Positions 1 to 64,000 of a DNA stretch of 64,000 nucleotides are shown in pieces. Position numbers and translations under genes: made by a program. The notes beneath the pieces are model-generated. The model did not search any database and was not told the origin of the DNA. It saw only the letters and a program-made list of their open reading frames with translations. The stretch's first letter is position 1, and every line of letters starts with the position of its first letter. The stretch covers positions 1 through 64,000 of the forward strand of contig UCOA01000109.1 in the NCBI GenBank assembly GCA_900474095.1, read 5' to 3'. This DNA is from Hyphomicrobiales bacterium. GTDB lineage: Bacteria > Pseudomonadota > Alphaproteobacteria > Rhizobiales > Rhizobiaceae.

Positions 1-528
1 GGCAAGCCAGTGATCCTTCCAGTTCGGCTCGATCGGGAACGAATAGCGCCAGGTGCGCTTGGCGCGCGTGAATATCTTCTTCAGGACGAGCGTCGTCGAG
101 CGATTGACGGTGGCGGCCGACACCATACGCATCGGCGAATCGTCCTTCATCTTTTCGCGGCCCCACGCCGGCTGCGATCGGCGCCAAGTGACAAGCCGCG
201 CCACATCGGCGTCGGAAATGTCAGTGAGGAGCTTGGATGCTGTGAAATAATCAACCAGGCGGGCAAGATCTGTCCAGGTCGTCTCGGAATTCGCGTGCAG
301 CTTGCCGACCTCTTCCCAATAGCGGGCGGTGGCGACATCGATCGTCAATGGGCCACCGCCGGCGGCCTTGGCCGCCTTAACCGCGGCCTTAGCCTTTTCC
401 TTCTCGGCGCGCTCTACCGCTTCTGCTTCTCGGCGGTTCGCTGTTCCCGTAGTGCCGTAAAACCGATCACCGCCGCACTGGAAGTCGTAGTGGTAGAACG
501 GCGAGTTTTTGGGCTTGTAGGTGGACAT
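1..528 (-). CDS. Phage integrase, tyrosine recombinase (N-terminal part)
   Basis: The minus-strand frame from the ATG at 528 is open to the window edge (176 codons). The start resembles rhizobial phage integrases (MSTYKPKNSPFYHYDF), followed by a charged alpha-helical stretch, a core-binding (SAM-like) segment and a segment typical of the start of the catalytic domain (ATVNRSTTLVLKKIFTRA). The catalytic Arg-His-Arg-Tyr residues would lie beyond the edge and cannot be checked. It would catalyse site-specific integration and excision. Its start overlaps the upstream HTH gene by 115 nt in another frame, so the two are probably translationally coupled. Confidence 0.88.
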   Translation of the reverse strand, partial: MSTYKPKNSPFYHYDFQCGGDRFYGTTGTANRREAEAVERAEKEKAKAAVKAAKAAGGGPLTIDVATARYWEEVGKLHANSETTWTDLARLVDYFTASKLLTDISDADVARLVTWRRSQPAWGREKMKDDSPMRMVSAATVNRSTTLVLKKIFTRAKRTWRYSFPIEPNWKDHWLA

Positions 529-755
529 TGACGCATCCTGCGGCGGTTGATGAAGTCGAGGATGTCCTTGCGGTCAAACCCCACGCGAGGCCGTTTTTCG
601 CCCCGGCCGAGCGGAATGAAAGCTATTTCGCCAGCCTTTACGTGGCCGCGCAAGGTCTTTGTTGAGATCGTCAGTATGGAGGCTGCCTCGGCCGGGGTCA
701 GAAGATCGTGATCCATCACGGCACCTCGTCCGCGGATCTCTTGGTACCCGTTCAT
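414..755 (-). CDS. HTH excisionase-like DNA-binding protein
   Basis: A small protein (113 aa) with a MerR/excisionase-type helix-turn-helix (about residues 14-65: LLTPAEAASILTISTKTLRGHV, then a basic region and RKDILDFI). It lies immediately upstream of the integrase, the usual place for an excisionase or recombination directionality factor. The ATG at 755 has a strong GGGAGGTGGAGAG ribosome-binding site and overlaps the previous stop as ATGA. An alternative ATG at 716 (MDHDLLTP) also has a good GAGGTG site. The C-terminal 40 residues are encoded over the integrase start and look low-complexity (Thr run), so they may be dispensable. Confidence 0.65.
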   Translation of the reverse strand: MNGYQEIRGRGAVMDHDLLTPAEAASILTISTKTLRGHVKAGEIAFIPLGRGEKRPRVGFDRKDILDFINRRRMRQCPPTSPKTRRSTTTTSSAAVIGFTALREQRTAEKQKR

Positions 756-949
756 TCCTCTCCACCTCCCTTGTCGTCTCGGAGGGCGGGACGGCCGGAT
801 TCGGCTAATGCAGCTTCGATGAGGTCGAGTTCATCGGACGTAATAACTGCCAACCCCTCAGTGAAATGCTCTTTCATCTCGGTGCGCAGTCGCATGATAA
901 TTGATGCAATCGCCTCTGTAGACTGTAGAGCCTTGGAGTTGTCGTTCAT
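752..949 (-). CDS. Hypothetical small phage protein
   Basis: About 65 aa, acidic and helical, no domain recognised. The ATG at 949 overlaps the stop of the DUF1643 gene as ATGA; an in-frame ATG at 961 is an alternative start. It ends in ATGA overlap with the excisionase-like gene, so it belongs to the leftward recombination operon. Function unknown. Confidence 0.55.
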   Translation of the reverse strand: MNDNSKALQSTEAIASIIMRLRTEMKEHFTEGLAVITSDELDLIEAALAESGRPALRDDKGGGEE

Positions 950-1455
950 GGGTGAGTCCAATCGATCAGGGGCGTGAAATAGGCAAGTGTGAGGGGGTGC
1001 AGTGGATCGCCCGAGTCAGTGAGCCCGAAAATCTTCACGGGCTTGCCCGCCGAGAAGATCAGCGACTTCACCATATCAATGCGTGGGCGAAGGCGCGACG
1101 GCAATTTCAGGCGACTGCCCCAGCAAGGAACCAATACGTCCGCCTCGGCGATTATCTCGGCGAGGTAGGCGTCGTTCAACGACCCAACGGGGTCGGCAAC
1201 CACGCGTAACTCGCTGACGTCCGTTGCGGTTCTTCCAAACAGATTTCCGACGATGTACCTGCCGCCGCCATTGCGAAGGGTGAACCCATTCCATTTCACG
1301 ACGGTGTGGTCATTGTACTCGCCGCTGGCGGTCGAGCCGTTGACGCCGAAGTAGGCATAGACGATGCCAGCGCCGCCCAGGATGCGATCAAGGCGCCACC
1401 GGTAGGTGCCGCAGTCGGAAAAGATGGCTGAACCGCGTTGGATGAGGTCCGTCAT
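946..1455 (-). CDS. DUF1643 family protein
   Basis: 169 aa. The pattern is that of DUF1643: an N-terminal segment like IFSDCGTYRWRLDR, a central NLFGRTATDVSELR region followed by DPVGSLND, then ADVLVPCWG and a C-terminal PLHPLTLAY stretch. The family is frequent in phages and mobile elements and its biochemical role is not established to my knowledge. It sits in the leftward operon between a DUF968-like nuclease gene and small unknown genes, consistent with a role in DNA metabolism or host takeover, but that is inference from position only. Confidence 0.75.
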   Translation of the reverse strand: MTDLIQRGSAIFSDCGTYRWRLDRILGGAGIVYAYFGVNGSTASGEYNDHTVVKWNGFTLRNGGGRYIVGNLFGRTATDVSELRVVADPVGSLNDAYLAEIIAEADVLVPCWGSRLKLPSRLRPRIDMVKSLIFSAGKPVKIFGLTDSGDPLHPLTLAYFTPLIDWTHP

Positions 1456-1531
1456 TGCAGAATCTCTTTCAACCGGCGCGTTTCAACCGGCAAACGAAAA
1501 ATCAACGTTGCGGGCGCCCTCATAGCGTATC

Positions 1532-1954
1532 CTACTCCCCTGCAGTCCGCCCGGTAGCGGAAAGGCCCAGGGTGATCCGTCCCTGGACAATGATCCGAAC
1601 CGCGGCGTCGGTGTCGCCCGTGGTGGCGTACAGCGCCTGCGCGAGGGCAAGCGGATCAATGCGGTGGGACAGCCACCATTCCCGCTCATTCGTGTCGTGC
1701 TGCGCCCGGTGTTCGTCCGGCGACAGCGGAAGAGTCCAAGCGTCGTCGGGCTTTTGAGCCTTGCCAGTGTGCTTCTTCCGGTAGACCGGGTCCCCGTAGC
1801 GGATATGGCAGGCTTCGCAGCCGTAAACGCCGGATAGCACGCTCGGTAGCCGGCGGATGAACGCAAGGTGGCCTTCGTCGCGAATGCGCTTCTGCGCTCT
1901 ATCTGACGGGTCCTCGCTGAATGCTGTTGAGGGGCGGCGGATTGCAAAGGCCAT
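1532..1954 (-). CDS. DUF968/Ref-like putative nuclease
   Basis: 140 aa. Contains a Cys-x2-Cys-His motif (GCEACHIRYGDPVYRKKHTG, about residues 45-64), then PLSPDEHRAQHDTNEREWW and RIDPLALAQALY. This arrangement resembles the zinc/HNH-like core of DUF968 proteins and the P1 Ref (RecA-dependent nuclease) family, which occur in phage recombination operons. The start overlaps the preceding stop (TAATG). It would fit processing of DNA alongside the Bet-like annealing protein encoded upstream. Assignment is by motif only. Confidence 0.6.
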   Translation of the reverse strand: MAFAIRRPSTAFSEDPSDRAQKRIRDEGHLAFIRRLPSVLSGVYGCEACHIRYGDPVYRKKHTGKAQKPDDAWTLPLSPDEHRAQHDTNEREWWLSHRIDPLALAQALYATTGDTDAAVRIIVQGRITLGLSATGRTAGE

Positions 1955-2175
1955 TACTGCACCAGCTCTTTCGCCATGATCGCTAAGACCTTCAATCGGC
2001 CGGCGATCAGCAGCAGCGCGTTCGTTCCAGGCTGATAACCAACGCTGTCGCGGAAATCGTTCACGCGCTTCATCTCGGCCACTTCGGCACGGAGCTTCAC
2101 ATGGGTATCGACGTAGACCTGAGGCTTTTCAGGTTTGCGGCGCTGGTGAGATTTGACTGTCGTAGTGCCGGTCAT
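1954..2175 (-). CDS. Hypothetical small phage protein
   Basis: 73 aa, basic N-terminus (KSHQRRKPEKPQ) followed by an amphipathic helical region. Not recognised. ATGA overlap with the upstream gene and TAATG overlap with the downstream one place it firmly inside the leftward operon. Confidence 0.55.
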   Translation of the reverse strand: MTGTTTVKSHQRRKPEKPQVYVDTHVKLRAEVAEMKRVNDFRDSVGYQPGTNALLLIAGRLKVLAIMAKELVQ

Positions 2176-2678
2176 GACGCCCTCGCTACTGCAGGGCGGT
2201 CAGACCCGAGAAGATCGGCGAGCGCGTCGAGAACCTTTTCTTTGCTCTCGGCGAATACGCGCTTCCCCATAGCTTTGTAGCTCTGGCTCTGAGCGGTGTA
2301 GACGCGCACCACGGCTTCGCGGACGCTGACGACGGCGTATTGATCGATCGGGCGGATAAATGCTGCCACGCGACGCGCCTCCTGTTTGCTAGCACATACG
2401 ATTGACCGTTCGTCGGCGTAGCCGCATTTCACGAGCATCTTCTTGCGAAGGTGTTCAGCGGTTGGGTATTCGTCCATCAGCGCGTCCGGCAGCGACTGCC
2501 AGGTTTCGCTGATAACAGCGAAGTAATGCGCGTGCGTAGCGTCGCTACGATCGTGATGTTCGGCCAGGCGATAATTCTCACCAATGACGAACTGTTTATC
2601 CGCTTCTCGGGCCCAGTGCGGCGAGGTCGCTTTGAACTCGCCTTCGCCTTGATATTGGAGGAAGATCGGGGCAGACAT
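2172..2678 (-). CDS. Conserved phage protein of unknown function
   Basis: 168 aa, soluble, no signal or membrane segments. It has an N-terminal beta-rich part (IFLQYQGEGEFKATSPHW) and a C-terminal helix (VFAESKEKVLDALADLLG). The overall look recalls DUF1367/NinB-type phage recombination-operon proteins, but I cannot identify it. It lies directly downstream of the Bet-like gene (4 nt gap), so a role near recombination or replication is likely by context. Confidence 0.55.
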   Translation of the reverse strand: MSAPIFLQYQGEGEFKATSPHWAREADKQFVIGENYRLAEHHDRSDATHAHYFAVISETWQSLPDALMDEYPTAEHLRKKMLVKCGYADERSIVCASKQEARRVAAFIRPIDQYAVVSVREAVVRVYTAQSQSYKAMGKRVFAESKEKVLDALADLLGSDRPAVARAS

Positions 2679-2682
2679 TGGA

Positions 2683-3693
2683 TCACCCCGCGCTCAGAAC
2701 GTGATTGCGAAACGCATCATCGACAGGGCGATGCACCGGCGCCGCCAGCTTGGCTTCGATCAGCTTCTTGAGTTCCAGAGCATCGCCAGGATGGCGAGCC
2801 CAGAAGAGCTTGAGCGGGTCCCGGTTCGCATCCTGCCACTTGCGGACAGTCGCCGGCGACTCTTGGTCGACAAACTCGGCGGCGCGGTCGAAGAATTGCC
2901 CGATCGGCACATTCTCAAGGGCATAGGTTTCGCCCCAGAAGACGGTGATCGCATTGTTGCCACCGATGGCCTTCATGCGATGGTCTTCACGTTCCTGCTC
3001 GACAATTTCGGCTGCGGTCAGGTCCAGAACGCGGGCGCGGTCCATTTCCTCTTCGGCATAGACGCCGCCGAACTGCTCCGGCCATCCAGCACGCAAGGCC
3101 TGCGCCTCGGCGCATTTGGTGATCATGACAACCGGCATTTTGCCCCACTGGCCGGATGTGTCGAGAACATCCCGAACTTCGCCTCGCGGAACCTTCCGCT
3201 TCTTCGGCTTGCCGCTGTCAGGCCATTTTTCGCCAGTGTCCTCCCAGTCGTAGCCGCCTTCGGCTTCGTGCTTGATCGGCGCGAACTCGTCCCAATAGGC
3301 TTCACCGACGACCTTGAACCATACGCCGCGACTGTCCTGTTGCCAAAGATATACGCGGGCGAGAACAATACCCTTCGGGTTTGTCGGCGATTTCACCGCT
3401 TCATCAAATTCGATTTCCGCAGGCTCGGAGGCCGGGCGGTAGTTTTTACAGCGTTGAGCAATGACGCGCAGGCCATCACGCGAGACAACGATCGACATAC
3501 GCCGCTTGCTTGCGTCATCGGCGTTCTTGCCGAACACCAGCGGCATGATCTGCTTGCGGAACGGATCCAGCCCGTAGCTTCGTGCCGCCTCCATGAAAAG
3601 ATTGAACTCGTCGGTGTTGCAGTCCCTGGCAACGGTCTGCTGGACAAGCGTGATCTGCCGCGCCGAGAGGTCGAATTTCGTCATCTGGTTCAT
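2683..3693 (-). CDS. bet: Bet/RecT-family single-strand annealing protein
   Basis: 336 aa. The N-terminal half shows the phage Bet signature: DEFNLFMEAARSYGLDPFRKQI, then SIVVSRDGLRVIAQR, VYLWQQDSRG, and the C-terminal MITKCAEAQALRAGWPEQFGGVY. Such proteins bind single-stranded DNA and pair complementary strands during phage recombination, usually with a partner exonuclease. No exonuclease is evident in the visible operon, although the DUF968-like gene could substitute. The start abuts the stop of the Gp157-like gene (TAATG). The C-terminal 80 residues are less conserved-looking. Confidence 0.85.
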   Translation of the reverse strand: MNQMTKFDLSARQITLVQQTVARDCNTDEFNLFMEAARSYGLDPFRKQIMPLVFGKNADDASKRRMSIVVSRDGLRVIAQRCKNYRPASEPAEIEFDEAVKSPTNPKGIVLARVYLWQQDSRGVWFKVVGEAYWDEFAPIKHEAEGGYDWEDTGEKWPDSGKPKKRKVPRGEVRDVLDTSGQWGKMPVVMITKCAEAQALRAGWPEQFGGVYAEEEMDRARVLDLTAAEIVEQEREDHRMKAIGGNNAITVFWGETYALENVPIGQFFDRAAEFVDQESPATVRKWQDANRDPLKLFWARHPGDALELKKLIEAKLAAPVHRPVDDAFRNHVLSAG

Positions 3694-4223
3694 TATCGTC
3701 TCCTGACGGTAAGGCTGAGAGAGCCGTTGTCGAGCATTGCACCTGGGATAATTTCATCGGCCTTGAGGACATCGGCCAAGGCCTTCTTGTCGAGCTTCGG
3801 GGCAGGGCGCTCCTGCTCGACCCAGAACCGGCTCGGAATGTCGGCTTCGTTGGTGACGACGAGTTGCGGCGCGCGCTTGCTGAGCGACAGAGTGGCGCTT
3901 GCGAGTTTGAGTGAAACTTGCTCGGTCGTGATCAGCGCCTGTTCGATCAGTGCTCGGATGCGCTCCGCCCGGTCCTTTTGTTGCTTCTTCCGCGTATCGA
4001 AGGCCTTGATCTTTTCATCCAGCCCAGCGATCAGGATTTCGCACTCGTCAATTTCGGAGAGTGCGGCGTCGAGCGCTTCAAGAAGGTTGGTTTCACCTTC
4101 CAGGCTGTCAGCCACGAGATCGGCATCATCGTCGGCCCCCTGCTGGCGAAGGTTCGTCAGGAGCGCCTTGGCGGCTTCCATCTGGATCATCAAGGTCCGT
4201 TCATTGTTCGGTACAAGTGTCAT
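3693..4223 (-). CDS. Gp157-family phage protein
   Basis: 176 aa from the ATG at 4223, which has a GAGGA ribosome-binding site; an in-frame codon at 4253 is a weaker alternative. Residues about 10-115 are a long coiled coil (NLLEALDAALSEIDECEILI, KKQQKDRAERIRALIEQAL), followed by a beta-rich tail including IPSRFWVEQERPAPKLDKK. This is the siphovirus Gp157 layout. Members are found upstream of phage recombinases and have been linked in annotation to inhibition of host nucleases. Here it directly precedes bet. Confidence 0.75.
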   Translation of the reverse strand: MTLVPNNERTLMIQMEAAKALLTNLRQQGADDDADLVADSLEGETNLLEALDAALSEIDECEILIAGLDEKIKAFDTRKKQQKDRAERIRALIEQALITTEQVSLKLASATLSLSKRAPQLVVTNEADIPSRFWVEQERPAPKLDKKALADVLKADEIIPGAMLDNGSLSLTVRRR

Positions 4224-4230
4224 GTCGTCC

Positions 4231-4365
4231 TCACAGCTGGATTGTGACGGCAAGGCCGAGCGCGAAAAAGATCGTGACAGCGATACGTAGCCACTCGTTC
4301 GGGTCTCTTGGGCTTTGGGTCGAGGGAAAGATTTCGATGGTCTGGCGGCCGACAGGATGGGTCAT
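4231..4365 (-). CDS. Small membrane protein (44 aa)
   Basis: A short gene seen by hand translation: ATG at 4365, stop at 4231. The product has a soluble N-terminus (MTHPVGRQTIEIFPSTQ) and one hydrophobic segment near the C-terminus (LRIAVTIFFALGLAVTI). The start overlaps the upstream stop as ATGA, and the stop lies 7 nt before the Gp157-family start, so its position in the operon is tight. Function unknown. Confidence 0.55.
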   Translation of the reverse strand: MTHPVGRQTIEIFPSTQSPRDPNEWLRIAVTIFFALGLAVTIQL

Positions 4366-4613
4366 TCGGCGGCCTCAAGACTGCGACTGGCAAGTGCGAC
4401 TGACGGTGCGAGATAGTTGTTAAGCAGCGCCGTAAGGGCTTCGAGTTTTGCGGCGTCGAGCTTAATCAGGAACACATCGAAGTCGTGATTAAAGCGCTTC
4501 CAAGCCGTGTCGCCCCCGGAGCCGGGCTGAATGATCCCGGCATGCTCAAGAGTCGAGCGATCCGTGTTGCTGTAGAAGAACGCCAATTTACGGAGGATTT
4601 GGGAGGTGATCAT
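4362..4613 (-). CDS. Hypothetical phage protein
   Basis: 83 aa, mixed helical, not recognised. It starts by ATGA overlap with the upstream gene and ends by ATGA overlap with the small membrane protein gene. Part of the leftward operon. Confidence 0.5.
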   Translation of the reverse strand: MITSQILRKLAFFYSNTDRSTLEHAGIIQPGSGGDTAWKRFNHDFDVFLIKLDAAKLEALTALLNNYLAPSVALASRSLEAAE

Positions 4614-4840
4614 GCTGCAACCCTCTCGTTGCGAAGGGCGTTTTCAGCGGAGATCAGCGTGTGGATCAGTTGTTCATGAGCGGCGAGGCTCCAGCCAGCG
4701 GGCTTTGCCATCCTCGCAGCGATCTGCTTGCAGAGTTTCTGGTGATGACGAACGTTCTCCGCGAGGAAGATGGAGGCGCCGCCCGGCTTCATGCTGTGCG
4801 TCCGTTCGATGATCTTCTGTGCTGATGCCTGGATGTCCAT
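4610..4840 (-). CDS. Hypothetical phage protein, first gene of the leftward operon
   Basis: 76 aa, helical, His-rich centre (ENVRHHQKLCKQIAARM). Not recognised. The start at 4840 has a GGAG site 9 nt upstream. It is the promoter-proximal gene of the leftward early operon, directly downstream of the GTAC-type operators at 4876-4916, so its transcription should be repressor controlled. Confidence 0.55.
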   Translation of the reverse strand: MDIQASAQKIIERTHSMKPGGASIFLAENVRHHQKLCKQIAARMAKPAGWSLAAHEQLIHTLISAENALRNERVAA

Positions 4841-4875
4841 GTCTCAACTCCGTGTCTCGGTTTGTTGAGAATTGA

Positions 4876-4916
4876 CGTACGTTATGTACGATAAATTGTA
4901 AAGTACATTTTGTACG
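4876..4916. promoter_or_regulatory. Tandem repressor operators, leftward/rightward early promoters
   Basis: Two inverted repeats of the form GTAC-N5-GTACG: CGTAC-GTTAT-GTACG at 4876-4890 (perfect palindromic arms) and GTAC-ATTTT-GTACG at 4903-4916, centres about 26 bp apart. They sit between divergent genes starting at 4840 (minus) and 5007 (plus). The same motif occurs between the repressor and Cro-like genes at 8.57-8.64 kb, so this is probably the second operator region of the phage repressor, equivalent to lambda OL. Confidence 0.75.
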
Positions 4917-5006
4917 ATTGAGTTGTGACGCTATTTTTGCTGGACCTCAAGAATCGAATCGACTCATTGCTGCCGTTCTGCTTTCATGGAACAAACGGAG
5001 AACAAA

Positions 5007-5246
5007 ATGGGCTATGCAGTTCTGAAATCAGCCGAACCGTTCACGCTCCACATTCGGTGCGAGAACTGCCTGAGAGACAGCTTCAAGGTGGTGGAGATGC
5101 CTGTCGGCGACGACGTGCCACGCGATGCCGACGAACTTATCGAGAGTGTGTACCTGGAAAAAATCCCGTTCCGTTGCCGACCCTGCGATAGCGTCATTGG
5201 CCGGCTGGTTGGGATCAGTGGAGGAGGAGACCCCTATGCCTACTGA
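5007..5246 (+). CDS. Small Cys-motif protein
   Basis: 79 aa from the ATG at 5007, which has GGAG 7 nt upstream; an in-frame ATG at 4986 would add 7 residues. Two Cys-x2-Cys pairs (CENC near the N-terminus, CRPC near the C-terminus) suggest a small zinc-binding protein. Its 3' end overlaps the next gene by 11 nt. Role unknown; as the first rightward gene after the operators it may be expressed early. Confidence 0.55.
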   Translation: MGYAVLKSAEPFTLHIRCENCLRDSFKVVEMPVGDDVPRDADELIESVYLEKIPFRCRPCDSVIGRLVGISGGGDPYAY

Positions 5247-5541
5247 AAGAGACGTCATCCAATACATCATCGTCCCGCCGTTCGAGCAGCGGGATAAGGT
5301 TATCGCGTCGAAAGAGCGACTTGAGCATTACCTGGACAACCGGTTTCCCGGCAACTCGTTCAAGGTCGCACGGTTCGCGCCGATCGGTGACGATCTGGAA
5401 TTCTGTGTGCTGCCGGTCATGAATTTTGTTGGCGACGACGGCAATTCCTACATGTGCAAGGAGCCGAAGCGATGGTTCATGACTGATATCGCTCAAGCCT
5501 GCCGAGAGTTCGACCAGGGCTTACGAAGTGTTGCAGTATAA
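5236..5541 (+). CDS. Hypothetical phage protein
   Basis: 101 aa. The ATG at 5236 is chosen because of the GGAGGAGGAG ribosome-binding site. Soluble, no recognised domain. Co-transcribed and overlapping with the Cys-motif gene. Followed by an AT-rich gap and the convergent RloB-like gene. Confidence 0.55.
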   Translation: MPTERDVIQYIIVPPFEQRDKVIASKERLEHYLDNRFPGNSFKVARFAPIGDDLEFCVLPVMNFVGDDGNSYMCKEPKRWFMTDIAQACREFDQGLRSVAV

Positions 5542-5623
5542 CCCGGCGGTGAGCGTCAGAATTACGGTCGAGTGCCCTTGTGATTCTCGACGCTAAGTGA
5601 CGTGTATGGCCATTATTCCAAAT

Positions 5624-6256
5624 CTATACGCTCAAATCTCGCATGGCATTGGTTAGTAGATCAAAATTTGTAAAGGGCGCGTCGAGCTCTGCTCCCTCAT
5701 CTTTGCGGCGTTGTCTAGTTTTGCTCGCCCTTTTTTCGGCGTCACTAACCCGACCAATAAATTCGTTGCAGTCGGGGTTTTTTCCAGTTTTAACAGAATA
5801 AGATGAGCACAACGTCTCGAAATGGCTCTGTATTTTATGCCTATCGATAGGCTTATCGAAATCCTCGTAATGGAATGTGAGCCAAAGTTCAAAACATGGG
5901 TTGGAGTACGCAACCCCAACGCGGGCACCTTGGCAATTATCGAAAGTCTCCTTTACTTTCAAATGTTCATCTCGGTCAAAGACCACCCAAACCCTGTCGT
6001 CTTTCTCAAAAGAGCTGGAGGCACCCCTGCCACTGCTTGTTCTCAAGCCCTTTTTAAACCGGATAGCTTTTTCGGCAAGGGTCTTCGGGCCACCAGCTCC
6101 GCCTTCTATTTTCAACTTTAGCAGGACGCGAGTTAGGGTATCTTTGTATGCGTGAAGGTACGCAGGCTCGGTGTTCGCGCCCTCACAAAAAATAACAAAC
6201 CTGGCGTAGGGTAGGGTAGTCTCAGTCTTGCGATCGAGTGAAAAGCGTTTTTTCAT
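5624..6256 (-). CDS. RloB-like / AbiLii-like Toprim-fold protein
   Basis: 210 aa. N-terminal motif FVIFCEGANTEPAYL (acidic residue E25) and a DxD motif in WVVFDRDEH (D94, D96) match the metal-binding Toprim-like core of RloB and AbiLii proteins. A conserved-looking AYSNPCFELWLTFHYEDF follows. Family knowledge: these nuclease-like proteins are encoded with an AAA ATPase and belong to restriction-linked or abortive infection cassettes. Its start overlaps the ATPase stop by 4 nt. Base composition is clearly more AT-rich than the neighbouring phage genes, indicating separate origin. Confidence 0.78.
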   Translation of the reverse strand: MKKRFSLDRKTETTLPYARFVIFCEGANTEPAYLHAYKDTLTRVLLKLKIEGGAGGPKTLAEKAIRFKKGLRTSSGRGASSSFEKDDRVWVVFDRDEHLKVKETFDNCQGARVGVAYSNPCFELWLTFHYEDFDKPIDRHKIQSHFETLCSSYSVKTGKNPDCNEFIGRVSDAEKRASKTRQRRKDEGAELDAPFTNFDLLTNAMRDLSV

Positions 6257-7536
6257 TTAACAAACAGGCCAGTCGTTCCAAGAATGTGTTCTAAGCTATC
6301 CGAAAATGGGAGTGCACCGAACCTACCTTCAAGATATCCCCGCTCAAAATTATCTTCTTTTCGCAGCTTGATATCGGAGAGAGAAAATATCCGCGATACT
6401 CCGTCGTTGTTTTTTTCTGCAAACCAAATCTGATCGCGCCTCATGAAGTCGCAATTCAAAATGTTGGTGTCGTGCACCGTTGCGATAATCTGAGCGCCTT
6501 TCGGATTGGACGTAGTGTGGCAAAAAATAGCAAGTATCAATTCAAAAGCCTGGGTATGGAGGCTGGCGTCCAGTTCATCGACTAAAACAACGCCCCCCTC
6601 ATCGATTGTTTGAAATATTCTAGACAGCATAAATACCAGCCGGCGCGTTCCAGCGCTTTCGCGAGCAAAATCGAGGAAAACAGGCTCCCCACTGGAGGAA
6701 CGATGTCCCAGTCTGAAGCTTACCGCCTCCGGCATTTGATCAGGTATTTGATCTCGCGGCATTTTTATGTGCTCGGCAAGCAACGATAACAAGTCCTCAT
6801 GCAATTTACGGTTAGACTCAGGAATTTCCTGTGTATCGAACCGAAATGAAACGACACCCGCCCCGATAACGTCTAGAAACCGCATAACACGTGGATCGAT
6901 GCCTTTTTCCTGTTCTGGAACAGCGCTACCCGAGACAGACACTGCACTATTGATATTAATTTCCCCAAAATATCTGTAAATTGGCGTTAGATCGTCATGA
7001 TCATTTTGCACGGCGCACGAAAGAAAAAGGCTATTATGCCGTGTTAAATCGGCAATAACCTGATTCCTTCCTTTTAATTTTCTGCCGAAATTGTAAATAT
7101 CTTCATCTCGGTTGAACAACATCTGGGCGCGACCGTTTGGGAAGCTGTAAAGTGCCTCTGATAAAACAGTATTCTTGTTGTAAGAGAAAGAATAATTATA
7201 TCGAACAGTGTCGCAAATGAAGTCGATTTCAAAGTACGTTGGTTTTTCTACCGATTCCCTGTCGAACGCGAATGGAATGTATGGAAGGTAATCATCCGGT
7301 CCGGACGCGGAGTGGGAAAATAGAATCATTTGCCTCATGTTTGCGAGGGCGTTGACTATATTGGATTTCCCCGACGCATTCGCGCCGTAAATTACCGCCG
7401 CCGATATTGCCCGTTGGGACATTCCCTTCAATTCGACAAGGCCGCCTTCATGGTCTTTCAGGTTGCTGGCCACAAGTGAAAATTGGGTCAAGTTCCGAAA
7501 AGAGAGATGGTTCTCGAGTGAGAAGCGAAGCAGCAT
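6253..7536 (-). CDS. AAA ATPase of RloA/AbiLi type
   Basis: 427 aa. Starts like other AAA_15/AAA_21 defence ATPases (MLLRFSLENHLSFRN). Walker A at about 51-58 (GANASGKS), an ABC-like signature ESAGTRR at 293-299, Walker B VVLVDELD (D320, E321) and an H-loop TVHDT (H355). Such ATPases are thought to sense infection and license a partner effector, here the Toprim-like protein overlapping its 3' end. The cassette has its own AT-rich upstream region and lies convergent to the early genes and downstream of the repressor gene, so it could be expressed in the lysogen. Confidence 0.8.
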   Translation of the reverse strand: MLLRFSLENHLSFRNLTQFSLVASNLKDHEGGLVELKGMSQRAISAAVIYGANASGKSNIVNALANMRQMILFSHSASGPDDYLPYIPFAFDRESVEKPTYFEIDFICDTVRYNYSFSYNKNTVLSEALYSFPNGRAQMLFNRDEDIYNFGRKLKGRNQVIADLTRHNSLFLSCAVQNDHDDLTPIYRYFGEININSAVSVSGSAVPEQEKGIDPRVMRFLDVIGAGVVSFRFDTQEIPESNRKLHEDLLSLLAEHIKMPRDQIPDQMPEAVSFRLGHRSSSGEPVFLDFARESAGTRRLVFMLSRIFQTIDEGGVVLVDELDASLHTQAFELILAIFCHTTSNPKGAQIIATVHDTNILNCDFMRRDQIWFAEKNNDGVSRIFSLSDIKLRKEDNFERGYLEGRFGALPFSDSLEHILGTTGLFVK

Positions 7537-7830
7537 AATCAGAACTCCTAGGTACTTATAATCCTTTTAAACCCAATTTTTACGAGAATCTAGCGCATAT
7601 GGCATTTTGATTGCGGATAATCCTCGTTTTGAGATCTTTGCGGTAATTGCGACACACAAGGCGGCCTAACGGCGAACGTGTTCTCATTAGCCGCGGTTAA
7701 CAAAGCAAGTGCGATGGCCACTTCAGGTGCCGAGGCAAAAACTGTGTGAAGATCAATAACTTTGTCGCCGCTGTGCGCTCGGCGCGATCGAAGCCCGATC
7801 CCGGCCATCCCTGATCGAAGGTGGCTTTTC
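7537..7830. other. Gap between repressor and ATPase genes
   Basis: I see no gene with a credible start here. A minus-strand open frame at 7590-7850 overlaps the end of the repressor gene, has no recognisable features and was not accepted. The AT-rich stretch near 7540-7600 probably holds the promoter of the ATPase cassette, though no clear -35/-10 pair was identified. Confidence 0.4.
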
Positions 7831-8568
7831 TTAGAACCCCGGCATTTCATTCATGACGCGCCGGACGAGCGCAATAATCTCCACGGATACGCCGTCGTCA
7901 GCCTCACTGTCGTGATGGACGACGATCGGCTTATGCTTCGGATTGGATGAGCGAGGGTGAAACTCCGCCCGGTCGTTATAGAGCTCGATCTGCTTCACCG
8001 ACCATTCCCGGAAATGCCCGCTATCCCGGGTCCGCTGCACCACGACGACCATACCGTCGCGGAGCTGGACCTCATTTGCGACATCCTCATATGCGAGACA
8101 AACCAGTCGGTCGCCGGAGAGGATCGGGCGAGGGCGCAGCTCGTTCAGTGAATCGCCTCCCACGTCAAAAACAAGTTGCCTGGCGTTCGGGAATTTCTCG
8201 TCGCGAGGCAGCAGGATCTCTACCGCTTCGGATTGATCGAATTCGTCGACCTCACGGAACGTGCCAGCTTCAACCGTACCAGCAAGACGGCCGGCAACCA
8301 GGCCGGATCGATACAGGGAAAGCTCAGGCTGCATCCTCGCAGGCCCGTCATAGGCAGCATTCTCGCCGAAAAGGATCCAGCCCGCTTTCGCCCCAAAAAG
8401 CTCACCGTATTTCTCTGCCGCCTTGCGTGAGATCGGCCGGTTGCCGTTCTCATGGCTGATCAGGGTGTTCTTGTTGATATCGCGAGGGAATGCGTTCGCC
8501 GCATCTGTGGGCGATGCAAAGCCTGCAGCTGCCCGGGCATCTCGCAATCTGTCTTTAGGTTCCTTCAT
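7831..8568 (-). CDS. CI-like phage repressor, S24 peptidase family
   Basis: 245 aa from the ATG at 8568. Residues about 3-60 form an HTH (LRDARAAAGFASPTDAANAF). The C-terminal half is an S24/LexA-like autoprotease: the nucleophile serine in FDVGGDSL and the likely catalytic lysine in WSVKQIELY, with PxSxNP-like RSSNPKHKP near the end. An AG pair (LVAGRLAG) in the linker could be the self-cleavage site. It should bind the GTAC operators upstream of its own start and at 4.88 kb and be inactivated by RecA-mediated self-cleavage. No ribosome-binding site precedes the ATG (see the leaderless promoter). Confidence 0.85.
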   Translation of the reverse strand: MKEPKDRLRDARAAAGFASPTDAANAFPRDINKNTLISHENGNRPISRKAAEKYGELFGAKAGWILFGENAAYDGPARMQPELSLYRSGLVAGRLAGTVEAGTFREVDEFDQSEAVEILLPRDEKFPNARQLVFDVGGDSLNELRPRPILSGDRLVCLAYEDVANEVQLRDGMVVVVQRTRDSGHFREWSVKQIELYNDRAEFHPRSSNPKHKPIVVHHDSEADDGVSVEIIALVRRVMNEMPGF

Positions 8569-8569
8569 T

Positions 8570-8642
8570 CGTACATTATGACCGACTTTCATCGTGCAAT
8601 GTGTACGATTTGCTATTGTTATATCGTCGTACTTTTTGTACG
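8570..8642. promoter_or_regulatory. Immunity-region operators (three GTAC-N5-GTAC sites)
   Basis: Three related sites between the divergent repressor and Cro-like genes: CGTAC-ATTAT-GACCG at 8570-8584 (one half degenerate), CGTGC-AATGT-GTACG at 8593-8607 (one mismatch) and CGTAC-TTTTT-GTACG at 8628-8642 (perfect arms). The third lies just upstream of the Cro-like start, the first overlaps the repressor promoter. Graded sites around divergent promoters are the classical lambda-type genetic switch. Confidence 0.75.
8575..8580 (-). promoter_or_regulatory. Putative -10 box of a leaderless repressor promoter
   Basis: On the minus strand CATAAT lies 6 nt before the repressor ATG at 8568, so a transcript starting at normal spacing would begin at or next to the A of the ATG. 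No Shine-Dalgarno sequence is present. Lambda cI made from PRM is also leaderless. The -10 overlaps the degenerate operator at 8570-8584. Confidence 0.4.
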
Positions 8643-8650
8643 ATACGGGA

Positions 8651-8887
8651 ATGAGCAATTCACCTTCTTCCATTTCGGCCCTCATTGATCAGTGGCCCAC
8701 CATCGCCGAATTCGCATCCGATGTCGGTTGCGGGTACGAAGCCGCTCGCCAGATGCGCTTGCGGGAAAGCATTGCTCCGAAGCACTGGCCCGGCGTCATC
8801 GCGGCGTCGGCGGCTAAGGCGATCAAGGGGGTTGATTGGAAGTGGCTGGCTGCTCGCCATGCATCAGCGGTGAGGGAATCAGCATGA
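8651..8887 (+). CDS. Cro-like regulator
   Basis: 78 aa from the ATG at 8651. It has a compact HTH ([22 protein letters not shown]) followed by HWPGVIAAS and a short C-terminal helix. Divergent from the repressor, 8 nt after a perfect operator, and first gene of the rightward early operon: the position of Cro. The next gene starts within its stop (ATGA). Confidence 0.75.
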
Positions 8888-9618
8888 GTGACGCGCACGA
8901 TGTAGCCAGAGATCAGCTTCGTTCGTTTATAGAGCGGATTGAACGTCTTGAAGAAGAGAAGAAGACGATCGCCGATGACATCAAGGATGTCTACGGCGAG
9001 GCGAAGGGGATGGGCTTTGAGGTGAAAATCCTCAAAGAGGTCACCAAGATCCGCAAAATGGATCGGGACGAGCGCGCGGAACGTGAAGCGATCCTGGATA
9101 CCTATCTCGCTGCACTCGGCATGATCGAGCAGCCCGGTCTTTTCGATGACGAGCCTTATGATGCCGCGACCGGCGAATTGAGCCCGGAGCTCGCCCACAC
9201 GATTGTCACCGGCATGCAGACCGAGACAGGCCGCAAGGCCTTGATCACGGCCGTCGACATCATGATCGGGCGTGAGGAAGCGGAAGAACAGAATACGCTG
9301 GAGACGGCAACGGATGCCAACGACGACACGACGGTGGTTGCGACGAGCAACGGGGCGAAAGCAAGTGCCGTGGCAGCCGAAGAGACGGTACCCAATTCCC
9401 CATCGGAAGACGACGCAATCGCTGCAGTGAAGGGTAGGGCCCGACTGGCGAACGTCGTGGACGTTGAACCGTCGTCTTCCGTACCCCTTCGGCAGATGAC
9501 AGCGAGCGACTACCGGCCCAACTGCCTTCGTCCCGATGCATGCGGCGCTTCCGGGCTCCGCCATTGTTACAGCTGCGAAAAATCGATGAGCGTTGGGCGC
9601 GAAAGCGAGGACGCATGA
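8884..9618 (+). CDS. GapR/DUF2312-like protein with long C-terminal extension
   Basis: 244 aa. Residues about 1-85 match GapR/DUF2312 closely ([55 protein letters not shown]). Chromosomal GapR of alphaproteobacteria is about 90 aa and clamps overtwisted, AT-rich DNA to help replication and transcription. Here the domain continues into an acidic, low-complexity tail (about 100-210) and ends in a Cys-rich module (CLRPDAC, CYSC). ATGA overlap with the Cro-like gene. Either the phage uses its own GapR variant in replication or it competes with the host protein; both are inference. Confidence 0.8.
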
Positions 9619-9956
9619 GCACCTGGTGGAAACGCGCGTCCCAAGAGGAGCGCTTGAAGCAGATCGACGCCGGAATCGAACTTGGCATGACCGGCCGACA
9701 GGTCGCGATGAATCTGCGTGTCCCGATGTATCCGGGCGGGAAGCAGAGCGCTGTCGACCGCTTTGCCAACAGTCATGGGCGCCATTTCAACGGCGACTAT
9801 TCGAAGGTCAGGCGTGAGGCAAAGCGCAATGCGGGCGTTATCAGCGCGCAGCGTCGTGGCCTTCCAAATCTCCAAATCCGGAGCGCGTTCTCGATTTTCG
9901 AGGATGATCAAGCTCGGCCTCCGCTGTTCGACACTCTTCCGTACGAGGAGGCGTGA
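9615..9956 (+). CDS. Putative HTH early protein
   Basis: 113 aa from the ATG at 9615 (ATGA overlap with the GapR-like gene). Residues about 8-40 ([24 protein letters not shown]) look like a homeodomain-like HTH used to recognise short DNA motifs. The C-terminal half is basic and then acidic. No family assigned; a transcription regulator role is plausible. Confidence 0.55.
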
Positions 9957-10168
9957 TCTTGGATCTCTTCGGCGCAGAATTTATCGGCTTCTCTGGCGAC
10001 CCGATCGACGCAGAAGCGCAATTGGCCGTCGAGAGCGGAAAGCAGCAACGTGCGGCGGTATCCCGCTTCACCGCTCTCGACCGGCCGGCGAGCGAGTGGA
10101 CGGACGCCACGAGGGCAGCGGCCACCGACGAACTCGCTCACATCTTTGGAAGCGCTGATGGAAAATAG
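9953..10168 (+). CDS. Hypothetical early protein
   Basis: 71 aa, GTG start at 9953 with GAGGAGG ribosome-binding site and GTGA overlap with the upstream stop. Acidic, Ala-rich, not recognised. Confidence 0.5.
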   Translation: MILDLFGAEFIGFSGDPIDAEAQLAVESGKQQRAAVSRFTALDRPASEWTDATRAAATDELAHIFGSADGK

Positions 10169-10358
10169 CATTCCAGCCTACATCCTTTGGCCTCTGGTGG
10201 TTTTTGCCGCGCTGGTCGCGATGGCGCTGATCGTCGTCATCTCGCTTGATCGCCTCGCTGCCCACAGGGCGAAGAAGAACGCAGCGCGGAAGCGGACCGA
10301 AGCCCAGATGAAATTCGAAGGCGTTATCGGGTCCATTCGCAACGCCGGCGGCATGTGA
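10158..10358 (+). CDS. Small single-span membrane protein
   Basis: 66 aa from the ATG at 10158, overlapping the previous gene by 11 nt. One strong transmembrane segment (about residues 7-29, YILWPLVVFAALVAMALIVV) followed by a basic cytoplasmic tail (AHRAKKNAARKRTEAQMKF). Function unknown. Confidence 0.6.
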   Translation: MENSIPAYILWPLVVFAALVAMALIVVISLDRLAAHRAKKNAARKRTEAQMKFEGVIGSIRNAGGM

Positions 10359-10537
10359 TGATCGGGGAGCGCCGGAAAGCCCTCACGCTCTTCCGCCAAG
10401 GCCTCGACACACTCGCCGTCGCCAACAACCTCAACGTCCCCGAACAGGTCGCTGAGAAGTGGATATCGGAGCAGCGAATTGAAGAACTCGGCCTTCCTTC
10501 TCCCTACCAAGATCGACCGGCGCGGCTTTCCGCCTGA
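10358..10537 (+). CDS. Small HTH-like protein
   Basis: 59 aa from the ATG at 10358 (TGATG overlap). The sequence RKALTLFRQGLDTLAVANNL followed by PEQVAEKWI resembles a short DNA-binding HTH. A GTG at 10355 is an alternative start. Not assigned to a family. Confidence 0.5.
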   Translation: MIGERRKALTLFRQGLDTLAVANNLNVPEQVAEKWISEQRIEELGLPSPYQDRPARLSA

Positions 10538-10658
10538 CGCCGAGATCGGAAACGACGAGGGCGACGACATCGCCCAATTGCATCGGCCCGCATGCGGCGG
10601 ACTGAGACACGGAGGGCTCAAGCCCTGCAAGGCCTGGCTCTCCGTGTTTATCTTCTAA
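10479..10658 (+). CDS. Possible small overlapping gene
   Basis: Hand translation gives 59 aa from a TTG at 10479, with GGAG about 8 nt upstream, to the TAA at 10656-10658 (begins LKNSAFLLPTKIDRRGFPP, contains CGG and PCKAW). It overlaps the 3' end of the preceding gene by 59 nt and would fill the gap to 10699. The composition looks protein-like, but no family supports it. Confidence 0.35.
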   Translation: MKNSAFLLPTKIDRRGFPPDAEIGNDEGDDIAQLHRPACGGLRHGGLKPCKAWLSVFIF

Positions 10659-10698
10659 AGTAACGTCCCTGTGCATCAAGTTCTCCTTAAGCAAGAGG

Positions 10699-11112
10699 AT
10701 GATCGCACAGGGGACCGACAAGATGTTGGGAAGTCACGACAAGGATTTGGGTTTCAAACCCAAGAGGCAGAAGCAGAGCAGGGGCAAGGTTATGAGTGCT
10801 GTTTTTGAAGCTCGAAGCTTATTCCGGGACGCATTCCCCCAGGAGCGGTACGGAAAACTTGAGAACGTTTTCTACGAGGCGCGTCGGTTCATGAACAAGC
10901 TTCTAGAAAAGGACTTCACCCTTCGTCGGGCGCGATCGATTTGGGAGGGCACCGTCCGCCGGATCGATAGCGAAGAAATGGACGCATTGAGATTGGCAGT
11001 CATCGAGGAGAGCCGTCGTGAAAAAGAAGAACTCCGTGCCCGTCTGGATGCGCTGGATGAAAAGCTTGCCGCCTATGAGGCGGCTTCTCATCGGGAAACG
11101 ATGGCGAGCTAG
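10699..11112 (+). CDS. Hypothetical coiled-coil early protein
   Basis: 137 aa. Basic N-terminus (KPKRQKQSRGK), a central helical domain (AVFEARSLFRDAFPQERYG, KDFTLRRARSIWEGTVRRID) and a C-terminal coiled coil (SRREKEELRARLDALDEKL). Probable DNA-associated early protein; family not recognised. An in-frame internal ATG (MLGSHDKD) could be the true start. Confidence 0.6.
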   Translation: MIAQGTDKMLGSHDKDLGFKPKRQKQSRGKVMSAVFEARSLFRDAFPQERYGKLENVFYEARRFMNKLLEKDFTLRRARSIWEGTVRRIDSEEMDALRLAVIEESRREKEELRARLDALDEKLAAYEAASHRETMAS

Positions 11113-11176
11113 GGCGCACGCGTGGGCTGCACGAGCCGACTGGCTGATTGACGACGATGTACCCCCGGGGGCCTGA
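11018..11176 (+). CDS. Possible small basic gene overlapping its neighbour
   Basis: GTG at 11018 preceded by a strong GAGGAG site; stop TGA at 11174-11176; 52 aa, very basic and Trp-rich (VPVWMRWMKSLPPMRRLL, then WRARAHAWAARADWLIDDD). It overlaps the end of the coiled-coil gene by 95 nt, which is unusual, so it may be spurious. Confidence 0.35.
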   Translation: MKKKNSVPVWMRWMKSLPPMRRLLIGKRWRARAHAWAARADWLIDDDVPPGA

Positions 11177-11490
11177 CCCTCCTCAAGCGGCCAAACAGCC
11201 CGACGATCGACTCCCCGAGGCGGGGCAACTGCCAGCGCGAATGCTGGGTTTTCTATCAGCAAAAGGCGGACGGCATGACCAGCAACGGCGACTTTATCAA
11301 CGGCAGTAAAAAGTTGGCGCCGGCCTCCAGCTTCGCCGTCAACGCGCGACGAAATCGACGCCACTCCTCTGTCATTCTAGTTGGCGCAGGAACGAACCCG
11401 GATTGGAATCAGGATCATTGTGCGCAGTGGTGTGGGACTGTGGGCATGATGCGGGTTTTGATTGGCTCCCCGGGGTACGTTTTGGGGGCG
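11177..11490. other. Early-operon gap before the minus-strand cargo block
   Basis: No convincing gene. A plus-strand frame opening at 11275 runs through to 13128, but most of that length is antisense to two better-supported minus genes; only its first 70 codons could be a remnant of an early gene interrupted by cargo. Confidence 0.35.
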
Positions 11491-12165
11491 TCATTCTTGG
11501 ACCAGATAGACTTCCGGCTCACCGACGGTTCGATGGACGGGGATCGTCATCGTTCTTGTCCCGGGCGTGCCGACCAGCTCGTATCGGAAAGACACCGTGG
11601 CCTGATCCCATTCGCTGTTGATGCCAATGTACGTGTCGTCAGTATTGGGACGTCCAAACAAAGCGACAAATCGAAGTTCGTCGGTAGGGGGTGCGTTGTT
11701 CTGATTAAGCCAGCCCTCAACAATCCGAACTGGAGACAGTTCCAGCTTCGGCGCAGCATAATCGCGCTGATTCCCGTTGAGAGAGAGAACGGCGATCATG
11801 TTGAATGGATGGAGAAATTCGATCTCGCGCAGCACCAGGGATCGACGGTTCCAGTTGACGATACGGATCACAACTTTAGAGTCGCTGCGGACGTGCTGCA
11901 CGGCATCGAATGTAGGTTCTGCGTCGCCAAGGGTGAAATCAGTCTGCGCCTGTTGAGCTTGCACCTGCCTTACCAGGACGCCGATCGTGAGGGCAGCGGC
12001 CGCCGCGGCCGCCCAGCCGCTCATGGCCCCGACCCATTCTCTAAAACAATTGCCTTCCCCACGACAAAGGACCACTTCGCTCGGCGTGGAAAGGAAGAGG
12101 TAGGCTATAAATACGGCCATCAATATGAACGGCCCCAACCAGTCCCAAAAGCTCGCAGGCTTCAT
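11491..12165 (-). CDS. Membrane-anchored protein, paralogue A
   Basis: 224 aa. Two N-terminal hydrophobic segments (about 8-25, FILMAVFIAYLFL; and 47-68, AMSGWAAAAAAALTIGVLV), then a short coiled stretch (RQVQAQQAQTDF) and a cytosolic beta-rich domain with GDAEPTF and RIVNWNRRSLVLREIEF. The gene at 13388-14050 has the same layout and motifs (GDAEPEF, VINWNRRNVMIEKV), so they are paralogues. Minus-strand orientation against the early operon marks it as cargo. It is adjacent to the HNH nuclease gene (75 nt downstream of it). Function unknown. Confidence 0.65.
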   Translation of the reverse strand: MKPASFWDWLGPFILMAVFIAYLFLSTPSEVVLCRGEGNCFREWVGAMSGWAAAAAAALTIGVLVRQVQAQQAQTDFTLGDAEPTFDAVQHVRSDSKVVIRIVNWNRRSLVLREIEFLHPFNMIAVLSLNGNQRDYAAPKLELSPVRIVEGWLNQNNAPPTDELRFVALFGRPNTDDTYIGINSEWDQATVSFRYELVGTPGTRTMTIPVHRTVGEPEVYLVQE

Positions 12166-12240
12166 ACTTTCCCTCTCAGTCCCCGCTGGCAGCTAAGCGC
12201 GACTGCGGTTGCAAATCAATCGGTGCGCGACGGAACGACG

Positions 12241-13041
12241 TCAGTAGATCTCGATCGCCTTCATCTTCTTCAAAAGATCGCCATTGTATTCTGTACCGTC
12301 GGCGCCGGAATGAACGCGTCGATGACAGTTCGGACAAAGGGCTATAACGAAACGTGGGTCATCTGGTCCGCCGTCCGTCAGCCGGCGAATATGGTGTGGT
12401 TCCAGGTAGGGAATGCCGTTCTTTCGCAGGAAGGGGGCTGGGCTGGCGCAGCCTTCGCATTTACCGATTGCTCTCGCCACGACATAGTCGCGCACATCTT
12501 GGCTCCGCTCGAATACGGAAGTGATCGACGTGGATTTCGACGGCGCGGGATTGGCCGCGGCGAACGCCTTAAGCCTCAGCAGTTCCAGATTTGCCGACGC
12601 CGGCGCCAGGTCTTCAATCGCTTCAATGACGCTCTCAACAGGACGCAGCTCGAAAACTATCGCGTCCCTCATGCTTCCCATTCGATCGGGCGCAGGTTCG
12701 GTGTGGTGCTTTTCGTAGACGTATTCGCCTTCAAATCGGAGTCCAGCTTTCATTTTCCTGAAGAGAAGGAGGCTGGCGCCGTTTTTCGAATGACTGGCGA
12801 TCGCCGCGTTTCCCCGCTGCATAGTCATGTCGCCAAGTTGCCCTTCGCCGAAGTATTCGAAGGCACCGTCCGGGCGCAGGCGGTCGGCATATCCGTGAGC
12901 CAACCCTTCATCACCCGTGATAATGACCACGAGCTTGAATGCGGACGGCGTGATGATGCCGCCTTGTTGCTGACCGCCGAAGCGGCCATGAATATCAATT
13001 CGCCGATTGTAAATACGGCCGCGCTCAAAGCCCCACGACAC
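12241..13041 (-). CDS. ScoMcrA-like SRA-HNH endonuclease (type IV restriction)
   Basis: 266 aa. Residues about 1-132 match the SRA-like domain seen in ScoMcrA-type nucleases (WGFERGRIYNRRIDIHGRFG, GGIITP, GDMTMQRGNAAI). Residues 190-245 are an HNH module: C195-x2-C198, HH at 216-217 (YLEPHHIRRLTDGG), C236-x2-C239-H240 and H244. Such enzymes recognise modified DNA (methylated or phosphorothioated) and cleave nearby. In a prophage this would exclude other phages carrying modified genomes. The S. coelicolor protein also has an extra sulfur-binding domain that is absent here, so the recognised modification is unknown. Confidence 0.75.
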   Translation of the reverse strand: MSWGFERGRIYNRRIDIHGRFGGQQQGGIITPSAFKLVVIITGDEGLAHGYADRLRPDGAFEYFGEGQLGDMTMQRGNAAIASHSKNGASLLLFRKMKAGLRFEGEYVYEKHHTEPAPDRMGSMRDAIVFELRPVESVIEAIEDLAPASANLELLRLKAFAAANPAPSKSTSITSVFERSQDVRDYVVARAIGKCEGCASPAPFLRKNGIPYLEPHHIRRLTDGGPDDPRFVIALCPNCHRRVHSGADGTEYNGDLLKKMKAIEIY

Positions 13042-13124
13042 CGAAAACTCCTCCGTACTATTCAGCCTTCGGTTGTCTCATGTCGGCATTTCGTTCGGGT
13101 TAACTCCGCTCTCGCGAGGGCAGA

Positions 13125-13325
13125 ATGACCTCGCCAGAAGAAATGCTTGTCTGGCTCGATGGCAGAATAGCCAGCACCGAAGCTTGGCTTCACGGCCACG
13201 GCCCGGGAACAAAGCGCCCGTGGCCCGCTACCGATATCGAGGCCAAGGAAAACAACCTGTCGAAGTACCAGGAAATCCGCGGTGCTTATTTGCAAGCGCT
13301 TAAGCGCAGATCGGCGGCGGCATGA
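13125..13325 (+). CDS. Hypothetical early protein
   Basis: 66 aa, plus strand, consistent with continuation of the early operon after the cargo block. Contains MLVWLDGRIASTEAWL and a helical C-terminus. Not recognised. Confidence 0.5.
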   Translation: MTSPEEMLVWLDGRIASTEAWLHGHGPGTKRPWPATDIEAKENNLSKYQEIRGAYLQALKRRSAAA

Positions 13326-13387
13326 AGCCGATTCTTGCAGCTCTGTTAAAAGAATACGACGTTCTTATTATGGAACCGGTGAGCGAT

Positions 13388-14050
13388 TTAGTCGTCGCTG
13401 ATGTCAAGAGCCACCGCCCTTGTGGTTCGGCGCTCGTGGCTCTGGCCCACGATTCTGTAACTAATGTCTACAGCCACCGCAGAACCATCATAGCCCAAGT
13501 CTTCCCGAGCCTCGCCACCGATCGCGAATGTTATCAGGAGTTTCCTCTGGGTTGGAGGTTTCGTGCGATCAAGCCACGAATCCACTCTGAAGTCCGGGAT
13601 ATTGCGCTTGCGTGCTCGTTTGGTCCAAGCTGGGTTATTTCTCAGATCGTGAAGATTAAAAACCTCGAGACCCCCATTGTCGACACAGGCGACCTTTTCG
13701 ATCATTACATTTCGACGGTTCCAATTGATGACTTTGAGCGTCATTCGCTTGGCGGCCCTATTTCTCTGCAGCACGAATTCAGGCTCGGCATCGCCCACCA
13801 TAAAGTCCGACTGACGTTTTGCCTGATGGACCTGTTCCCTCAGCGGCTTGAGCGTCACCGCTGCGGCGACGAGTGCTCCGAGCGCGGCTACCCAACCACT
13901 CAAAGCACTCAGCCAGCTCAGTATGTTGCAGTCATCGCAAGCGGGCCAAGCCTGCCAGGCAACAAGGTCCGGCAAGAACCTCATCACAAATACAAACGCC
14001 ACGAGAGCAAGCCCGGACGTTACCGTCACGCAAAATCCTTTGTCCGACAT
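13388..14050 (-). CDS. Membrane-anchored protein, paralogue B
   Basis: 220 aa. Two N-terminal transmembrane segments (about 9-30, VTSGLALVAFVFVMRFL; and 45-67, WLSALSGWVAALGALVAAAV), followed by LREQVHQAKRQSDF, GDAEPEF and LKVINWNRRNVMIEKV. The same architecture and motifs occur in the protein encoded at 11491-12165. The two copies flank the HNH nuclease gene, all on the minus strand within the rightward early operon. Divergence between the copies is high. No function known to me. Confidence 0.65.
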   Translation of the reverse strand: MSDKGFCVTVTSGLALVAFVFVMRFLPDLVAWQAWPACDDCNILSWLSALSGWVAALGALVAAAVTLKPLREQVHQAKRQSDFMVGDAEPEFVLQRNRAAKRMTLKVINWNRRNVMIEKVACVDNGGLEVFNLHDLRNNPAWTKRARKRNIPDFRVDSWLDRTKPPTQRKLLITFAIGGEAREDLGYDGSAVAVDISYRIVGQSHERRTTRAVALDISDD

Positions 14051-14118
14051 TTAGAAGCCCCCACGTCGCCTGGAGCAAGGACGCACGATTCCATAACCGC
14101 TTGCAAGGGAGAGGCGGC

Positions 14119-14268
14119 ATGACGCTCCACCTCTCCCGACAGGAAGGCCAATGCTGCGCGCCTTGCGTCGTCGACACGAAAGGCGTCGCCACGCCCGCGT
14201 TCCGCCTGAAAGCCAAATTGATGAAAGCCTGCCACGGCCTGGAAATCGAGGTAGTCAAAAATGGCTGA
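14119..14268 (+). CDS. Small Cys-containing early protein
   Basis: 49 aa from the ATG at 14119 with an AAGGGAGAGG ribosome-binding site. Has a CCAPC cluster and a basic C-terminus. Overlaps the DUF1376 gene start by 8 nt. Not recognised. Confidence 0.5.
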   Translation: MTLHLSRQEGQCCAPCVVDTKGVATPAFRLKAKLMKACHGLEIEVVKNG

Positions 14269-14746
14269 CCTCCCATGCATGCCGTTCTGGACCGACGCCT
14301 ATCTCGCCGACACTCAGCACCTGACGACGGAAGAGCATGGCGCATATCTCCTTCTCCTCTTCCAGGCATGGCGCTCACACGACTGTTCTCTGGCCGACGA
14401 TGACGACATGTTGGCCCGTCAGGCAGGCGTTTCCACAGCGAAGTGGAAGGGAATGAAGGCGATCGTCATGGCCTTTTGGACCCTCGATAAACGTCGGAAA
14501 AGATGGGTACAGAAGCGTCTCAAAATCGAACGCGAAAAAGCGTCGGTCAAAAGGGCCAAAGCACGCGATAGCGCCGCAACCCGTTGGAAAGGAAAGGAAA
14601 AGGGTGATGCGAACGCATTGCGAACGCAATGCTACCCTGAACCTGAACCTGAACACATCAAAAAACCTAACGGTTTTTCTCAGGGCGCTGGCGCGCAAAA
14701 GAAATCCACCCGTCAAAAAATTTTGGAGGTGTTCAACGATGCATGA
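14261..14746 (+). CDS. DUF1376 family phage protein
   Basis: 161 aa. The N-terminus shows the DUF1376 signature: MPFWTDAYLADTQHLTTEEHGAYL and LLLFQAWRSHDCSLADDDDML, then KWKGMKAIVMAFWTL. Members lie in phage replication modules and are thought to act as replication organiser-like DNA-binding proteins. The C-terminal 60 residues are low-complexity and basic. Overlaps the next gene by 8 nt, suggesting that the two act together. Confidence 0.78.
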   Translation: MADLPCMPFWTDAYLADTQHLTTEEHGAYLLLLFQAWRSHDCSLADDDDMLARQAGVSTAKWKGMKAIVMAFWTLDKRRKRWVQKRLKIEREKASVKRAKARDSAATRWKGKEKGDANALRTQCYPEPEPEHIKKPNGFSQGAGAQKKSTRQKILEVFNDA

Positions 14747-15383
14747 TCTCGTTTCAAAAGATGTCTTCGACCGCCTCCCAGAGCGATACCGGCGCCGAGC
14801 GAGAGAGATTTCCTCGAGGGTCGGGGAGATCGGCGCGCTGCTCATCCCGTGCAAGCCGATCGCCATTCGCGACGCTGCGCTTCGGCTTTGTGGCCAGCTT
14901 CGGCCGCAGCCGGAAATCAAGATCGAAGAATTCGCCGACGAATTTAGGCGCGCATGTTCCGATCTGCCGGAGTGGGCGATATCGGAGGCAACGAACGACT
15001 ACCTGGCGGGCCGCGTCGAAAACCACACGGGCCAGTTCATGCCGACCTGCGCAGAATTCGCGCGGCATGCTCGGGAAATCGTCCGGCCGTTCGCTGCAGA
15101 GCGGGCGGGGCTGCGCAATGAGGCAGAACGGCTGTTCACCCGTGCCGAAGATGACCGCCGGCGCGAACTGATCGCAATCGAGCACGCGGACCCTGCGGTA
15201 AAGGACCGCGTCCGGAAACTGGTCCTGGAAGCCAGAGTGGGCGCCCCAGTTATCTCCACCGATCATCGCCACTCTAGCATCGATCCAGAAACGCAGACCA
15301 AGCTCGATGCGCTCAAAAAGCCTTTGGTTGAAGCGCCATCGAGGATTGCACAGTCGCGTATAGCGAAAGGCAGGCAATCATGA
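14739..15383 (+). CDS. Putative replication-module protein
   Basis: 214 aa from the ATG at 14739 (GGAGGT ribosome-binding site 8 nt upstream). Helical and charged, with FADEFRRACSDLPEWAISEA and GQFMPTCAEFARHAREIV. Such sequences follow DUF1376 genes in phage replication modules, where a helicase loader would be expected, but I see no P-loop and cannot assign a family. Overlaps the next gene (ATGA). Confidence 0.55.
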   Translation: MHDLVSKDVFDRLPERYRRRAREISSRVGEIGALLIPCKPIAIRDAALRLCGQLRPQPEIKIEEFADEFRRACSDLPEWAISEATNDYLAGRVENHTGQFMPTCAEFARHAREIVRPFAAERAGLRNEAERLFTRAEDDRRRELIAIEHADPAVKDRVRKLVLEARVGAPVISTDHRHSSIDPETQTKLDALKKPLVEAPSRIAQSRIAKGRQS

Positions 15384-15571
15384 ACACATACCCGATCGAA
15401 CTTCACCGCCAGCATGAGGCCAGCCAGGTCGTCCGTGCCCGCGTCATGGTCCCCGAGAAGGTGCGCAGTGCCGAGGCAATTCAGCGGATCTTCGACGCTT
15501 ACGAGCAGGGCCGGGGAGCATCGGCTCGCATGGGTGAGATCAGGAATATTCTTGGACGACGGAAGAATTGA
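15380..15571 (+). CDS. Hypothetical small protein
   Basis: 63 aa; starts by ATGA overlap with the replication-module gene. Helical (KVRSAEAIQRIFDAYEQGRG). Not recognised. Confidence 0.5.
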   Translation: MNTYPIELHRQHEASQVVRARVMVPEKVRSAEAIQRIFDAYEQGRGASARMGEIRNILGRRKN

Positions 15572-15608
15572 GCGCGGCGGCTGCTCGACACAAAGCGAGG
15601 AAATTAAG

Positions 15609-16229
15609 ATGGCGACAGGCGAATTTTGGTACGCGGTGAAGGCAAACTCGAAAACACAGAGGAAAGCGTCTCCCAGGATTGGCGAGACGGCCGACCGCAA
15701 GGGAGAGTTCATCATCGAGCGAAACCTGCGCGATGCGAGGTTTGATGTCTTCATGCCGTCCACGGTGCGCGAGGTGCGCCATCACCGGACGGAAGAGTTC
15801 ATGGTGAAGCGCTTCCCGCTGATGGTAGGTTACGCCTTCGTTCTCAATCCCCGCAGCTTTTACGATCTATCGGACTGTGAAGGGGTATCCTGCATTCTCG
15901 GTGTCGCCGGCTGCCCGCTGCGGATACCGACAGCCAACATTGAGAAAATCCGTGAAGCCGAAGAGAGCGAGCGCGATTTTATGGAAAGGCGGCGATCCCT
16001 TCGCATCCAGAAGGAAAAGCAGGCTCAACGGAAGCTGACCCGCAAGGAAGCCCGCGATCTCTTCCCGAAGAACCGCCACGTCACGATCACCGGTAATGGC
16101 CTTCTCAGGGGCATGTCCGGATTTGTTGTGGATGCAACAGGGCGAAATACCATAAAAGCCATGATAAAAACGCTCAATGGATTGATACCCGTAGAGCTTG
16201 ATATTGCGGAGTTTTCCGAAGCAGTTTAA
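15609..16229 (+). CDS. NusG-like transcription antitermination protein
   Basis: 206 aa from the ATG at 15609 with a GAGGAAA site upstream. N-terminal NGN-like domain (FWYAVKANSKTQ, ERNLRDARFDVFMPSTVREVRHH, RFPLMVGYAFV), a charged helical linker (RDFMERRRSLRIQKEKQAQRK) and a C-terminal KOW-like segment (VTITGNGLLRGMSGFVVDA). NusG paralogues such as RfaH bind RNA polymerase and help it read through terminators. As the last early gene before the late genes, it is a good candidate for the late antiterminator. Confidence 0.75.
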   Translation: MATGEFWYAVKANSKTQRKASPRIGETADRKGEFIIERNLRDARFDVFMPSTVREVRHHRTEEFMVKRFPLMVGYAFVLNPRSFYDLSDCEGVSCILGVAGCPLRIPTANIEKIREAEESERDFMERRRSLRIQKEKQAQRKLTRKEARDLFPKNRHVTITGNGLLRGMSGFVVDATGRNTIKAMIKTLNGLIPVELDIAEFSEAV

Positions 16230-16370
16230 TGTCCTTTCCCATAAGGTGATTTTATGGGATGTTCAGAGCGGTATCGCCGGTCCCCAGGGAGCTTTCACCG
16301 CCTCCCGCTCAAAAAGAACGCTGCCAATTTTTCAGTTTGTCGGACTAGAGCAACCCGTCTCGGGGCAAGT

Positions 16371-16402
16371 GCGACCACCCGTCTACGCGGTAGGGTGGTC
16401 GC
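16371..16402. terminator. Strong stem-loop between convergent genes
   Basis: GCGACCACCC (16371-16380) and GGGTGGTCGC (16393-16402) form a perfect 10-bp stem with a 12-nt loop, located between the NusG-like gene (plus) and the Thr-rich protein gene (minus, ends 16416). No uridine run follows on either strand, so it is at best a weak intrinsic terminator. A smaller hairpin, CCCATAA/TTATGGG, lies at 16238-16258 immediately after the NusG-like gene. Confidence 0.5.
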
Positions 16403-16415
16403 CTTCAATTTGCCT

Positions 16416-16640
16416 TTACTGAGCTGGTGTCGTGGTCGAAGGCTGCGTTGTTGTCGGTTCAGTTGTTGTCGTAGTTGACGGCTCGGTAGTCGAAGGCTGC
16501 GAAGTTGTCGGCTCGGTCGTGGTCGCAGTCGGTGTAGTTGTTTCCGTCGTAGTGTCATTGGTCCCTGGCACCAGGTAAACAACCGCAAGGACAATAACCA
16601 CGAGGGCAACTGCAACGCCAATAAGGGTATTCCGGTTCAT
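16416..16640 (-). CDS. Thr/Pro/Glu-rich membrane-anchored protein
   Basis: 74 aa. N-terminal hydrophobic anchor (about 6-24, LIGVAVALVVIVLAVVYLV) then a repetitive Thr-Glu-Pro-Ser tail with TTTEPTT and PSTTEPS units, ending PAQ. The ribosome-binding site AGGAGG is clear. Probably anchored in the inner membrane with a flexible periplasmic tail. Minus strand within a plus-strand region, so cargo. Function unknown. Confidence 0.6.
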   Translation of the reverse strand: MNRNTLIGVAVALVVIVLAVVYLVPGTNDTTTETTTPTATTTEPTTSQPSTTEPSTTTTTEPTTTQPSTTTPAQ

Positions 16641-16651
16641 GCTGGCTCCTC

Positions 16652-16672
16652 CTAAGTGTAACTCCCACTTAG
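16652..16672. promoter_or_regulatory. Perfect inverted repeat next to a ribosome-binding site
   Basis: CTAAGTG-N7-CACTTAG, a perfect 7-bp inverted repeat immediately upstream of the AGGAGG site of the Thr-rich protein gene (start 16640, minus). It could be an operator or a hairpin in the leader that occludes the ribosome-binding site. Confidence 0.45.
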
Positions 16673-16708
16673 TGAAATGGAGCGCGGCACGAAATTATCA
16701 ATCCACAC

Positions 16709-16780
16709 GTCGGCGTAGAGCAGCACGGTTGCTCGTTTGGCCTATAACAAAAGCAACGGTGGTTCAAATCCCCGCGACCA
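16709..16780 (+). other. tRNA-like remnant
   Basis: The segment has a D-arm-like GAGC...GCTC with GG in the loop, an anticodon-arm-like TTTGG-CCTATAA-CAAAA, a T-loop TTCAAAT and a CGACCA end. The T-stem and acceptor stem do not pair properly and position 33 is C. It reads as a decayed or non-canonical tRNA gene rather than a functional one. Confidence 0.25.
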
Positions 16781-16839
16781 ATCGAGGCAATACCTCAAGG
16801 CAGGTCGGGAAGTCAGAGGCGGAAGTGCACCGGCTCACG

Positions 16840-17127
16840 TTACCTGGGCGAGAAAGGTTCCATTCTGTGAAGCAGAGCCCGACAAGCTAGTGCAGTTCTG
16901 CGGTCCGCGCCGTTCTTTTTGATCATAACGATAGCGTTTGCCGAAACCCCCAAGAGGCGAGCACATTCGGCGTCCGAGCGCGCTAGGTCAGCCGCTTTCA
17001 TTTCCTCTAGCCAACGATTGAAGGCGTCGGCCGACATCTTTGTCTCGGATATCCGGCGCTTTTCTTTTTCGGTTTCGGTGACTTTGGCAATAAGCTCGTC
17101 AAAGGGTGACTTTCGTTGGCTATCCAT
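16840..17127 (-). CDS. HTH regulator of the cargo block
   Basis: 95 aa from the ATG at 17127 (GGAGAG site 6 nt upstream); a GTG at 17139 is an alternative. An N-terminal coiled segment (DELIAKVTETEKEKRRISETK) is followed by an HTH (RSDAECARLLGVSANAIVMIKK). A perfect inverted repeat lies 32 nt upstream of its start, which suggests that it represses its own promoter. It may be a secondary lysogeny or cargo regulator. Confidence 0.65.
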   Translation of the reverse strand: MDSQRKSPFDELIAKVTETEKEKRRISETKMSADAFNRWLEEMKAADLARSDAECARLLGVSANAIVMIKKNGADRRTALACRALLHRMEPFSPR

Positions 17128-17158
17128 CGGGCTCTCCACTTTTCGTTGGTAGGTTCAA

Positions 17159-17177
17159 TATACAAGTGTTTTGTATA
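17159..17177. promoter_or_regulatory. Operator-like inverted repeat TATACAA-N5-TTGTATA
   Basis: Perfect 7-5-7 inverted repeat (17159-17165 and 17171-17177) upstream of the minus-strand HTH gene. Its sequence differs from the GTAC operators of the main repressor, so it is probably bound by the adjacent HTH protein. Confidence 0.55.
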
Positions 17178-17474
17178 AATCTAGCGAAGAACATACAAAA
17201 TCGTGTCTGCAAAGGACGAAAAAGCCCGGAGCCGATTGGGAGCAATTGAACGCGAGTCCGCGCCGGCCGATTGCCGACATGTGCCATCGCCTCGGCCGTC
17301 TGCAAGAAGGCTAAAGCTGAAGTTGAGAATGCTCCGTTGCTAGTCCGCCCGGTCTACCCCGAGAGCTACGAGGCCCACGATCTCAGGCCCGACCCTGGGC
17401 GAGTGCGCACCCAATCCCGCATGTCATGACTGATAAGGCTGACCGAGTGGCCAAACCTGGTTCGCGCCTTCAGT
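17178..17474. other. Intergenic stretch in cargo block
   Basis: No gene supported. A minus-strand open frame at 17120-17305 overlaps the operator and the HTH gene and shows no protein-like features. Confidence 0.35.
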
Positions 17475-17687
17475 TCACTTCCCAGGACCGTACGCAAGCG
17501 CGTTTGCGATCCTACTGGTAATATCGTTGAAGGACTCGATAACATAGATGCCGTAAGGCCCTCGTTCCATCGGGACAGAAGTTTGGATGACGGTATTGTC
17601 TCCTATTACTGTCACCGCAACGATTTGATCGACGTTAATGCTGATCTCGCTCTTCGTAGATATCCAAGTTGCGCGAATAAATGCCAT
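17475..17687 (-). CDS. FlbD-like small protein (copy 1)
   Basis: 70 aa. The pattern INVDQIVAVTVIGDNTVIQT followed by GIYVIESFNDITSRI resembles the small FlbD/YlzI fold (short beta strands, an 'IN..QI..V' start and a 'YxVxES.xxI' helix). A similar protein is encoded at 21283-21480. Minus strand against the late genes, so a moron. Function in phage context unknown. Confidence 0.5.
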   Translation of the reverse strand: MAFIRATWISTKSEISINVDQIVAVTVIGDNTVIQTSVPMERGPYGIYVIESFNDITSRIANALAYGPGK

Positions 17688-17732
17688 CCCACTCTCCCAA
17701 GGTTAACCTAATTAAAGCCCAGCATTGTTTGA

Positions 17733-18086
17733 TCATGCGTTCAAAAGATCATCTATCGAAAAGTTGCTCCAGGAGAGGCTGGGAATAGCAGGTATGCGCG
17801 GGATTGCGGGAATGGCAGAGATTGGCGGGATTGCTGGTATCCCTTTTATCGCCGGGATCTGTGGTATCGGGGGGATTGGTCCGCCGCTCGCGCCATTGGT
17901 AAATGCCACGGCCTTGCCAGCCGTGTCGCGGAGCCATCCGTTTGTAATTCTACCAATTTGCCTGCCAGCGTTGTTGTAGAGGTTCTCTCCATGAAGCTTG
18001 CCTACAGCCTTCCCCTTCCAAGTGTAGAGGACACCATTCGGATTGATGTAGTGAGTTGCTCGACCTTGCCGATCGTGAAAGTCCAT
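17733..18086 (-). CDS. 4-fold beta-flower-like protein with IP-repeat tail
   Basis: 117 aa from the ATG at 18086. Residues about 1-65 contain four similar short strands: DRQGRATHYINPNG, LYTWKGKAVGKLHGE, LYNNAGRQIGRITNG and LRDTAGKAVAF, the pattern of the 4-fold beta-flower domain. Residues 70-105 are an Ile-Pro repeat (IPPIPQIPAIKGIPAIPP). An in-frame upstream extension to 18173 is unlikely. Convergent with nothing and antisense to the late genes, so it is cargo. Role unknown. Confidence 0.6.
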   Translation of the reverse strand: MDFHDRQGRATHYINPNGVLYTWKGKAVGKLHGENLYNNAGRQIGRITNGWLRDTAGKAVAFTNGASGGPIPPIPQIPAIKGIPAIPPISAIPAIPRIPAIPSLSWSNFSIDDLLNA

Positions 18087-18185
18087 GAACTCGATCCTTT
18101 TGCGGTTGCATAAGAAAGAAACGATAAACACGCTTGAGTCGCAAGGGCGCTTATCACTTTGAATAACAATCAAAGGAAATCAAAC

Positions 18186-18500
18186 GTGGCGGATCGCGGA
18201 GGAAAGCGGCCTGGCGCTGGTCGGAAGATTGGCGCAGTTAGCCAGCAGAAGAAAGACCTGGCGGAACTCGCAAGGACCCACACCGAAAAGGCGCTTGAGG
18301 TTCTCGTGAAAATCGCAACCGATGGCGAGAGTGAAGCAGCCCGCGTGTCAGCAGCAACAGCAATCCTGGACCGTGGATATGGCAAGCCCGGCCAGTCCGT
18401 TTCTATCGGCAACCCTGACGGCACTGCGTTGGGGCCGAACGTGATCCAAATCGTACCGGTCCCACCAAAACATGGCCACGGCTCAACTAAGGCTCCCTGA
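18186..18500 (+). CDS. Terminase small subunit-like protein
   Basis: 104 aa from a GTG at 18186 (AAAGGAAA site); a TTG at 18159 is possible. N-terminus RGGKRPGAGRKIGAVSQQKK is the basic signature seen in small terminase-linked proteins, followed by a helical region (AARVSAATAILDRGYGKPG). It would recognise the packaging site and recruit the large subunit, whose gene overlaps by 29 nt. First late gene. Confidence 0.75.
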   Translation: MADRGGKRPGAGRKIGAVSQQKKDLAELARTHTEKALEVLVKIATDGESEAARVSAATAILDRGYGKPGQSVSIGNPDGTALGPNVIQIVPVPPKHGHGSTKAP

Positions 18501-19695
18501 GAAGCTCGTCCCGATCTTCACCCCGCCGCGTGGCGCTGTTGCATATCGTGGAGCACATGGCGGCCGTGGATCGGGAAAGTCATTCAACTTCGCCAAGATG
18601 GCAGCGGTGTGGGGATACGCGGAGCCCCTTCGTGTTTTGGCGACCCGCGAGTTTCAGGCGTCGATCAAAGAGAGCTTTCACGCGGAACTGAAAGCGGCGA
18701 TCGCTTCAGAGCCTTGGCTTGAAGATCACTATGACGTTGGCGTCGATTATCTGCGTGGGCGGAACGGAACGGAGTTCATCTTTCGCGGCCTCCGGCACGG
18801 CGTCAACACGATCAAGTCGCTGGCCAAGGTCGATCTGACGATCGTCGAGGAAGCAGAGGACGTACCCGAAGTCGCATGGCTGGCGCTTGAGGCGACAGTG
18901 TTCCGGCAGCCTAAGTCGGAACTGTGGCCTATCTGGAATCCGCGGCTTGAAGGTTCGCCGGTAGACGAGCGGTTTCGCAAGTCTCGGCCAGGCAACGCCA
19001 TCATCGCGGAGATGAACTGGCACGATAACCCGTTCTTCCCCGATGGGCTCGATGTGCTGCGCCGGCGGGAACAACAGCGGCTCGACCCGAACACCTACGC
19101 CCACGTTTGGGAGGGTGCCTATCTCGTCAACTCTGACGCCCAGGTGTTTGCAAACAAGTACCGTGTCGAGGAATTTGAACCAAACCACGAATGGGACGGT
19201 CCCTATCAGGGCGGCGACTTTGGTTTCTCTCAGGATCCCACCGCTGCGATCCGGTGCTACGTCGACGGCGACCGGCTTTACATCAGCCACGAGGCTGGCA
19301 AGACACAGCTCGAGCTCGACGACACGGCCCATTTCATCGGCGAGCGCATCCCGGGCTTTGGACTCTACGTCACCCGCTGGGACAGCGCGCGGCCGGAGAG
19401 TATCAGCCACCTGAAACGGCACGGTCTGTCACGGTCCGAGCCGGTCGAGAAATGGAAGGGCAGCGTTGAGGACGGCGTGGCCTTCCTACGAACGTTCCGC
19501 GAGATCGTCATCCATCCTCGCTGCGTCGAGACCATCCGCGAAATGCGGCTCTACAGCTACAAGATCGACCGCCTGACGCAGGACATCCTTCCGGTGATCG
19601 TCGACGCCAACAACCATTACATCGACGCGCTGCGCTATGCGGTTGCTCCAATGATCAAGCGTGGTTTCGAATATGGAATGCTGGGTGTTGTCTGA
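18472..19695 (+). CDS. Phage terminase large subunit (PBSX-type)
   Basis: 407 aa. ATPase Walker A GGRGSGKS at 30-37, a Walker B-like LTIVEEAEDV around 120-130, and a C-terminal RNase H-fold nuclease with acidic motifs (GGDFGFSQDPTAAI; VTRWDSARPESI; VDANNHYIDALRYA). It powers DNA packaging and cuts concatemers. The PBSX/SPP1-like family commonly implies headful (pac) packaging. Confidence 0.9.
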   Translation: MATAQLRLPEKLVPIFTPPRGAVAYRGAHGGRGSGKSFNFAKMAAVWGYAEPLRVLATREFQASIKESFHAELKAAIASEPWLEDHYDVGVDYLRGRNGTEFIFRGLRHGVNTIKSLAKVDLTIVEEAEDVPEVAWLALEATVFRQPKSELWPIWNPRLEGSPVDERFRKSRPGNAIIAEMNWHDNPFFPDGLDVLRRREQQRLDPNTYAHVWEGAYLVNSDAQVFANKYRVEEFEPNHEWDGPYQGGDFGFSQDPTAAIRCYVDGDRLYISHEAGKTQLELDDTAHFIGERIPGFGLYVTRWDSARPESISHLKRHGLSRSEPVEKWKGSVEDGVAFLRTFREIVIHPRCVETIREMRLYSYKIDRLTQDILPVIVDANNHYIDALRYAVAPMIKRGFEYGMLGVV

Positions 19696-21101
19696 TGCTG
19701 CTTCTTGATCGCCTGCAGAACCTCGTCAGCGGCCTCGGCTCGTCGAAGGACAAGAAGACGGCGACCGTCTACGGGTTCAACCCGATTGACGCTTCGCAGC
19801 TCAACGCGATGCATCGTTCAGACTGGATGGCCCGAAAGATTGTGGACATCATCCCAAACGACATGACGCGCGAGTGGCGCGAGTGGAAGGCCGACGAGGC
19901 GGTCGTTGAACTGATTGAGAAAGTCGAGCGCGCGCCGCAGGTCAATATCCAGGCCAAGGTGAACGAGGCCATGCAGTTGGCCCGCCTTCGCGGTGGCGCG
20001 GCGCTTGTGCTCGGGATGAAGGATGGCAAGCCGGCTGAAGAGCTCATCCTTGAAAAGGTGAAACAAGGCGACTTGCTCTATGTCCACGTGCTCGGGCGGG
20101 ACGAGATCACCTACACGGATATCAACCGCGATCTTACGTCACCGTATTTCGGTGAGCCGGTTATGTATCAGGTGCGGGGAGTAACGCAGGTGGACGTTCA
20201 TCCGTCCCGGGTAATTCGCTTCATCGGCGCCCCGATCCTTGATCGTCAGTTGACGCCGAACGAATGCTGGGGCGATTCCATTCTGCAGATCGTCTACGAC
20301 GCGATCCAGAATGCCGCGTCATCGCAGGAACACATTGCCTCGTTGATCCCGGAAGCGAAGACCGACGTTATCTACATGCCTGGCTTGTCGGCCGTGTTGA
20401 AGAACCCCGTCACGACCAAGCAGCTCACCGAGCGCTTCACCTACGCCAACACGATGAAGAGCATGTTCAATATGCTGCTTCTGGAAGGCAACGGCGGCGC
20501 GGGCGAAAACGCCCAAGGCGAGAAGTGGGAGCAGAAGACCATCAATTTCGGGCAATTCCCCGAACTGATGCGCCAATATATGCAGGTGGCGGCCGGCGCC
20601 GGCGATATCCCGCTTGCCCGCTTCCTTCAGGACGCACCGTCCGGCCTAGGATCGAACGGCGAAACAGCGCTCAAAAACTACTACGACAAGATCAGCGCTG
20701 ACCAGCGCAACAAGCTGGGCCCGAACCTGTGGCGCTTCGATGAGGTCGCCATTCGATCGGCGACAGGCAAGCGCGATCCGGCAATCTTCTATGAATGGGC
20801 GCCGCTCTACACCCAGAGTGAAAAGGAGCGAGCAGAGACGTTCAAGATCTATGCCGACGGCGCTCGCGCGATCATCGGAACCAACGCTGGACAGGAGATT
20901 ATCACCCGGGAAGCCATTTCGAAGTCGCTCACCAACCGGATTGTAGAAGACGGGATCCTTCCGGGGCTGGCTGAAGCGATCGAGGAATACGGGCCGATTG
21001 AGGAGCAAGAGCCGTCGGAAGAGGAATTGGCAGCCGCTGCAGCCGCTCAGGTGGCGACAAAGCCCGTAGCGAGGCCGGCACATCCGACGATCCCACGGTG
21101 A
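19695..21101 (+). CDS. Portal protein, DUF1073 family
   Basis: 468 aa. Typical DUF1073 portal features: GFNPIDASQLNAMHRSDWMA, KIVDIIPNDMTREW, LGRDEITYTDINRDL, RFIGAPILDRQL, and FLQDAPSGLGSNGETALKNY near residue 320. It forms the dodecameric ring at the capsid vertex. DUF1073 proteins are sometimes annotated as Acb1-related; I see no HxT phosphodiesterase motifs here, so this is a plain portal. Start overlaps the terminase stop (TGATG-type). Confidence 0.85.
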   Translation: MLLLDRLQNLVSGLGSSKDKKTATVYGFNPIDASQLNAMHRSDWMARKIVDIIPNDMTREWREWKADEAVVELIEKVERAPQVNIQAKVNEAMQLARLRGGAALVLGMKDGKPAEELILEKVKQGDLLYVHVLGRDEITYTDINRDLTSPYFGEPVMYQVRGVTQVDVHPSRVIRFIGAPILDRQLTPNECWGDSILQIVYDAIQNAASSQEHIASLIPEAKTDVIYMPGLSAVLKNPVTTKQLTERFTYANTMKSMFNMLLLEGNGGAGENAQGEKWEQKTINFGQFPELMRQYMQVAAGAGDIPLARFLQDAPSGLGSNGETALKNYYDKISADQRNKLGPNLWRFDEVAIRSATGKRDPAIFYEWAPLYTQSEKERAETFKIYADGARAIIGTNAGQEIITREAISKSLTNRIVEDGILPGLAEAIEEYGPIEEQEPSEEELAAAAAAQVATKPVARPAHPTIPR

Positions 21102-21282
21102 ACAATGCCGTGCGCCATCAACATAGTTGAAAGGCGCAGATGCAGGGCATCAAGGATGTTGGCGCCGGGTTCATCCATGCGAGGCGCTGGGCGGTTACAT
21201 CAACCACCAAGACATCGCCATCGGGATTTATCCTTGGCAGTTCAGCATGCCGAGGACGTGGTTATGCGAGCAGTACGGCACA
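21102..21282. other. Short gap after the portal
   Basis: Several overlapping short plus-strand frames of about 60 codons end near 21293-21343. One (21127-21309, ending GIYPWQFSMPRTWLCEQYG) looks marginally protein-like, but none has a clear family or ribosome-binding site. Confidence 0.3.
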
Positions 21283-21480
21283 CTATGGCTTAACGCCACC
21301 GAGTATTGAGGCGACAACCGAAGGTTCTTCCTTGACGAAATAGTGCAGACCACTTTCGCCGGATCTGGCGGTCGTCCAGACCTTCGTTGCCGAGTTATGC
21401 TTGTGAAAAGCCACGACTTCGACAGGGTTAATGTAAACTTCGGTTGATGTGTTGAAATCTGTCAGAACAGCGAATTTCAT
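21283..21480 (-). CDS. FlbD-like small protein (copy 2)
   Basis: 65 aa from the ATG at 21480 (GGAG site). MKFAVLTDFNTSTEVYINP followed by VEVVAFHKHN and GLHYFVKEEPSVVASI has the same strand-turn-strand-helix pattern as the small protein at 17475-17687. It is inserted antisense between portal and protease genes, a typical moron position. Confidence 0.5.
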   Translation of the reverse strand: MKFAVLTDFNTSTEVYINPVEVVAFHKHNSATKVWTTARSGESGLHYFVKEEPSVVASILGGVKP

Positions 21481-21570
21481 CGTTTGGCTCCGTTCGTAAA
21501 AACACTCACAGCACATTCCTAAAACCGCAAGATGTCCATTGCAGGATTCTGCTAACCACAGGTTATCACC

Positions 21571-22722
21571 ATGAATTTCACGGACGCTGTAACCGTCGCG
21601 GGAACGCGCCGGACTGCAGACGGATACCTGATCGCCGAGGCCAAGGCGGTTCGCACCGGCATTCAACAGTACCTAGGTGACGAGATGGGCAAACCGAAGA
21701 TGCGCACAGTGCGCGTTTATCGCCCCGCGGAAGAAGTGTTCTCAGACAAGAGCTTGCAGTCGTTTACTCACGCGCCGGTTACGGTCAACCACCCTGACGA
21801 GGCGGTCAATTCCGACAACTGGAAAGACCTTGCCGTAGGCGAGGTCAGCACGGCCGCCAGGAAGGACGGCGACTGGGTGTGGCTTCCTCTGATCCTGAAG
21901 GACAAGGATGCCATCGCAGCTGTCGAGAGCGGCAAGCGCGAGCTCTCCGCCGGCTACGAATGCCAGCTCGACTGGACCCCTGGCATCACGGCCGACGGCC
22001 AGCAGTTCGACGCCGTTCAGCGCGACATCAAGATCAACCATCTCGCGATCGTCGATAGCGCGCGGGCCGGTCCACAAGCTCGCATCGGTGACGGTGCGGG
22101 AAACTGGGGTGTTTCCCCTGTCACCAGTGATCAGAAACCGAAAGAGGAAAAGATCATGACCCTGAAGACGGTAACCGTCGATGGCATCCCGGTCGAAGTA
22201 ACCGACCAGGGCGCGATCGTCATCGGCACACTGCAGACGCGGTTGGCCGACGCAATCAGCAAAATCACCGCGACGGAAACGGCGCATCAGACGGCAATGG
22301 CCGCCAAGGACGCTGACCTCGCCAAGAAGGATGCCGAGATCGATGCCCTCAAGGGCAAGGTTCTGTCCGATGCCGATCTCGACAAGCGCGTGCAGGCCCG
22401 TGCCGACCTGATCGCGGTCGCTAAGACGATCGCCAAGGACGTCAAGACCGACGGTCTGACCGACGCCGGCATTCGCAAGGCCGTTGTTGTCGCCAAGATC
22501 GGTGACGCTGCCATCGCCGGCAAGGCAGACGCCTACATCGACGCACGCTTCGACCTGCTGGTCGAAGATGCCGCCAAGGGAGCCGCCGATCCGTTTGCCA
22601 CCATCGTCAAGAGCGGTCTCCAGACGCAGGACGGCAACACCAACGATTCCGCCAAGGCATACGATGCCATGCTCCAGCGTGATCGCAACGCCTGGCAGGG
22701 CAATCAGAAGGAGTCCGCGTAA
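21571..22722 (+). CDS. DUF2213 prohead protease with scaffold domain
   Basis: 383 aa. The N-terminal 190 residues match DUF2213 (protease-like: RVYRPAEEVF, FTHAPVTVNHPDEAV, AGYECQLDWTPGI, HLAIVDSARAG). The rest is a helical scaffold (HQTAMAAKDADLAKKDAEID; KRVQARADLIAVAKTIAKDV). It assembles the prohead and digests the scaffold during maturation. A strong internal start is present at 22156 for a separate scaffold product. Confidence 0.85.
   Translation: MNFTDAVTVAGTRRTADGYLIAEAKAVRTGIQQYLGDEMGKPKMRTVRVYRPAEEVFSDKSLQSFTHAPVTVNHPDEAVNSDNWKDLAVGEVSTAARKDGDWVWLPLILKDKDAIAAVESGKRELSAGYECQLDWTPGITADGQQFDAVQRDIKINHLAIVDSARAGPQARIGDGAGNWGVSPVTSDQKPKEEKIMTLKTVTVDGIPVEVTDQGAIVIGTLQTRLADAISKITATETAHQTAMAAKDADLAKKDAEIDALKGKVLSDADLDKRVQARADLIAVAKTIAKDVKTDGLTDAGIRKAVVVAKIGDAAIAGKADAYIDARFDLLVEDAAKGAADPFATIVKSGLQTQDGNTNDSAKAYDAMLQRDRNAWQGNQKESA
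22156..22722 (+). CDS. Internal scaffold protein (nested in-frame start)
   Basis: Within the protease gene, ATG at 22156 (codon 196) is preceded by AAAGAGGAAAAG, a strong ribosome-binding site. Translation from there gives 188 aa consisting only of the helical scaffold part. Lambda C/Nu3 uses the same nested arrangement. Inferred from sequence. Confidence 0.5.
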   Translation: MTLKTVTVDGIPVEVTDQGAIVIGTLQTRLADAISKITATETAHQTAMAAKDADLAKKDAEIDALKGKVLSDADLDKRVQARADLIAVAKTIAKDVKTDGLTDAGIRKAVVVAKIGDAAIAGKADAYIDARFDLLVEDAAKGAADPFATIVKSGLQTQDGNTNDSAKAYDAMLQRDRNAWQGNQKESA

Positions 22723-23186
22723 TGGCTTTCCCGACCGTATCCTACTCGCGCGACACTCCGGCCGGCTATCCCGGCATGATCGCCACCACCGAGCCGCACT
22801 GGATCACTTCAATGGTGGTCGGGGGCGCCTCCGGTGACATCCCGTTCGGCCGTGGCGTGATCTACGCCGCCGCCGAAGACACGGTTGCTTTGCCGGCCGC
22901 GCTCGGCAAGTTCGCCGGCATTGCTGTGGTCGATCGCACGCTGCCCTTTGCCAACGGCGAGGTCTACAAGCCGTACGACCAGATCAGCGTGATGAAGACC
23001 GGCTCCATCTGGATCACGGCGCTGGTCGCTGTCGCACAGGGCGATCCCGTCTACATGACCCCAACCGGTACGTTCACGAACGTGTCGAACTCGTCCGCCA
23101 ACCAACTCATCGAAAATGCCGAATGGGCAAGCGTCACGAGCGGTACCAACCAGCTCGCACGTCTCCGCCTTGGCGTCACCAAGTAA
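22722..23186 (+). CDS. Head decoration / structural cement protein
   Basis: 154 aa. Begins MAFPTVSYSRDTPAGYPGMI; GRGVIYAAAED, PYDQISVMKTGSIWITA and GDPVYMTPTG are typical of DUF2190/Gp24-like cement proteins that coat capsids. Placed between scaffold and major capsid. Start overlaps the previous stop. Confidence 0.75.
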   Translation: MAFPTVSYSRDTPAGYPGMIATTEPHWITSMVVGGASGDIPFGRGVIYAAAEDTVALPAALGKFAGIAVVDRTLPFANGEVYKPYDQISVMKTGSIWITALVAVAQGDPVYMTPTGTFTNVSNSSANQLIENAEWASVTSGTNQLARLRLGVTK

Positions 23187-23197
23187 GGAGAACGAGC

Positions 23198-24136
23198 ATG
23201 TTCACCACGGACGCGCCCGCACTGGCGCTGAACTTCCTACGCGCCGCGCAGAACTACATCGAGCCCGGTATCTATGCCCGCCAGTATCCGGACTATCAGT
23301 ACCGGGAATTGGTACCGGTCGATAACTCCGCGCCCGACTGGACCACGGCGATCGACTTCTTCTCGATGGGTGATGACGTCGGTCAGGCACGCGAATTTGC
23401 AGCGGATGGCGATGATATCCCGTTCGTCGACTTCAAGCTCGACAACGGCAACAGCCGCGTCTTCATGGCTGGCATCGGCTATCGGTACAATCTCCAGGAG
23501 CTTGCGCATGCGCAGGCATACGGCATCCGCCTGGAAAGCGACCGAGCCGACGCCGCGCGCCGAAAGTACGAACAGTTCGTTGACAACGTCGCATTTCTCG
23601 GCCGCCCGAAGCTCGGTCTTACCGGGCTGCTGAATACCGTCAGCGTGACCGCTCTTACCGCGGCGAACGGGGCAGGCGGCACAGCGACATGGACCACGAA
23701 GACGGCAGACGAGATCCTCGCCGACGTCAACAGCGTGCTCTCCATTATCTTCACCGCTTCCAATGGCATTGAGCAGGCCGATACCATCCTGCTTGATCAG
23801 GATCGCTATGCGCTGATCGCCACCAAGCGCCTCGACGCCACGATGACAACGACCATTCTGGAGCACATCCAGCGTGCGAACATCTACACGATCCGGACCG
23901 GTCGCCCTCTGACTATCCGGGCCGTTTTCGGCCTCGAGAATGCAGGCGCTGGCAGCACGCACCGGCTGGTTGCCTATCGTCGCGATCCTGGCGTCGTGAA
24001 GATGCATGTCCCCATGCCGCTTCGCTGGCTGCAGGCCGAACAGCGCCTGCTCAAATACGAAGTGCCTGGCATCTTCCGCCTTGGCGGTGTCGAAGTCCGT
24101 CGCCCTGGTGCGATGCGCTATCTGGATGGGATCTGA
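23198..24136 (+). CDS. Major capsid protein, DUF2184 family
   Basis: 312 aa from the ATG at 23198 (AAGGAG site). DUF2184 pattern: IEPGIYARQYPDYQYRELVP, GRPKLGLTGLLN, a central NGIEQADTILLDQDRYALI and VAYRRDPGVVKMHVPMPL near the C-terminus. HK97-like fold expected. No delta-domain is apparent at the N-terminus, in keeping with a separate scaffold protein. Confidence 0.88.
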   Translation: MFTTDAPALALNFLRAAQNYIEPGIYARQYPDYQYRELVPVDNSAPDWTTAIDFFSMGDDVGQAREFAADGDDIPFVDFKLDNGNSRVFMAGIGYRYNLQELAHAQAYGIRLESDRADAARRKYEQFVDNVAFLGRPKLGLTGLLNTVSVTALTAANGAGGTATWTTKTADEILADVNSVLSIIFTASNGIEQADTILLDQDRYALIATKRLDATMTTTILEHIQRANIYTIRTGRPLTIRAVFGLENAGAGSTHRLVAYRRDPGVVKMHVPMPLRWLQAEQRLLKYEVPGIFRLGGVEVRRPGAMRYLDGI

Positions 24137-24138
24137 TC

Positions 24139-24435
24139 ATGGTCAAGCTTGAAAACACGCGTCCTGGTGGCTTCGGCATTCCCGGCGGCCCTGTCATTGC
24201 CGGAAAGTCCACCCTCGAGGTCGAGCAGTCCGATTGGGATACGGTGAAGGATCATCCGGTTGTCGTCGCGTGGATCAAAGCCGAACACCTCATCGTGTCG
24301 GGCGACGATGATGATCCGAAGCCCTCGGAGCGTGACGACCTGAAGAAGCAAGCGGCCGAACTCGGGTTGGAATACCCGAAGAACATCAGCACCGAGAAGC
24401 TGAAAGAGCTGATCGACGCGAAGCTCGCTTCCTGA
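24139..24435 (+). CDS. Small virion-module protein with HeH/LEM-like C-terminus
   Basis: 98 aa. The C-terminal 35 residues (KKQAAELGLEYPKNISTEKL, then KELIDAKL) look like a HeH/LEM helix-extended-helix motif. The N-terminal part is unrecognised. Lies 2 nt after the capsid gene. Confidence 0.6.
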   Translation: MVKLENTRPGGFGIPGGPVIAGKSTLEVEQSDWDTVKDHPVVVAWIKAEHLIVSGDDDDPKPSERDDLKKQAAELGLEYPKNISTEKLKELIDAKLAS

Positions 24436-24489
24436 CGGCAATTGGAGCCCGGCGGGCAACTGGCGGGCACCCTACCATCGGAGAATGAC

Positions 24490-24981
24490 ATGGCTGGATA
24501 CGGTGATAACGCTGCGTTCACGGCCTATGCGGCTGCTGCGGGCTATGTCTTTCCTGATGGCACGACTGACGACCAGAAGACCGCAGCCCGTCAGCGCGGC
24601 TCCCTTGTGATCGATCGGTATGAACCGAAATTCTCGGGCACGCGCACGGGCGGCTTTGCCCAGGAGAGAGCCTGGCCGCGCACGGGCGGCACCACTTATT
24701 ATGGCGAGGCGATCGGCGCTGATATTCCAGCGGCCATCGTCAACGCCTCATACGAAGCTGCATTTCTCGAGCTGGTCACCCCGGGCAGCCTGTCGCCGGT
24801 CGTTACGGGATCGGCCACGGTGAAGCGCGAGAAGGTCGGCCAGATCGAGGTCGAATACGCGGCTTCAACGACCACGTCTGTCGCTGAACTGGTTGGGATG
24901 GCAATGCCGGTGGTGACGCTGATCGAAGGGCTGTTGTGGCCGTTCCTGATCGCCTGCCTTCCAGCCATTCTGGTCATTTAG
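24490..24981 (+). CDS. DnaT-like head-tail adaptor protein
   Basis: 163 aa from the ATG at 24490. Contains AAGYVFPDGTTDDQKTAARQRGS, VIDRYEPKFSGTRTGGFAQ and ERAWPRTGG, hallmarks of the DnaT-like / gp6-type connector family in siphoviruses. The final 25 residues are hydrophobic (VVTLIEGLLWPFLIACLPAI), which is unusual. It probably bridges portal and tail. Confidence 0.7.
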   Translation: MAGYGDNAAFTAYAAAAGYVFPDGTTDDQKTAARQRGSLVIDRYEPKFSGTRTGGFAQERAWPRTGGTTYYGEAIGADIPAAIVNASYEAAFLELVTPGSLSPVVTGSATVKREKVGQIEVEYAASTTTSVAELVGMAMPVVTLIEGLLWPFLIACLPAILVI

Positions 24982-25445
24982 TTCGGCAGAACGTTAAACT
25001 GAATGGGAGGGCATCCCGCCGGTTGGGGGACGCGCAAGCAACGTTTGACCATTTCCGCTCCGCCCTTTGAGTAGTCAGCAGTGGCAATGTTCTTGAAGGT
25101 GATCTTCACCGTATTGCCTCTGCTGCCTTCGGAAAAAGCCTCGTTCGAAACGGAAAGCCCGAGCGTTCCACCAACCCCCATTGGGATTGCGTCCGCATTC
25201 GCTCCCACGGTCGATTTGTTGGTCGCGCCCGCGGCGATATTAAATTCGACAACAGCCTCGTCGGCAATCATTCCGACCTTTGGTCGCCCGACAGATCGTT
25301 GCTGCACCTCGTAGAGAGTGTCGGCCATTTCTATTACCGCGCTTCTGAGTGTTATGTCTGTCGGCCTCGCAACTTGATTGGGTGTCGTGCAGCCACAGAG
25401 TCCAAACGTAACAAGCGCTGCCGACACAATACGTTCTTTGGCCAT
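24978..25445 (-). CDS. Putative lipoprotein moron
   Basis: 155 aa. Signal peptide with lipobox-like LCGC near residues 16-19, then a soluble domain (TLRSAVIEMADTLYEVQQ; DEAVVEFNIAAGATN; NTVKITFKNIATADY). The pattern weakly recalls the 'trypco2' trypsin-co-occurring domain. Minus strand, convergent with the upstream structural genes and divergent from the connector gene. May be expressed from the lysogen and alter the envelope (for example superinfection exclusion); this is inference. Confidence 0.55.
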   Translation of the reverse strand: MAKERIVSAALVTFGLCGCTTPNQVARPTDITLRSAVIEMADTLYEVQQRSVGRPKVGMIADEAVVEFNIAAGATNKSTVGANADAIPMGVGGTLGLSVSNEAFSEGSRGNTVKITFKNIATADYSKGGAEMVKRCLRVPQPAGCPPIQFNVLPN

Positions 25446-25501
25446 TACTACCTCTCCATGTTAAGAAGTACTAAATAAACCAGAAGGCGATTTATCTGTC
25501 T

Positions 25502-25858
25502 ATGGCAACCTTTGACTATGTGCCTCTGCAGGCCACAGCGCGTCGGCTCATCGTGAAGTTCGGCCAGACTGGAACCGTGACTCGACTCGTCAACACGGGC
25601 ACGTCCTACGACCCGACGCAGACGCCCACGACATTCTCGTGTCAGCTGGTCGTTCTCGACTACGAAGACAGCAAAGTCGACGGCACGATGATCAAGCGCA
25701 GCGACAAGATGATCTACGTCAGCACGGCCGGCCTGACGTCTGGCCTCGAGCAGAGTGACAAGATCACCGTCGGCGTAGAGGAATACTCGATCGAACGTCT
25801 GAAACCCCTGAACCCGGCCGGCACACTGCTGTATTGGGAAGTGCAGGGCAGGCGATGA
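25502..25858 (+). CDS. Head-tail connector (neck) protein
   Basis: 118 aa, beta-rich (RRLIVKFGQTGTVTRLVNTG; IYVSTAGLTSGLEQSDKI; YSIERLKPLNPAGTLLYWEV). Position and length fit a head-closure/neck protein. Overlaps the next gene by 4 nt. Confidence 0.65.
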   Translation: MATFDYVPLQATARRLIVKFGQTGTVTRLVNTGTSYDPTQTPTTFSCQLVVLDYEDSKVDGTMIKRSDKMIYVSTAGLTSGLEQSDKITVGVEEYSIERLKPLNPAGTLLYWEVQGRR

Positions 25859-26892
25859 CATTCGAAGAGCTTCTTGCGAAATACGAACCTGCCATCGTGC
25901 AGGCTTTCCTTGAAGGTATCGAGGCGCTCCGTTCGCAAATCATCCTCGCTCGTGTGATCGAACGTCTGGAGCGTGGCGATATCAGCGGCGCCGTACAGGC
26001 GATGCAGATCGAGTCGGAGGCGTTCTCTGCGCTTGAGGTGGCGTTGACGGAAGCATTCAACGCCGGGGGTATCAACGCTGTGGGCGAACTGCCGGCCATC
26101 AAGGATCCGCAGGGCAATCGCGTAATTTGGCGTTTTGGCGTGAGGAACCCAGCGGCCGAAGCCATCCTTCGTGACCTGTCTGCAACGCTCGTCACCCATA
26201 TAACAGAGGACCAAAAGCAGGGCATCCGCTACGCGCTTGAACAAGGCGTGGCGCGAGGCGGCAACCCGCGTTCAACGGCCTTGGATGTTGTCGGTCGTCA
26301 AAACCGCATCACGGGCCGCAGGGAAGGCGGCATCGTCGGCCTGACCAGCCACCAGGTCGAATTCATCGAGCGTGCGAGGATCAATCTTGCCTCCGGCGAC
26401 CCTGACCTGATGAAGCAGTACTTCGCGCTGAAGACGCGCGACAAGCGCTTCGATCGGACCGTTGCCGCAGCCATGCGCGAGGGCAAACCGGTTGCCGCGG
26501 ATATGCTTGGCAAAATCATCGGCCGACTGTCCGACAAGAACCTGTTGCTCCGTAGCGAGATGCTAGCCCGCACCGAAACCATGATGGCGCTCGGAAGCGC
26601 CCGCGACGAGGCCATGCGCCAGCAGATCGAGGCAGGTAAGGTCGCGGCGCAGGACGTGCAGAAGATTTGGCGTTCAGCTGGCGACAACCGGGTGCGTCAC
26701 ACACATCGCGTTCTCAACGGCAAATCGATTGGCGTGGACGGTGTTTTCATCACCCCGACCGGCGCGCCGCTGCGATTCCCTGGTGATCCGAAGGCGACCA
26801 CCAGCGAGATCTCCGGCTGCCGATGCCGCCTGCAATACAAGGTCGACTTCTTCGCCGCGGTAGCCCGCCGATATCGTGCCGAGGCGGCCTAA
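25855..26892 (+). CDS. Head morphogenesis protein (Mu gpF / SPP1 gp7-like)
   Basis: 345 aa from the ATG at 25855 (ATGA overlap). C-terminal motif typical of the minor head protein family: RSEMLARTETMMALGSARDE, KIWRSAGDNRVRHTHRVLNG and SEISGCRCRLQYKVDF. Helical N-terminal half. Usually bound to the portal inside the capsid. Its late position, after the capsid, is unusual compared with SPP1. Confidence 0.8.
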   Translation: MTFEELLAKYEPAIVQAFLEGIEALRSQIILARVIERLERGDISGAVQAMQIESEAFSALEVALTEAFNAGGINAVGELPAIKDPQGNRVIWRFGVRNPAAEAILRDLSATLVTHITEDQKQGIRYALEQGVARGGNPRSTALDVVGRQNRITGRREGGIVGLTSHQVEFIERARINLASGDPDLMKQYFALKTRDKRFDRTVAAAMREGKPVAADMLGKIIGRLSDKNLLLRSEMLARTETMMALGSARDEAMRQQIEAGKVAAQDVQKIWRSAGDNRVRHTHRVLNGKSIGVDGVFITPTGAPLRFPGDPKATTSEISGCRCRLQYKVDFFAAVARRYRAEAA

Positions 26893-27338
26893 TGGCAACG
26901 CTCTCGTTCAGGGCTGCCGTCGCAGGTTGGGCAGACAAAGTCGAAGGAGCTGTTGACGCGATTTTCAAGGAAGCCACACAGGAAGTCGTCGAGGAGATGC
27001 AGACCACGCGGAAAGAGGGCGGGCGGATGCGCGTCGATACTGGGTTTCTGTGGGCCTCGCTCATGGCATCGACGTCGGCCATGCCGCGCATCAATCCGAA
27101 TGCCCTACCGGTCAAGGGGCAGCATTATACGTTCGATATGGATCAGATCGAGGCCGTGATCATCGGCGCCGACCTCGGCGACGAGCTTTATTTCGGCTAC
27201 ACGGCGGCCTACGCAGCGCATCGCGAATATGGGGCTCGTGGTCAGCCGGCGGACGCGTTCGTTCGTCTTGCAGTACAAAATTGGCCGATCGTGGTTGATC
27301 GCAAGGCGGCCGAACTCAAGGCTCGGCTGGGTTTGTAG
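26892..27338 (+). CDS. HK97 gp10-like tail completion protein
   Basis: 148 aa. Start TAATG overlap. RVDTGFLWASLMAS and FGYTAAYAAHREYGARGQPA are typical of HK97 gp10-like neck/tail proteins (the 'HEYG' type motif). Connects tail to head. Confidence 0.75.
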   Translation: MATLSFRAAVAGWADKVEGAVDAIFKEATQEVVEEMQTTRKEGGRMRVDTGFLWASLMASTSAMPRINPNALPVKGQHYTFDMDQIEAVIIGADLGDELYFGYTAAYAAHREYGARGQPADAFVRLAVQNWPIVVDRKAAELKARLGL

Positions 27339-27510
27339 CTCCATCTGTCTTTTTCACGAGCGCAGATTGCAGAGTGAATAACGCGAGCCGAGCGGCCTTG
27401 ATTGTGTGGTCGCCGAACGCTGTTTCGCCGCGTCCCTGCGCCAGCAATAACCACGCCTGGTGCAGGCGGTCGTAAATCTCGCTGTCTGATAGAAGCGGCT
27501 TTTCGGACAT
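27316..27510 (-). CDS. Possible small minus-strand protein
   Basis: 64 aa from the ATG at 27510; helical (SEIYDRLHQAWLLLAQGRGE, AARLALFTLQSAL). It fills the 185-nt gap between tail genes, antisense, and its end overlaps the gp10-like gene by 23 nt. No ribosome-binding site is visible, so confidence is low. Confidence 0.4.
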   Translation of the reverse strand: MSEKPLLSDSEIYDRLHQAWLLLAQGRGETAFGDHTIKAARLALFTLQSALVKKTDGATNPAEP

Positions 27511-27523
27511 AGGTAATCGATAC

Positions 27524-27955
27524 ATGGCGACGAGCACCGACGCAATCATTCTGGCTGTCTTGCTGGAGCGGCTGAAAACCCTGATCTTCACGCCCGCTCT
27601 GGCGGTTGCTGAGCCTGGCATTGATTTTCCCGCCTCGGGGCAGACCAAGCCGGACAATTACCTGCAGGTCGCGTTCCTTCCCAACCAGACGCGCCAGGTC
27701 ACTATGGGCGACGACCCGCAGCAGAAGCGCGGGCTGCTTCAGGTCTCTGTCTACTGGAAATCGGGTGTCGGCCATATCAAGCCGCTCGATGCCGCCGGCC
27801 GGATCATCGACCACTTCAAGAACCAGACAATGTTCGCCTCTGGCGTGAGGATCACGATCAGCAGCGAGCCTTGGGCTGCAAGCCCGATCCAAGAGGATGA
27901 CCGCGTTTTGATCCCGGTCACCATTCCCTACCACGCCTTCGAACCGGAGAACTGA
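27524..27955 (+). CDS. DUF4128 tail terminator-like protein
   Basis: 143 aa. Features FPASGQTKPDNYLQVAFLPN, LLQVSVYWKSGVGHIKPLDA and IPYHAFEPEN match DUF4128 / tail terminator proteins, which cap the tail tube. Directly precedes the tail tube gene. Confidence 0.75.
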   Translation: MATSTDAIILAVLLERLKTLIFTPALAVAEPGIDFPASGQTKPDNYLQVAFLPNQTRQVTMGDDPQQKRGLLQVSVYWKSGVGHIKPLDAAGRIIDHFKNQTMFASGVRITISSEPWAASPIQEDDRVLIPVTIPYHAFEPEN

Positions 27956-27957
27956 AC

Positions 27958-28443
27958 ATGGCCAACAAGGCAACAAAGAAGGGCAGCAAAGTCTATGTTT
28001 GCTCAACTGCCCAGAACAGCGATCTCATCCTATCCGCCTTCGCGGCTCTGACCTGGGTCCAGGTCGGAAAGGTCGGAAACATTGGCGATTTTGGTGCTGA
28101 TTCTGCGATGAACTCGTACAATACCCTCGACGAACCCGTTACCCAGAAGCAGAAGGGCACGGCCAACGCGGGCGATCCTCAGATCGAAGTGGCCTCGATC
28201 GCGACCGACGCCGGCCAGGTGATCCTCCGCATGTTTGGCGATCCGCTGAACCAGGACAACATGGCAATCAAGATCGAGCGCAACGACGGTGGTGCTGGTT
28301 TCACGAACACAATCTTCTACAGCCGCGGTGTCGTTTCCGGTCCGCTCTATCCGGGCGGCGGCTCCGACGACTTCGAGCTCGAGCGCTACACGATCGGCCT
28401 TAACCAGCTACCGCTCCGCGTCAATCCGGCCGTAATCCCGTAA
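27958..28443 (+). CDS. Major tail tube protein
   Basis: 161 aa. Starts MANKATKKGSKVYVCST; ends IGLNQLPLRVNPAVIP; beta-rich with KIERNDGGAGFTNTIFYSRG. Siphovirus tail tube subunit, placed between the tail terminator and tail chaperones. Confidence 0.8.
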   Translation: MANKATKKGSKVYVCSTAQNSDLILSAFAALTWVQVGKVGNIGDFGADSAMNSYNTLDEPVTQKQKGTANAGDPQIEVASIATDAGQVILRMFGDPLNQDNMAIKIERNDGGAGFTNTIFYSRGVVSGPLYPGGGSDDFELERYTIGLNQLPLRVNPAVIP

Positions 28444-28458
28444 CCCGATAGGTGACCC

Positions 28459-28860
28459 TTGGACATTTCGAAACTTGTAAACTCTGATGACCTTTTCACG
28501 CTCAAGCTCACCGGCCCTGACACGGACGAGTTGATCGGCATTACCTTCATGATCCGTTCGAGTGAGAGCAATGAGGTCAAGAAGGTCGTCCGGCAGCACA
28601 GCGACAAGTTCCTCGCCAGCCGGAAGAAAAAGCTGACTACGGCCAAGGTCGAAGATGAGTACCTCGACAAGGCCGCGGCCTCGATCGCGTCTTGGGATTG
28701 GGGCGATCACGATTGGAAGGGCGAAAAGCCGGAACTCACGTTCGACAGGGCGCGTGAGGTCGTCGAGGAAGCGGGCTGGATTTACGATCAGGTCGCTGCG
28801 GCTTCTGAGGATCGCGCAAATTTTACGAAGAGCTTGGGGAAAGGCTCTGCGAAGCCATAG
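28459..28860 (+). CDS. Tail assembly chaperone (upstream frame, gpG-like)
   Basis: 133 aa, TTG start at 28459 with AGGTGA upstream. Contains LVNSDDLFTLKLTGPDTDEL and IASWDWGDHDWKGEKPELTF. In siphoviruses two tail chaperones are made from overlapping frames by programmed frameshifting. Here the frame ends at 28860, and the following -1 frame continues without a stop from the slippery site at 28818-28824. Confidence 0.75.
   Translation: MDISKLVNSDDLFTLKLTGPDTDELIGITFMIRSSESNEVKKVVRQHSDKFLASRKKKLTTAKVEDEYLDKAAASIASWDWGDHDWKGEKPELTFDRAREVVEEAGWIYDQVAAASEDRANFTKSLGKGSAKP
28818..28824 (+). promoter_or_regulatory. Programmed -1 frameshift site (A AAT TTT)
   Basis: The zero-frame codons GCA-AAT-TTT-ACG form the canonical slippery heptamer A_AAT_TTT. 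Slipping one base back leads directly into the open frame that encodes the second chaperone segment, 36 nt before the zero-frame stop. Confidence 0.7.
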
Positions 28861-29189
28861 CGCTCACCGCGCGCTATGACTGCGTGAAGGACAAGGACGG
28901 CGAAACCCGGCGCGAGCGAAACGAGAGCTTCGAGGTGGAAAGCCCCGAAGTCGATGTTCCCGAGATCGGTATGTTCCTGTGGAACTGGTTTTGGGAGTTG
29001 CGCGAAAGTTCAGCGCCGGGTTTCTCCGGTCCGTCTCCGATATCTAATCAGGAGCTGGTCGCCTGGGTGAGCCTGACCGGCAATGTGGTTCGTCGGGAGG
29101 AGGTGAAAATCCTCAAATCGATGAGTTCCCGATACTGCTCGGAGATCGACAAGGAGAGCGAGGCGATAAGGGCGAGGGAGGTCGAGTGA
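28825..29189 (+). CDS. Tail assembly chaperone extension (downstream frame, gpGT-like)
   Basis: The -1 frame after the slippery site reads FYEELGERLCEAIALTARYD and continues through KDKDGETRRERNESF to the stop at 29189. It includes FLWNWFWELRESS, typical of DUF1799-like second chaperones. A GTG at 28884 could start it independently, but the coding-like sequence extends upstream of that codon up to the slip site, so a frameshift fusion from 28459 is the better reading. Confidence 0.7.
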
Positions 29190-29212
29190 ACCAAGCCCCT
29201 CGCTTTGTGGAG

Positions 29213-29521
29213 CTAGGCAGCATGCAGCGTAGGTATGCCGCTAACGTCAACTTCCTGTTCGGCGTGCCACGCATCGTATGCTGCCTGCGTACGCAGCCAT
29301 ACGGCGGCGCCGTCGCCGAACATCTTGCCGAGACGCACGGCAATATTCGGAGAAACAGGCTTCTTCTCCCGAAGGATATCGTAGAGCTGCTGACGCGAAA
29401 TGCCGAGCAAATTGGCGATTTCCACCTTGGTCTTTCCCGTCGCCGGGATGATGTCTTCAAGCAGAGCTCCAGGGTGCGTGGGGCAGCGCTTGAGTGGCCT
29501 CGTTACTTCATAAACGGGCAT
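29213..29521 (-). CDS. higA: HigA-type antitoxin
   Basis: 102 aa from the ATG at 29521. N-terminal HTH: HPGALLEDIIPATGKTKVEI, LLGISRQQLYDILREKKPVS, then MFGDGAAVWLRTQAAYDAWH, the classic HigA/XRE layout. Encoded 26 nt downstream of the HigB gene. It would neutralise HigB and repress the operon via the inverted repeats upstream of higB. Confidence 0.88.
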   Translation of the reverse strand: MPVYEVTRPLKRCPTHPGALLEDIIPATGKTKVEIANLLGISRQQLYDILREKKPVSPNIAVRLGKMFGDGAAVWLRTQAAYDAWHAEQEVDVSGIPTLHAA

Positions 29522-29547
29522 AGGATCATTCCCCAAACTGAGCCGCC

Positions 29548-29826
29548 TCAATGATATTGCTCGAAATCGACGTGAGCGGCATCTTTGCCGTCGAATTCGA
29601 ATGTAATGCACCACGGTCCGTTGACATGGATCGTGTATCTCGTCGGGTTGAAGCCTTTCAGAGAGTGGAAGTCAAAACCGGGAAGGTTCAGGTCTTCTGG
29701 TCGCTCCGCAGCGTCAAGACGGTCCAATCGCACAAGAATGCGCTTCTGCATTTTGGCGTCAATCTTTCCGGTTTTTCCGGTCTCAAAGAGGCTCGCCAGC
29801 GCTTTGTTCTTGAACGACTTGATCAT
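29548..29826 (-). CDS. higB: HigB-type mRNA interferase toxin
   Basis: 92 aa. RelE/HigB fold: MIKSFKNKALASLFETGKTG, RLDRLDAAERPEDLNLPGFD, RYTIHVNGPWCITFEFDG and a final HVDFEQYH. HigB cleaves mRNA on the ribosome. Toxin-first order and the adjacent HTH antitoxin identify the pair. Located antisense between the tail chaperone and tape measure genes. Confidence 0.88.
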   Translation of the reverse strand: MIKSFKNKALASLFETGKTGKIDAKMQKRILVRLDRLDAAERPEDLNLPGFDFHSLKGFNPTRYTIHVNGPWCITFEFDGKDAAHVDFEQYH

Positions 29827-29833
29827 GATTTAT

Positions 29834-29884
29834 GTAAGCTGTTTGCTTACGTGATGTCAAGAGAGGTGTAAGCAATCATCTTAC
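29834..29884. promoter_or_regulatory. higBA operator repeats
   Basis: GTAAGC-TGTTT-GCTTAC at 29834-29850 is a perfect 6-bp inverted repeat just upstream of the higB start; a second GTAAG-N7-CTTAC lies at 29868-29884. Likely HigA binding sites for autoregulation. Confidence 0.6.
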
Positions 29885-29900
29885 ATTTCCGGTCTTCCGA

Positions 29901-30323
29901 TCAATATCCGCCGGGGCGAGAATAAGCGCTTCGCCCACCGCACCTATTGCCGGCCGCATCATATTGCCAATCGTATTGGCAATTTCCTCGATAGGTGGGG
30001 TAGGACGTACCACCGCAATTATTATTGGCGCAGACGGCTACCGCAGTCCCGACCAAAGCGACGGCTGCAATAGCTGCAATGGCTTGGTTTTGCTGCTGCA
30101 CAATCGCAGGGCAGCCATAAGGGTTGATACCGCGGCGACTGAGCTCGGTCGCAACATCCTGTCGGAAATACGGGTCTCCAGACTCCATCAAAGTTCGGCA
30201 CAATGCGGCCTTACTTACTGCCTTTGGATTTTTATGGAAGTCCGCCTGTGTAGTTGTGCAACTTGCCAAAGCAATAGTCATGGCTGCGGCCACACCGAGC
30301 CGGCCCGTAAAATTGAATATCAA
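29901..30323 (-). CDS. Putative lipoprotein moron
   Basis: 140 aa. Signal peptide ending in lipobox LASC (residues about 19-22), then KAVSKAALCRTLMESGDPYF, a hydrophobic segment (IAAIAAVALVGTAVAV) and a C-terminal Cys/Tyr/Gly-rich tail (NCQYDWQYDAAGNRCGGRSA). Minus strand next to higBA. May modify the cell surface of the lysogen; function unknown. Confidence 0.6.
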   Translation of the reverse strand: MIFNFTGRLGVAAAMTIALASCTTTQADFHKNPKAVSKAALCRTLMESGDPYFRQDVATELSRRGINPYGCPAIVQQQNQAIAAIAAVALVGTAVAVCANNNCGGTSYPTYRGNCQYDWQYDAAGNRCGGRSAYSRPGGY

Positions 30324-30452
30324 TATGATGTCCCCCTCAGAACAGGGAGATCATGACACAACTTATCGAAGAGTCGAGTCCTTCGAGCATCCATAAAGCC
30401 TGGCTGAACGGCGGTCTCAGGCAAGCTTTTTCACATTCGGAAAGTCAACAAC

Positions 30453-32552
30453 ATGGCAGATGTCGCAACCCTAGGATTGCAGGTTGAGAGCGCAAGTGTC
30501 CGCAAAGGCGCCGATGATCTCAACAAATTGTCCGGGGCTGCAGCCCGTGCTGAAGCGGCCACGGATGGCCTGGCGGGCGCGAACCGCGGCGCAGCCGGGG
30601 CCGCTGCTGCCACCGCACACGCGTATGCGAAAGAGGGAGCATCGGCAGCTTCTGCATCGAAGCAACTTGAAATGTTCAATCGGGCAGCGAACCAGAACGC
30701 CCGAGGGCCAGTTGGGCGAGGCAATGTGGCGAACCTCGCAGCGCAATTTCAAGACGTGGCGGTCAGCGCGCAGATGGGCATGGGAGCGCTTCAAATTGGC
30801 CTGCAGCAGGGTACCCAGCTGGCAGCAGTGATCGCGACCATGGAAAATCCAGTGCGCGGACTGGCACAGGCTTTCGCGGCAGTGCTATCCCCGGCAAGCC
30901 TGTTGACGATTACCCTTGTTTCCCTCGTCGCTGTTGGCATCCAAATGGTCGACTGGCCGAAGCTGGCAGCCTCGGCCCTGCACGCCCTCGCAGACGTGTT
31001 GGAAGATATCGCGCCTTATGCGATCGGCGCAGCAGCGGCGTTAGCCTTGCTTTACGCGCCGGCGATCATCGGCGGCATAATCACTGTCATCGCCCTTCTC
31101 GGCCGTCTTGCTGTAGCTGCTGTCACTGCAGCGGCCGCGATAATTGCCGTGAACCCGATCGGTGCGTTCGTCCTTGGCATCACGGCCGCTGTCGCCGCCG
31201 CGAACATATTCAGGGACGAACTGACGCAAATATTCGGCCGAGACATCGTGTCTGACGCGAAGAATGGAGTGAACTTCATCGTTGCTGCATTCGTTGGCGG
31301 CTTTAATGGGATCAAGGCAATCTGGGGCGCTCTGCCGTCGGTTCTTGGCGATCTCGTCTATTCGACGGTCGCAGGCGTCATCAATGCCATCGAAAGCATG
31401 ATCAACAGCGCGATAGGTGGGATCAACAACCTCATAAATGAAGCGAAGATGGCATCCCTCAAGATCGGGGTGCCTCTGAACGTCGATTTCATCTCGGCTG
31501 TAACTATTGATAAGCCAGCAAATCCCTACGCGGGCGCCACCGAGGCCGCGACAAGTAAACTCCTGGAGGAGATGAAAGCAGCCCAAGGCACCGACTATGT
31601 AGGTGGGGTCACGGACGCTATCGCCCGCGGCGCATCGGCTGCGTCTGACAAGTTGAAGGAACTCGCAAAGGGTCTCACCGACGTCGACGAGAAAGCCAAG
31701 AAGAAAGGCAGCGGTAAGACCGACACCGAAAAGTATTCCGACATTGTCGACGGCGCCGAACGCCGCATTGCCTCGCTTGAAGCGGAAAAGCGCGCAATCG
31801 GCATGACGGAAGAAGCGGCGGCGGCCTTGCGGTACGAAACCGAACTGCTGAACCAAGCCCAGCAGCGTGGAATTACCCTCAGTGATGCCCAGAAAGGCGA
31901 ACTATCCGCGCTCGCCCAGGTCATGGCCTCTGTCGGGGCCGAGACCAAGCGGATGGGCGAGGCGATCGAGTTTTCCAAAGATCTGACTAAGGGGTTTCTC
32001 GACGACTTTTTCTCCGGCCTCGAAAGCGGAAAATCCGTCTGGGAATCGTTCGGAGATGCAGCGCTCGGTGTGCTCGACAGGATCGCCGACAAGCTGCTGA
32101 ATGACCTCGTGGACGCTTTCTTTGAGGTCAGTAGCGCGGCATCCGGTTCAGGTGGCGGCATCCTCGGCGGCATTCTCAGCCTGTTTGGAGGTGGCGCGGC
32201 GTCCGATCCTTGGGCAGGCTTACGCGGGTACGCGACAGGGACACCTGCAGCAAGCCCAGGCGTCAAATGGGTTGGTGAGAAAGGCCCGGAACTCGTGCGG
32301 TTCAAGGGCGGTGAAGAGGTCATCCCCAACCACAAGCTCAGGGCCTCAAACGAGAATGCTCGCGCGGCATCTGCCCAGAACGTGAACTTCAACATGTCAC
32401 TGGAGGTCAAGGGGACTGGCGACAAGGAACTGCTCGAGCAGGCTCGGCAGGGCGCTGCGGCGCAGATGAGCGAGGCGCTGAAAACGTACGACAAAAAGAT
32501 GCCGGATCGCGTTCAGCAGATTAATCGAAACCCGCGGCAGAGAGCATCATGA
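30453..32552 (+). CDS. Tail tape measure protein
   Basis: 699 aa, short for a tape measure (implying a short tail, on the order of 100 nm if about 1.5 angstrom per residue applies). Ala-rich helical N-terminus, several hydrophobic segments between about 140 and 250 (LLTITLVSLVAVGIQMV; AAAALALLYAPAIIGGIITV), coiled-coil central part and a C-terminal GEKGPELVRFKGGEEVIPN motif typical of tape measures. It sets tail length and may insert in the host membrane. Confidence 0.88.
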   Translation: MADVATLGLQVESASVRKGADDLNKLSGAAARAEAATDGLAGANRGAAGAAAATAHAYAKEGASAASASKQLEMFNRAANQNARGPVGRGNVANLAAQFQDVAVSAQMGMGALQIGLQQGTQLAAVIATMENPVRGLAQAFAAVLSPASLLTITLVSLVAVGIQMVDWPKLAASALHALADVLEDIAPYAIGAAAALALLYAPAIIGGIITVIALLGRLAVAAVTAAAAIIAVNPIGAFVLGITAAVAAANIFRDELTQIFGRDIVSDAKNGVNFIVAAFVGGFNGIKAIWGALPSVLGDLVYSTVAGVINAIESMINSAIGGINNLINEAKMASLKIGVPLNVDFISAVTIDKPANPYAGATEAATSKLLEEMKAAQGTDYVGGVTDAIARGASAASDKLKELAKGLTDVDEKAKKKGSGKTDTEKYSDIVDGAERRIASLEAEKRAIGMTEEAAAALRYETELLNQAQQRGITLSDAQKGELSALAQVMASVGAETKRMGEAIEFSKDLTKGFLDDFFSGLESGKSVWESFGDAALGVLDRIADKLLNDLVDAFFEVSSAASGSGGGILGGILSLFGGGAASDPWAGLRGYATGTPAASPGVKWVGEKGPELVRFKGGEEVIPNHKLRASNENARAASAQNVNFNMSLEVKGTGDKELLEQARQGAAAQMSEALKTYDKKMPDRVQQINRNPRQRAS

Positions 32553-33202
32553 CAGTATCGTATCCTTATTCCCTAGCGTTCTTCGCCGACAAGCTCGATA
32601 TCGCGTCCGTCATCTGGGACATCCAGCGCAACGACGAGATGTCGGGCACTGGTGACGGGCGTGTCTGGCAGGCTGAACTCGCTCCACCGCTTTGGATCGG
32701 CACGGTCACGCTCAACCGGAAACTGAGCGCCGAGCTCAAACAGATCGCTGCGATGGTCCGAAAGCTTCACGGGGCGCAGGAGGCGCTTATGCTTTATGAC
32801 CCGCTGTCGAAGTACCCGCAGTACGATCCGACAGGGTCGATCCTCGGCTCCAGCGTCGTTACGATCGGATCGATTGCCTCGAACCGCAGCTCATTGAGCC
32901 TTGTGGGCTTGCCCGCGAATTATCGCATCACGGTCGGCGACAAAATGTCGATCGCTTTCGGGGCCGGGTTGACGAAGTTCGCCTTTCTGGAGGCGTCGGA
33001 GACGATCACCGCGAACGGTTCCGGCACCTCTGCACAAATTGCTGTGTTTCCGTTCGTTCCGACTGGTGTGGCTGCCGGCGATGAGGTCGTTCTCAAGAAA
33101 CCGGCGTGTAGGTGCATCATCGTTCCAGGCAGCCACAACCCTGGAACCGCAGCCGACCTCTTCACTGATGGCGCCGGCTTCAAGGTTATCCAGAAGAAAT
33201 AG
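32549..33202 (+). CDS. Distal tail protein-like
   Basis: 217 aa, ATGA overlap with the tape measure. Beta-rich, with VWQAELAPPLWIGTVTLNRK and VVLKKPACRCIIVPGSHNPG. Position directly after the tape measure fits the distal tail (Dit) or first baseplate component. Confidence 0.65.
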   Translation: MTVSYPYSLAFFADKLDIASVIWDIQRNDEMSGTGDGRVWQAELAPPLWIGTVTLNRKLSAELKQIAAMVRKLHGAQEALMLYDPLSKYPQYDPTGSILGSSVVTIGSIASNRSSLSLVGLPANYRITVGDKMSIAFGAGLTKFAFLEASETITANGSGTSAQIAVFPFVPTGVAAGDEVVLKKPACRCIIVPGSHNPGTAADLFTDGAGFKVIQKK

Positions 33203-33204
33203 CC

Positions 33205-33828
33205 ATGAGAAACAGCGCGACGGCATTCAACAACGCGATGGCGATCGCGGAAGACACTGGACTTGCGCCTCGGCAATTCGTCTATGTCAAGAACGTCAAG
33301 CCTTTTGGCGGCGGACCTGCGGAATCCTTCGGCTTCTGGTCGGGCGATGAAGACGCGATTTTCACGGTGGTCGACGGCGAAACCGGATTGCCGGTCGACC
33401 GGACTTACTACGGCGCCGCCAACATGGTGGTCGATAATATTCCCCGTGTTTCCGACATGACGATCCAGTCGATCCAGATCGAGGTCAGCCAGATCGCAAC
33501 GGCGACCGAGCTTGTGGTGCGTGGATACGATGTGCGTCTGGCCAAGGTCGAGATCCACGAAATGGCGCTCGATCCGGCGAGCCGGCTGCCAATTTCGGAC
33601 CCAGAAGTTATCTTTCTCGGCCAGATCGACGGTGCGCCGATCGAGACTCCGAGCGCCGGCGAGAATGGTGCGATCACCTTCTCTATCAACTCCGATGCCA
33701 TGTCGATGCTTGCTCGGGTCAATCCGCGCAAGTCGTCCTTTCAGAGCCAGAAACGGCGCTCGGATGACAGATGGGGCAAATATGCCGGCACGGTGAAGAA
33801 CTGGCAGATCAAGTGGGGACCGCAATGA
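33205..33828 (+). CDS. Baseplate hub-like tail protein
   Basis: 207 aa. FVYVKNVKPFGGGPAESFGF, then VVRGYDVRLAKVEIHEMAL, followed by FLGQIDGAPIETPSAGENGA and a short C-terminal region with RRSDDRWGKYAG. The layout resembles tail proteins (DUF2163-like) before the NlpC-type component in GTA-like and siphovirus tails. Overlaps the next gene (ATGA). Confidence 0.6.
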   Translation: MRNSATAFNNAMAIAEDTGLAPRQFVYVKNVKPFGGGPAESFGFWSGDEDAIFTVVDGETGLPVDRTYYGAANMVVDNIPRVSDMTIQSIQIEVSQIATATELVVRGYDVRLAKVEIHEMALDPASRLPISDPEVIFLGQIDGAPIETPSAGENGAITFSINSDAMSMLARVNPRKSSFQSQKRRSDDRWGKYAGTVKNWQIKWGPQ

Positions 33829-34244
33829 TGCAGAGGCTTCCGAAATGGCGAGGCCGGTTCGAGGCGGTGATCGACGAGCTGAAGTCGAAGCCGTTTTCGT
33901 GGGGCGATCACGATTGCGGGCCTGGCCTGGTCGGAAATGTTGTGAACGCCATTACCGGCGAGGATCCCGCTAAGCCCTATCGTGGCAAGTATTTCGACGC
34001 CAAAGGGGCGCTGCGGATCATCAAGAGGAAGGGCTTCGCCAATCTCGGTGACATGGTCGCCTCGATGCTGCCAGAGATCCACCCCTCGCAAGCGAAAATT
34101 GGCGACATCGGCGCCATCAAGACGGACAGCGCCTTCGGTTATGCCCTCGGCGTCGTCAACGGCGAGCGGGTGTTCGTGCTGATGGAAGACGGCATCGGGA
34201 CCGTGGACCTCCTTCGATGCGAACGAGCCTTTAAGGTCGGATGA
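33825..34244 (+). CDS. DUF6950-like tail component
   Basis: 139 aa from the ATG at 33825. FSWGDHDCGPGLVGNVVNAI contains a Cys and Asp-His arrangement reminiscent of NlpC/P60 tail peptidases but without clear full catalytic geometry; IIKRKGFANLGDMVASML follows. DUF6950 proteins take this position between baseplate and central hub. Possible role in cell wall penetration. Confidence 0.65.
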   Translation: MMQRLPKWRGRFEAVIDELKSKPFSWGDHDCGPGLVGNVVNAITGEDPAKPYRGKYFDAKGALRIIKRKGFANLGDMVASMLPEIHPSQAKIGDIGAIKTDSAFGYALGVVNGERVFVLMEDGIGTVDLLRCERAFKVG

Positions 34245-37069
34245 ATTTCATGAAATTGATATGCACTGCGCTGACGATGATTTGGTTCATCCTGTCAGGG
34301 GCGGAGCTTGCCAACGGCGAGCCTGTCACGGCTGCCATTTTCGGCGCGGCATTTGCTTCATCGTTTGCCGGCCAGTTGGCCACACTGGGTCTTGGTCTCG
34401 CCTTCAACTTCGGCGTCGGTCTGATCCAGAAGGCCAAGGCCAAAAGGAAAGCCAAGGAGCAAACACGGGGCATTTCGTTCGAACTGCAGGTCGGCGACGA
34501 CCAGCCAATGTCCTTCACGCTGGGGAAATATGCATCCGGCGGCCGTCGCAAATATACCGGCATCCATGGTCAGAACGGCCGCTATTTCGTCGACGTGATC
34601 GAGCTTGGCAACCTGCCTTGCCCGGGTCTGCCGGAGTTCTGGGTCAATGATGAGAAGGTCGCGGTCGATTGGGAAAACCCGAATCCGAACGGCTTCGGCT
34701 ATCCAGTTCCGGAGTTCGGCAGCGACGGCACGGATCGCCTCTGGATCATCTATCACGATGGCACGCAGACGAGCGCTGACGCCTACCTGCTAGACAAGTT
34801 CGGTTCGGAGCCGGATCGTCCGTGGTCATCGGACATGATCGGCCGCGGCTGCCCCTACATCATCGTCACGGCGCGCTTCAATCCGGAGATCTTTTCCAGC
34901 GTTCCGACCGTTCTGACGGAAATGCCGGTGCGGCCAGTTTATGACCTGCGCAATGACAGCACCAACGGCGGCAGCGGTTCGCATCGCTGGGATAATCCAG
35001 CGACCTGGGAGCCGAGCGAAAACCCGATCATCAACACCTATAACATCGTGCGCGGCATCTATTACGGTGACGAGTGGGTTTATGGCGGCCAGAACCTGGC
35101 TGCCTTCCGCCTGCCTGCCTCCAACTGGATTGCGGCCGCCAACGAATGCGACGTCGATATTGCGCTGAGCGCAGGCGGCACGGAAAAGCAGTTTCGCTGC
35201 GGCTATGAGGTGTTCTGCGACGTCGAGCCCCTAACAGTCATCGAGGAGCTGCTGCAGGCCTGTAACGGTCGAATGGCCGAAGTGGGCGGCATCTTCAAGG
35301 TTCTAGTCGGGGCGCCGGGCGCCGCGGTCTATTCCTTCACCGATGAAGACGTGCTGGTGACCGAGGGGCAATCGGTCAACCCATTCCCGCCCTTCAGCGA
35401 CACGCATAACGGGATCGAGGCGACCTATCCCGAGCCGGCCGAGAAATGGGCAACGAAGGACGCTCCGGCGCGCTATTCGTCGACCTATATGGAAGCCGAT
35501 CTGGGACAAGAGCTGGTCGTCGGCGTCGAGTTCGAGGCTTGCCCGTTCAAGACGCAGGTGCAGCGCCTGATGAAAACGATGCTGAAGGAAGAGCGTCGTT
35601 TCCGCACGCATGAATTTTACCTGCCGCCGAGCGCCAGGCGACTTGAGCCGAATGACGTCGTTTCGTGGTCCTCTGACCGCAATGGCTACATCAATAAGAA
35701 ATTCTTCGTCGTTCGAGTGATCGGACGCCGGTCCTTCAATCAACTGGTCAGCCTGAAGGAAATAGACCCGAGCGACTACGATTGGGAGGCATCCGAGGAG
35801 CTTCCGACCGTTGTGGGGCCGGTCAAGCCAATCACGCCAGATCCACAGCCCATGACGGGATGGACGGCTGCTGGTTACACAGTCCTGGACTCGAACGGCA
35901 ATCCCCGCCGTCCGGGGATCAAGGTGACGGCGGCGGCAGATCTCGACGACGTCAAGAATGTGCGCATACAGGTCCGGCTCAAGTCGAGTGGCGCGGTGGT
36001 ATTCGATAGCGATGCATCGCCCTATGGCTCGCCTTTTGAATGGATCATCAGCGGGCAGTGGACCTTGCCGAACACGCTTTACCAAGCGCGCGGTCGGCTT
36101 ATCCCGCACACCAGCCGGGAAACGCTGTGGTCTTCCTGGCTGGATGTCACGACACCCAACGTTCTGCTGGGCGGAGACGACATCTATTTGCCCGGCGTTA
36201 TCGAGGACCTGCAAGATTACCTGGATGGATCCACGGCGTTCATTCGCGAGGGCTTGCGCCAGACGATGCTTGAGCAACAGCGTCTTGCGCGTCTGGATAT
36301 CGACAAGGATATCGTTGCCTACACATCGCGCCAATCCATCCGAACGGAAGCGACGGCGACGACGCAAACGACGATCGGTATTGCCAAGGCCTATGCGGTT
36401 GAACAGATCGATGTGGCGACAGGGCCGACCTCCGCGCTTGCGCGGCGAACAACGACCCTTGAAGCAACGCTACCGACCCTCGCGACAAACGCCGCCCTTG
36501 CGGTGACGGCAACTGCCCTTGATGCTTTGGTTGTCAGGGTGGCGAACGCCGAGGGAAACATCACGGCGATCGCCTTGGACATCACCTCGCTTGAGGCGAC
36601 GATCCCGACTTTGGCCACCGCCTCGGCTCTGTCGTCGCTACAGGCCCAGGTAAACCTGATCGATGGTGTTGTAGACGCGCAGGCGCAAGCGATCACATCG
36701 ATCACGGCGGGGCAGGTCGGTGGCGACATCGCGACGGCAAACTTTCGAATGCAGGTTACGGCTGGACCTTCCGGCTATGCTTCGCGGATCGCGATGGAGG
36801 CGAGAACGGGGGGCGCAGGTGCATGGCGTGCCGCTGGCTGGTCTCTTGACGTCCCTGCGTCGGCATCAAGCCCTACACGCTTCAATGTCACAGCGGATCA
36901 GTTCTCCATCACCAACGGAACGAACATTGAAAACCCGTTCGTTTTTCAGAGCGGTGTTGCGACCTTGAATGTCGCCAACATCGGCACGGTGAACTCCGGG
37001 CGTTTGCTGGCCTTGAACGGCAAGATGGACATCAACCTGAACAACGGGACGATCGAGATCTACAGCTAA
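34241..37069 (+). CDS. Central tail hub / host specificity protein (gpJ-like)
   Basis: 942 aa. N-terminal hydrophobic segment (about 35-65, AAIFGAAFASSFAGQLATLG), then the tail-hub region (GRGCPYIIVTARFNPEIFSS; ASNWIAAANECDVDIAL) and a fibronectin-like region. The C-terminal third is a helical/trimeric region with repeats (TTTLEATLPTLATNAAL; ITSLEATIPTLATASAL) and a beta-rich tip. It forms the tail tip that contacts the receptor. An alternative start codon is the ATG at 34250. Confidence 0.82.
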   Translation: MNFMKLICTALTMIWFILSGAELANGEPVTAAIFGAAFASSFAGQLATLGLGLAFNFGVGLIQKAKAKRKAKEQTRGISFELQVGDDQPMSFTLGKYASGGRRKYTGIHGQNGRYFVDVIELGNLPCPGLPEFWVNDEKVAVDWENPNPNGFGYPVPEFGSDGTDRLWIIYHDGTQTSADAYLLDKFGSEPDRPWSSDMIGRGCPYIIVTARFNPEIFSSVPTVLTEMPVRPVYDLRNDSTNGGSGSHRWDNPATWEPSENPIINTYNIVRGIYYGDEWVYGGQNLAAFRLPASNWIAAANECDVDIALSAGGTEKQFRCGYEVFCDVEPLTVIEELLQACNGRMAEVGGIFKVLVGAPGAAVYSFTDEDVLVTEGQSVNPFPPFSDTHNGIEATYPEPAEKWATKDAPARYSSTYMEADLGQELVVGVEFEACPFKTQVQRLMKTMLKEERRFRTHEFYLPPSARRLEPNDVVSWSSDRNGYINKKFFVVRVIGRRSFNQLVSLKEIDPSDYDWEASEELPTVVGPVKPITPDPQPMTGWTAAGYTVLDSNGNPRRPGIKVTAAADLDDVKNVRIQVRLKSSGAVVFDSDASPYGSPFEWIISGQWTLPNTLYQARGRLIPHTSRETLWSSWLDVTTPNVLLGGDDIYLPGVIEDLQDYLDGSTAFIREGLRQTMLEQQRLARLDIDKDIVAYTSRQSIRTEATATTQTTIGIAKAYAVEQIDVATGPTSALARRTTTLEATLPTLATNAALAVTATALDALVVRVANAEGNITAIALDITSLEATIPTLATASALSSLQAQVNLIDGVVDAQAQAITSITAGQVGGDIATANFRMQVTAGPSGYASRIAMEARTGGAGAWRAAGWSLDVPASASSPTRFNVTADQFSITNGTNIENPFVFQSGVATLNVANIGTVNSGRLLALNGKMDINLNNGTIEIYS

Positions 37070-37080
37070 GCGGAGGCCGC

Positions 37081-38577
37081 ATGCCCAGAACACTGATCGG
37101 GGTCGACAGCACCGGTATCGGCTGCATCAAGATCATGAAGTCTAATTCAGACGATCCGCGAACGACCGCCGACACGGCGCGATCGAAATTTCTCTACAAT
37201 TCGAAATTCGACGTCCAGCCACACATCTGGGGATTTCGGGATTTCAATGCGAATACGGCAAGCTTGACCTATGCACCTTCAGGCAGCAATTCGAGCAACT
37301 ATGAGTATGCGACGGAGCAGGGCCTGTACTACGTCAGAAATACGCTTTTTGACGGGCTGCAATACAACATGCCAGTCTTCGACGTGAAGATGGTTCGCAA
37401 TGCCACCTGGCCAGTGCTTCGCTATAAGCAGAACATCGTCACCCGGAAATGGTCAGGCAAATATTACAATGACAACGGCGGGTATTACGCCACCCTGGGC
37501 GCCTCAATCGAGCCTTGGTGTTCGAATTTCGCATCTGGGATTGGTGCTTTTGGGACGCTCGCTTACGGATGGTTCGTTGAAGCGACGACGGTGGATGACA
37601 ATGACGATTACAACAAAGACGAAAGCCGCCGTCAGACCGTCGTGATCTGGAACCTGCCCGGCAACAGCGGGGCAATCACTGACGCGCAGCCGACGACACC
37701 AACTGCGGGCAAACGTGCTGTCCGCATCACCTCTACGTCGCTCAAGATCGCCAAGCCGGGCTATGACGCGGCTACCGCGACCGGAACGCAGCTTGCCTTC
37801 GACAGCACGCGGAACGGCGTGAAGATTATTGCCGCCGCCGATGTCTCCATGCCGACCGGGAATAGCGAATACGACACGGGTATAGATCTCCCCGACGACG
37901 TTCTAGCCGATGTGCATTTCTACGAGACGGGAAGCGTCTATTACCCATCGAACCCGCAAAATCTGGAGTTCGGCGCGGACTACTATTTCTCCGGGACAAA
38001 GATCAAGTTTGTAAACGGGAAAGGCGCCGGCCGAGCGAGGTTCATGATCTACGCCAGGGACGGAAGCGCCCCTTCGTCTGGAAGCAACAAGGTGCTGCGC
38101 CAAACGACAATTGACGGCGTCGAGGTCGTGCAATTCCTGCGGCCCGGCTCCGGGCTGGTGCCGAAATTTGCAGATATCGTCATCGATAGCCGCTGGCCAG
38201 CGGTGCAGTTGCTTGCCGAGGGCTATTTCGCCGTTGGAACCGGCGCGCTTACCCAGGTGATCAACGTCTCGAACGCTTCTGGCATGTTTCTCATGGTGAA
38301 ATACATGACGGTTCACGGCGCCGGCGCAACGCAACACGGTTCGTTCTCGTCGGCCGTCCGAATGCCCTACGTAAAGACACTGGTCAGGACGGGTGGTCAG
38401 GCGGGCGATTGCACCTACGCCCGGATCATCGGCACTCAGGTGACGTTCTTCACGTTCCGCGGAAATCCAGGTGATGTCTATCTCGACGCAAACGCGAGCG
38501 GGCATCCGGAGGTCACCGAAGCTGTCCAAGTCCCGGTGACGGGCATCCGCTACTACATTTTCGGCATCCCGGCTTGA
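37081..38577 (+). CDS. Tail fibre protein
   Basis: 498 aa, beta-rich, Tyr/Asn-rich, no signal peptide. Contains PHIWGFRDFNANTASLTYAP and FAVGTGALTQVINVSNASG. Located directly after the tail hub; probably a side fibre or receptor-binding protein. Family not recognised. Confidence 0.6.
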   Translation: MPRTLIGVDSTGIGCIKIMKSNSDDPRTTADTARSKFLYNSKFDVQPHIWGFRDFNANTASLTYAPSGSNSSNYEYATEQGLYYVRNTLFDGLQYNMPVFDVKMVRNATWPVLRYKQNIVTRKWSGKYYNDNGGYYATLGASIEPWCSNFASGIGAFGTLAYGWFVEATTVDDNDDYNKDESRRQTVVIWNLPGNSGAITDAQPTTPTAGKRAVRITSTSLKIAKPGYDAATATGTQLAFDSTRNGVKIIAAADVSMPTGNSEYDTGIDLPDDVLADVHFYETGSVYYPSNPQNLEFGADYYFSGTKIKFVNGKGAGRARFMIYARDGSAPSSGSNKVLRQTTIDGVEVVQFLRPGSGLVPKFADIVIDSRWPAVQLLAEGYFAVGTGALTQVINVSNASGMFLMVKYMTVHGAGATQHGSFSSAVRMPYVKTLVRTGGQAGDCTYARIIGTQVTFFTFRGNPGDVYLDANASGHPEVTEAVQVPVTGIRYYIFGIPA

Positions 38578-38596
38578 CGTCCGGAAAGGAAAAATC

Positions 38597-38914
38597 ATGC
38601 AAAACAAGATCGCCGTCAGCGCCGATATCTATGCGGCGGAAATGGCTGCCCTTTCTGATTTTTATCGCAATCGCACGCTTGTGCATGCGCAGCAGCTTGC
38701 AGACGTGACGAAGGGCTTTCACGAGACCTCAGATCTCGTCGCCGAGCTTCGCGAGCAGATCGAGATTATGCCGAAGCCGGATCCGCTCGAGGAAAATAAC
38801 AGGGAACTTGCGGCGCTGTTGCGGGCGTTTGTCGCTGAGGGTGTCGTCGTACGCGGCGCTGTTGAAAAACTCGTCCTGGGTGCCAAGAGCATCATGTCGC
38901 GGGGTGGCGAATAA
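38597..38914 (+). CDS. Small helical protein of the fibre module
   Basis: 105 aa, coiled-coil-like (DIYAAEMAALSDFYRNRTLV; HETSDLVAELREQIEI), C-terminal helix. Ends by ATG-overlap with the next fibre gene. May be a fibre chaperone or trimerisation factor. Confidence 0.5.
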   Translation: MQNKIAVSADIYAAEMAALSDFYRNRTLVHAQQLADVTKGFHETSDLVAELREQIEIMPKPDPLEENNRELAALLRAFVAEGVVVRGAVEKLVLGAKSIMSRGGE

Positions 38915-40047
38915 TGGCCGTCATCCTTCCAAGCGTCTACAAGGACGGCACGGCGACCGTAGCCAACGGGGGAATTGCGGTTACCGGTGTGGGCACGCTT
39001 TGGGCGCAAGCGGTGTTGCCCGGCGACTTCTTCGGTGTCCACAAAGGCTATGCGATCCGCATCGCATCGGTCGAAAGCAATACCGCGCTCACGCTGTCAA
39101 ATCCGTGGCCAGGCACGGCGCAGACGACGGCCGCCTACGAGATCATGCTCCAGAGCGATATCGCGCGCGTGCAGGAAAGCACCCGCCAGCTTCTGATCCT
39201 CCTCATGGGCGGGAATATCAACGCCTTCGCCGGCCTGACCGGTGCTGCGGACAAGGCGCCGTATTTTACCGGTTCCGGCACGATGGCGCTCACGGACCTC
39301 AAGACGAAGGGCCGGGATATCGCTGCATCCGAAACCCTGACGGCGTTGCTTGCCAAGCTTGGCCCGGCGCATGGGGGCGTCATGCGAGCGCCTAGCTTGT
39401 CAGACGTGGCAATGGTTGATGGCGACTTCAATACACTCACTTATCCGGGCGCATACGAAATAAGCGGCAGTTGGGCGAACGGCCCTACATCTGCGGCGGC
39501 CACGACATACACGGGCATGGTGATTGTTTACAAGCGTTCAGATAACGCTGGTTACTGGCAGGTTTGGCGCAGCGCTTCCACGGGCCGAACTTCGAAGCGC
39601 TTTACCTCTACGACCAACGCGGCAAGCTGGCCTAACGCATGGATATCAATTGAACACCAAATGGCGGGCACTGTCAGTCAGTCAGGCGGCGTTCCTACGG
39701 GTGCGATCATTGAAAAGGGTAACAGCGCAAACGGCGAATATGTCAAGTTTGGGGACGGGACGCTTATTTGCATGATGGGACTGGACATGTCGGGGCAAGC
39801 TATAGCCACGGCGCGAGGGGCTTTGTTTGGGAGTGCTCAATTCACTTGGACGTATCCGGCTGCGTTTGCAATCTTCACGCCGAAGATTACTTACGATTTC
39901 GAGCGCAATGACGGCGGCATCCTCGGCGGTGGCAGTTCTCTTCTGAAATCGCTCACGACGCTTAATTTTCATGTCTGGAATTCGTCTTCCAACCCTGCTG
40001 GTAACAACAAACTGGTCGGTCTTAGTGCCGTCGGGAGGTGGTACTAA
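38914..40047 (+). CDS. Tail fibre protein with C-terminal domain
   Basis: 377 aa. The N-terminal region (GTATVANGGIAVTGVGTLW, DFFGVHKGYAIRIASVES) is typical of tail fibres that join the virion, followed by a helical stretch, and the C-terminal 120 residues contain KFGDGTLICMMGLDMSGQAI and FTWTYPAAFAIFTPKI, resembling tail fibre or collar receptor-binding tips. Likely host recognition. Confidence 0.65.
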   Translation: MAVILPSVYKDGTATVANGGIAVTGVGTLWAQAVLPGDFFGVHKGYAIRIASVESNTALTLSNPWPGTAQTTAAYEIMLQSDIARVQESTRQLLILLMGGNINAFAGLTGAADKAPYFTGSGTMALTDLKTKGRDIAASETLTALLAKLGPAHGGVMRAPSLSDVAMVDGDFNTLTYPGAYEISGSWANGPTSAAATTYTGMVIVYKRSDNAGYWQVWRSASTGRTSKRFTSTTNAASWPNAWISIEHQMAGTVSQSGGVPTGAIIEKGNSANGEYVKFGDGTLICMMGLDMSGQAIATARGALFGSAQFTWTYPAAFAIFTPKITYDFERNDGGILGGGSSLLKSLTTLNFHVWNSSSNPAGNNKLVGLSAVGRWY

Positions 40048-40382
40048 TGCGCATTAATCTTTCCCCGCAACGTCGGGATGGTAGCCTGACCGTTTCGGTT
40101 TCCGGTGATGTTCTGACCGTCAACGGCGAGGCCTTCGATTTCTCGCCACTGCCGGAAGGAGCAACACTGCCATATGGATCGATCGAATCCGAATGGTTCA
40201 CCGGTCCTGTCGCGCGCACAGGCGGCCAGATCGAAGTGACACTGCTGCTGCCGCACAAGTCAAACGCATCGAGCAACGTCAATTTCCCGGAGCCGATCGT
40301 GACGACGGGAAACGGTCCGGTATCCCTGCCGGTCGATCTCAACAATGTCGAAGTGGAGGTCGAGGCCGATGGCGACGATTGA
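40047..40382 (+). CDS. Fibre-module hypothetical protein
   Basis: 111 aa from the ATG at 40047 (TAATG). Beta-rich (LTVSVSGDVLTVNGEAFDFS) with an acidic end. Overlaps the next gene by 14 nt. Probably part of fibre assembly. Confidence 0.5.
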   Translation: MRINLSPQRRDGSLTVSVSGDVLTVNGEAFDFSPLPEGATLPYGSIESEWFTGPVARTGGQIEVTLLLPHKSNASSNVNFPEPIVTTGNGPVSLPVDLNNVEVEVEADGDD

Positions 40383-40698
40383 TTTTTCCAAGGTCATCAC
40401 CGCCGAGCAGAAGGCGGCCGACGCCCTGGCGCAGGCGATGGCAGAATATTCCGGCGCCATCCAGGCGCATATGGAAGCCAAGGCGCACGAGCGGCACTAT
40501 GACAGCATTCAGTCGGCCGTCAGCTACCGCGATGATCCCAATCCGCAATTCGCGGCCGAAGCCGAGGCGCTCTTTGCCTGGCGCTCGTCTGTGTGGACCT
40601 ACGCCACCGCTGAACTGGACAAGGTGACAGCCGGCGAGCGGACGCAACCGAGTGTTGATGAGTTAATCGGCGAACTGCCGGCGTTCGTCTGGCCATAA
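40369..40698 (+). CDS. Fibre assembly-like hypothetical protein
   Basis: 109 aa from the ATG at 40369. Helical (AALAQAM-like start; QAHMEAKAHERHYDSIQSAV, FAWRSSVWTYATAELDKV). The 'W.Y' helix recalls DUF4376/tail fibre assembly-like C-termini. Last gene before the lysis module. Confidence 0.55.
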   Translation: MATIDFSKVITAEQKAADALAQAMAEYSGAIQAHMEAKAHERHYDSIQSAVSYRDDPNPQFAAEAEALFAWRSSVWTYATAELDKVTAGERTQPSVDELIGELPAFVWP

Positions 40699-40818
40699 TC
40701 GGTCAAAAATAACCGCCTAGCTGCGACGGGTACGAGCAGCGGGATATCAGCCGTCCGCCTCTTTCGGGGCGCCACTGGCAATCGGCCCGATCTTACTTTC
40801 ACATCAAAGGACATCATT

Positions 40819-41511
40819 GTGAAAACCATTCTGGACATCCAGAAGCGGCTGCTTGCGCTTGGCTATTCGGTTGGGCGGGCGGGCGGCGATGGCGTCATGG
40901 GGCCGTCAACCGAGGCGGCGATCGTTGCCTTCAAGGTCGCTAACGGGCTGGAGGCGCGGCCCTCTATCGGGCCAATCACGCTGGAAAAACTGTTCGGCTA
41001 TGCGGTTGCCGGTCAGCGTCCGCTTGGCACGGGCGAGCCGCGCTGGCTGACTTTCGCGCGCCGCTATTCCGGCCTTCACGAGATCAAGGGCAAGAACCAT
41101 GCGCCGGAGATCCTCGCGATGTGGAAGGCGACCGGGCTGGCGTTCAAGGATGATGAAACCCCTTGGTGCGCCGGTTTCGTCGGTTTTGTTCTGGAATCGG
41201 TCGGCATCACCTCGACGCGATCGGGCATTGCCCGCTCCTATGAAAAATGGGGTGTTCGGCTGGAAAAGCCTGCGGTCGGGTGTGTCGTCACCTTCAAACG
41301 GACAGGCGGCGGCCATGTCGGCTTTGCGACCGGAAGGGACGCAGCCGGCAACGTCATGGTGCTCGGCGGCAACCAGGCCGACGCTGTCAACCTCAGGCCC
41401 TTCGCCGTCTCGCGTGTCACTGGCTACTGGTGGCCGAAAGGCGAGCCGCTACCAGAAGGGGCAATTCCGACCGTCGCAAGCGACGGAAAACTCTCCACCA
41501 ACGAAGCGTGA
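40819..41511 (+). CDS. Endolysin: peptidoglycan-binding plus CHAP/TIGR02594-like domain
   Basis: 230 aa, GTG start at 40819 with AAAGGA upstream. Residues 1-62 are a PG_binding_1 domain (LLALGYSVGRAGGDGVMGPS). Residues about 75-210 are the TIGR02594-type cysteine peptidase: ETPWCAGFVGFVLESVG with C117 and GGGHVGFATG with H166. It would cleave peptidoglycan at lysis. No signal peptide, so it needs the downstream holin. Confidence 0.85.
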   Translation: MKTILDIQKRLLALGYSVGRAGGDGVMGPSTEAAIVAFKVANGLEARPSIGPITLEKLFGYAVAGQRPLGTGEPRWLTFARRYSGLHEIKGKNHAPEILAMWKATGLAFKDDETPWCAGFVGFVLESVGITSTRSGIARSYEKWGVRLEKPAVGCVVTFKRTGGGHVGFATGRDAAGNVMVLGGNQADAVNLRPFAVSRVTGYWWPKGEPLPEGAIPTVASDGKLSTNEA

Positions 41512-41522
41512 AAGGAACGGCT

Positions 41523-41876
41523 ATGACCGACGCTGCAAAACTTCTGAAAACCAAGATGGCCGCTGCTGTCATCGCGACCATTGCCAATCCTGACGTGCCC
41601 GCAAAGAGTGACGCGGCCGCTCCGATCATCGATGCCGCCTTCAAAGCTGTCGGGGCGGAGATCATCAACGCCACGAACGCCGAGCCGTTCTACCAGTCTC
41701 GCGTGACGATCGGCGCCATCATGACGCTGATGGGCGGCAGTTATTCGCTCGTACTCGACTTCATGGACGGGGTTCCGCCTGGCGTCGATGATCTGACGGG
41801 GCAGCTGACGGCGATCATCGGCGCCGCAGTCGTTCTCTATGGCCGTTGGGTCGCCACCAAGCCGTTCGGCCAGTAA
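41523..41876 (+). CDS. Holin-like membrane protein
   Basis: 117 aa from the ATG at 41523. Two hydrophobic segments (about 62-82, VTIGAIMTLMGGSYSLVLDF; and 92-112, LTAIIGAAVVLYGRWVA). Located 12 nt after the endolysin gene. Size and topology fit a holin. Confidence 0.65.
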   Translation: MTDAAKLLKTKMAAAVIATIANPDVPAKSDAAAPIIDAAFKAVGAEIINATNAEPFYQSRVTIGAIMTLMGGSYSLVLDFMDGVPPGVDDLTGQLTAIIGAAVVLYGRWVATKPFGQ

Positions 41877-41894
41877 TCCCGGCTGTCGACACCG

Positions 41895-42242
41895 ATGGAT
41901 GAAAAGATGTTCGATGCCACCACCCATCAGCAGCTCGGGACATTGCTCGCGGAGGTAAAGAACCTTCGCGAGGATTTCCGGCGATCGGAAGATAAATCGG
42001 ATGCCAACAGGGCATCCGTTCATCGTCGCATGGACGAGCTGGTTGATCGCGTCGGAAAGGTTGAAGGAGCAATCGCGCAGGTCAATGACGATGTCACCGA
42101 AATGAAGCCGGTGACCGATGACGTGCGCAAATGGAAGTTGATGGGGATGGGCGCGCTTGCCGTCGTCGGGCTCGGCGGCACGGCGCTGGGGGTGAGTATC
42201 GCCGGGTTTTTCGACCAGCTATCGAGATTTTTCAGAGGGTAA
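41895..42242 (+). CDS. DUF1515 family membrane protein
   Basis: 115 aa. N-terminal coiled coil (LLAEVKNLREDFRRSEDKSD, VHRRMDELVDRVGKVEGAI) and one C-terminal transmembrane segment (LMGMGALAVVGLGGTALGV). DUF1515 is widespread in rhizobial phages and prophages, near lysis genes, so an accessory lysis (spanin/antiholin-like) role is possible. Confidence 0.75.
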   Translation: MDEKMFDATTHQQLGTLLAEVKNLREDFRRSEDKSDANRASVHRRMDELVDRVGKVEGAIAQVNDDVTEMKPVTDDVRKWKLMGMGALAVVGLGGTALGVSIAGFFDQLSRFFRG

Positions 42243-42388
42243 TCATGCTTGTACTGAGATACCACCATGGGCGGCTGCCCTCCGGGCGAGTGGTGGGATG
42301 TCAACCCTACATCCAGATCTCTGTTTGACTCTCCTCCTTGCTTGTATTTCTACTCCACGTGGCAGGAGAAAAGAAACAAGGTGGTAGA
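42243..42388. other. Stem-loop containing gap
   Basis: CCACCA (42262-42267) pairs with TGGTGG (42291-42296) around an inner GCCC-TCC-GGGC hairpin (42277-42287). Possible terminator of the lysis operon, but no T run follows. Tiny frames (27 codons) overlap it and were not accepted. Confidence 0.35.
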
Positions 42389-43402
42389 GTGGGCGGCTAT
42401 TTTGAAAAATTATGTGCGGCGGCTGGCGTGGTACCGCTTAACGGCGAGGCATTGGACGAGGCAGATCAAGCCGAGCTCCTCAATTGTATGGAGCAGTTCA
42501 CATCGTATGCGAAATTGCATGCGAGCACGCGAAAGCCCGGGCACGTAATCGAGATCGGTTTTTTTGATGCCGATGAGATTAATGCCTTTGCAACCACTTG
42601 GGAGGGCGTTGATGCGATTGCGATCAGTTGGGGTGTAGTGAAAACACTGCGAGGCCTATTTGGCGACATATTGACGCCACCTGGCTTTGCCTGGATCGAC
42701 TCGCCGAAGAGGAAGGCTGCGTCAGTATGGTTCTACGAGTGTGCTAAGCACTTCATATTCCTCCACGAGCTTGGGCACATTTGGAACGGACATACCAGTT
42801 TTTTACTTCAAAATGGCATACCCTTCATTGAGGAGCTAAGAGCCTTCCCCAATGGAAAAATTGGGAACATAGATCGTCAAACGATGGAACTCGACGCCGA
42901 TGGCGTTGCGGCGGCGAATATCTTCAGGTTAGCTGTGGTGTCCAACAGATTTCCTGCGATCAACGCGCCCTTTGAGCAACAGCAAGGGATTGGAGCAACC
43001 CATCTTGCGATGGCCTCGCTGGCAATTCACTTGGTTTTCAGACTGTTTGACGCCGCTGCTGACTTTGACCATGATGCCAAGTATGCGCATCCCACCCCTC
43101 CGCTGAGACAACGTATCATCGCGGGTATCCTAGCGGCTCAAGCTGCAAAGACGGGCGTATTTGAAGAAGAGAACGCTTGGAATATTATACTTTCGGGAAT
43201 GATGTCCGCGGAAGACGCCTATGCCAAATGGGCAGGACGACCCCGAGATGACCAAGAGTTCCGGGCGGCTTTTGGGCCTGAAGGAGACAAGTACATCACG
43301 AAACTTCTTCGCCATTGGCACATTTTAAGGCCTCAACTGGACGTTTTAAAACGAGGAGGGGTCCTGCCTCCAATCCAGGAGATCCCGGATGAAAACGAAT
43401 AA
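42389..43402 (+). CDS. HELGH zinc metalloprotease-like protein
   Basis: 337 aa from a GTG at 42389 (frame open from a TTG at 42338). FIFLHELGHIWNGHTSF gives an HExxH zinc motif (H, E and second H), with a third ligand candidate in RQTMELDADGVAAANIF, a pattern similar to M48/ImmA-like peptidases. No signal peptide or membrane segment is clear, so a cytosolic protease is suggested. Overlaps a small gene downstream. Composition is lower GC than the phage genes. Function unknown; could be cargo involved in host defence or regulation. Confidence 0.6.
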   Translation: MGGYFEKLCAAAGVVPLNGEALDEADQAELLNCMEQFTSYAKLHASTRKPGHVIEIGFFDADEINAFATTWEGVDAIAISWGVVKTLRGLFGDILTPPGFAWIDSPKRKAASVWFYECAKHFIFLHELGHIWNGHTSFLLQNGIPFIEELRAFPNGKIGNIDRQTMELDADGVAAANIFRLAVVSNRFPAINAPFEQQQGIGATHLAMASLAIHLVFRLFDAAADFDHDAKYAHPTPPLRQRIIAGILAAQAAKTGVFEEENAWNIILSGMMSAEDAYAKWAGRPRDDQEFRAAFGPEGDKYITKLLRHWHILRPQLDVLKRGGVLPPIQEIPDENE

Positions 43403-43586
43403 AATAAAGGAAGGACGGTCGTACATAAGGTTCGGTCAAAACCGAAAAAGGACAGTCGTAAGCATTCGTGATGGCGAAGTGGTATACATTGTTGAAGGCC
43501 TCCTATCGTTCATGCCATTGAAAATGCCGATCGAGCAGTTCGCAGATTGGGCGGAGCGCCCATCTGACGAATCTGCTCGCCAATAA
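43389..43586 (+). CDS. Small protein paired with the metalloprotease-like gene
   Basis: 65 aa, basic, beta-rich (RSYIRFGQNRKRTVVSIRDG, VVYIVEGLLSFMPLKMPI). Starts inside the end of the metalloprotease-like gene (14-nt overlap), indicating translational coupling. Partner or substrate of the protease is possible. Confidence 0.5.
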   Translation: MKTNKIKEGRSYIRFGQNRKRTVVSIRDGEVVYIVEGLLSFMPLKMPIEQFADWAERPSDESARQ

Positions 43587-43589
43587 ATA

Positions 43590-43610
43590 CCCTCACTGAT
43601 CAGGTGAGGG
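43590..43610. terminator. Bidirectional terminator-like hairpin
   Basis: CCCTCAC-TGATCAG-GTGAGGG, a 7-bp perfect stem located exactly between convergent genes ending at 43586 (plus) and 43613 (minus). No long T run on either side, but position argues for termination. Confidence 0.5.
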
Positions 43611-43612
43611 GC

Positions 43613-44635
43613 CTACTCATTGATCTGGTAGATCGCCGCAATGTCCTTAATTTCCCGCACGCCTTTGAAGGACGGATGGCGAAGCTTGCCCTCGTCGGTC
43701 CAGGCCCGGTATTCGATTTCGGCGGCGAGCAGTGGCTCCGTAAAGATGGCGGCCTTCCGTCTCAAATTCACTGCCGGATTTTTCGTCACGATCTCCTCCA
43801 GCAGCTCGCGCAGCCGCGCCGAGGTCTGATGGGTGAAGCCGGTTCCAACGCCGCCGACATAGGCGAGGGCATCGCCCTTGCGCGCGGCGAGCAGGAGCCG
43901 CCCAATCGCGCCCGGCACCGCACCAGGTTCGAAGCCGACGATCACGAAACTGTCGCAGAGCACACATTTTATCTTCAACCATTCCGGCCGCCGGCCGGAG
44001 CGATATTGTCGCTGACGATCTTTGGAGATGATGCCGTCGAGGCCGAGTTCGCAGGCGACCCGAAAAAAATCGTGTCCTGAGGCCTCCACCTCTTCTGAAA
44101 GACGAATGGCGCCGGCGTTGCCGGCGATGATGGGCACCAGCAGCCGCCGGCGTTCGCGCTGCGGCAGACGACGCAGGTCGCGGCCATCGAGATAGAGCAG
44201 ATCGAAGGCGTAGAGGATGATTTCGCCAGGCTCGTGCGCGGCCGGCCGGCGCTTGAGCGCCCGTTGCAATGCACCGAAGTCCGAGCGGCCCGTCTCGTCG
44301 AGCACGACGGCTTCGCCATCGAGGATCGCCGTTTCAAGAGGCAGCTGGCTCGCGGCGCCGGCGATCGACGGAAAACGCTCAGTCCAGTCGTGGCCGCCGC
44401 GTGTGATGATCCGGACCTTGCTGGGTTCGATATGGACGGCTAGGCGATATCCATCCCACTTGACCTCGAAGGCCCATTGCGAGCCGGCCGGCGGTTTGGG
44501 CACCAGCGTTGCAAGACATGGATCGATGCGGCTCGGCATTGGATCTGAGGGCGGCGGCGCTGGCTTACGACGGCCGCCGCGCGGGGGGACGCCGGGCGAC
44601 AGTCCGATCGGGTTTGGCTTCGCCGCCTTTATCAT
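43613..44635 (-). CDS. ATP-dependent DNA ligase (LigD ligase-domain type)
   Basis: 340 aa from the ATG at 44635; an upstream in-frame codon at 44707 is possible. All nucleotidyltransferase motifs are visible: I KWDGYR (nucleophile Lys about residue 59), III LDGEAVVLDE, IIIa YAFDLLYLDG, IV DGIISKD, V WLKIKC, then an OB-fold C-terminus. It lacks the polymerase and phosphoesterase domains of full LigD, so it is a stand-alone ligase of the rhizobial NHEJ type. No Ku gene is near. It may mark chromosomal DNA or be carried by the prophage. Confidence 0.85.
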   Translation of the reverse strand: MIKAAKPNPIGLSPGVPPRGGRRKPAPPPSDPMPSRIDPCLATLVPKPPAGSQWAFEVKWDGYRLAVHIEPSKVRIITRGGHDWTERFPSIAGAASQLPLETAILDGEAVVLDETGRSDFGALQRALKRRPAAHEPGEIILYAFDLLYLDGRDLRRLPQRERRRLLVPIIAGNAGAIRLSEEVEASGHDFFRVACELGLDGIISKDRQRQYRSGRRPEWLKIKCVLCDSFVIVGFEPGAVPGAIGRLLLAARKGDALAYVGGVGTGFTHQTSARLRELLEEIVTKNPAVNLRRKAAIFTEPLLAAEIEYRAWTDEGKLRHPSFKGVREIKDIAAIYQINE

Positions 44636-44752
44636 TCCGTCATTGTAAGGCTTATGGCGCTTGCTGGCTATTTTTTCGGCACTGCGCCTTGGCAATAACC
44701 CGCTCACGATGGCCGCCGACTGCCGGCTCTTCGCGGATCAACGCTGACTAGA

Positions 44753-45214
44753 TCAGGGGATATCTACGTACGGAGCGGCGACTTGCACGAGGGCTTTCTT
44801 CTTTGCACTGGTGAACGACCCCCAGACCTCTCCGTGGTGCGGATTGTCTGGCAGAGGGTCATAGCCGACCTTAAACCCAAGGCCGCGAAGATCGCCTGCT
44901 TGAAATCTTACTGCCCCAATAAAGGGAGGCTGAATAACGTATTCCTTGGGATTAAGGCCAGCCTCAACTATAGAGTTCTCTAGGTCGACCGACATGCCCG
45001 CGTCTGGACCGTTTGAGGCTTGAAACGCAAAGCTTGATATTCGGCGCCCCTGAGGGGCCTTCTCGTCGTCAACGACATGATAAGGCGATATCCTGCGAAT
45101 AACGCCGTGTTCGCCGAGAATTTCTTCGTGATCATGCGGTTTGACGGAGCCGTCTAAATCAAGCGGCGGCTGCGCGAGCGGCAATTGCGGCCTCCATTTG
45201 AGCGAGCCACTCAT
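44753..45214 (-). CDS. Third gene of the TIGR04255 cassette, unknown function
   Basis: 153 aa. Contains ISPYHVVDDEKAPQGRRISS, GMSVDLENSIVEAGL and a C-terminal YDPLPDNPHHGEVWGSF with two adjacent His. I recall a family with 'GMSV.LE' and 'DP.P.NP.HaeV.G' motifs occurring in multi-gene cassettes, but no function is known to me. It overlaps the second gene by 56 nt and no later start codon is available, so it is co-translated in one operon. Confidence 0.55.
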   Translation of the reverse strand: MSGSLKWRPQLPLAQPPLDLDGSVKPHDHEEILGEHGVIRRISPYHVVDDEKAPQGRRISSFAFQASNGPDAGMSVDLENSIVEAGLNPKEYVIQPPFIGAVRFQAGDLRGLGFKVGYDPLPDNPHHGEVWGSFTSAKKKALVQVAAPYVDIP

Positions 45215-45623
45215 AAACGATATTGAAATCGTTGGTCAGCTCAATTTCCTCGCATCCATGCTGCGTGTGCCGGACCGCCGATACGACCAAAGGCGCCCGC
45301 ACGTGCAACTCAATATCGTACTCAAGGGAATGCCACTCTACTTGAAGATCGCCATTTTCCCCTGGGACTATTTGAGGCGCGTTGGCATCGGGAGGGCACG
45401 CGGTAGCAATCATGCTCAACGCAAATTCCGCATGATGCGCCGATACCGGCTGTGCGCCATATCCGTTCCAGTTTTCGGGGAGTTGCATCAACACGGCAAG
45501 GCGTTCCAAGATTTTCGGCCGCCAGGTATGAACCGACGAGTTGACGACGCGCCGAACCGGCGCTTGGGGGAACGGTGTTGTGACTTTGTCCTTGGCGGCA
45601 AACGCCGATGAAGCAGTCGTCAT
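45159..45623 (-). CDS. Second gene of the TIGR04255 cassette, unknown function
   Basis: 154 aa from the ATG at 45623 (TAATG overlap, GGGGGAG site). Key motif LPENWNGYGAQPVSAHHAEF followed by PQIVPGENGDLQVEWHSLEY and DIELHVRAPLVVSAV. Similar 'NWDxYGAxP(V/I)' proteins occur next to unknown genes in other bacteria (from memory). Soluble, no catalytic motif recognised. Confidence 0.55.
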   Translation of the reverse strand: MTTASSAFAAKDKVTTPFPQAPVRRVVNSSVHTWRPKILERLAVLMQLPENWNGYGAQPVSAHHAEFALSMIATACPPDANAPQIVPGENGDLQVEWHSLEYDIELHVRAPLVVSAVRHTQHGCEEIELTNDFNIVYEWLAQMEAAIAARAAAA

Positions 45624-46447
45624 TACATTATTCTCCCCCAATTCGTATGGGCCGAATCAGTAGTTATACTCGCAAATTCGTTAACAATCGTCACGCGAGC
45701 TTCTTTCATAAATTCAATCACATTCCCGATGGTTCCGACCGATGGATTGCCGCGAACAGTAATGGTTAGAGCGATTATTTTTTCGCCTTTATGATTGAGG
45801 GCTGTTTGCGCTTCGCAGCTCAGTCTCGCATAAGGAGATCCGCTGCTGTTTCTTAAGGCGCGTCGCCATACCATCGAAAAATCATCCGGAGGGACGCTGC
45901 TAAAGTTAGCAACTTTCAAAGCCGACGCGGGGTCGAAACCGGCATCGGAAGGCAGTAAGATGTGATTAATGTAAGAAACTTCGACTTGGTTACAAGTGAG
46001 CTGCTTGGAGCGCTCACCAGACAGCGTTCTTACAAAATCACTGAGCCGGAGAAATTCCGTCTGAAACTTCGAAAGAAGGGCCTCAAAACGCGGATATTCT
46101 GCGACAGATGCACGCGTTTGCCGCCAGTTATGAAGAAACCTGTCATTCTGAAATTGAATGAGCTCGTGTTGGTCAGGTGCAATGAACCAATACCTGTTAT
46201 GCATGAGCGCTTGACCAAAACTGAACGGAGTCTGCTGCGCACCGATCGGCCCGAATGTTTCGAACACTGGGGCTAGTGGTGGTTGCTCTTCGACTAACGG
46301 ATACTGCTCCTTGAACAAACGCCAGACATCGCCAGCATGAATTTGATTATAGCCCTCTATTGGAGGGAATTGCACGCCAAGTACCACTTCGTTCAGCGGC
46401 GGTTCTTTAAAATCCGGTAACCCGGCTGGTCGTTCAAACTTGGCCAT
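45623..46447 (-). CDS. TIGR04255 family protein
   Basis: 274 aa. Typical start FKEPPLNEVVLGVQFPPIEG, central RYWFIAPDQHELIQFQNDRF, HNWRQ, and a C-terminal IVNEFASITTDSAHTNWGRI. TIGR04255 is a large family in bacteria with no assigned function, often in variable regions. First gene of a three-gene overlapping minus-strand operon. Confidence 0.72.
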   Translation of the reverse strand: MAKFERPAGLPDFKEPPLNEVVLGVQFPPIEGYNQIHAGDVWRLFKEQYPLVEEQPPLAPVFETFGPIGAQQTPFSFGQALMHNRYWFIAPDQHELIQFQNDRFLHNWRQTRASVAEYPRFEALLSKFQTEFLRLSDFVRTLSGERSKQLTCNQVEVSYINHILLPSDAGFDPASALKVANFSSVPPDDFSMVWRRALRNSSGSPYARLSCEAQTALNHKGEKIIALTITVRGNPSVGTIGNVIEFMKEARVTIVNEFASITTDSAHTNWGRIM

Positions 46448-47030
46448 GTATCCTGCCCATCTTTGGGCTTCAGCGATATTTCACCTTATGCCTTTTTGCA
46501 ATGCCGGGACATTCCTCTTTTTGATCTATTACAACTAAAGCATGTTGGCTTTCGAGCTTCGGGCGCTGCCTTTGCTCGGTTGCCTGCCGGCGCTGCGAAG
46601 TTTTCCGACCTTGAGAGGTCCGCAGTGTCGAAACGGCAATTTTGGGTGGCAAGCGGCCAACACACGTCCGCTCTATGGGGCTAAGCACTCCCGTCAGCTA
46701 CCAAGAGGGAGCCGCGGTTGAAGACACGCCAGATTAGGGATTTCAAGACGAACCAGAATGGGGCATTCCGTTTTACAATCATCAGCTAAGCATTTGAAAC
46801 ATCTAGGGTCGATTTCAGCTTGTTTTACAGCCAAGCATATGAAATCGCCGGTTTAAGCCTAGCTTCCCAAGCTGACAGTCAAGCGACATAGCGGCCTAAC
46901 GGCAGTTGGAGGGATGAATTGAAAGGTCTCCCGCTACCACACGTCTGTCGTGATAGGATTGCCACAAAGTGGAAGATACGTGCTGCGGCATCGCAGTCTT
47001 GGTAAGCGGACAACAGGATGCTGGGCACGG
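46448..47030. other. Long gap without genes
   Basis: 583 nt of mixed-composition DNA between the TIGR04255 operon and the lipoprotein gene. No frame with a family or credible start was found; it may contain the promoter of the TIGR04255 operon and decayed sequence. Confidence 0.4.
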
Positions 47031-48017
47031 CTAGTTGGGCACGTTGATTGAAAAGATCGATGGCTTTGACCAGTCTCCCTCGGCGAGGCAACCGGGGGAC
47101 TTCGCCCGAAGCTCTGCACGATATTTTTTCCCAGCAATTAAGCTTGTTTTATATGTGTTTCTGCCCGTGCCCACGGTCAGCTCTTCAACACTGTTCGCTC
47201 CTTGGAATATCTTTATCTGGGTTGCCATCATTCCTGATGTAACGCCCCAATTTAACGTAACGAAGCGTTCTTTTTCCGTAACACCGGGATCGGGGTCTTC
47301 AGGTATTACAATATCTCCGACAACAACACTAGGATTAGCCGGCAATGGCGGTGATTTAGTGATAAGAATATTACGCGCGCCGGGCACTTTAATTCCTGGC
47401 CTAGCTGAAATTCGGGTATCAAGACTTACCAAACCTTCGCAGACTCCCAAAAGCTGCATGGTTACGCCGCTTCTGGTTGTTTTGCTTGACTTTAGTTGCA
47501 AGCAGGAAAGTCTGCTGACCGGCGATGGACGTAACGCCGCAGAACTCTCGGCGATGGGACGCGGAATAAATTCGTAAGAAGCAGTGATGAGTTCGCCGAC
47601 ATGGATGCATGCAGGGACTCCATTCTCTCGCAAAATTGCACGCTTTGTAGTTACAAAACTTGCACCCGCACTCACGCTCTCATTCCAGGAGATTGGCCCG
47701 CGCCGAAAATCAACCTGATGGTCGATTCTAACTGCGACGCCCTCCCGAATACGCTCAGTTCCAATCAGCGGAACCGCTCTCTTTGAGACCGCTCTATCGT
47801 CAACGGTTACCGACTGAGATGACGGTTCCGTCTGTGCTCGCCCAACGAAAATTTTCTGTTGGAGCACTCTTGAATGGTGTGGGTCCATAGCAAGATAGGC
47901 GGTTTTCCTGTAGCCGGCAGCAGTGTCGACAATGGTAGGACGACTTACAGAAGGACCGGCACAGCTTGCCAAAAGCAAACAACCTAAGACAATGGCGGAT
48001 GGTATGGTCGTGGTCAT
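47031..48017 (-). CDS. Putative lipoprotein
   Basis: 328 aa. Signal peptide with lipobox LLASC (about residues 15-19). Large beta-rich periplasmic domain (VDDRAVSKRAVPLIGTERIR; ISWNESVSAGASFVTTKRAI; IHVGELITASYEFI) and a C-terminal fibronectin-like segment (VTLNWGVTSGMMATQIKI, GKKYRAELRAKSPGC). Its start overlaps the end of the M23 gene (ATGA), so the two form an operon. Function unknown. Confidence 0.6.
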   Translation of the reverse strand: MTTTIPSAIVLGCLLLASCAGPSVSRPTIVDTAAGYRKTAYLAMDPHHSRVLQQKIFVGRAQTEPSSQSVTVDDRAVSKRAVPLIGTERIREGVAVRIDHQVDFRRGPISWNESVSAGASFVTTKRAILRENGVPACIHVGELITASYEFIPRPIAESSAALRPSPVSRLSCLQLKSSKTTRSGVTMQLLGVCEGLVSLDTRISARPGIKVPGARNILITKSPPLPANPSVVVGDIVIPEDPDPGVTEKERFVTLNWGVTSGMMATQIKIFQGANSVEELTVGTGRNTYKTSLIAGKKYRAELRAKSPGCLAEGDWSKPSIFSINVPN

Positions 48018-49198
48018 GGGCAGGGGTCTTGTGAGTAAGCATCGCTTCGCAAGTCGACTTCGGGCGAAGGCGGCACATGCAACGCGAAATGCAAATGAGG
48101 GCCAGTGCGGTTTGCGGTCGTTCCAAGAACAGCTCCGGCGACTATTTGAGCGTCATCCCGGAGCCCTATGTCAGGATCAACATGCCAATAGGTCCGCAGT
48201 TGATTTCCAGTCCGAACCACAACACCCGTTTCACCATTTGCACCTTGTCGCTTAATCCAAGCGACAGTGCCAGCAACTGCATTGAGCACTTGCGTACCTA
48301 CTGGAACTCCAATGTCGATGCCGCCATGAAAATCGGTGCTAGCGTTCAGATTTCTCCAGCCCCAATCTGACGTCACGTTTGCACGTACAACAGAGGGCAA
48401 TACCCTGCAGCGGTTCTCCCACGGATACTGAACGAAATTATCTGGGGTTACGGGGGGCGGATGCATGACATTACCATCGTCGACCCACACAACCTCCCAC
48501 CGCGGTGCACCAACCTTTGTGTATGCGTCGTTTCCGCAACAGGAGTCGCTGTCGCTGCAACGGTAAACGTCTGTAAACTGCTGTTCGAGCTTCTTGCTGT
48601 TGTCGACCCACCTTGTCGGCCCAGCGTCAGTGCGTATTAGTTGACAAACCTCACGTCCAAGTACAGCTATTTCGGGAAATGATCGAGTTTGTTCTAAGTT
48701 GGTATTTTCCAATCGATGTGCCAGCCCCCTGAGGCTCTTGATAATTTCAGTCTTATCTTGAGAGGCAATGGTGAGAGCACTCACTAGAGAACTGGTATTG
48801 GCCAAATAAGACAATGCCAATTTCTCAGCCGCCGCTATGACATCATCAGACGGCTTTCCCAATCGCCTGAACTCAAGCGCCTCAACTCGATTTGTGTAGA
48901 AGTCAATAAAGTGCGTCGCAAGCGCTTCAACTGGATTAAGAAGGATGGTTCTCCTTCTATCGTCCTGCGCGTGCTCGTAGTATGCGTCGTGAAAACTAAA
49001 GGAATTATCATCGTCGCCCACCGGGATTGGCCGCTCTGGTCTACATCTTATTGTAATTTCTTCCCCTTTAACTCTACTAAGCTCGGCTTCTGCAATAGCT
49101 AGACTTCGACGGTGCACCGAATTAGCGCCGAGTGGCGCTAAACTTTTAATTCCGTCAATAATTTGTTGAATAGCACTCTCTGCGTCATTCGAAGCCAT
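48014..49198 (-). CDS. M23-family peptidase domain protein
   Basis: 394 aa from the ATG at 49198 (GGGGGGA site); a GTG at 49252 is less likely. The N-terminal 230 residues are helical and unrecognised. The C-terminal domain is a lysostaphin/M23 fold: SDWGWRNLNASTDFHGGIDI (His and Asp zinc ligands), GTVAWIKRQGANG and HLHFALH. M23 peptidases cut peptide cross-links in peptidoglycan. No signal peptide is seen, which is odd for a cell-wall enzyme; export may depend on another system. Coupled with the lipoprotein gene. Confidence 0.7.
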   Translation of the reverse strand: MASNDAESAIQQIIDGIKSLAPLGANSVHRRSLAIAEAELSRVKGEEITIRCRPERPIPVGDDDNSFSFHDAYYEHAQDDRRRTILLNPVEALATHFIDFYTNRVEALEFRRLGKPSDDVIAAAEKLALSYLANTSSLVSALTIASQDKTEIIKSLRGLAHRLENTNLEQTRSFPEIAVLGREVCQLIRTDAGPTRWVDNSKKLEQQFTDVYRCSDSDSCCGNDAYTKVGAPRWEVVWVDDGNVMHPPPVTPDNFVQYPWENRCRVLPSVVRANVTSDWGWRNLNASTDFHGGIDIGVPVGTQVLNAVAGTVAWIKRQGANGETGVVVRTGNQLRTYWHVDPDIGLRDDAQIVAGAVLGTTANRTGPHLHFALHVPPSPEVDLRSDAYSQDPCP

Positions 49199-50051
49199 GG
49201 TTGGTCCCCCCAAGCCCACGTTGTTGGCGCTTATGGCGAATACATTTGACACGGCTAAATATCATGATTTTATACGCCCATGAATTCATCTAAAGGTAGT
49301 AGATTGACCTCTCCTACTATGATGTATCGGCGCCAAGGCATCGCTTCCCTGTACAGGGGCGATTTTCAAAGTTGCGACTGGCCTGTGATCGTGATCCCAG
49401 TTCGTCGGTGAAGAACAATCGACTGGTGGTTTTACCAGTTGCGCGAAGCCTTGTTGTGTTGCTGAATTCCTCACGTCAGAGAGGAGATCAGTTCGAGTGA
49501 ACAGGAAGCTGAGACCTTATCGAAGCCGGAAGCAACATTCAGGCTATACAACGGGCTATGTGATTGCTGAGTCGGTCGATTTAGACGACAAGGGCGCGCC
49601 ATCGTATTGATACTATGTGTGACAGATTCCTAAATCGCGGCAGCATGAAAAAGACATCATCGTATAACTGCGCAAGATCCGACGGATTTCGTTTTGCTAA
49701 AGCCGAGCGTAGTGAAATTGCCGGTTAGCCGACATTTGGGAACATACGAAAAACTGCCTTGGCTAACCTGCACGTTAGCTTATTGAAATCGTTTGGTTCT
49801 GATGGGCCCTCCGGGACCACTATCCGCAGCTCGATACTGAAAGTGTGAGAACGGCAGGGGCGCCACCTCACCAAGCATCGCGAATCGCTAGCCGAAAATC
49901 AGAACATCAACCGAACATATGGATGAATGGTTCGGGACTTTTACGGGACTCTGTGCTCCCGAAACAACATTTCGTCGCCTTTTTGTTCCGTTTTCTTCCG
50001 GTAGCAAAGAAAGTGGAAAAGGCGATTTTGATAGGGAAATCAAAAGGTTTT
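49199..50051. other. Intergenic region next to tRNA-Pro
   Basis: About 850 nt without a supported gene. A 36-codon GTG frame starting near 49498 (SGYTTGYVIAESVDLDD) may be a gene remnant. The stretch adjoining the tRNA is a plausible attachment-site neighbourhood; no direct repeat could be identified because the left prophage end is outside the window. Confidence 0.4.
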
Positions 50052-50128
<77 letters not shown>

Positions 50129-50300
50129 AACCGAAAAGAGCCGTATATAATCGGGACTTGAGGCGCAAGCCCTGATTTTCGAAAAGGCGAGAAATCGGTG
50201 AGAAAAAGCTTGGACGTTTGTTGCAGCTATCCCCAGCCGCCGCGCTATTTTTTCCGATCCTTAAAGTTTTCAGCAACCCGTTGCCCCGATAATGCCGGCT

Positions 50301-50346
50301 GTTACAGCGCCGCGCGTCTTTTCAGACGCGCAATGGTCGCTGTAAC
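50301..50346. repeat. Extragenic palindrome (nested hairpin)
   Basis: Outer arms GTTACAGCG (50301-50309) and CGCTGTAAC (50338-50346); inner arms GCGCGTCT (50312-50319) and AGACGCGC (50324-50331) with loop TTTC. The sequence matches my memory of an abundant intergenic palindrome in Rhizobium genomes; copy number was not checked. Confidence 0.6.
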
Positions 50347-50424
50347 GCTTTGGAATGCGGCATAATTTGATCCTTAAATCGACCCCCGATTTAGGGAATT
50401 ATGCAGTAATCGGGGAGCCGGGTG

Positions 50425-51108
50425 ATGGCGAAGACAGCGGGTAGAAAAGGCCAGAGGCGGCGGACGGGCCGGAAGCCGGCGAAGGGCGGCATGTGGCCCT
50501 GGTATCTGGCCGGTGTGCTGTCGGTCGGTGCCGCGGTTGCTTATGATCACCGGGCAGAGATCGCGCCGATGGCCGCACCTTTCTATACGGCGTCGATCGT
50601 CAAGGTGCGACCGGTTGAGAAGCGCGCCGAAAAGCAGCCGGACAAGGCGAGACCGGCTTTGGCGATGCCAACGCCCGGAGCGCGGCCGGTCGAGCAGGTG
50701 GCCCTTGAACCGCCAGCGCGATTAACCGGTGAGGTAAAATCCCGCGACGGCAAGCCGGGAACCTTCTATTTCTGCACCGAAACGCTCGAAAACTGTGTCG
50801 TCGATGGCGGCACATTCTGGTACGGGCGAAAAAAAATCCAGATCGCGGATATCCAGGCGCCGCGCATAAAACAGGCCAAATGCGACAACGAGCGCAAGCT
50901 CGGCTCGCTGGCAAAACGACGGCTGTGGGAAATTCTCAATGCCGGCAAGGTGCAACTCGCAGCGGCGGGCAGCGGCAAGGCCGGAACGTCCGGCCAGGAT
51001 GCGCGGGTCACGGTGGGCGAGGGGCGGTCGATCGGCGACATGCTGGTTGCCGAGGGCCTGGCGCGGCGTGGTGCGGATGGCAAGCGGGGCTGGTGCGCCG
51101 AAGGTTAG
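50425..51108 (+). CDS. Membrane-anchored thermonuclease-like protein
   Basis: 227 aa from the ATG at 50425. Basic N-terminus, one transmembrane segment (about 22-39, GMWPWYLAGVLSVGAAVAYD), linker, then an SNase-like OB-fold region with Cys pairs (FYFCTETLENCVVDG; KKIQIADIQAPRIKQAKC; GWCAEG) and SIGDMLVAEGLARRG, which resembles the C-terminal part of staphylococcal nuclease. The catalytic Arg/Glu residues are not obvious, so activity is uncertain. Confidence 0.6.
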   Translation: MAKTAGRKGQRRRTGRKPAKGGMWPWYLAGVLSVGAAVAYDHRAEIAPMAAPFYTASIVKVRPVEKRAEKQPDKARPALAMPTPGARPVEQVALEPPARLTGEVKSRDGKPGTFYFCTETLENCVVDGGTFWYGRKKIQIADIQAPRIKQAKCDNERKLGSLAKRRLWEILNAGKVQLAAAGSGKAGTSGQDARVTVGEGRSIGDMLVAEGLARRGADGKRGWCAEG

Positions 51109-51118
51109 CGCAACGCGT

Positions 51119-52285
51119 TCAAGCCCCTGCGGCAAGCCGCCGGTAGACGGCCTCGGTCTTGTCGATCATCTTCTCCATCGAAAAATCCGACATTCTTTCC
51201 TGCGCTGCCGCCCTCATAGCGCGGTACCGGCCGGAACCGGCGCCTTCGACCATCGCGTTCGCCAGCTTGCTGGTGTCGCCGTCGTTCGCAACGATCAGGC
51301 CGGTCCTATCCCTGTCGATCGCCATCGATGCACCACCGACATCGGTCGAGATGATCGGCTTTCCGGCCGCTGCCGCTTCCAGCATCACATAGGACATCGC
51401 CTCGTAGCGGCTTGACATGACGAGGGCGTTGAACGCGGGGATGGCCTGGGAGCCGGTGAAGGCCGAGGTCAGCCGAATGCGCTTTTGCAGGCCGCTCTCG
51501 GCGATGGCCTTGCGCACCTCGTGCTCCCTTTCGCCCGAGCCGACCATGATCAGCTGTGCGTCCGGCAGGCGCGAGGCGGCGTTGCGGAAAGCCTCGATCA
51601 GCCGTTCGGGCGCCTTTTGGTGCGACAGCCGGCCGACGAAGCCGAAGACGAAGGTTTCGGCCGGAATGCCGAAGCTGGCGCGGACCGTCTTTGCCATGTC
51701 GAGCGGTAGCGGCGCGACGCCGTTGACGATAACGGACAATCTGCAGTCGGGTATCCCAAGCGATCGCGCATGAGCATATTCGTCATCGGACACGCAGATC
51801 AGGTGATCGGTGAAGAGGCCTGCCAGGATCAGTTCGATGGCGCCGTAGATCATGCGTCCGGCCTTGCCGAGGGCCGGGTCCATGGTGCGGAAGGCATGCG
51901 GCGTGTAGACGCGCGGAATGTGGCGGCCGGGCAGGTGAGGGCGCGACAGCGCACCCGCCTTCGAGCTGTGGCCATGGATGATGTCGAAGGGGCCGCCATG
52001 TCCGATGATGCCGCGAAGGGCGCGAAAGGCGGCAATATCGGACCAGCCCGGCGCGCGTTTCATCGCAATCGTGTGAATGGCCGGCAGCTCGAGGGATTTT
52101 AATTCGCGGACAAAGGCATCCTGGGCGCGGACCGGCGAGTAGACGGCTTCGACATGATGGCCTCGGTCTTTCAAGCCGCGGCAGAGATCGAGGAAATGGC
52201 GCCCCGAGCCGCCACCGCTCGGCTCGAGCACCTGAAGAATACGCAGGCTGCCGCCAATTCCGGCGCTGGGAGGGTCGATGCTCAT
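51119..52285 (-). CDS. Glycosyltransferase family 4
   Basis: 388 aa. GT-B fold: N-terminal ILQVLEPSGGGSGRHFLDLC, IIHGHSSKAGALSRP, then the C-terminal donor-binding domain FGFVGRLSHQKAPERLIEAF, MVGSGEREHEV and the E-x7-E type motif SSRYEAMSYVMLEAAAAGKP. Transfers a sugar in polysaccharide assembly in the cytosol. Last gene of the polysaccharide operon transcribed leftwards. Confidence 0.85.
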   Translation of the reverse strand: MSIDPPSAGIGGSLRILQVLEPSGGGSGRHFLDLCRGLKDRGHHVEAVYSPVRAQDAFVRELKSLELPAIHTIAMKRAPGWSDIAAFRALRGIIGHGGPFDIIHGHSSKAGALSRPHLPGRHIPRVYTPHAFRTMDPALGKAGRMIYGAIELILAGLFTDHLICVSDDEYAHARSLGIPDCRLSVIVNGVAPLPLDMAKTVRASFGIPAETFVFGFVGRLSHQKAPERLIEAFRNAASRLPDAQLIMVGSGEREHEVRKAIAESGLQKRIRLTSAFTGSQAIPAFNALVMSSRYEAMSYVMLEAAAAGKPIISTDVGGASMAIDRDRTGLIVANDGDTSKLANAMVEGAGSGRYRAMRAAAQERMSDFSMEKMIDKTEAVYRRLAAGA

Positions 52286-52346
52286 TCTGACAATCCGTGC
52301 CGGCGCCGATGTGGAGCCGATGCGTAGCCTATGTACAGTGTTGATG

Positions 52347-53612
52347 TTAACGCCGCGTTGGCGCGCTCGTATGGCGCTGTGTCAGGGCGGCTCTGCGCCG
52401 ATGGCGATGCTCGAGCGCGCCACAGCCCCAGATCACGCCGAACAGCAGGTAGACATGCCGCCAGTGGTCGATGTCGATAACATTGCCGATGGCCGCGTGG
52501 CCGATCAGCACGAGCCAGGCGATCATCAGATAGGGCTGCCACGGCCTGTCGAGCAGCAGCAAGCGAAAGCCGATGGTCACGGTCCAGATGATCAGCGTGA
52601 CATAGCTGGCAAAGCCAAGCCAGCCGTAGGAGGTGAGGCACTTCAGCCAGATATTGTGCTCATCCTCGGGAAAGATGGTGCTGAACACCATCGGCCCGAT
52701 GCCGAGCGGTTTTTCCATCGACATCAGGAAGCCGATCTTATGACGGTCGAAACGCCCGAGATGGCCGCCGTCATAGTCCTGGACGAGCTGCGTGCGGTTG
52801 GAGAAGAGATCGGCGACCTGCGGGATCTGCAAGGCGACGACAAGGGCTGTGATCATCAAGAGCGCGCCGCCAAGCGCCAGCACCAGGATTTTCAGTCGGA
52901 AGGCGCCTGTGCGTTCCTTGAGCAGCATGATGAGCACGAGAGCGCAGGCGCAGAAGAGATAGAGCGCCCAGGCTGCGCGCGAGAACGACAGGAACAGGCC
53001 GAGCCCCATGACCAGGATGGCGGCGGCCCTGATCGGTGCGGCGGTGATCCGCTCGGTGAGTAGCCGGTACATCAGATAGATCGACGGAGCGACGAGGAAC
53101 GGCCCGAAGACGTTGGGATCCTGGAAGGCGCCCTTGGCGCGGTCGTAGAGTGTAAAATTCTGAGCACCCGGTATCGCGCCGAAATAGCCGAGAATCCCAA
53201 GCAGGGAGGTGAGGACGCCGGCAGCAACCCAGGCATCGAAGATCAGCTTCAGGCGCTCGTGGCGGGCGTCGATGATCGCCGCGAAGAACACCGCCGTGAG
53301 GGCGAGGAAGCCTGATACGGCCATATACATCGGTGCCGTCGCGAGGTCGCTCATGACGGTCAGCGACAGGATGCCGCCGGTTATGAACAGCAGAAGCAGG
53401 GCAAGCAGCGGCGCGACGGCGCGCGAGATTTTCAGCCCGAAAACGAACCAGAGGCCGATCAGCGCCGCCATGAAGACTTCGTAAGGGGCAGGTTCGGCAA
53501 TGACGAAGCCCGACAGGAAGACCCCGAAGGTCACCATCGCCGAGCCGAGAATCGCCACGGCGGCGAGCTGCGGACGAAATCCCGCGGCAGGCGTGGCGCC
53601 GAGCGTGCTCAA
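52347..53612 (-). CDS. O-antigen ligase / Wzy-like polymerase
   Basis: 421 aa with about 11-12 transmembrane segments. A periplasmic loop contains AKGAFQDPNVFGPFL and, further on, the Wzy_C/WaaL-type segment LGIGPMVFSTIFPEDEHNIWL. The product would polymerise or transfer polysaccharide repeat units at the periplasmic face. Start overlaps the stop of the sugar-transferase gene by 4 nt. Confidence 0.82.
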   Translation of the reverse strand: MSTLGATPAAGFRPQLAAVAILGSAMVTFGVFLSGFVIAEPAPYEVFMAALIGLWFVFGLKISRAVAPLLALLLLFITGGILSLTVMSDLATAPMYMAVSGFLALTAVFFAAIIDARHERLKLIFDAWVAAGVLTSLLGILGYFGAIPGAQNFTLYDRAKGAFQDPNVFGPFLVAPSIYLMYRLLTERITAAPIRAAAILVMGLGLFLSFSRAAWALYLFCACALVLIMLLKERTGAFRLKILVLALGGALLMITALVVALQIPQVADLFSNRTQLVQDYDGGHLGRFDRHKIGFLMSMEKPLGIGPMVFSTIFPEDEHNIWLKCLTSYGWLGFASYVTLIIWTVTIGFRLLLLDRPWQPYLMIAWLVLIGHAAIGNVIDIDHWRHVYLLFGVIWGCGALEHRHRRRAALTQRHTSAPTRR

Positions 53613-55171
53613 TAAGCGTTATCCGTGTTGAGAAGCTTGATCGGCGTCAGCAGGAGGATCTTCAGATCGAACCACAGCGACCAGTTTTCGATGTAGTAGA
53701 GGTCGAAGGCGGTGCGGAACTTGATCTTGTCGTCATTGTCGATCTCGCCGCGCCAGCCGTTGATCTGCGCCCAGCCGGTGACCCCCGGCTTGACGCGGTG
53801 GCGGGCGAAGTAGCCCTCAACGACATCCGAATAGGTGCGGTCGGCGGTCTGGGCCAGCACCGCGTGCGGTCTTGGGCCAACAAGCGAGAGCTGGCCCTTG
53901 AGCACGTTGAAGATCTGCGGCAGTTCGTCGATCGAGGATTTGCGCAGGAACCGCCCGACCCGAGTGACGCGCGGATCGCCCTTCGTCACGGCATTGCGGG
54001 CCGTTGGATCGCTCATGTTGGTGTACATGGAGCGGAACTTGTACACCTCGATCGTCTCGTTATTGAAGCCGTGGCGCTTCTGCTTGAAGATGATCGGGCC
54101 GGGCGAGCTCACCTTCACGGCAATCGCCGCGCCGATAAACACCGGCCAGAGGAGGACCAGTGCAACGAGGCTGAAGAACACGTCGAAGATGCGCTTGGCA
54201 ACCGAATCCCAATCGGCGATCGGCTTGTCGAAGATGTCGAGCATCGGTACCTGGCCGACATGCGAATAGCTGCGCGGGCGGAAACGGAGATTGTTGGCGT
54301 GGGCCGCAAGACGAATGTCGGCGGGCAGGATCCAGAGCTTCTTCAACAGTTCAAGGATGCGATTTTCGGCCGATAGCGGCAGCGCGATGATCAGCATGTC
54401 GATGCGGGTGAGGCGGGCGAAGTCCACCAGTTCGGCGACGGTGCCGAGCTTTGGATAGCCGGCGACGATCACCGGCGAACGGCGCTCGTCGCGGTCATCG
54501 AAGATGCCGCAGATGCGGATGTCGTTATCGGATTGTTGCTCGAGCGTGCGGATCAGGTCCTTGGCCGGCTGGCCGCCTCCGACGATCACGGCCCGGCGTT
54601 CCATGGTGCCGTTGCGCGCCCAGCGGCGGATCGAATAGGCGATGAAGGTGCGCTCGGCGACAAGGAAGAAGGCGCCGAAGAGATACCAGCCGCCGAAAGA
54701 GAGGCGCGAGAAGGTGCCGCCGATCTTGAGCAGGAACAGCGCCAGAGCCATGGAGGCGAAGGCCAGCGTCCAGCAGGCCATCAACCGCGGCAAGGCGCGT
54801 GCGGAAGACCGCAGCAGGGGAACCTGATAACCGTCGCACAATTGCAGGAAGGCGACGGTCAGGGCCGAACCGCCGGCAATCATGCCGCAATAGCCGAGCC
54901 AGTCTTCCAGCCTCGGCGCGACATAGAGCATGTGGATCGCATAGCCGATGGCGAACAAAGCCGTGAATTCGAACAGCCGCATCAGGCCGATGATCATGTT
55001 CGGAGAATAGGTGTCGGTGCGGAACTGCGCCGCGACACGGCGGGCGAGTGGATTGAGCTCCGGTTTCGGTTCGTCGCCGCGTTTCTCGCCGGGCGAAATG
55101 GTCCGAATTTCGGAAATCTTCTTTCGCAGCGCTTCCGTATCGAAGGTTTCCGGTTTGTCGATCTGGTTCAT
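53609..55171 (-). CDS. Polyprenyl-phosphate hexose-1-phosphate transferase
   Basis: 520 aa. Five N-terminal hydrophobic segments, a CoA-binding-like domain (AVIVGGGQPAKDLIRTLEQQ) and a C-terminal bacterial sugar transferase domain: KRIFDVFFSLVALVLLWPVF, SPGPIIFKQKRHGF, EVYKFRSMYTNMSD, KSSIDELPQIFNVLKGQLSL, GPRP and KPGVTGWAQINGWRGE. Attaches the first sugar phosphate to undecaprenyl phosphate and so starts repeat-unit synthesis. In Agrobacterium a similar enzyme serves the unipolar polysaccharide; I infer similarity of cluster layout but not identity. Confidence 0.9.
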   Translation of the reverse strand: MNQIDKPETFDTEALRKKISEIRTISPGEKRGDEPKPELNPLARRVAAQFRTDTYSPNMIIGLMRLFEFTALFAIGYAIHMLYVAPRLEDWLGYCGMIAGGSALTVAFLQLCDGYQVPLLRSSARALPRLMACWTLAFASMALALFLLKIGGTFSRLSFGGWYLFGAFFLVAERTFIAYSIRRWARNGTMERRAVIVGGGQPAKDLIRTLEQQSDNDIRICGIFDDRDERRSPVIVAGYPKLGTVAELVDFARLTRIDMLIIALPLSAENRILELLKKLWILPADIRLAAHANNLRFRPRSYSHVGQVPMLDIFDKPIADWDSVAKRIFDVFFSLVALVLLWPVFIGAAIAVKVSSPGPIIFKQKRHGFNNETIEVYKFRSMYTNMSDPTARNAVTKGDPRVTRVGRFLRKSSIDELPQIFNVLKGQLSLVGPRPHAVLAQTADRTYSDVVEGYFARHRVKPGVTGWAQINGWRGEIDNDDKIKFRTAFDLYYIENWSLWFDLKILLLTPIKLLNTDNAY

Positions 55172-55228
55172 GATATCCGCTCGGCCGTTTATATCCGTTC
55201 GGGATAGCAGAAAGCCCCTAAGAAACGC

Positions 55229-56404
55229 TTACGAGCGGTTGTACCCACTGCCCTGCCGGCTGGCCAATTCCGGAACAAGCTGGCGATAGAGCCGCATGAT
55301 GCTGCCGGCCATGGTTGATGTCGAGAAGGCCGTCTTGAAGGCTCCCGCATCCGGCATCACCTTGGCCGCCCAGTCCTTTTCGGTCATCGCGATCGTCATG
55401 ACATCGGCAAGCGACTGTGCGTCGTTCGGGGCAGCAAGGGCGGAACTATCCGGTCCCAGGACCTCGGGAATGCCGCCGACCCGGGCGGCGATCACCGGTT
55501 TGCGGGCGGCCAGCGCCTCAAGCACGATATAGGGCATGGATTCGGCGCGTGAGGGAACGACGACGTTCCGTGTCAGGGCAAATGCGTCCCGCGCCTTCAT
55601 CGCCGGCAGCATTTCGATGCGGCGGCCAAGACCGCGCTCCAGCATCATCTGCTCGTAGTCTGCCTTTTGCGGCCCGTCGCCGATCATCATGGCCGACAGC
55701 GGCTTGCCGATGATCCGCTCCGCCCGCGCAAAAGCATCGACGAAGAGGTCGGGTCCTTTCAGATCGCGCAGCATGCCGATATAGAGAAAATCGACGGCGT
55801 CCGGCCGCGCATGGATCGTCTCGAAATCGCGGTCGTCGATACCGTTGTAGATGAGTTCGCTGCGGGTGCGCGGTTTACCGACCTTCTTTTCGTAGGTCGT
55901 GCGCTCGAAATCGCACACGAAGACGATTGCGTCGGTGAGATATTCCTGGAGGCGCTCGAGAACGAACACCGCCTTGCCGGAAAACGTCCGGCTGTCGTAG
56001 TGCAGGCTGCCACCATGCGGCGAATAGAGGCGGGCAACGCAATACCTGTTCACCCGCAAGGCTGAGCCGATGATCCGGGAAAGGACGCCGCCCTTGGCGC
56101 CATGACCGTGCAGGATATCCGGCTGCAAACTTCTGATTTCCTTATAGCTGTTCCAGAGGGCCGCCAGATCGGCCGGGCCGACCGACCGGCGGATCGGCAG
56201 GCGTACGAGGCCGAGCGCGAGAAACGGCCTTATCTCGTCGAAAAGAGCGTCTTCGTAGCTTCCTCCCGTGGTGCTGTCGCAGATGATGCCGACTTCATGA
56301 CCTTGCCTGGCATGTGCTTCGGCCAGATCGCGGACATGCCGGAAAATGCCGCCGATGGGCGACCTGAAGCAATGAATGATGCGCAGCGGGCGGGGATCCG
56401 GCAT
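55229..56404 (-). CDS. Glycosyltransferase family 4
   Basis: 391 aa. GT-B: RIIHCFRSPIGGIFRHVRDL, DILHGHGAKGGVLSRI, LYSPHGGSLHYDSRTF, then FLYIGMLRDLKGPDLFVDAF and SRAESMPYIVLEALAARKP (E-x7-E). Elongates the lipid-linked repeat. Lies 5 nt after the exporter gene. Confidence 0.85.
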   Translation of the reverse strand: MPDPRPLRIIHCFRSPIGGIFRHVRDLAEAHARQGHEVGIICDSTTGGSYEDALFDEIRPFLALGLVRLPIRRSVGPADLAALWNSYKEIRSLQPDILHGHGAKGGVLSRIIGSALRVNRYCVARLYSPHGGSLHYDSRTFSGKAVFVLERLQEYLTDAIVFVCDFERTTYEKKVGKPRTRSELIYNGIDDRDFETIHARPDAVDFLYIGMLRDLKGPDLFVDAFARAERIIGKPLSAMMIGDGPQKADYEQMMLERGLGRRIEMLPAMKARDAFALTRNVVVPSRAESMPYIVLEALAARKPVIAARVGGIPEVLGPDSSALAAPNDAQSLADVMTIAMTEKDWAAKVMPDAGAFKTAFSTSTMAGSIMRLYRQLVPELASRQGSGYNRS

Positions 56405-56409
56405 GGGTG

Positions 56410-56985
56410 TCAGAACAGCCGCTCACGCACATAAATGGTGTCGCCGGCCATGATCGGATCGGAAATCGAAACCCGGCCGGTGAGGATACGTCCGTTGATC
56501 TTGCGGGTGACGTCGACATTCGCCTGGTTGGCGCGTGGCGAATAGCCGCCCGCAACGGCAATGGCGTTCTGCACCGTCATGCCCGGAACGTAGGAATATT
56601 GCCCGGCCTGGCCGACTTCGCCCATGATGAAGACCGAGCGGTAGCGGTCGACCTCGATCGTCACATCCGGATCGCGCAGAAAGCCCTCGCGAAGCTTGCC
56701 GGCAATCATCTTCTCCATCTCGGGCAGCGTGTGGCCGCGTGACGGCACGGCGCCGATCAAGGGGAAGGCGACATAGCCCGCCTGATCGACCGTATAGGTG
56801 CCCGTCAGGCCCGCCTGTTCGAAGACGCTGATGCGCAGCCTGTCACCGCTATCGACGCGATACGGCTGGATCGTTGCCTCATGAAATGCTTTTGGGGCAG
56901 GCTGGTAGCTGCTGCAACCCGACACGACGAGGCACAGAGAGAGTGCGGCCACGGCAAGGCCTGTTTTCAATCGTGCGGACGTCAT
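56410..56985 (-). CDS. Wza-type polysaccharide export lipoprotein
   Basis: 191 aa from the ATG at 56985. Signal peptide with lipobox VVSGC; poly_export domain YRVDSGDRLRISVFEQAGL, GYVAFPLIGAVPSRGHT and SLBB-like VFIMGEVGQAGQYSYV. It lacks the long C-terminal part of E. coli Wza (short form, as in rhizobia). Outer-membrane secretin-like channel component. Divergent from the Wzc-like gene. Confidence 0.85.
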   Translation of the reverse strand: MTSARLKTGLAVAALSLCLVVSGCSSYQPAPKAFHEATIQPYRVDSGDRLRISVFEQAGLTGTYTVDQAGYVAFPLIGAVPSRGHTLPEMEKMIAGKLREGFLRDPDVTIEVDRYRSVFIMGEVGQAGQYSYVPGMTVQNAIAVAGGYSPRANQANVDVTRKINGRILTGRVSISDPIMAGDTIYVRERLF

Positions 56986-57204
56986 TGGGCTCTCGCGCTC
57001 CAGGAACCAAGTCATGGCCCGATGTTATCAATCCGTTAGGGTTAATAGCCGGTAAAGGCGCGCTACATTTTTCGCCGCCGCCCGTGCGTTCATCCTGCAT
57101 TCGGTGGTTGTTTTCCAGGCTGCGCGTCCGTGCTTCATTAACGCTTGCGTTACCATGTTTGTTTACGGTGTCGCCGAGTTATGTGCAGGTTCGGGGTAAA
57201 GCGC

Positions 57205-59334
57205 ATGTCGGGCGTCAACGGCGGTCATCAGGATGTAGACATTGATCTCGGCGGGCTGTTCGGCGCCATCTGGCGGCGGCGGGGCAGGGTGTTTGCTGCG
57301 ACCGTCGTCTTCGCGGGCCTTGCTTTTGTCGGCGCGAGTTTGATGTCTCCCGACTACCAGAGCGAGGCGCGACTGCTGATTGAATCGCGCCAGCCGGAAT
57401 TCAGCGGCGCCAATCAGGGACCGCCGCAGACCACCGATAGCCCCTTCGACGAATCCGGTATTTCCAGCCAGGTGCAGGTGCTGCGCTCGGTCGATCTGAT
57501 CAAACAGGTCGCCCGCGAGATGAAGCTGCATCAATTGCCGGAATTCGATCCGACGGCGGACCCGTCGGCGGTTTCCGATATTCTGGTGATGCTCGGCGTC
57601 AAGAAGAACCCGCTTGACCTGCCGCCGGAAGAGCGCGTGCTGAAGGAGTTCCAGGAGAAGCTGCAGGTCTACCAGGTCGAAAAATCGCGAGTCATCGCGA
57701 TCCAGTTCACCTCAAAGGACCCCCGCCTGGCAGCCGCCATCCCGAATGCGATGGCAAAGGTCTTCCTGTCGCTGCAGAGCGGCGCAAAGCTTGATTCCAA
57801 CTCCGAGGCCAGCCGTTGGCTGGAGCCCGAAATCGCCAACCTGCGCGAAAAGGTTCGCGACGCCGAGGCCAAGGTTGCGAACTACCGAGCGTCGTCCGAC
57901 CTCTTGCTCACCGGCGAAGCAGGCGGCACGTTTGCGACGAAGCAACTGAACGATATTTCCACCGAGCTTGCCCGCGTGCGCGGCGAACGCGCCAATGCCG
58001 AGGCCCGCGCCGAGAACGTGCGCGCAGCACTTGCGAGCGGCCGCGCCGTCGATACGCTGAACGATGTTGTCGCTTCGCCGATGATCCAGCGTCTCAAGGA
58101 GACCGAATCCAACGTCCAGGGCCAGATCGCCGATCTCTCCACGACCCTGCTTGACGGGCATCCACGCCTGAAGGCCCTGAAATCCCAGCTTCAGGGTATT
58201 CGCGCGCAGATAGTCAGCGAAACGAAGAAGATTCTCGGTAGCCTCGAAAACGAGGCCAATGTCGGCCGGTTGCGCGAGCGCCAGCTTGTGGCGCAGCTCA
58301 ACACGCTGAAGGCGACTTCCGCGAAGGCGGGTGAAGACGAGGTCGGGCTGCGAGCACTGGAGCGGGAAGCGACCGCGCAACGGCAATTGCTCGAAACCTA
58401 TCTGGCGCGCTACCGCGAGGCGATGTCGCGCAGCGGCGAGAATGCAGCCCCCGCGGACGCGCGCGTCATATCTCAGGCGGTCGAGCCGACCGAGCGGCAT
58501 TTCCCCAAGGTTCTGCCGATCACCATCGTTGCGGCCCTTTCCATCTTCCTGGTTTGCTGCGTGGTCATCATGCTTTCGGAACTGTTCAGCGGCCGCGCCC
58601 TCCGCCCGGTCGACCAGCTAGAGCCAGACGTTGAAGAGGAGCGGCGGGAGCCTGTGGCCAAACAAGCGACGCCGGCCGCCAACCGGACGCCGATCGTTCC
58701 CGAAACCGCGCCGGATGACGGGGATGAAGCAGTAGATGATGATTTCTCGATCGAATCCGTCGCGGAACATCTCTGCGCCGACGATGTTCGCGTCGCCATC
58801 TCGGTATCGCCGGCTGGAGACGCCGGTTCGACCAATTCGGTCCTGCTCGCCCGGCTGGTCGCAGAGGAGGGCCGCAAGATCGTACTGATCGACCTGACCG
58901 GCACGGCCTGCCCGACGCGGCTGATGGCACAATCGGCCGATCTCCCCGGCATCACCAATCTGTTGGTGGGCGCAGTTCCATTCACCGAGACGATCCATGC
59001 CGATCGCGTGTCCGACGCACATATCATCCCGCAGGGTGACGCCGACCCGGTCCTTGCGATGCGCGGCATCGAGCGGCTGCAGATGATCATCGACGCGTTG
59101 TCGAACGTCTATGACACGGTGCTTGTCGAATGCGGTCCAGCCGATGTCGGCGGCGTGCGCAAGGTAGCGCGGTCCAGGGACACGAAAATCATTATTTCGG
59201 CACCCTCTGTAGCCAATGGGGAAATCGTCGCGCTCGTCACCGGCTTTGCCGAGGAAGGTTTCAGCGAGATCGTCCTGATGACGGGAACAGGTTATCCGCA
59301 GTCGGGGAAACCGGGCCGCCGACGCGCTGCTTGA
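57205..59334 (+). CDS. Wzc/Wzz-like polysaccharide co-polymerase with degenerate kinase domain
   Basis: 709 aa from the ATG at 57205. Wzz domain near the N-terminus with a transmembrane segment (about 25-50, VFAATVVFAGLAFVGASLM), long coiled-coil periplasmic region, GNVR-like motif and a second transmembrane segment (LPITIVAALSIFLVCCVVIM). The C-terminal BY-kinase-like domain lacks the Walker A lysine: the P-loop position reads SPAGDAGSTNSVLLARLV; VLIDLTGTAC matches Walker A'. No C-terminal Tyr cluster is seen. It probably regulates chain length without kinase activity. Confidence 0.82.
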   Translation: MSGVNGGHQDVDIDLGGLFGAIWRRRGRVFAATVVFAGLAFVGASLMSPDYQSEARLLIESRQPEFSGANQGPPQTTDSPFDESGISSQVQVLRSVDLIKQVAREMKLHQLPEFDPTADPSAVSDILVMLGVKKNPLDLPPEERVLKEFQEKLQVYQVEKSRVIAIQFTSKDPRLAAAIPNAMAKVFLSLQSGAKLDSNSEASRWLEPEIANLREKVRDAEAKVANYRASSDLLLTGEAGGTFATKQLNDISTELARVRGERANAEARAENVRAALASGRAVDTLNDVVASPMIQRLKETESNVQGQIADLSTTLLDGHPRLKALKSQLQGIRAQIVSETKKILGSLENEANVGRLRERQLVAQLNTLKATSAKAGEDEVGLRALEREATAQRQLLETYLARYREAMSRSGENAAPADARVISQAVEPTERHFPKVLPITIVAALSIFLVCCVVIMLSELFSGRALRPVDQLEPDVEEERREPVAKQATPAANRTPIVPETAPDDGDEAVDDDFSIESVAEHLCADDVRVAISVSPAGDAGSTNSVLLARLVAEEGRKIVLIDLTGTACPTRLMAQSADLPGITNLLVGAVPFTETIHADRVSDAHIIPQGDADPVLAMRGIERLQMIIDALSNVYDTVLVECGPADVGGVRKVARSRDTKIIISAPSVANGEIVALVTGFAEEGFSEIVLMTGTGYPQSGKPGRRRAA

Positions 59335-59345
59335 GAAGCGCTGTT

Positions 59346-60662
59346 TCAGTTGTCATCCGTGTCGCTGGGGGACGCGCTACCCGGTGTTTGTCGTCGTTGG
59401 CGAAGGCGCTGCAGGAAGGCGTAGACCTTCTTGTTCTTCTTGATCTGCGCTTTGAGCCGGACCGCAAAGCGGTGGCCCCATGCCGCAAGGCGGCCGCGTA
59501 TGGTGATCGGCAGGACAATGTCCCGCTGGTGCGTCTCGACTGTGCACCAGGAGCGCTTGTAGCCCTGGTCGCCGATGCCGAAATCGAACAGCGTAATTCC
59601 TTCGGCGTTGAACTTGCGGATCATCAGGTAGAATAGCAGCTCTCCGGGGCTGGCGTCGGCGGCTATATCCTCATCGATCGATCCGAACTGGCAGATGACG
59701 TGATCGATCTTGCGCGATAGGCCGGAGATCGCGATGACGCGGTCCTGATGTTCGCCGCGCAGGCGGATTGCGTGCAGTTCGAGCGGTTGCCCGTCACCGG
59801 CCGACCCGATTGCCGCGAGCGTGTGGAAGAAGGCCTGCGTCTCGCTGTCCTGAAAGACATTGGGCAGGCCGAGCGCCTTGAAGCGGATGGCCTTCTGTTC
59901 AAAAAACAAATCCAGCATCTGTCGGCATTCGTCCGGCGTTGTGGCTACAACGTGTTCGTAACCGCCGAGTGCTTCCAGCCGCCTTTCCGAGAGGCGGAAT
60001 TTCTTGCGCCGCCGCTTGGCGTTGATCTGGCCGAGCGTCGCCTCGAAGGTTTCAAGAAGCGGCAGCTGGAAAGACGAATTCTGGTTGCGCACAGCCGGAA
60101 GCGAGGCGAGCGGATGGCAGGCGCCGCGCCACTCGAACGGCATTTTCTCCAGCGTGACGATGTCGGCGACGCGCGACAGTTTCACTGAGAGGTCGGCAAT
60201 CAGCTTGTCAGCGAGCTGCTCGCCCGAAAGGGGATCGAAACCGGGTGCAAAAAGGCCGGTGTTGATGTTGCTGTGGGGGGAGCCGATGAACCGGGCCGTG
60301 CGGAAAAACCGGCCGCGGACCAGTTCGAGCGGCAGGATGAAAACCGTCTTGTGATCGATGCTGCCGCGCACCAGAAGCAATTGATTGGAATGCGTGGCGG
60401 CCCAGGCGGCGCACCAGTCGAAGCTCTGATGCAATGACGTGGAGGACGATGCCTCCAGCCCGCGCCAATCGGCTTCCAGCGCCTGCATGCTCACATGAAC
60501 CGTCAGCTTGAGGTCGCGGGTGACGACGACATCCCGCACCTTCTCGGGGCGCGCGTGCCAGATGCGGCGAGCCTCGTTGGCGGGCATCAGGTTGAAGTCC
60601 ACGTCGGTCATGGTCGCTTGCTGTTCCGGGAAGGGGATGACCAGTTCATCTAGCGCAACCAT
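59346..60662 (-). CDS. GNAT-type acyltransferase (CelD/BcsL-like)
   Basis: 438 aa. HQSFDWCAAWAATHSNQLLL, FIGSPHSNINTGLFAPGFDP, DVFRTL-like helical centre (FRLSERRLEALGGYEHVV), EQKAIRFKALGLPNVFQDSE, GELLFYLMIRKFNAEGITLF and DFGIGDQGYKRSWCTVE are characteristic of the CelD-type acetyltransferase_6 family often found with exopolysaccharide genes. It may acylate the polysaccharide. Convergent with the Wzc-like gene. Confidence 0.8.
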   Translation of the reverse strand: MVALDELVIPFPEQQATMTDVDFNLMPANEARRIWHARPEKVRDVVVTRDLKLTVHVSMQALEADWRGLEASSSTSLHQSFDWCAAWAATHSNQLLLVRGSIDHKTVFILPLELVRGRFFRTARFIGSPHSNINTGLFAPGFDPLSGEQLADKLIADLSVKLSRVADIVTLEKMPFEWRGACHPLASLPAVRNQNSSFQLPLLETFEATLGQINAKRRRKKFRLSERRLEALGGYEHVVATTPDECRQMLDLFFEQKAIRFKALGLPNVFQDSETQAFFHTLAAIGSAGDGQPLELHAIRLRGEHQDRVIAISGLSRKIDHVICQFGSIDEDIAADASPGELLFYLMIRKFNAEGITLFDFGIGDQGYKRSWCTVETHQRDIVLPITIRGRLAAWGHRFAVRLKAQIKKNKKVYAFLQRLRQRRQTPGSASPSDTDDN

Positions 60663-60770
60663 GCCCTTATTTTCATTTAAATTGGACCGGGTGGCGAGGC
60701 GCTTGCCGCAGATTTCGTCAAATGCGGTTACCGAATGGATAAAGCGGGGGGATACGGGTGGTGCGGCGGC

Positions 60771-61514
60771 CTACCCGTCAAGCCAGCCGGTGGCAAGCAC
60801 ATTGGCCCATTCGTCGCGGCCCCGTGACCGGGCGAGATGCGACACGGTCATGTGGTCGTAGGGCACCCTGCGGAAGGTCACATCCCAGCGCCCACCAACC
60901 CTGGAAAGGATTGCGTAGCAGGCATCCGGTGAGCCGGTTTCCACCTTGTGGGAGACGGGTTCGTCGTCGTCATAGCCGGGGCAACCGACGCTGCCGGGGT
61001 TGACGATCAGCCGGCCGTCGGCAAGGCGGACAGCGCGCTGAATATGGGTATGACCGCAGAGGATGACGGGAAAGTCGATACCTACGGCGAAACTTTCGAT
61101 CCGCCGGCGGGCTGACATATGCACCACGCCGTCTGCGGTCAGATCCTCCAGCCAGTAGGTGAGATCATCCTGCGGCGTCCCGTGGCAGAGAAAAAGCTCC
61201 TGCCGGTGGACAAGCGTTGCGGGCAGGGCGCGCAGCCATTCGAGGTGGCGGGGCTGCAACTCGCCAAAGGCGGTGCGGTCCGAACGCCCCATCTCGGCCG
61301 GATCGACGGTGACCAGCCAGCGGTCATGATTGCCGCGAACCGAAGGGAAGTCGCGCGCCATCAGAATATTGGCGGTGCGGCCGGCGTTGAGCGGGCCGCT
61401 CAGGTGATCGCCGAGATTGACGACCTCTTCGATGGCGTGCGCGGCGATGTCGGCGAGCACGGCTTCGAGCGCCAGGTCGTTGCCATGGATATCGGCGATC
61501 GCGGCGATTTTCAT
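60771..61514 (-). CDS. Calcineurin-like metallophosphoesterase
   Basis: 247 aa. All metal-binding motifs are present: DIHGN near the start, NLGDHLSGP, VRGNHDRW, LCHGTP and CGHTHIQ. YfcE/MJ0936-like small phosphodiesterase. Followed by the DUF2842 gene at 61531-61743, 16 nt upstream in the same orientation. Substrate unknown. Confidence 0.88.
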   Translation of the reverse strand: MKIAAIADIHGNDLALEAVLADIAAHAIEEVVNLGDHLSGPLNAGRTANILMARDFPSVRGNHDRWLVTVDPAEMGRSDRTAFGELQPRHLEWLRALPATLVHRQELFLCHGTPQDDLTYWLEDLTADGVVHMSARRRIESFAVGIDFPVILCGHTHIQRAVRLADGRLIVNPGSVGCPGYDDDEPVSHKVETGSPDACYAILSRVGGRWDVTFRRVPYDHMTVSHLARSRGRDEWANVLATGWLDG

Positions 61515-61530
61515 GCGACTATTCCTGGGC

Positions 61531-61743
61531 TCAGCGCAGCTTGGCGGGCTTTTCCATCCACTTGATGATCAGCATGGCGGGCAGTACCCACAACAGGCCG
61601 GTGAAGAAGAAATAGGCGAGGTGTACCCACCATGGGGCAGCGCCGAGCAGCAGCGAGGCGAAGGTTGTGGCCGCCAGCGCATAAACGATGACAAGGATGA
61701 CGATCAGGATCGTGCCGATCAGTTTTCTGAGGCGTACGGGCAT
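61531..61743 (-). CDS. DUF2842 membrane protein
   Basis: 70 aa from the ATG at 61743. Two transmembrane segments (LIGTILIVILVIVYALAATT; VHLAYFFFTGLLWVLPAMLI) and an ending KWMEKPAK typical of DUF2842, a small alphaproteobacterial family near cytochrome oxidase assembly genes. Divergent from ctaA. Confidence 0.82.
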   Translation of the reverse strand: MPVRLRKLIGTILIVILVIVYALAATTFASLLLGAAPWWVHLAYFFFTGLLWVLPAMLIIKWMEKPAKLR

Positions 61744-61924
61744 AGAAGTCTTTCCGGTTGGCAGTTTTCCGCGGGTTGGCATCGGGCCGCGACGGCATGC
61801 CGCAAAGGGATAAGTCTTGTTTTGCATGCTGCTCTCGTGCAAATCAACGCCTTTGATGCATGTGCCCCAGGACAAATCGCCTCCTTTCAGGCAAGGGCCG
61901 TGCCTTTCGACACTGGAGTCATCG

Positions 61925-63028
61925 ATGGCGAGCACCGATTTGGCAACGCAACAGCGTCTTCTGAGCGAGATCGATACGGTCAGTCGCAACCGCGCCCAGA
62001 TCAGGATCTGGCTCGGTGTCGTCGTGCTCGCGTTGTTTGCGCTGGTGCTTGTCGGCGGCGCAACGCGGCTGACCGAATCCGGGCTCTCGATCACTGAGTG
62101 GAAGCCGATCCACGGCGTCATTCCGCCGCTTACCGAGGCCGAGTGGCAAGAGGAATTCGAGCTCTACAAACAGATTCCGCAATATGAGCAACTGAACAGC
62201 GATATGACCGTCGACGGCTTCAAGACGATCTTCTGGTGGGAGTGGGCGCATAGGCTGCTGGCCCGTTCGATCGGGTTGATCTTCGCCCTGCCACTCGCCT
62301 TTTTCTGGATCCGTGGGCAAATCGAGCCGCGTTTGAAAATGCCGCTGATCGGCCTTCTGGCGCTGGGAGGATTTCAGGGTTTCATCGGCTGGTGGATGGT
62401 CTCCTCGGGTCTTGCCGATCGCACCGAGGTCAGCCAGTACCGGCTTGCAACCCACCTCGTCATTGCCTGTCTGATCTTCATCTCCTGCATCTGGATCGGT
62501 CGCGGTCTGGCGCCCCATGCGGACGATCCGGCGCCGACGAAAAGCTCGAAGAAAATGGCTGGCATCATCGCCTGCATGGCCCTGTTCCAGATCTATCTCG
62601 GTGCGCTGGTCGCCGGGCTCGATGCGGGCCTGAGCTACAATACCTGGCCACTGATGGATGGTTCCTTCGTGCCGGGTGACCTCTTCGTGCAGCAACCGGC
62701 CTGGCTCAATTTGTTCGAGAACCCGAAGACGGTGCAGTTCGTCCACCGTATCGGTGCCTACGTCCTGTTCGCCTTCGTGTCTATGCACATGATCGCCTCG
62801 CTGCGCAACGCGCCGGATACCACCCACGCGCGACGGTCAGTCGTGCTCTTCCTGCTGGTGACGATCCAGGCGATCATCGGTATTGCAACGCTGGTCCTGC
62901 AGGTGCCGGTCGGCTGGGGCGTGGCGCACCAGGGCGGGGCGCTGGTCGTGCTCGGTTTTGCCGTCGCCCACTGGCGCGCCTTCGTCGGCGAATATCCGCA
63001 CCCCGTTGCGATCGAAGTGCGGGACTGA
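61925..63028 (+). CDS. ctaA: Heme A synthase (COX15/CtaA)
   Basis: 367 aa from the ATG at 61925. Eight hydrophobic segments. Family features: [87 protein letters not shown] and [13 protein letters not shown], with paired heme-ligand histidines. Oxidises heme O to heme A for aa3-type cytochrome oxidase in the inner membrane. Confidence 0.93.
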
Positions 63029-63167
63029 TCAGCCAAAAGCCCATCGAGCGCAGGCATGCCCTGCACGGCGGATGCGCCGGTCAGCTCGTAGCAGATGATC
63101 CGGAACGTCGATGGTTTGGCGAGGCCGAAGAGGCGAGAGCCGGAGCCCGCGCCGCAGCAAAGCTGGT

Positions 63168-64000
63168 TCAAGCCGACAGCATGAGGTCCATGTTCTGGAC
63201 CGCTGCACCCGAAGCACCCTTGCCGAGATTGTCGAGCAGGGCGACGAGATTAACCTGTTCGCCGCCGCTCGATCCGAACACGTAGAGCTTCATCGTGTCC
63301 TTGCCGACAAGTTCGACAGCATCGACGCGGGGTATTTTCGCGCTTTCTTCCAGGGGCACGACCTCCACGATCGACTGTCCGGCATAGTGGGCATCGAGCG
63401 CCGCGTGGATGCTCTCGAGCGTGGCGCCCTCGTTCAGCTGATCGATGAACAGCGGCACCTGAACGATCATGCCCTGCGGGAAGCGGCCGACCGACGGGGA
63501 GAAGATCGGCGCGCGGTCGAGCAGGCCGTGGGTCTGCATCTCCGGCACGTGCTTGTGCTTGAGCGTCAGGCCGTAGAGGAAATTCGGCGAGTCGATGTGA
63601 CCCGGCTTGGCCGGGTCTTCCATCTGCGCGATCATCTGCTTGCCGCCGCCGGTATAGCCGGAGACGGCATTGACCGTCACCGGATAGTTTTCCGGCAGGA
63701 TGCCGGCCTGCCGCAGCGGGCGGATGAGAGCGATCGCGCCGGTCGGGTAGCAGCCGGGATTTGCGACGAGCCGGGCGTCGCGGATCTTGCCGGTCTGGCC
63801 CTTGTCCATTTCGGCGAAGCCATAGGCCCAGTCCGGCGCGATGCGGTGCGCAGTCGAGGTGTCGATGATTCGCACCTTGTTGTTGCCTTCGAGCATGGCG
63901 ACGGCCTGTTTCGAGGCATCGTCAGGCAGGCAGAGGATGGCGACGTCGGCGCTGTTCAGAAGGTCTTCACGCATGGCGGCGTTGCGGCGCTCGGCTTCCG
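63168..64000 (-). CDS. argC: N-acetyl-gamma-glutamyl-phosphate reductase (N-terminus outside window)
   Basis: The frame stays open to the window edge (an internal ATG at 63974 is not the true start). Short ArgC form: [35 protein letters not shown] with the catalytic Cys, [26 protein letters not shown] and [20 protein letters not shown]. Reduces N-acetylglutamyl phosphate to the semialdehyde in arginine biosynthesis. Type 2 ArgC is common in Rhizobiales. Confidence 0.92.

Follow-up and report, generated by a model that had tools for sequence, protein, structure and literature searches.

Phage records show mutual exclusion between a modification-dependent nuclease of the SRA-HNH type and the C5-cytosine methyltransferase, and in three phage groups one or the other occupies the same site. 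The nuclease gene studied here lies in the window, by which we mean the whole 64,000-nt stretch that was analyzed (Hyphomicrobiales bacterium, GCA_900474095.1, contig UCOA01000109.1, positions 1-64,000), together with two membrane proteins of a family that we call M. The explanation we favor, and regard as reasonably probable as a whole, is that an m5C-dependent nuclease alternates with a C5-methyltransferase and that the modular M proteins are exclusion proteins acquired separately. It draws on features that were computed directly, namely the predicted folds, the intact residues, the antisense setting, the exclusion of the methyltransferase, the occupation of the same site, and the mosaicism of anchors and heads in M.

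Antisense genes in the early operon

Three minus-strand open reading frames stand antisense in the early operon, as their coordinates confirm for the initial annotation of this DNA: M1 (11491..12165, 224 aa), the SRA-HNH gene (12241..13041, 266 aa, with a GTG start), and M2 (13388..14050, 220 aa). The variable site is flanked on the sense strand by gene X (10699..11112) and by the operon gene Y (13125..13325), for neither of which a Pfam family was found. M1 lies downstream of the nuclease gene across a 75-bp gap, and these two are the only adjacent, co-directional pair of the three; the plus-strand gene Y separates M2 from the nuclease, so that the minus-strand genes are not a single unbroken operon. 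The best reading of this setting is a prophage in which lysogeny-type accessory genes have been placed antisense in the lytic early operon. An AbiL-like pair adjoins the repressor in the same prophage.

This orientation recurs elsewhere: 47 of 62 viral clusters carry SRA-HNH antisense, and M is antisense in 27 of 31 loci. In a search for promoters belonging to the antisense genes themselves, regions upstream of M outscore those of sense genes and, by a small margin, shuffled versions of themselves (p 0.019), and regions upstream of SRA-HNH do not score above shuffles (p 0.86). The antisense genes would presumably be expressed in the lysogen.

An SRA-HNH nuclease

The middle gene had been annotated as a candidate modification-dependent nuclease, and this assignment holds. 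Its product matches Pfam HNH (8e-8) and, over nearly its full length, PHROG 15103 (3.7e-86), and it aligns to the HNH part of EcoKMcrA, ScoMcrA, and TagI. In the HNH (beta-beta-alpha metal) domain (residues 195-245, 12307..12459, alignments A2 and A4), H217, H240, and H244 and the zinc cysteines C195, C198, C236, and C239 are intact. H217 and H240 correspond to the catalytic His229 and His254 of TagI, and H244 takes the site of Asp258, as in McrA. Residues 1-136 (12634..13041) adopt an SRA fold in the predicted structure, with VIA Z scores of 12.0 to SUVH5, 12.0 to the ScoMcrA SRA, and 10.3 to TagI, superpositions at rmsd 2.9-3.0 over 122-134 residues, and a Foldseek E of 3.9e-8 to 5zmn. The protein thus has both the N-terminal SRA domain and the C-terminal zinc HNH that define the SRA-HNH class. 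It lacks the NEco recognition domain of the EcoKMcrA family proper, and its match to 6ghc is confined to the HNH part (residues 167-250 in the alignment and 134-266 in the structure). Within the SRA domain, the residues Y51, D53, and Y63, identified by alignment to the ScoMcrA SRA, do not vary across the 22 rows of alignment A4; by analogy with TagI (PMC6212794), we propose them as base-pocket residues. The nuclease is predicted to act on m5C-marked DNA, for which its mutual exclusion with C5-methyltransferases is indirect evidence. Outside the host family, SRA-HNH is present in 2 of 384 other genomes of the class sample.

Mutual exclusion with C5-methyltransferases

A match to the catalytic part of PF00145 occurs in 0 of 66 phage records with SRA-HNH versus 21 of 74 without (Fisher p 3e-7), a contrast between records that may be incomplete, related to one another, and drawn from different phage groups, and in which the 50 gene-X records on the side lacking SRA-HNH were hand-picked after some methyltransferases had already been flagged. 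The 66 records are 16 plus 50 of 61 further records, these taken from a search limited to the best 80 of 89; a limit of 50 loci excluded 11 (L324-L328, L330-L332, and L334-L336), mostly divergent and F116-like, and L170, which carries SRA-HNH, stands outside the PF00145 counts. The 74 comprise 24 records with M only and 50 of 72 gene-X records, and an SRA-HNH profile found no match in the retrieved stretches of these loci. One of the 21 methyltransferase matches, in L139, has a reading frame broken by a stop. In three of the 66, PF00145 is represented by C-terminal scraps alone, one of which passes the cut-off, and counting all 3 leaves the contrast at p 2e-4.

The contrast is similar in records of at least 30 kb (0 of 52 versus 19 of 62) and after clustering (0 of 58 versus 20 of 66, p 7e-7). 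Twenty of the 22 omitted gene-X records had been examined in an earlier slot screen with none flagged, L136 and L138 being outside that screen; if all 22 lacked PF00145, the comparison would become 0 of 66 versus 21 of 96 (p 7e-6), or 3 of 66 versus 21 of 96 with the scraps counted (p 0.003). Among gene-X phages alone it is not significant (0 of 5 versus 16 of 52, p 0.31). The adenine methylase MT-A70 is not depleted (12 of 50 records with SRA-HNH versus 7 of 50 without, p 0.31), although its profile matched 0 of 14 named control genomes and so this control is without a positive control there. At the level of host genomes, PF00145 is found in 2 of 11 with a full-length SRA-HNH versus 173 of 286 others (p 0.009, or p 0.018 without the window's genome, in which no PF00145 match was found). 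Genomes G212 and G249 are counterexamples, each with a full-length SRA-HNH and a C5-methyltransferase.

The site itself gives a second line of evidence. Between L266 and L064, where the nuclease stands in one and the methyltransferase in the other, the flanks are 86% and 88% identical. The slot between genes X and Y holds the nuclease in the window, L001, L003, L004, L109, and L170 and the methyltransferase in L054, L057, L143, L155, and L176, with both found in none of these loci; the methyltransferases were screened with three seed sequences and an overlap rule, and that of L155 was assigned by hand. In F116-like phages, SRA-HNH lies directly upstream of a 3' remnant of a C5-methyltransferase gene.

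These patterns can be accounted for if the SRA domain flips and binds 5-methyl- or 5-hydroxymethylcytosine and the HNH domain cuts nearby. The lysogen would then destroy incoming DNA with cytosine-C5 marks, including that of related temperate phages encoding a C5-methyltransferase. Since the nuclease would also attack its own genome if this were C5-methylated, a phage would be expected to carry either the methyltransferase or the nuclease, each replacing the other at the same place. Alternation at one site suggests that phages choose between marking their own DNA and attacking marked DNA, a view of how phages compete over DNA methylation that can be tested directly. More tentatively, the locus may be, in temperate phages of this group, an exchangeable conflict slot in which methyltransferase (cloak) and m5C-dependent nuclease (weapon against cloaked rivals) are alternative alleles, joined by antisense cassettes of an undescribed membrane exclusion family whose swapped cytosolic heads set which rival is recognized. 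A search of titles and abstract openings found no published phage-level alternation of the two genes, which is weak evidence of absence.

A modular family of membrane proteins

M1 and M2 are homologs that align at 29% identity over 176 columns (E 8e-16), and their sequences confirm the shared motifs GDAEP and VNWNRR/INWNRR; the two-helix N-terminal anchor ascribed to both outer genes is borne out by AlphaFold2 and homology. In M1, the AlphaFold2 model and the anchor/head split place the anchor at residues 1-79 (11929..12165, helices 6-25 and 41-79) and a beta-sandwich head at residues 80-224 (11494..11928), with GDAEP and VNWNRR near the head start. The anchor would lie in the inner membrane and probably bears a periplasmic cysteine pair, with the head in the cytosol. 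The two proteins had been described as duplicated. They are paralogs, but M2 falls in a starred five-row tree set, made up of itself and four HNH-free relatives, which leaves out M1. The pair thus seems not to have arisen by duplication in place, and we reject that origin.

M pairs with anchors 71-75% identical carry heads that are 15-20% identical, and DNA similarity between such genes ends where the head begins. Judged by these sequences, M is a modular antisense cassette with swappable heads on conserved anchors, the pattern that would be expected of diversifying exclusion specificity, in a family without a Pfam or PHROG match. Thirty members searched at E 0.01 gave no PHROG and one marginal Pfam PH match (0.0097), and M1 and M2 searched at E 1 gave chance-level matches only. 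Outside the host family, none of the other 384 genomes in the class sample matched M, nor was a match found in the phage collection with M2 as query (E 0.01); a search with M1, outside that collection, gave one weak plasmid match. A fold search with the head returned generic beta sandwiches only (highest Z 7.8, a value at the noise level of the tool), so that the function of M rests on context and architecture. On these grounds, M is most likely a superinfection-exclusion protein: M1 and M2 would have been acquired separately and would act from the membrane in a SieB-like manner, with specificity determined by the head.

Relation between M and the nuclease, and alternative explanations

The initial annotation had raised the possibility that nuclease and membrane proteins form one composite exclusion module, in which, as we formulate it, M would anchor SRA-HNH at the membrane, or activate it there, and incoming DNA would be cut as it is injected. 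The co-occurrence search that it called for speaks mainly against this, with some signs of coupling. M adjoins SRA-HNH in 6 lineages, in both orders; it follows the nuclease gene at once (0 bp) in L012 and L072, after 9 bp in L043, and after 75 bp in the window, and L012 has the same M-HNH-M order as the window. Gaps this short suggest that the two genes are probably co-transcribed where they meet. Against a module as the rule, only 4 of 62 viral SRA-HNH clusters have an M gene within 2.5 kb and 58 have none, and SRA-HNH is not a neighbor of M in 42 of the 48 distinct M loci, 14 of these having been seen with 1.5-kb flanks only, in genomes that gave no SRA-HNH match. The two occur together in a single one of the 297 family genomes, that of the window itself. 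M proteins linked to HNH are dispersed over the tree (7 label changes versus a shuffled mean of 7.5). M1 and the L043 M each follow SRA-HNH directly, and their heads share 20% identity. M and the nuclease thus largely occur independently, one part of the outcome that the annotation had named as speaking against its proposal. We reject the composite module as a rule on the genome overlap, the tree, and the viral-cluster counts, and consider it improbable; the nuclease, the paralogous membrane proteins, the antisense setting, and a plausible role in exclusion remain from that annotation.

A less radical departure from our reading, which we think unlikely though less so than the composite module, keeps the nuclease as proposed and gives M another role, for example as membrane-damaging abortive effectors or as modifiers of the lysogen's envelope or signaling. 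No characterized family resembles the head, apart from the generic beta-sandwich fold, and in some members the head is of another kind, by eye apparently helical, so that head function could be diverse; yet conflict between phages would fit the antisense early-operon setting and the way in which unlike heads are set between similar anchors and flanks, although neither proves it. That the HNH protein is instead an ordinary phage HNH, a packaging or homing endonuclease with an incidental resemblance to SRA, appears very improbable. HNH genes are common in phages and many generic PHROG HNH families match this protein, more weakly, but its SRA fold is clear and the putative pocket residues are invariant, and its antisense orientation and the specific lack of C5-methyltransferases in records that carry it likewise argue against this.

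Comparison with known systems

SieB is a membrane protein whose gene runs opposite to the early operon, and M resembles it as a small prophage protein with two N-terminal helices that is encoded in the same antisense manner. SieB of phages P22 and lambda is presented as a small prophage exclusion protein in PMC7067206 and PMC12197685. M differs from SieB in showing no sequence relation to it or to any Pfam or PHROG exclusion family, in being modular with differing heads, and in having no demonstrated internal second product; inspection of M by eye for an Esc-like second start within the gene gave nothing convincing.

EcoKMcrA, which is carried by prophage e14, is like the window enzyme in its HNH domain (Z 10.0), in prophage carriage, and in modification dependence (predicted here), whereas the recognition domain of the window enzyme is SRA and not NEco. 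TagI, ScoA3IV, and other SRA-HNH endonucleases, as described in PMC6212794, share with it the N-terminal SRA, the C-terminal zinc HNH, the catalytic histidines, and the predicted m5C/5hmC pocket. Set against these, the window enzyme is phage-borne and antisense in an early operon, and it has Phe231 at a non-catalytic Asn position and H244 replacing Asp258. It also matches its own PHROG (15103) end to end. HHPV4I is likewise an HNH enzyme with an SRA domain that is encoded by a virus, and a role in keeping out other viruses has been proposed for it; it differs in having an extra winged helix, in reading Gm6ATC, and in coming from an archaeal virus.

McrBC is a bacterial system in which methylation in the same cell reportedly ends in cell death. 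Like PcaRC, it sets a Dcm-like methyltransferase and a methylation-dependent nuclease in conflict within one cell; in the bacterial PcaRC system, according to PMC8989522, the conflict between the PcaRCI methyltransferase and the PcaRCII HNH endonuclease is reconciled by promoter methylation. Here, in contrast to both, the two genes alternate at one phage site.

A nuclease within a prophage early operon

The window corresponds to contig 119 in a genome of 6.4 Mb, and the region around the three minus-strand genes is a prophage. Following a minus-strand repressor (7831-8685; weak S24 match, 21.1 bits against a cut-off of 23.3) is a rightward early operon that includes a GapR-domain gene. As the initial annotation proposed, the three minus-strand genes lie within this operon: the membrane protein genes M1 (11491-12165) and M2 (13388-14050) and, between them, SRA-HNH (12241-13041), with the plus-strand operon gene Y (13125-13325) separating M2 from SRA-HNH. 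Adjoining the repressor is an overlapping minus-strand pair of AbiLii-like (5624-6256; PADLOC 1.5e-22) and AbiLi-like (6253-7536; PADLOC 3.8e-85) abortive infection genes, consistent with a prophage equipped to fight its rivals.

Profile matches of the 266-amino-acid SRA-HNH protein are to Pfam HNH (8e-8), to PADLOC type IV models across its HNH part (1e-15) and, end to end, to PHROG 15103 of unknown function (3.7e-86). Its phmmer matches in the PDB are EcoKMcrA, ScoMcrA and TagI, the ScoMcrA SRA domain weakly. In an AlphaFold2 model (22-row alignment, pLDDT 84), residues 1-136 are predicted to form an SRA fold (Z of 12.0 to the SUVH5 and ScoMcrA SRA domains and 10.3 to TagI), and residues 134-266 to resemble EcoKMcrA (Z 10.0). 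By the alignments and the TagI paper (PMC6212794), H217 and H240 correspond to TagI His229 and His254, H244 stands at the position of Asp258, and F231 occupies that of an Asn which the authors term non-catalytic. The protein retains all four zinc cysteines (195, 198, 236 and 239). Y51, D53 and Y63, at positions aligned to the ScoMcrA SRA, do not vary across the 22 rows and, judging from the same paper, form a putative flipped-base pocket. The SRA fold, HNH domain, catalytic histidines and zinc cysteines uphold the earlier designation of this gene as a candidate modification-dependent nuclease. In genome G140 (contig 80; L029/L042), which does carry a C5-methyltransferase, an SRA-HNH gene is broken across reading frames.

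Distribution of SRA-HNH and C5-methyltransferases

If SRA-HNH cuts C5-methylated DNA, a phage that carries it should not make such DNA. Mutual exclusion was tested by seeking PF00145 (C5-cytosine methyltransferase) in whole records, comprising 16 with SRA-HNH plus 50 of 61 further ones (from the best 80 of 89), and, without it, 24 with M alone plus 50 of 72 with gene X. PF00145 was matched in 0/16 and 3/50 records with the nuclease and in 7/24 and 14/50 without, where one of the 14 (L139) has an internal stop. The three matches alongside SRA-HNH are each confined to roughly 50 C-terminal positions, and one is over the cut-off. Matches to the catalytic part number 0/66 with SRA-HNH versus 21/74 without (p = 3e-7; 2e-4 counting all three scraps). 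The 50 gene-X records were picked by hand once some methyltransferases had been flagged; supposing that the 22 omitted ones all lack the gene, the counts become 0/66 versus 21/96 (p = 7e-6), or 3/66 versus 21/96 (p = 0.003) with the scraps included. The contrast is 0/52 versus 19/62 in records of at least 30 kb and 0/58 versus 20/66 after clustering, while a control adenine methylase, MT-A70, is not depleted with SRA-HNH (12/50 versus 7/50, p = 0.31). Gene-X phages alone give 0/5 versus 16/52 (p = 0.31), numbers that are too small.

Host genomes show a similar contrast, with PF00145 in 2/11 of those with full-length SRA-HNH versus 173/286 of those without (p = 0.009, or 0.018 minus the window's own genome, in which no PF00145 match was found). 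Genomes with M only are not depleted (14/17) and are if anything enriched (p = 0.046). Contrary cases are G212 and G249, which carry both SRA-HNH and PF00145 genes.

The two genes also occur at the same site. Phage records L266 and L064 have common flanks, 86% and 88% identical, between which L266 has SRA-HNH (5001-5807) and L064 has, on the other strand, a C5-methyltransferase (1520-3703) whose last ~30 bases fall within the common flank. In the window the variable slot lies between the plus-strand genes X (10699-11112) and Y, and Y was found in the stretches examined at 27/80 gene-X loci. The slot holds an antisense SRA-HNH in 5 of these 27 (L001, L003, L004, L109 and L170, as also in the window), a sense-strand methyltransferase in 5 (L054, L057, L143, L155 and L176), neither in 17 and both in none; L001, L003, L004, L054 and L057 were counted among the gene-X loci under other numbers. 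Divergent relatives (39-42% identical) have SRA-HNH co-directional and immediately followed by the 3' remnant of a C5-methyltransferase. Such remnants, of the phage F116 type, follow SRA-HNH in L320, L322, L323, L332, L334 and L335, that of L322 sharing 82% identity with the end of the F116 enzyme across 66 residues, as if the nuclease had displaced the methyltransferase gene in these six records. Upstream, F116-like sequence occurs in L320, L322 and L330, with a short piece in L327; downstream, it occurs in L315, L320, L325 and L334. Methyltransferase-like N-terminal fragments precede the nuclease in L320, L322, L323, L325, L328 and L330; these are less sure, since the 74-residue piece in L322, half of which aligns with phage methyltransferases, has no Pfam PF00145 match.

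The M family and its association with SRA-HNH

M1 and M2 are homologous (29% identity, E 8e-16), which bears out their description as paralogous membrane proteins. None of 30 M members has a PHROG match, and Pfam gave one marginal match only. A model of M1 (30-row alignment, pLDDT 84) predicts two helices (6-25 and 41-79) followed by a beta sandwich whose resemblance to many unrelated beta sandwiches is at noise level (best Z 7.8). In 27/30 members, at least two cysteines fall within the 25 residues preceding the SGW motif that opens the second helix. Basic residues are denser past this helix, at 2.2 per 16 residues, than in the loop, at 1.3 per 18. Both features fit a cysteine loop in the periplasm and a head in the cytosol.

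The anchor is more conserved than the head (all-pair means of 35% versus 21% identity), as in window M1 versus L043 (71% versus 20%) and L063 versus L067 (75% versus 15%). L063 and L067 resemble each other in DNA sequence over 44 bp upstream, the anchor and the next gene, with the head excluded. For window M1, DNA similarity to L057 ends ~195 bases into the gene, and that to L043 after ~245 bases. By eye, L050, L057, L078 and L079 join a similar anchor to a seemingly helical head. From these comparisons M looks like a modular, head-swapping cassette. Related phages also encode different small membrane proteins, without a PADLOC match, close to their SRA-HNH or M genes and on the same strand (L010, 6903-7538; L044, 7455-8492; L048, 3741-4799; L082, 6310-6999; L266, ~5906-6538).

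The initial annotation had suggested a composite exclusion module, to be sought by co-occurrence. M does adjoin SRA-HNH in six lineages, ordered M, nuclease, M (window, L012), M, nuclease (L014, L059) or nuclease, M (L043, L072), and in three of them M follows the nuclease with a 0 to 9 bp gap. Across loci and genomes, however, M is mostly independent of the nuclease. M lies within 2.5 kb at only 4/62 distinct viral SRA-HNH clusters, and at 42/48 distinct M loci SRA-HNH is not adjacent. Among 297 family genomes, 24 have SRA-HNH matches (11 full length) and 18 have M, and the window's own is the one with both. On a 53-row tree the eight HNH-linked M proteins require 7 changes versus a shuffled mean of 7.5; M2 groups with four HNH-free rows in one starred set, and no starred set includes M1. 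L001 and L003 have the nuclease between X and Y as in the window but lack M1. The pairing is therefore recurrent but neither obligate nor inherited as a unit, and the composite module is not supported as a rule. In L049, L069 and L086 two M genes occur within a few kb of each other and SRA-HNH is absent, so pairing of M genes is independent of the nuclease.

Proposed mechanism and known systems

SRA-HNH is antisense in 47 and co-directional in 12 of 62 viral clusters, and M is antisense at 27/31 loci, the sole co-directional locus (L072) being AT-rich and poorly called. Regions antisense to lytic genes are described, in a transcriptomic paper (PMC7067206), as characteristic of prophage accessory loci, and on this basis we propose that SRA-HNH and M would be expressed in the lysogen; promoters for these antisense genes were sought and could not be shown. 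SRA-HNH would then cleave m5C-marked DNA entering the cell, such as that of related phages encoding a C5-methyltransferase, while M may act in exclusion at the inner membrane, with specificity set by its head.

SRA-HNH enzymes, methyl-dependent defence and conflict between methyltransferases and nucleases have all been described before. A literature search found no report of SRA-HNH/C5-methyltransferase alternation, which is weak evidence of absence; this alternation at one site among phages, together with the M family, appears to be new. The nearest likeness for M is SieB, which has a similar setting but is unrelated in sequence.
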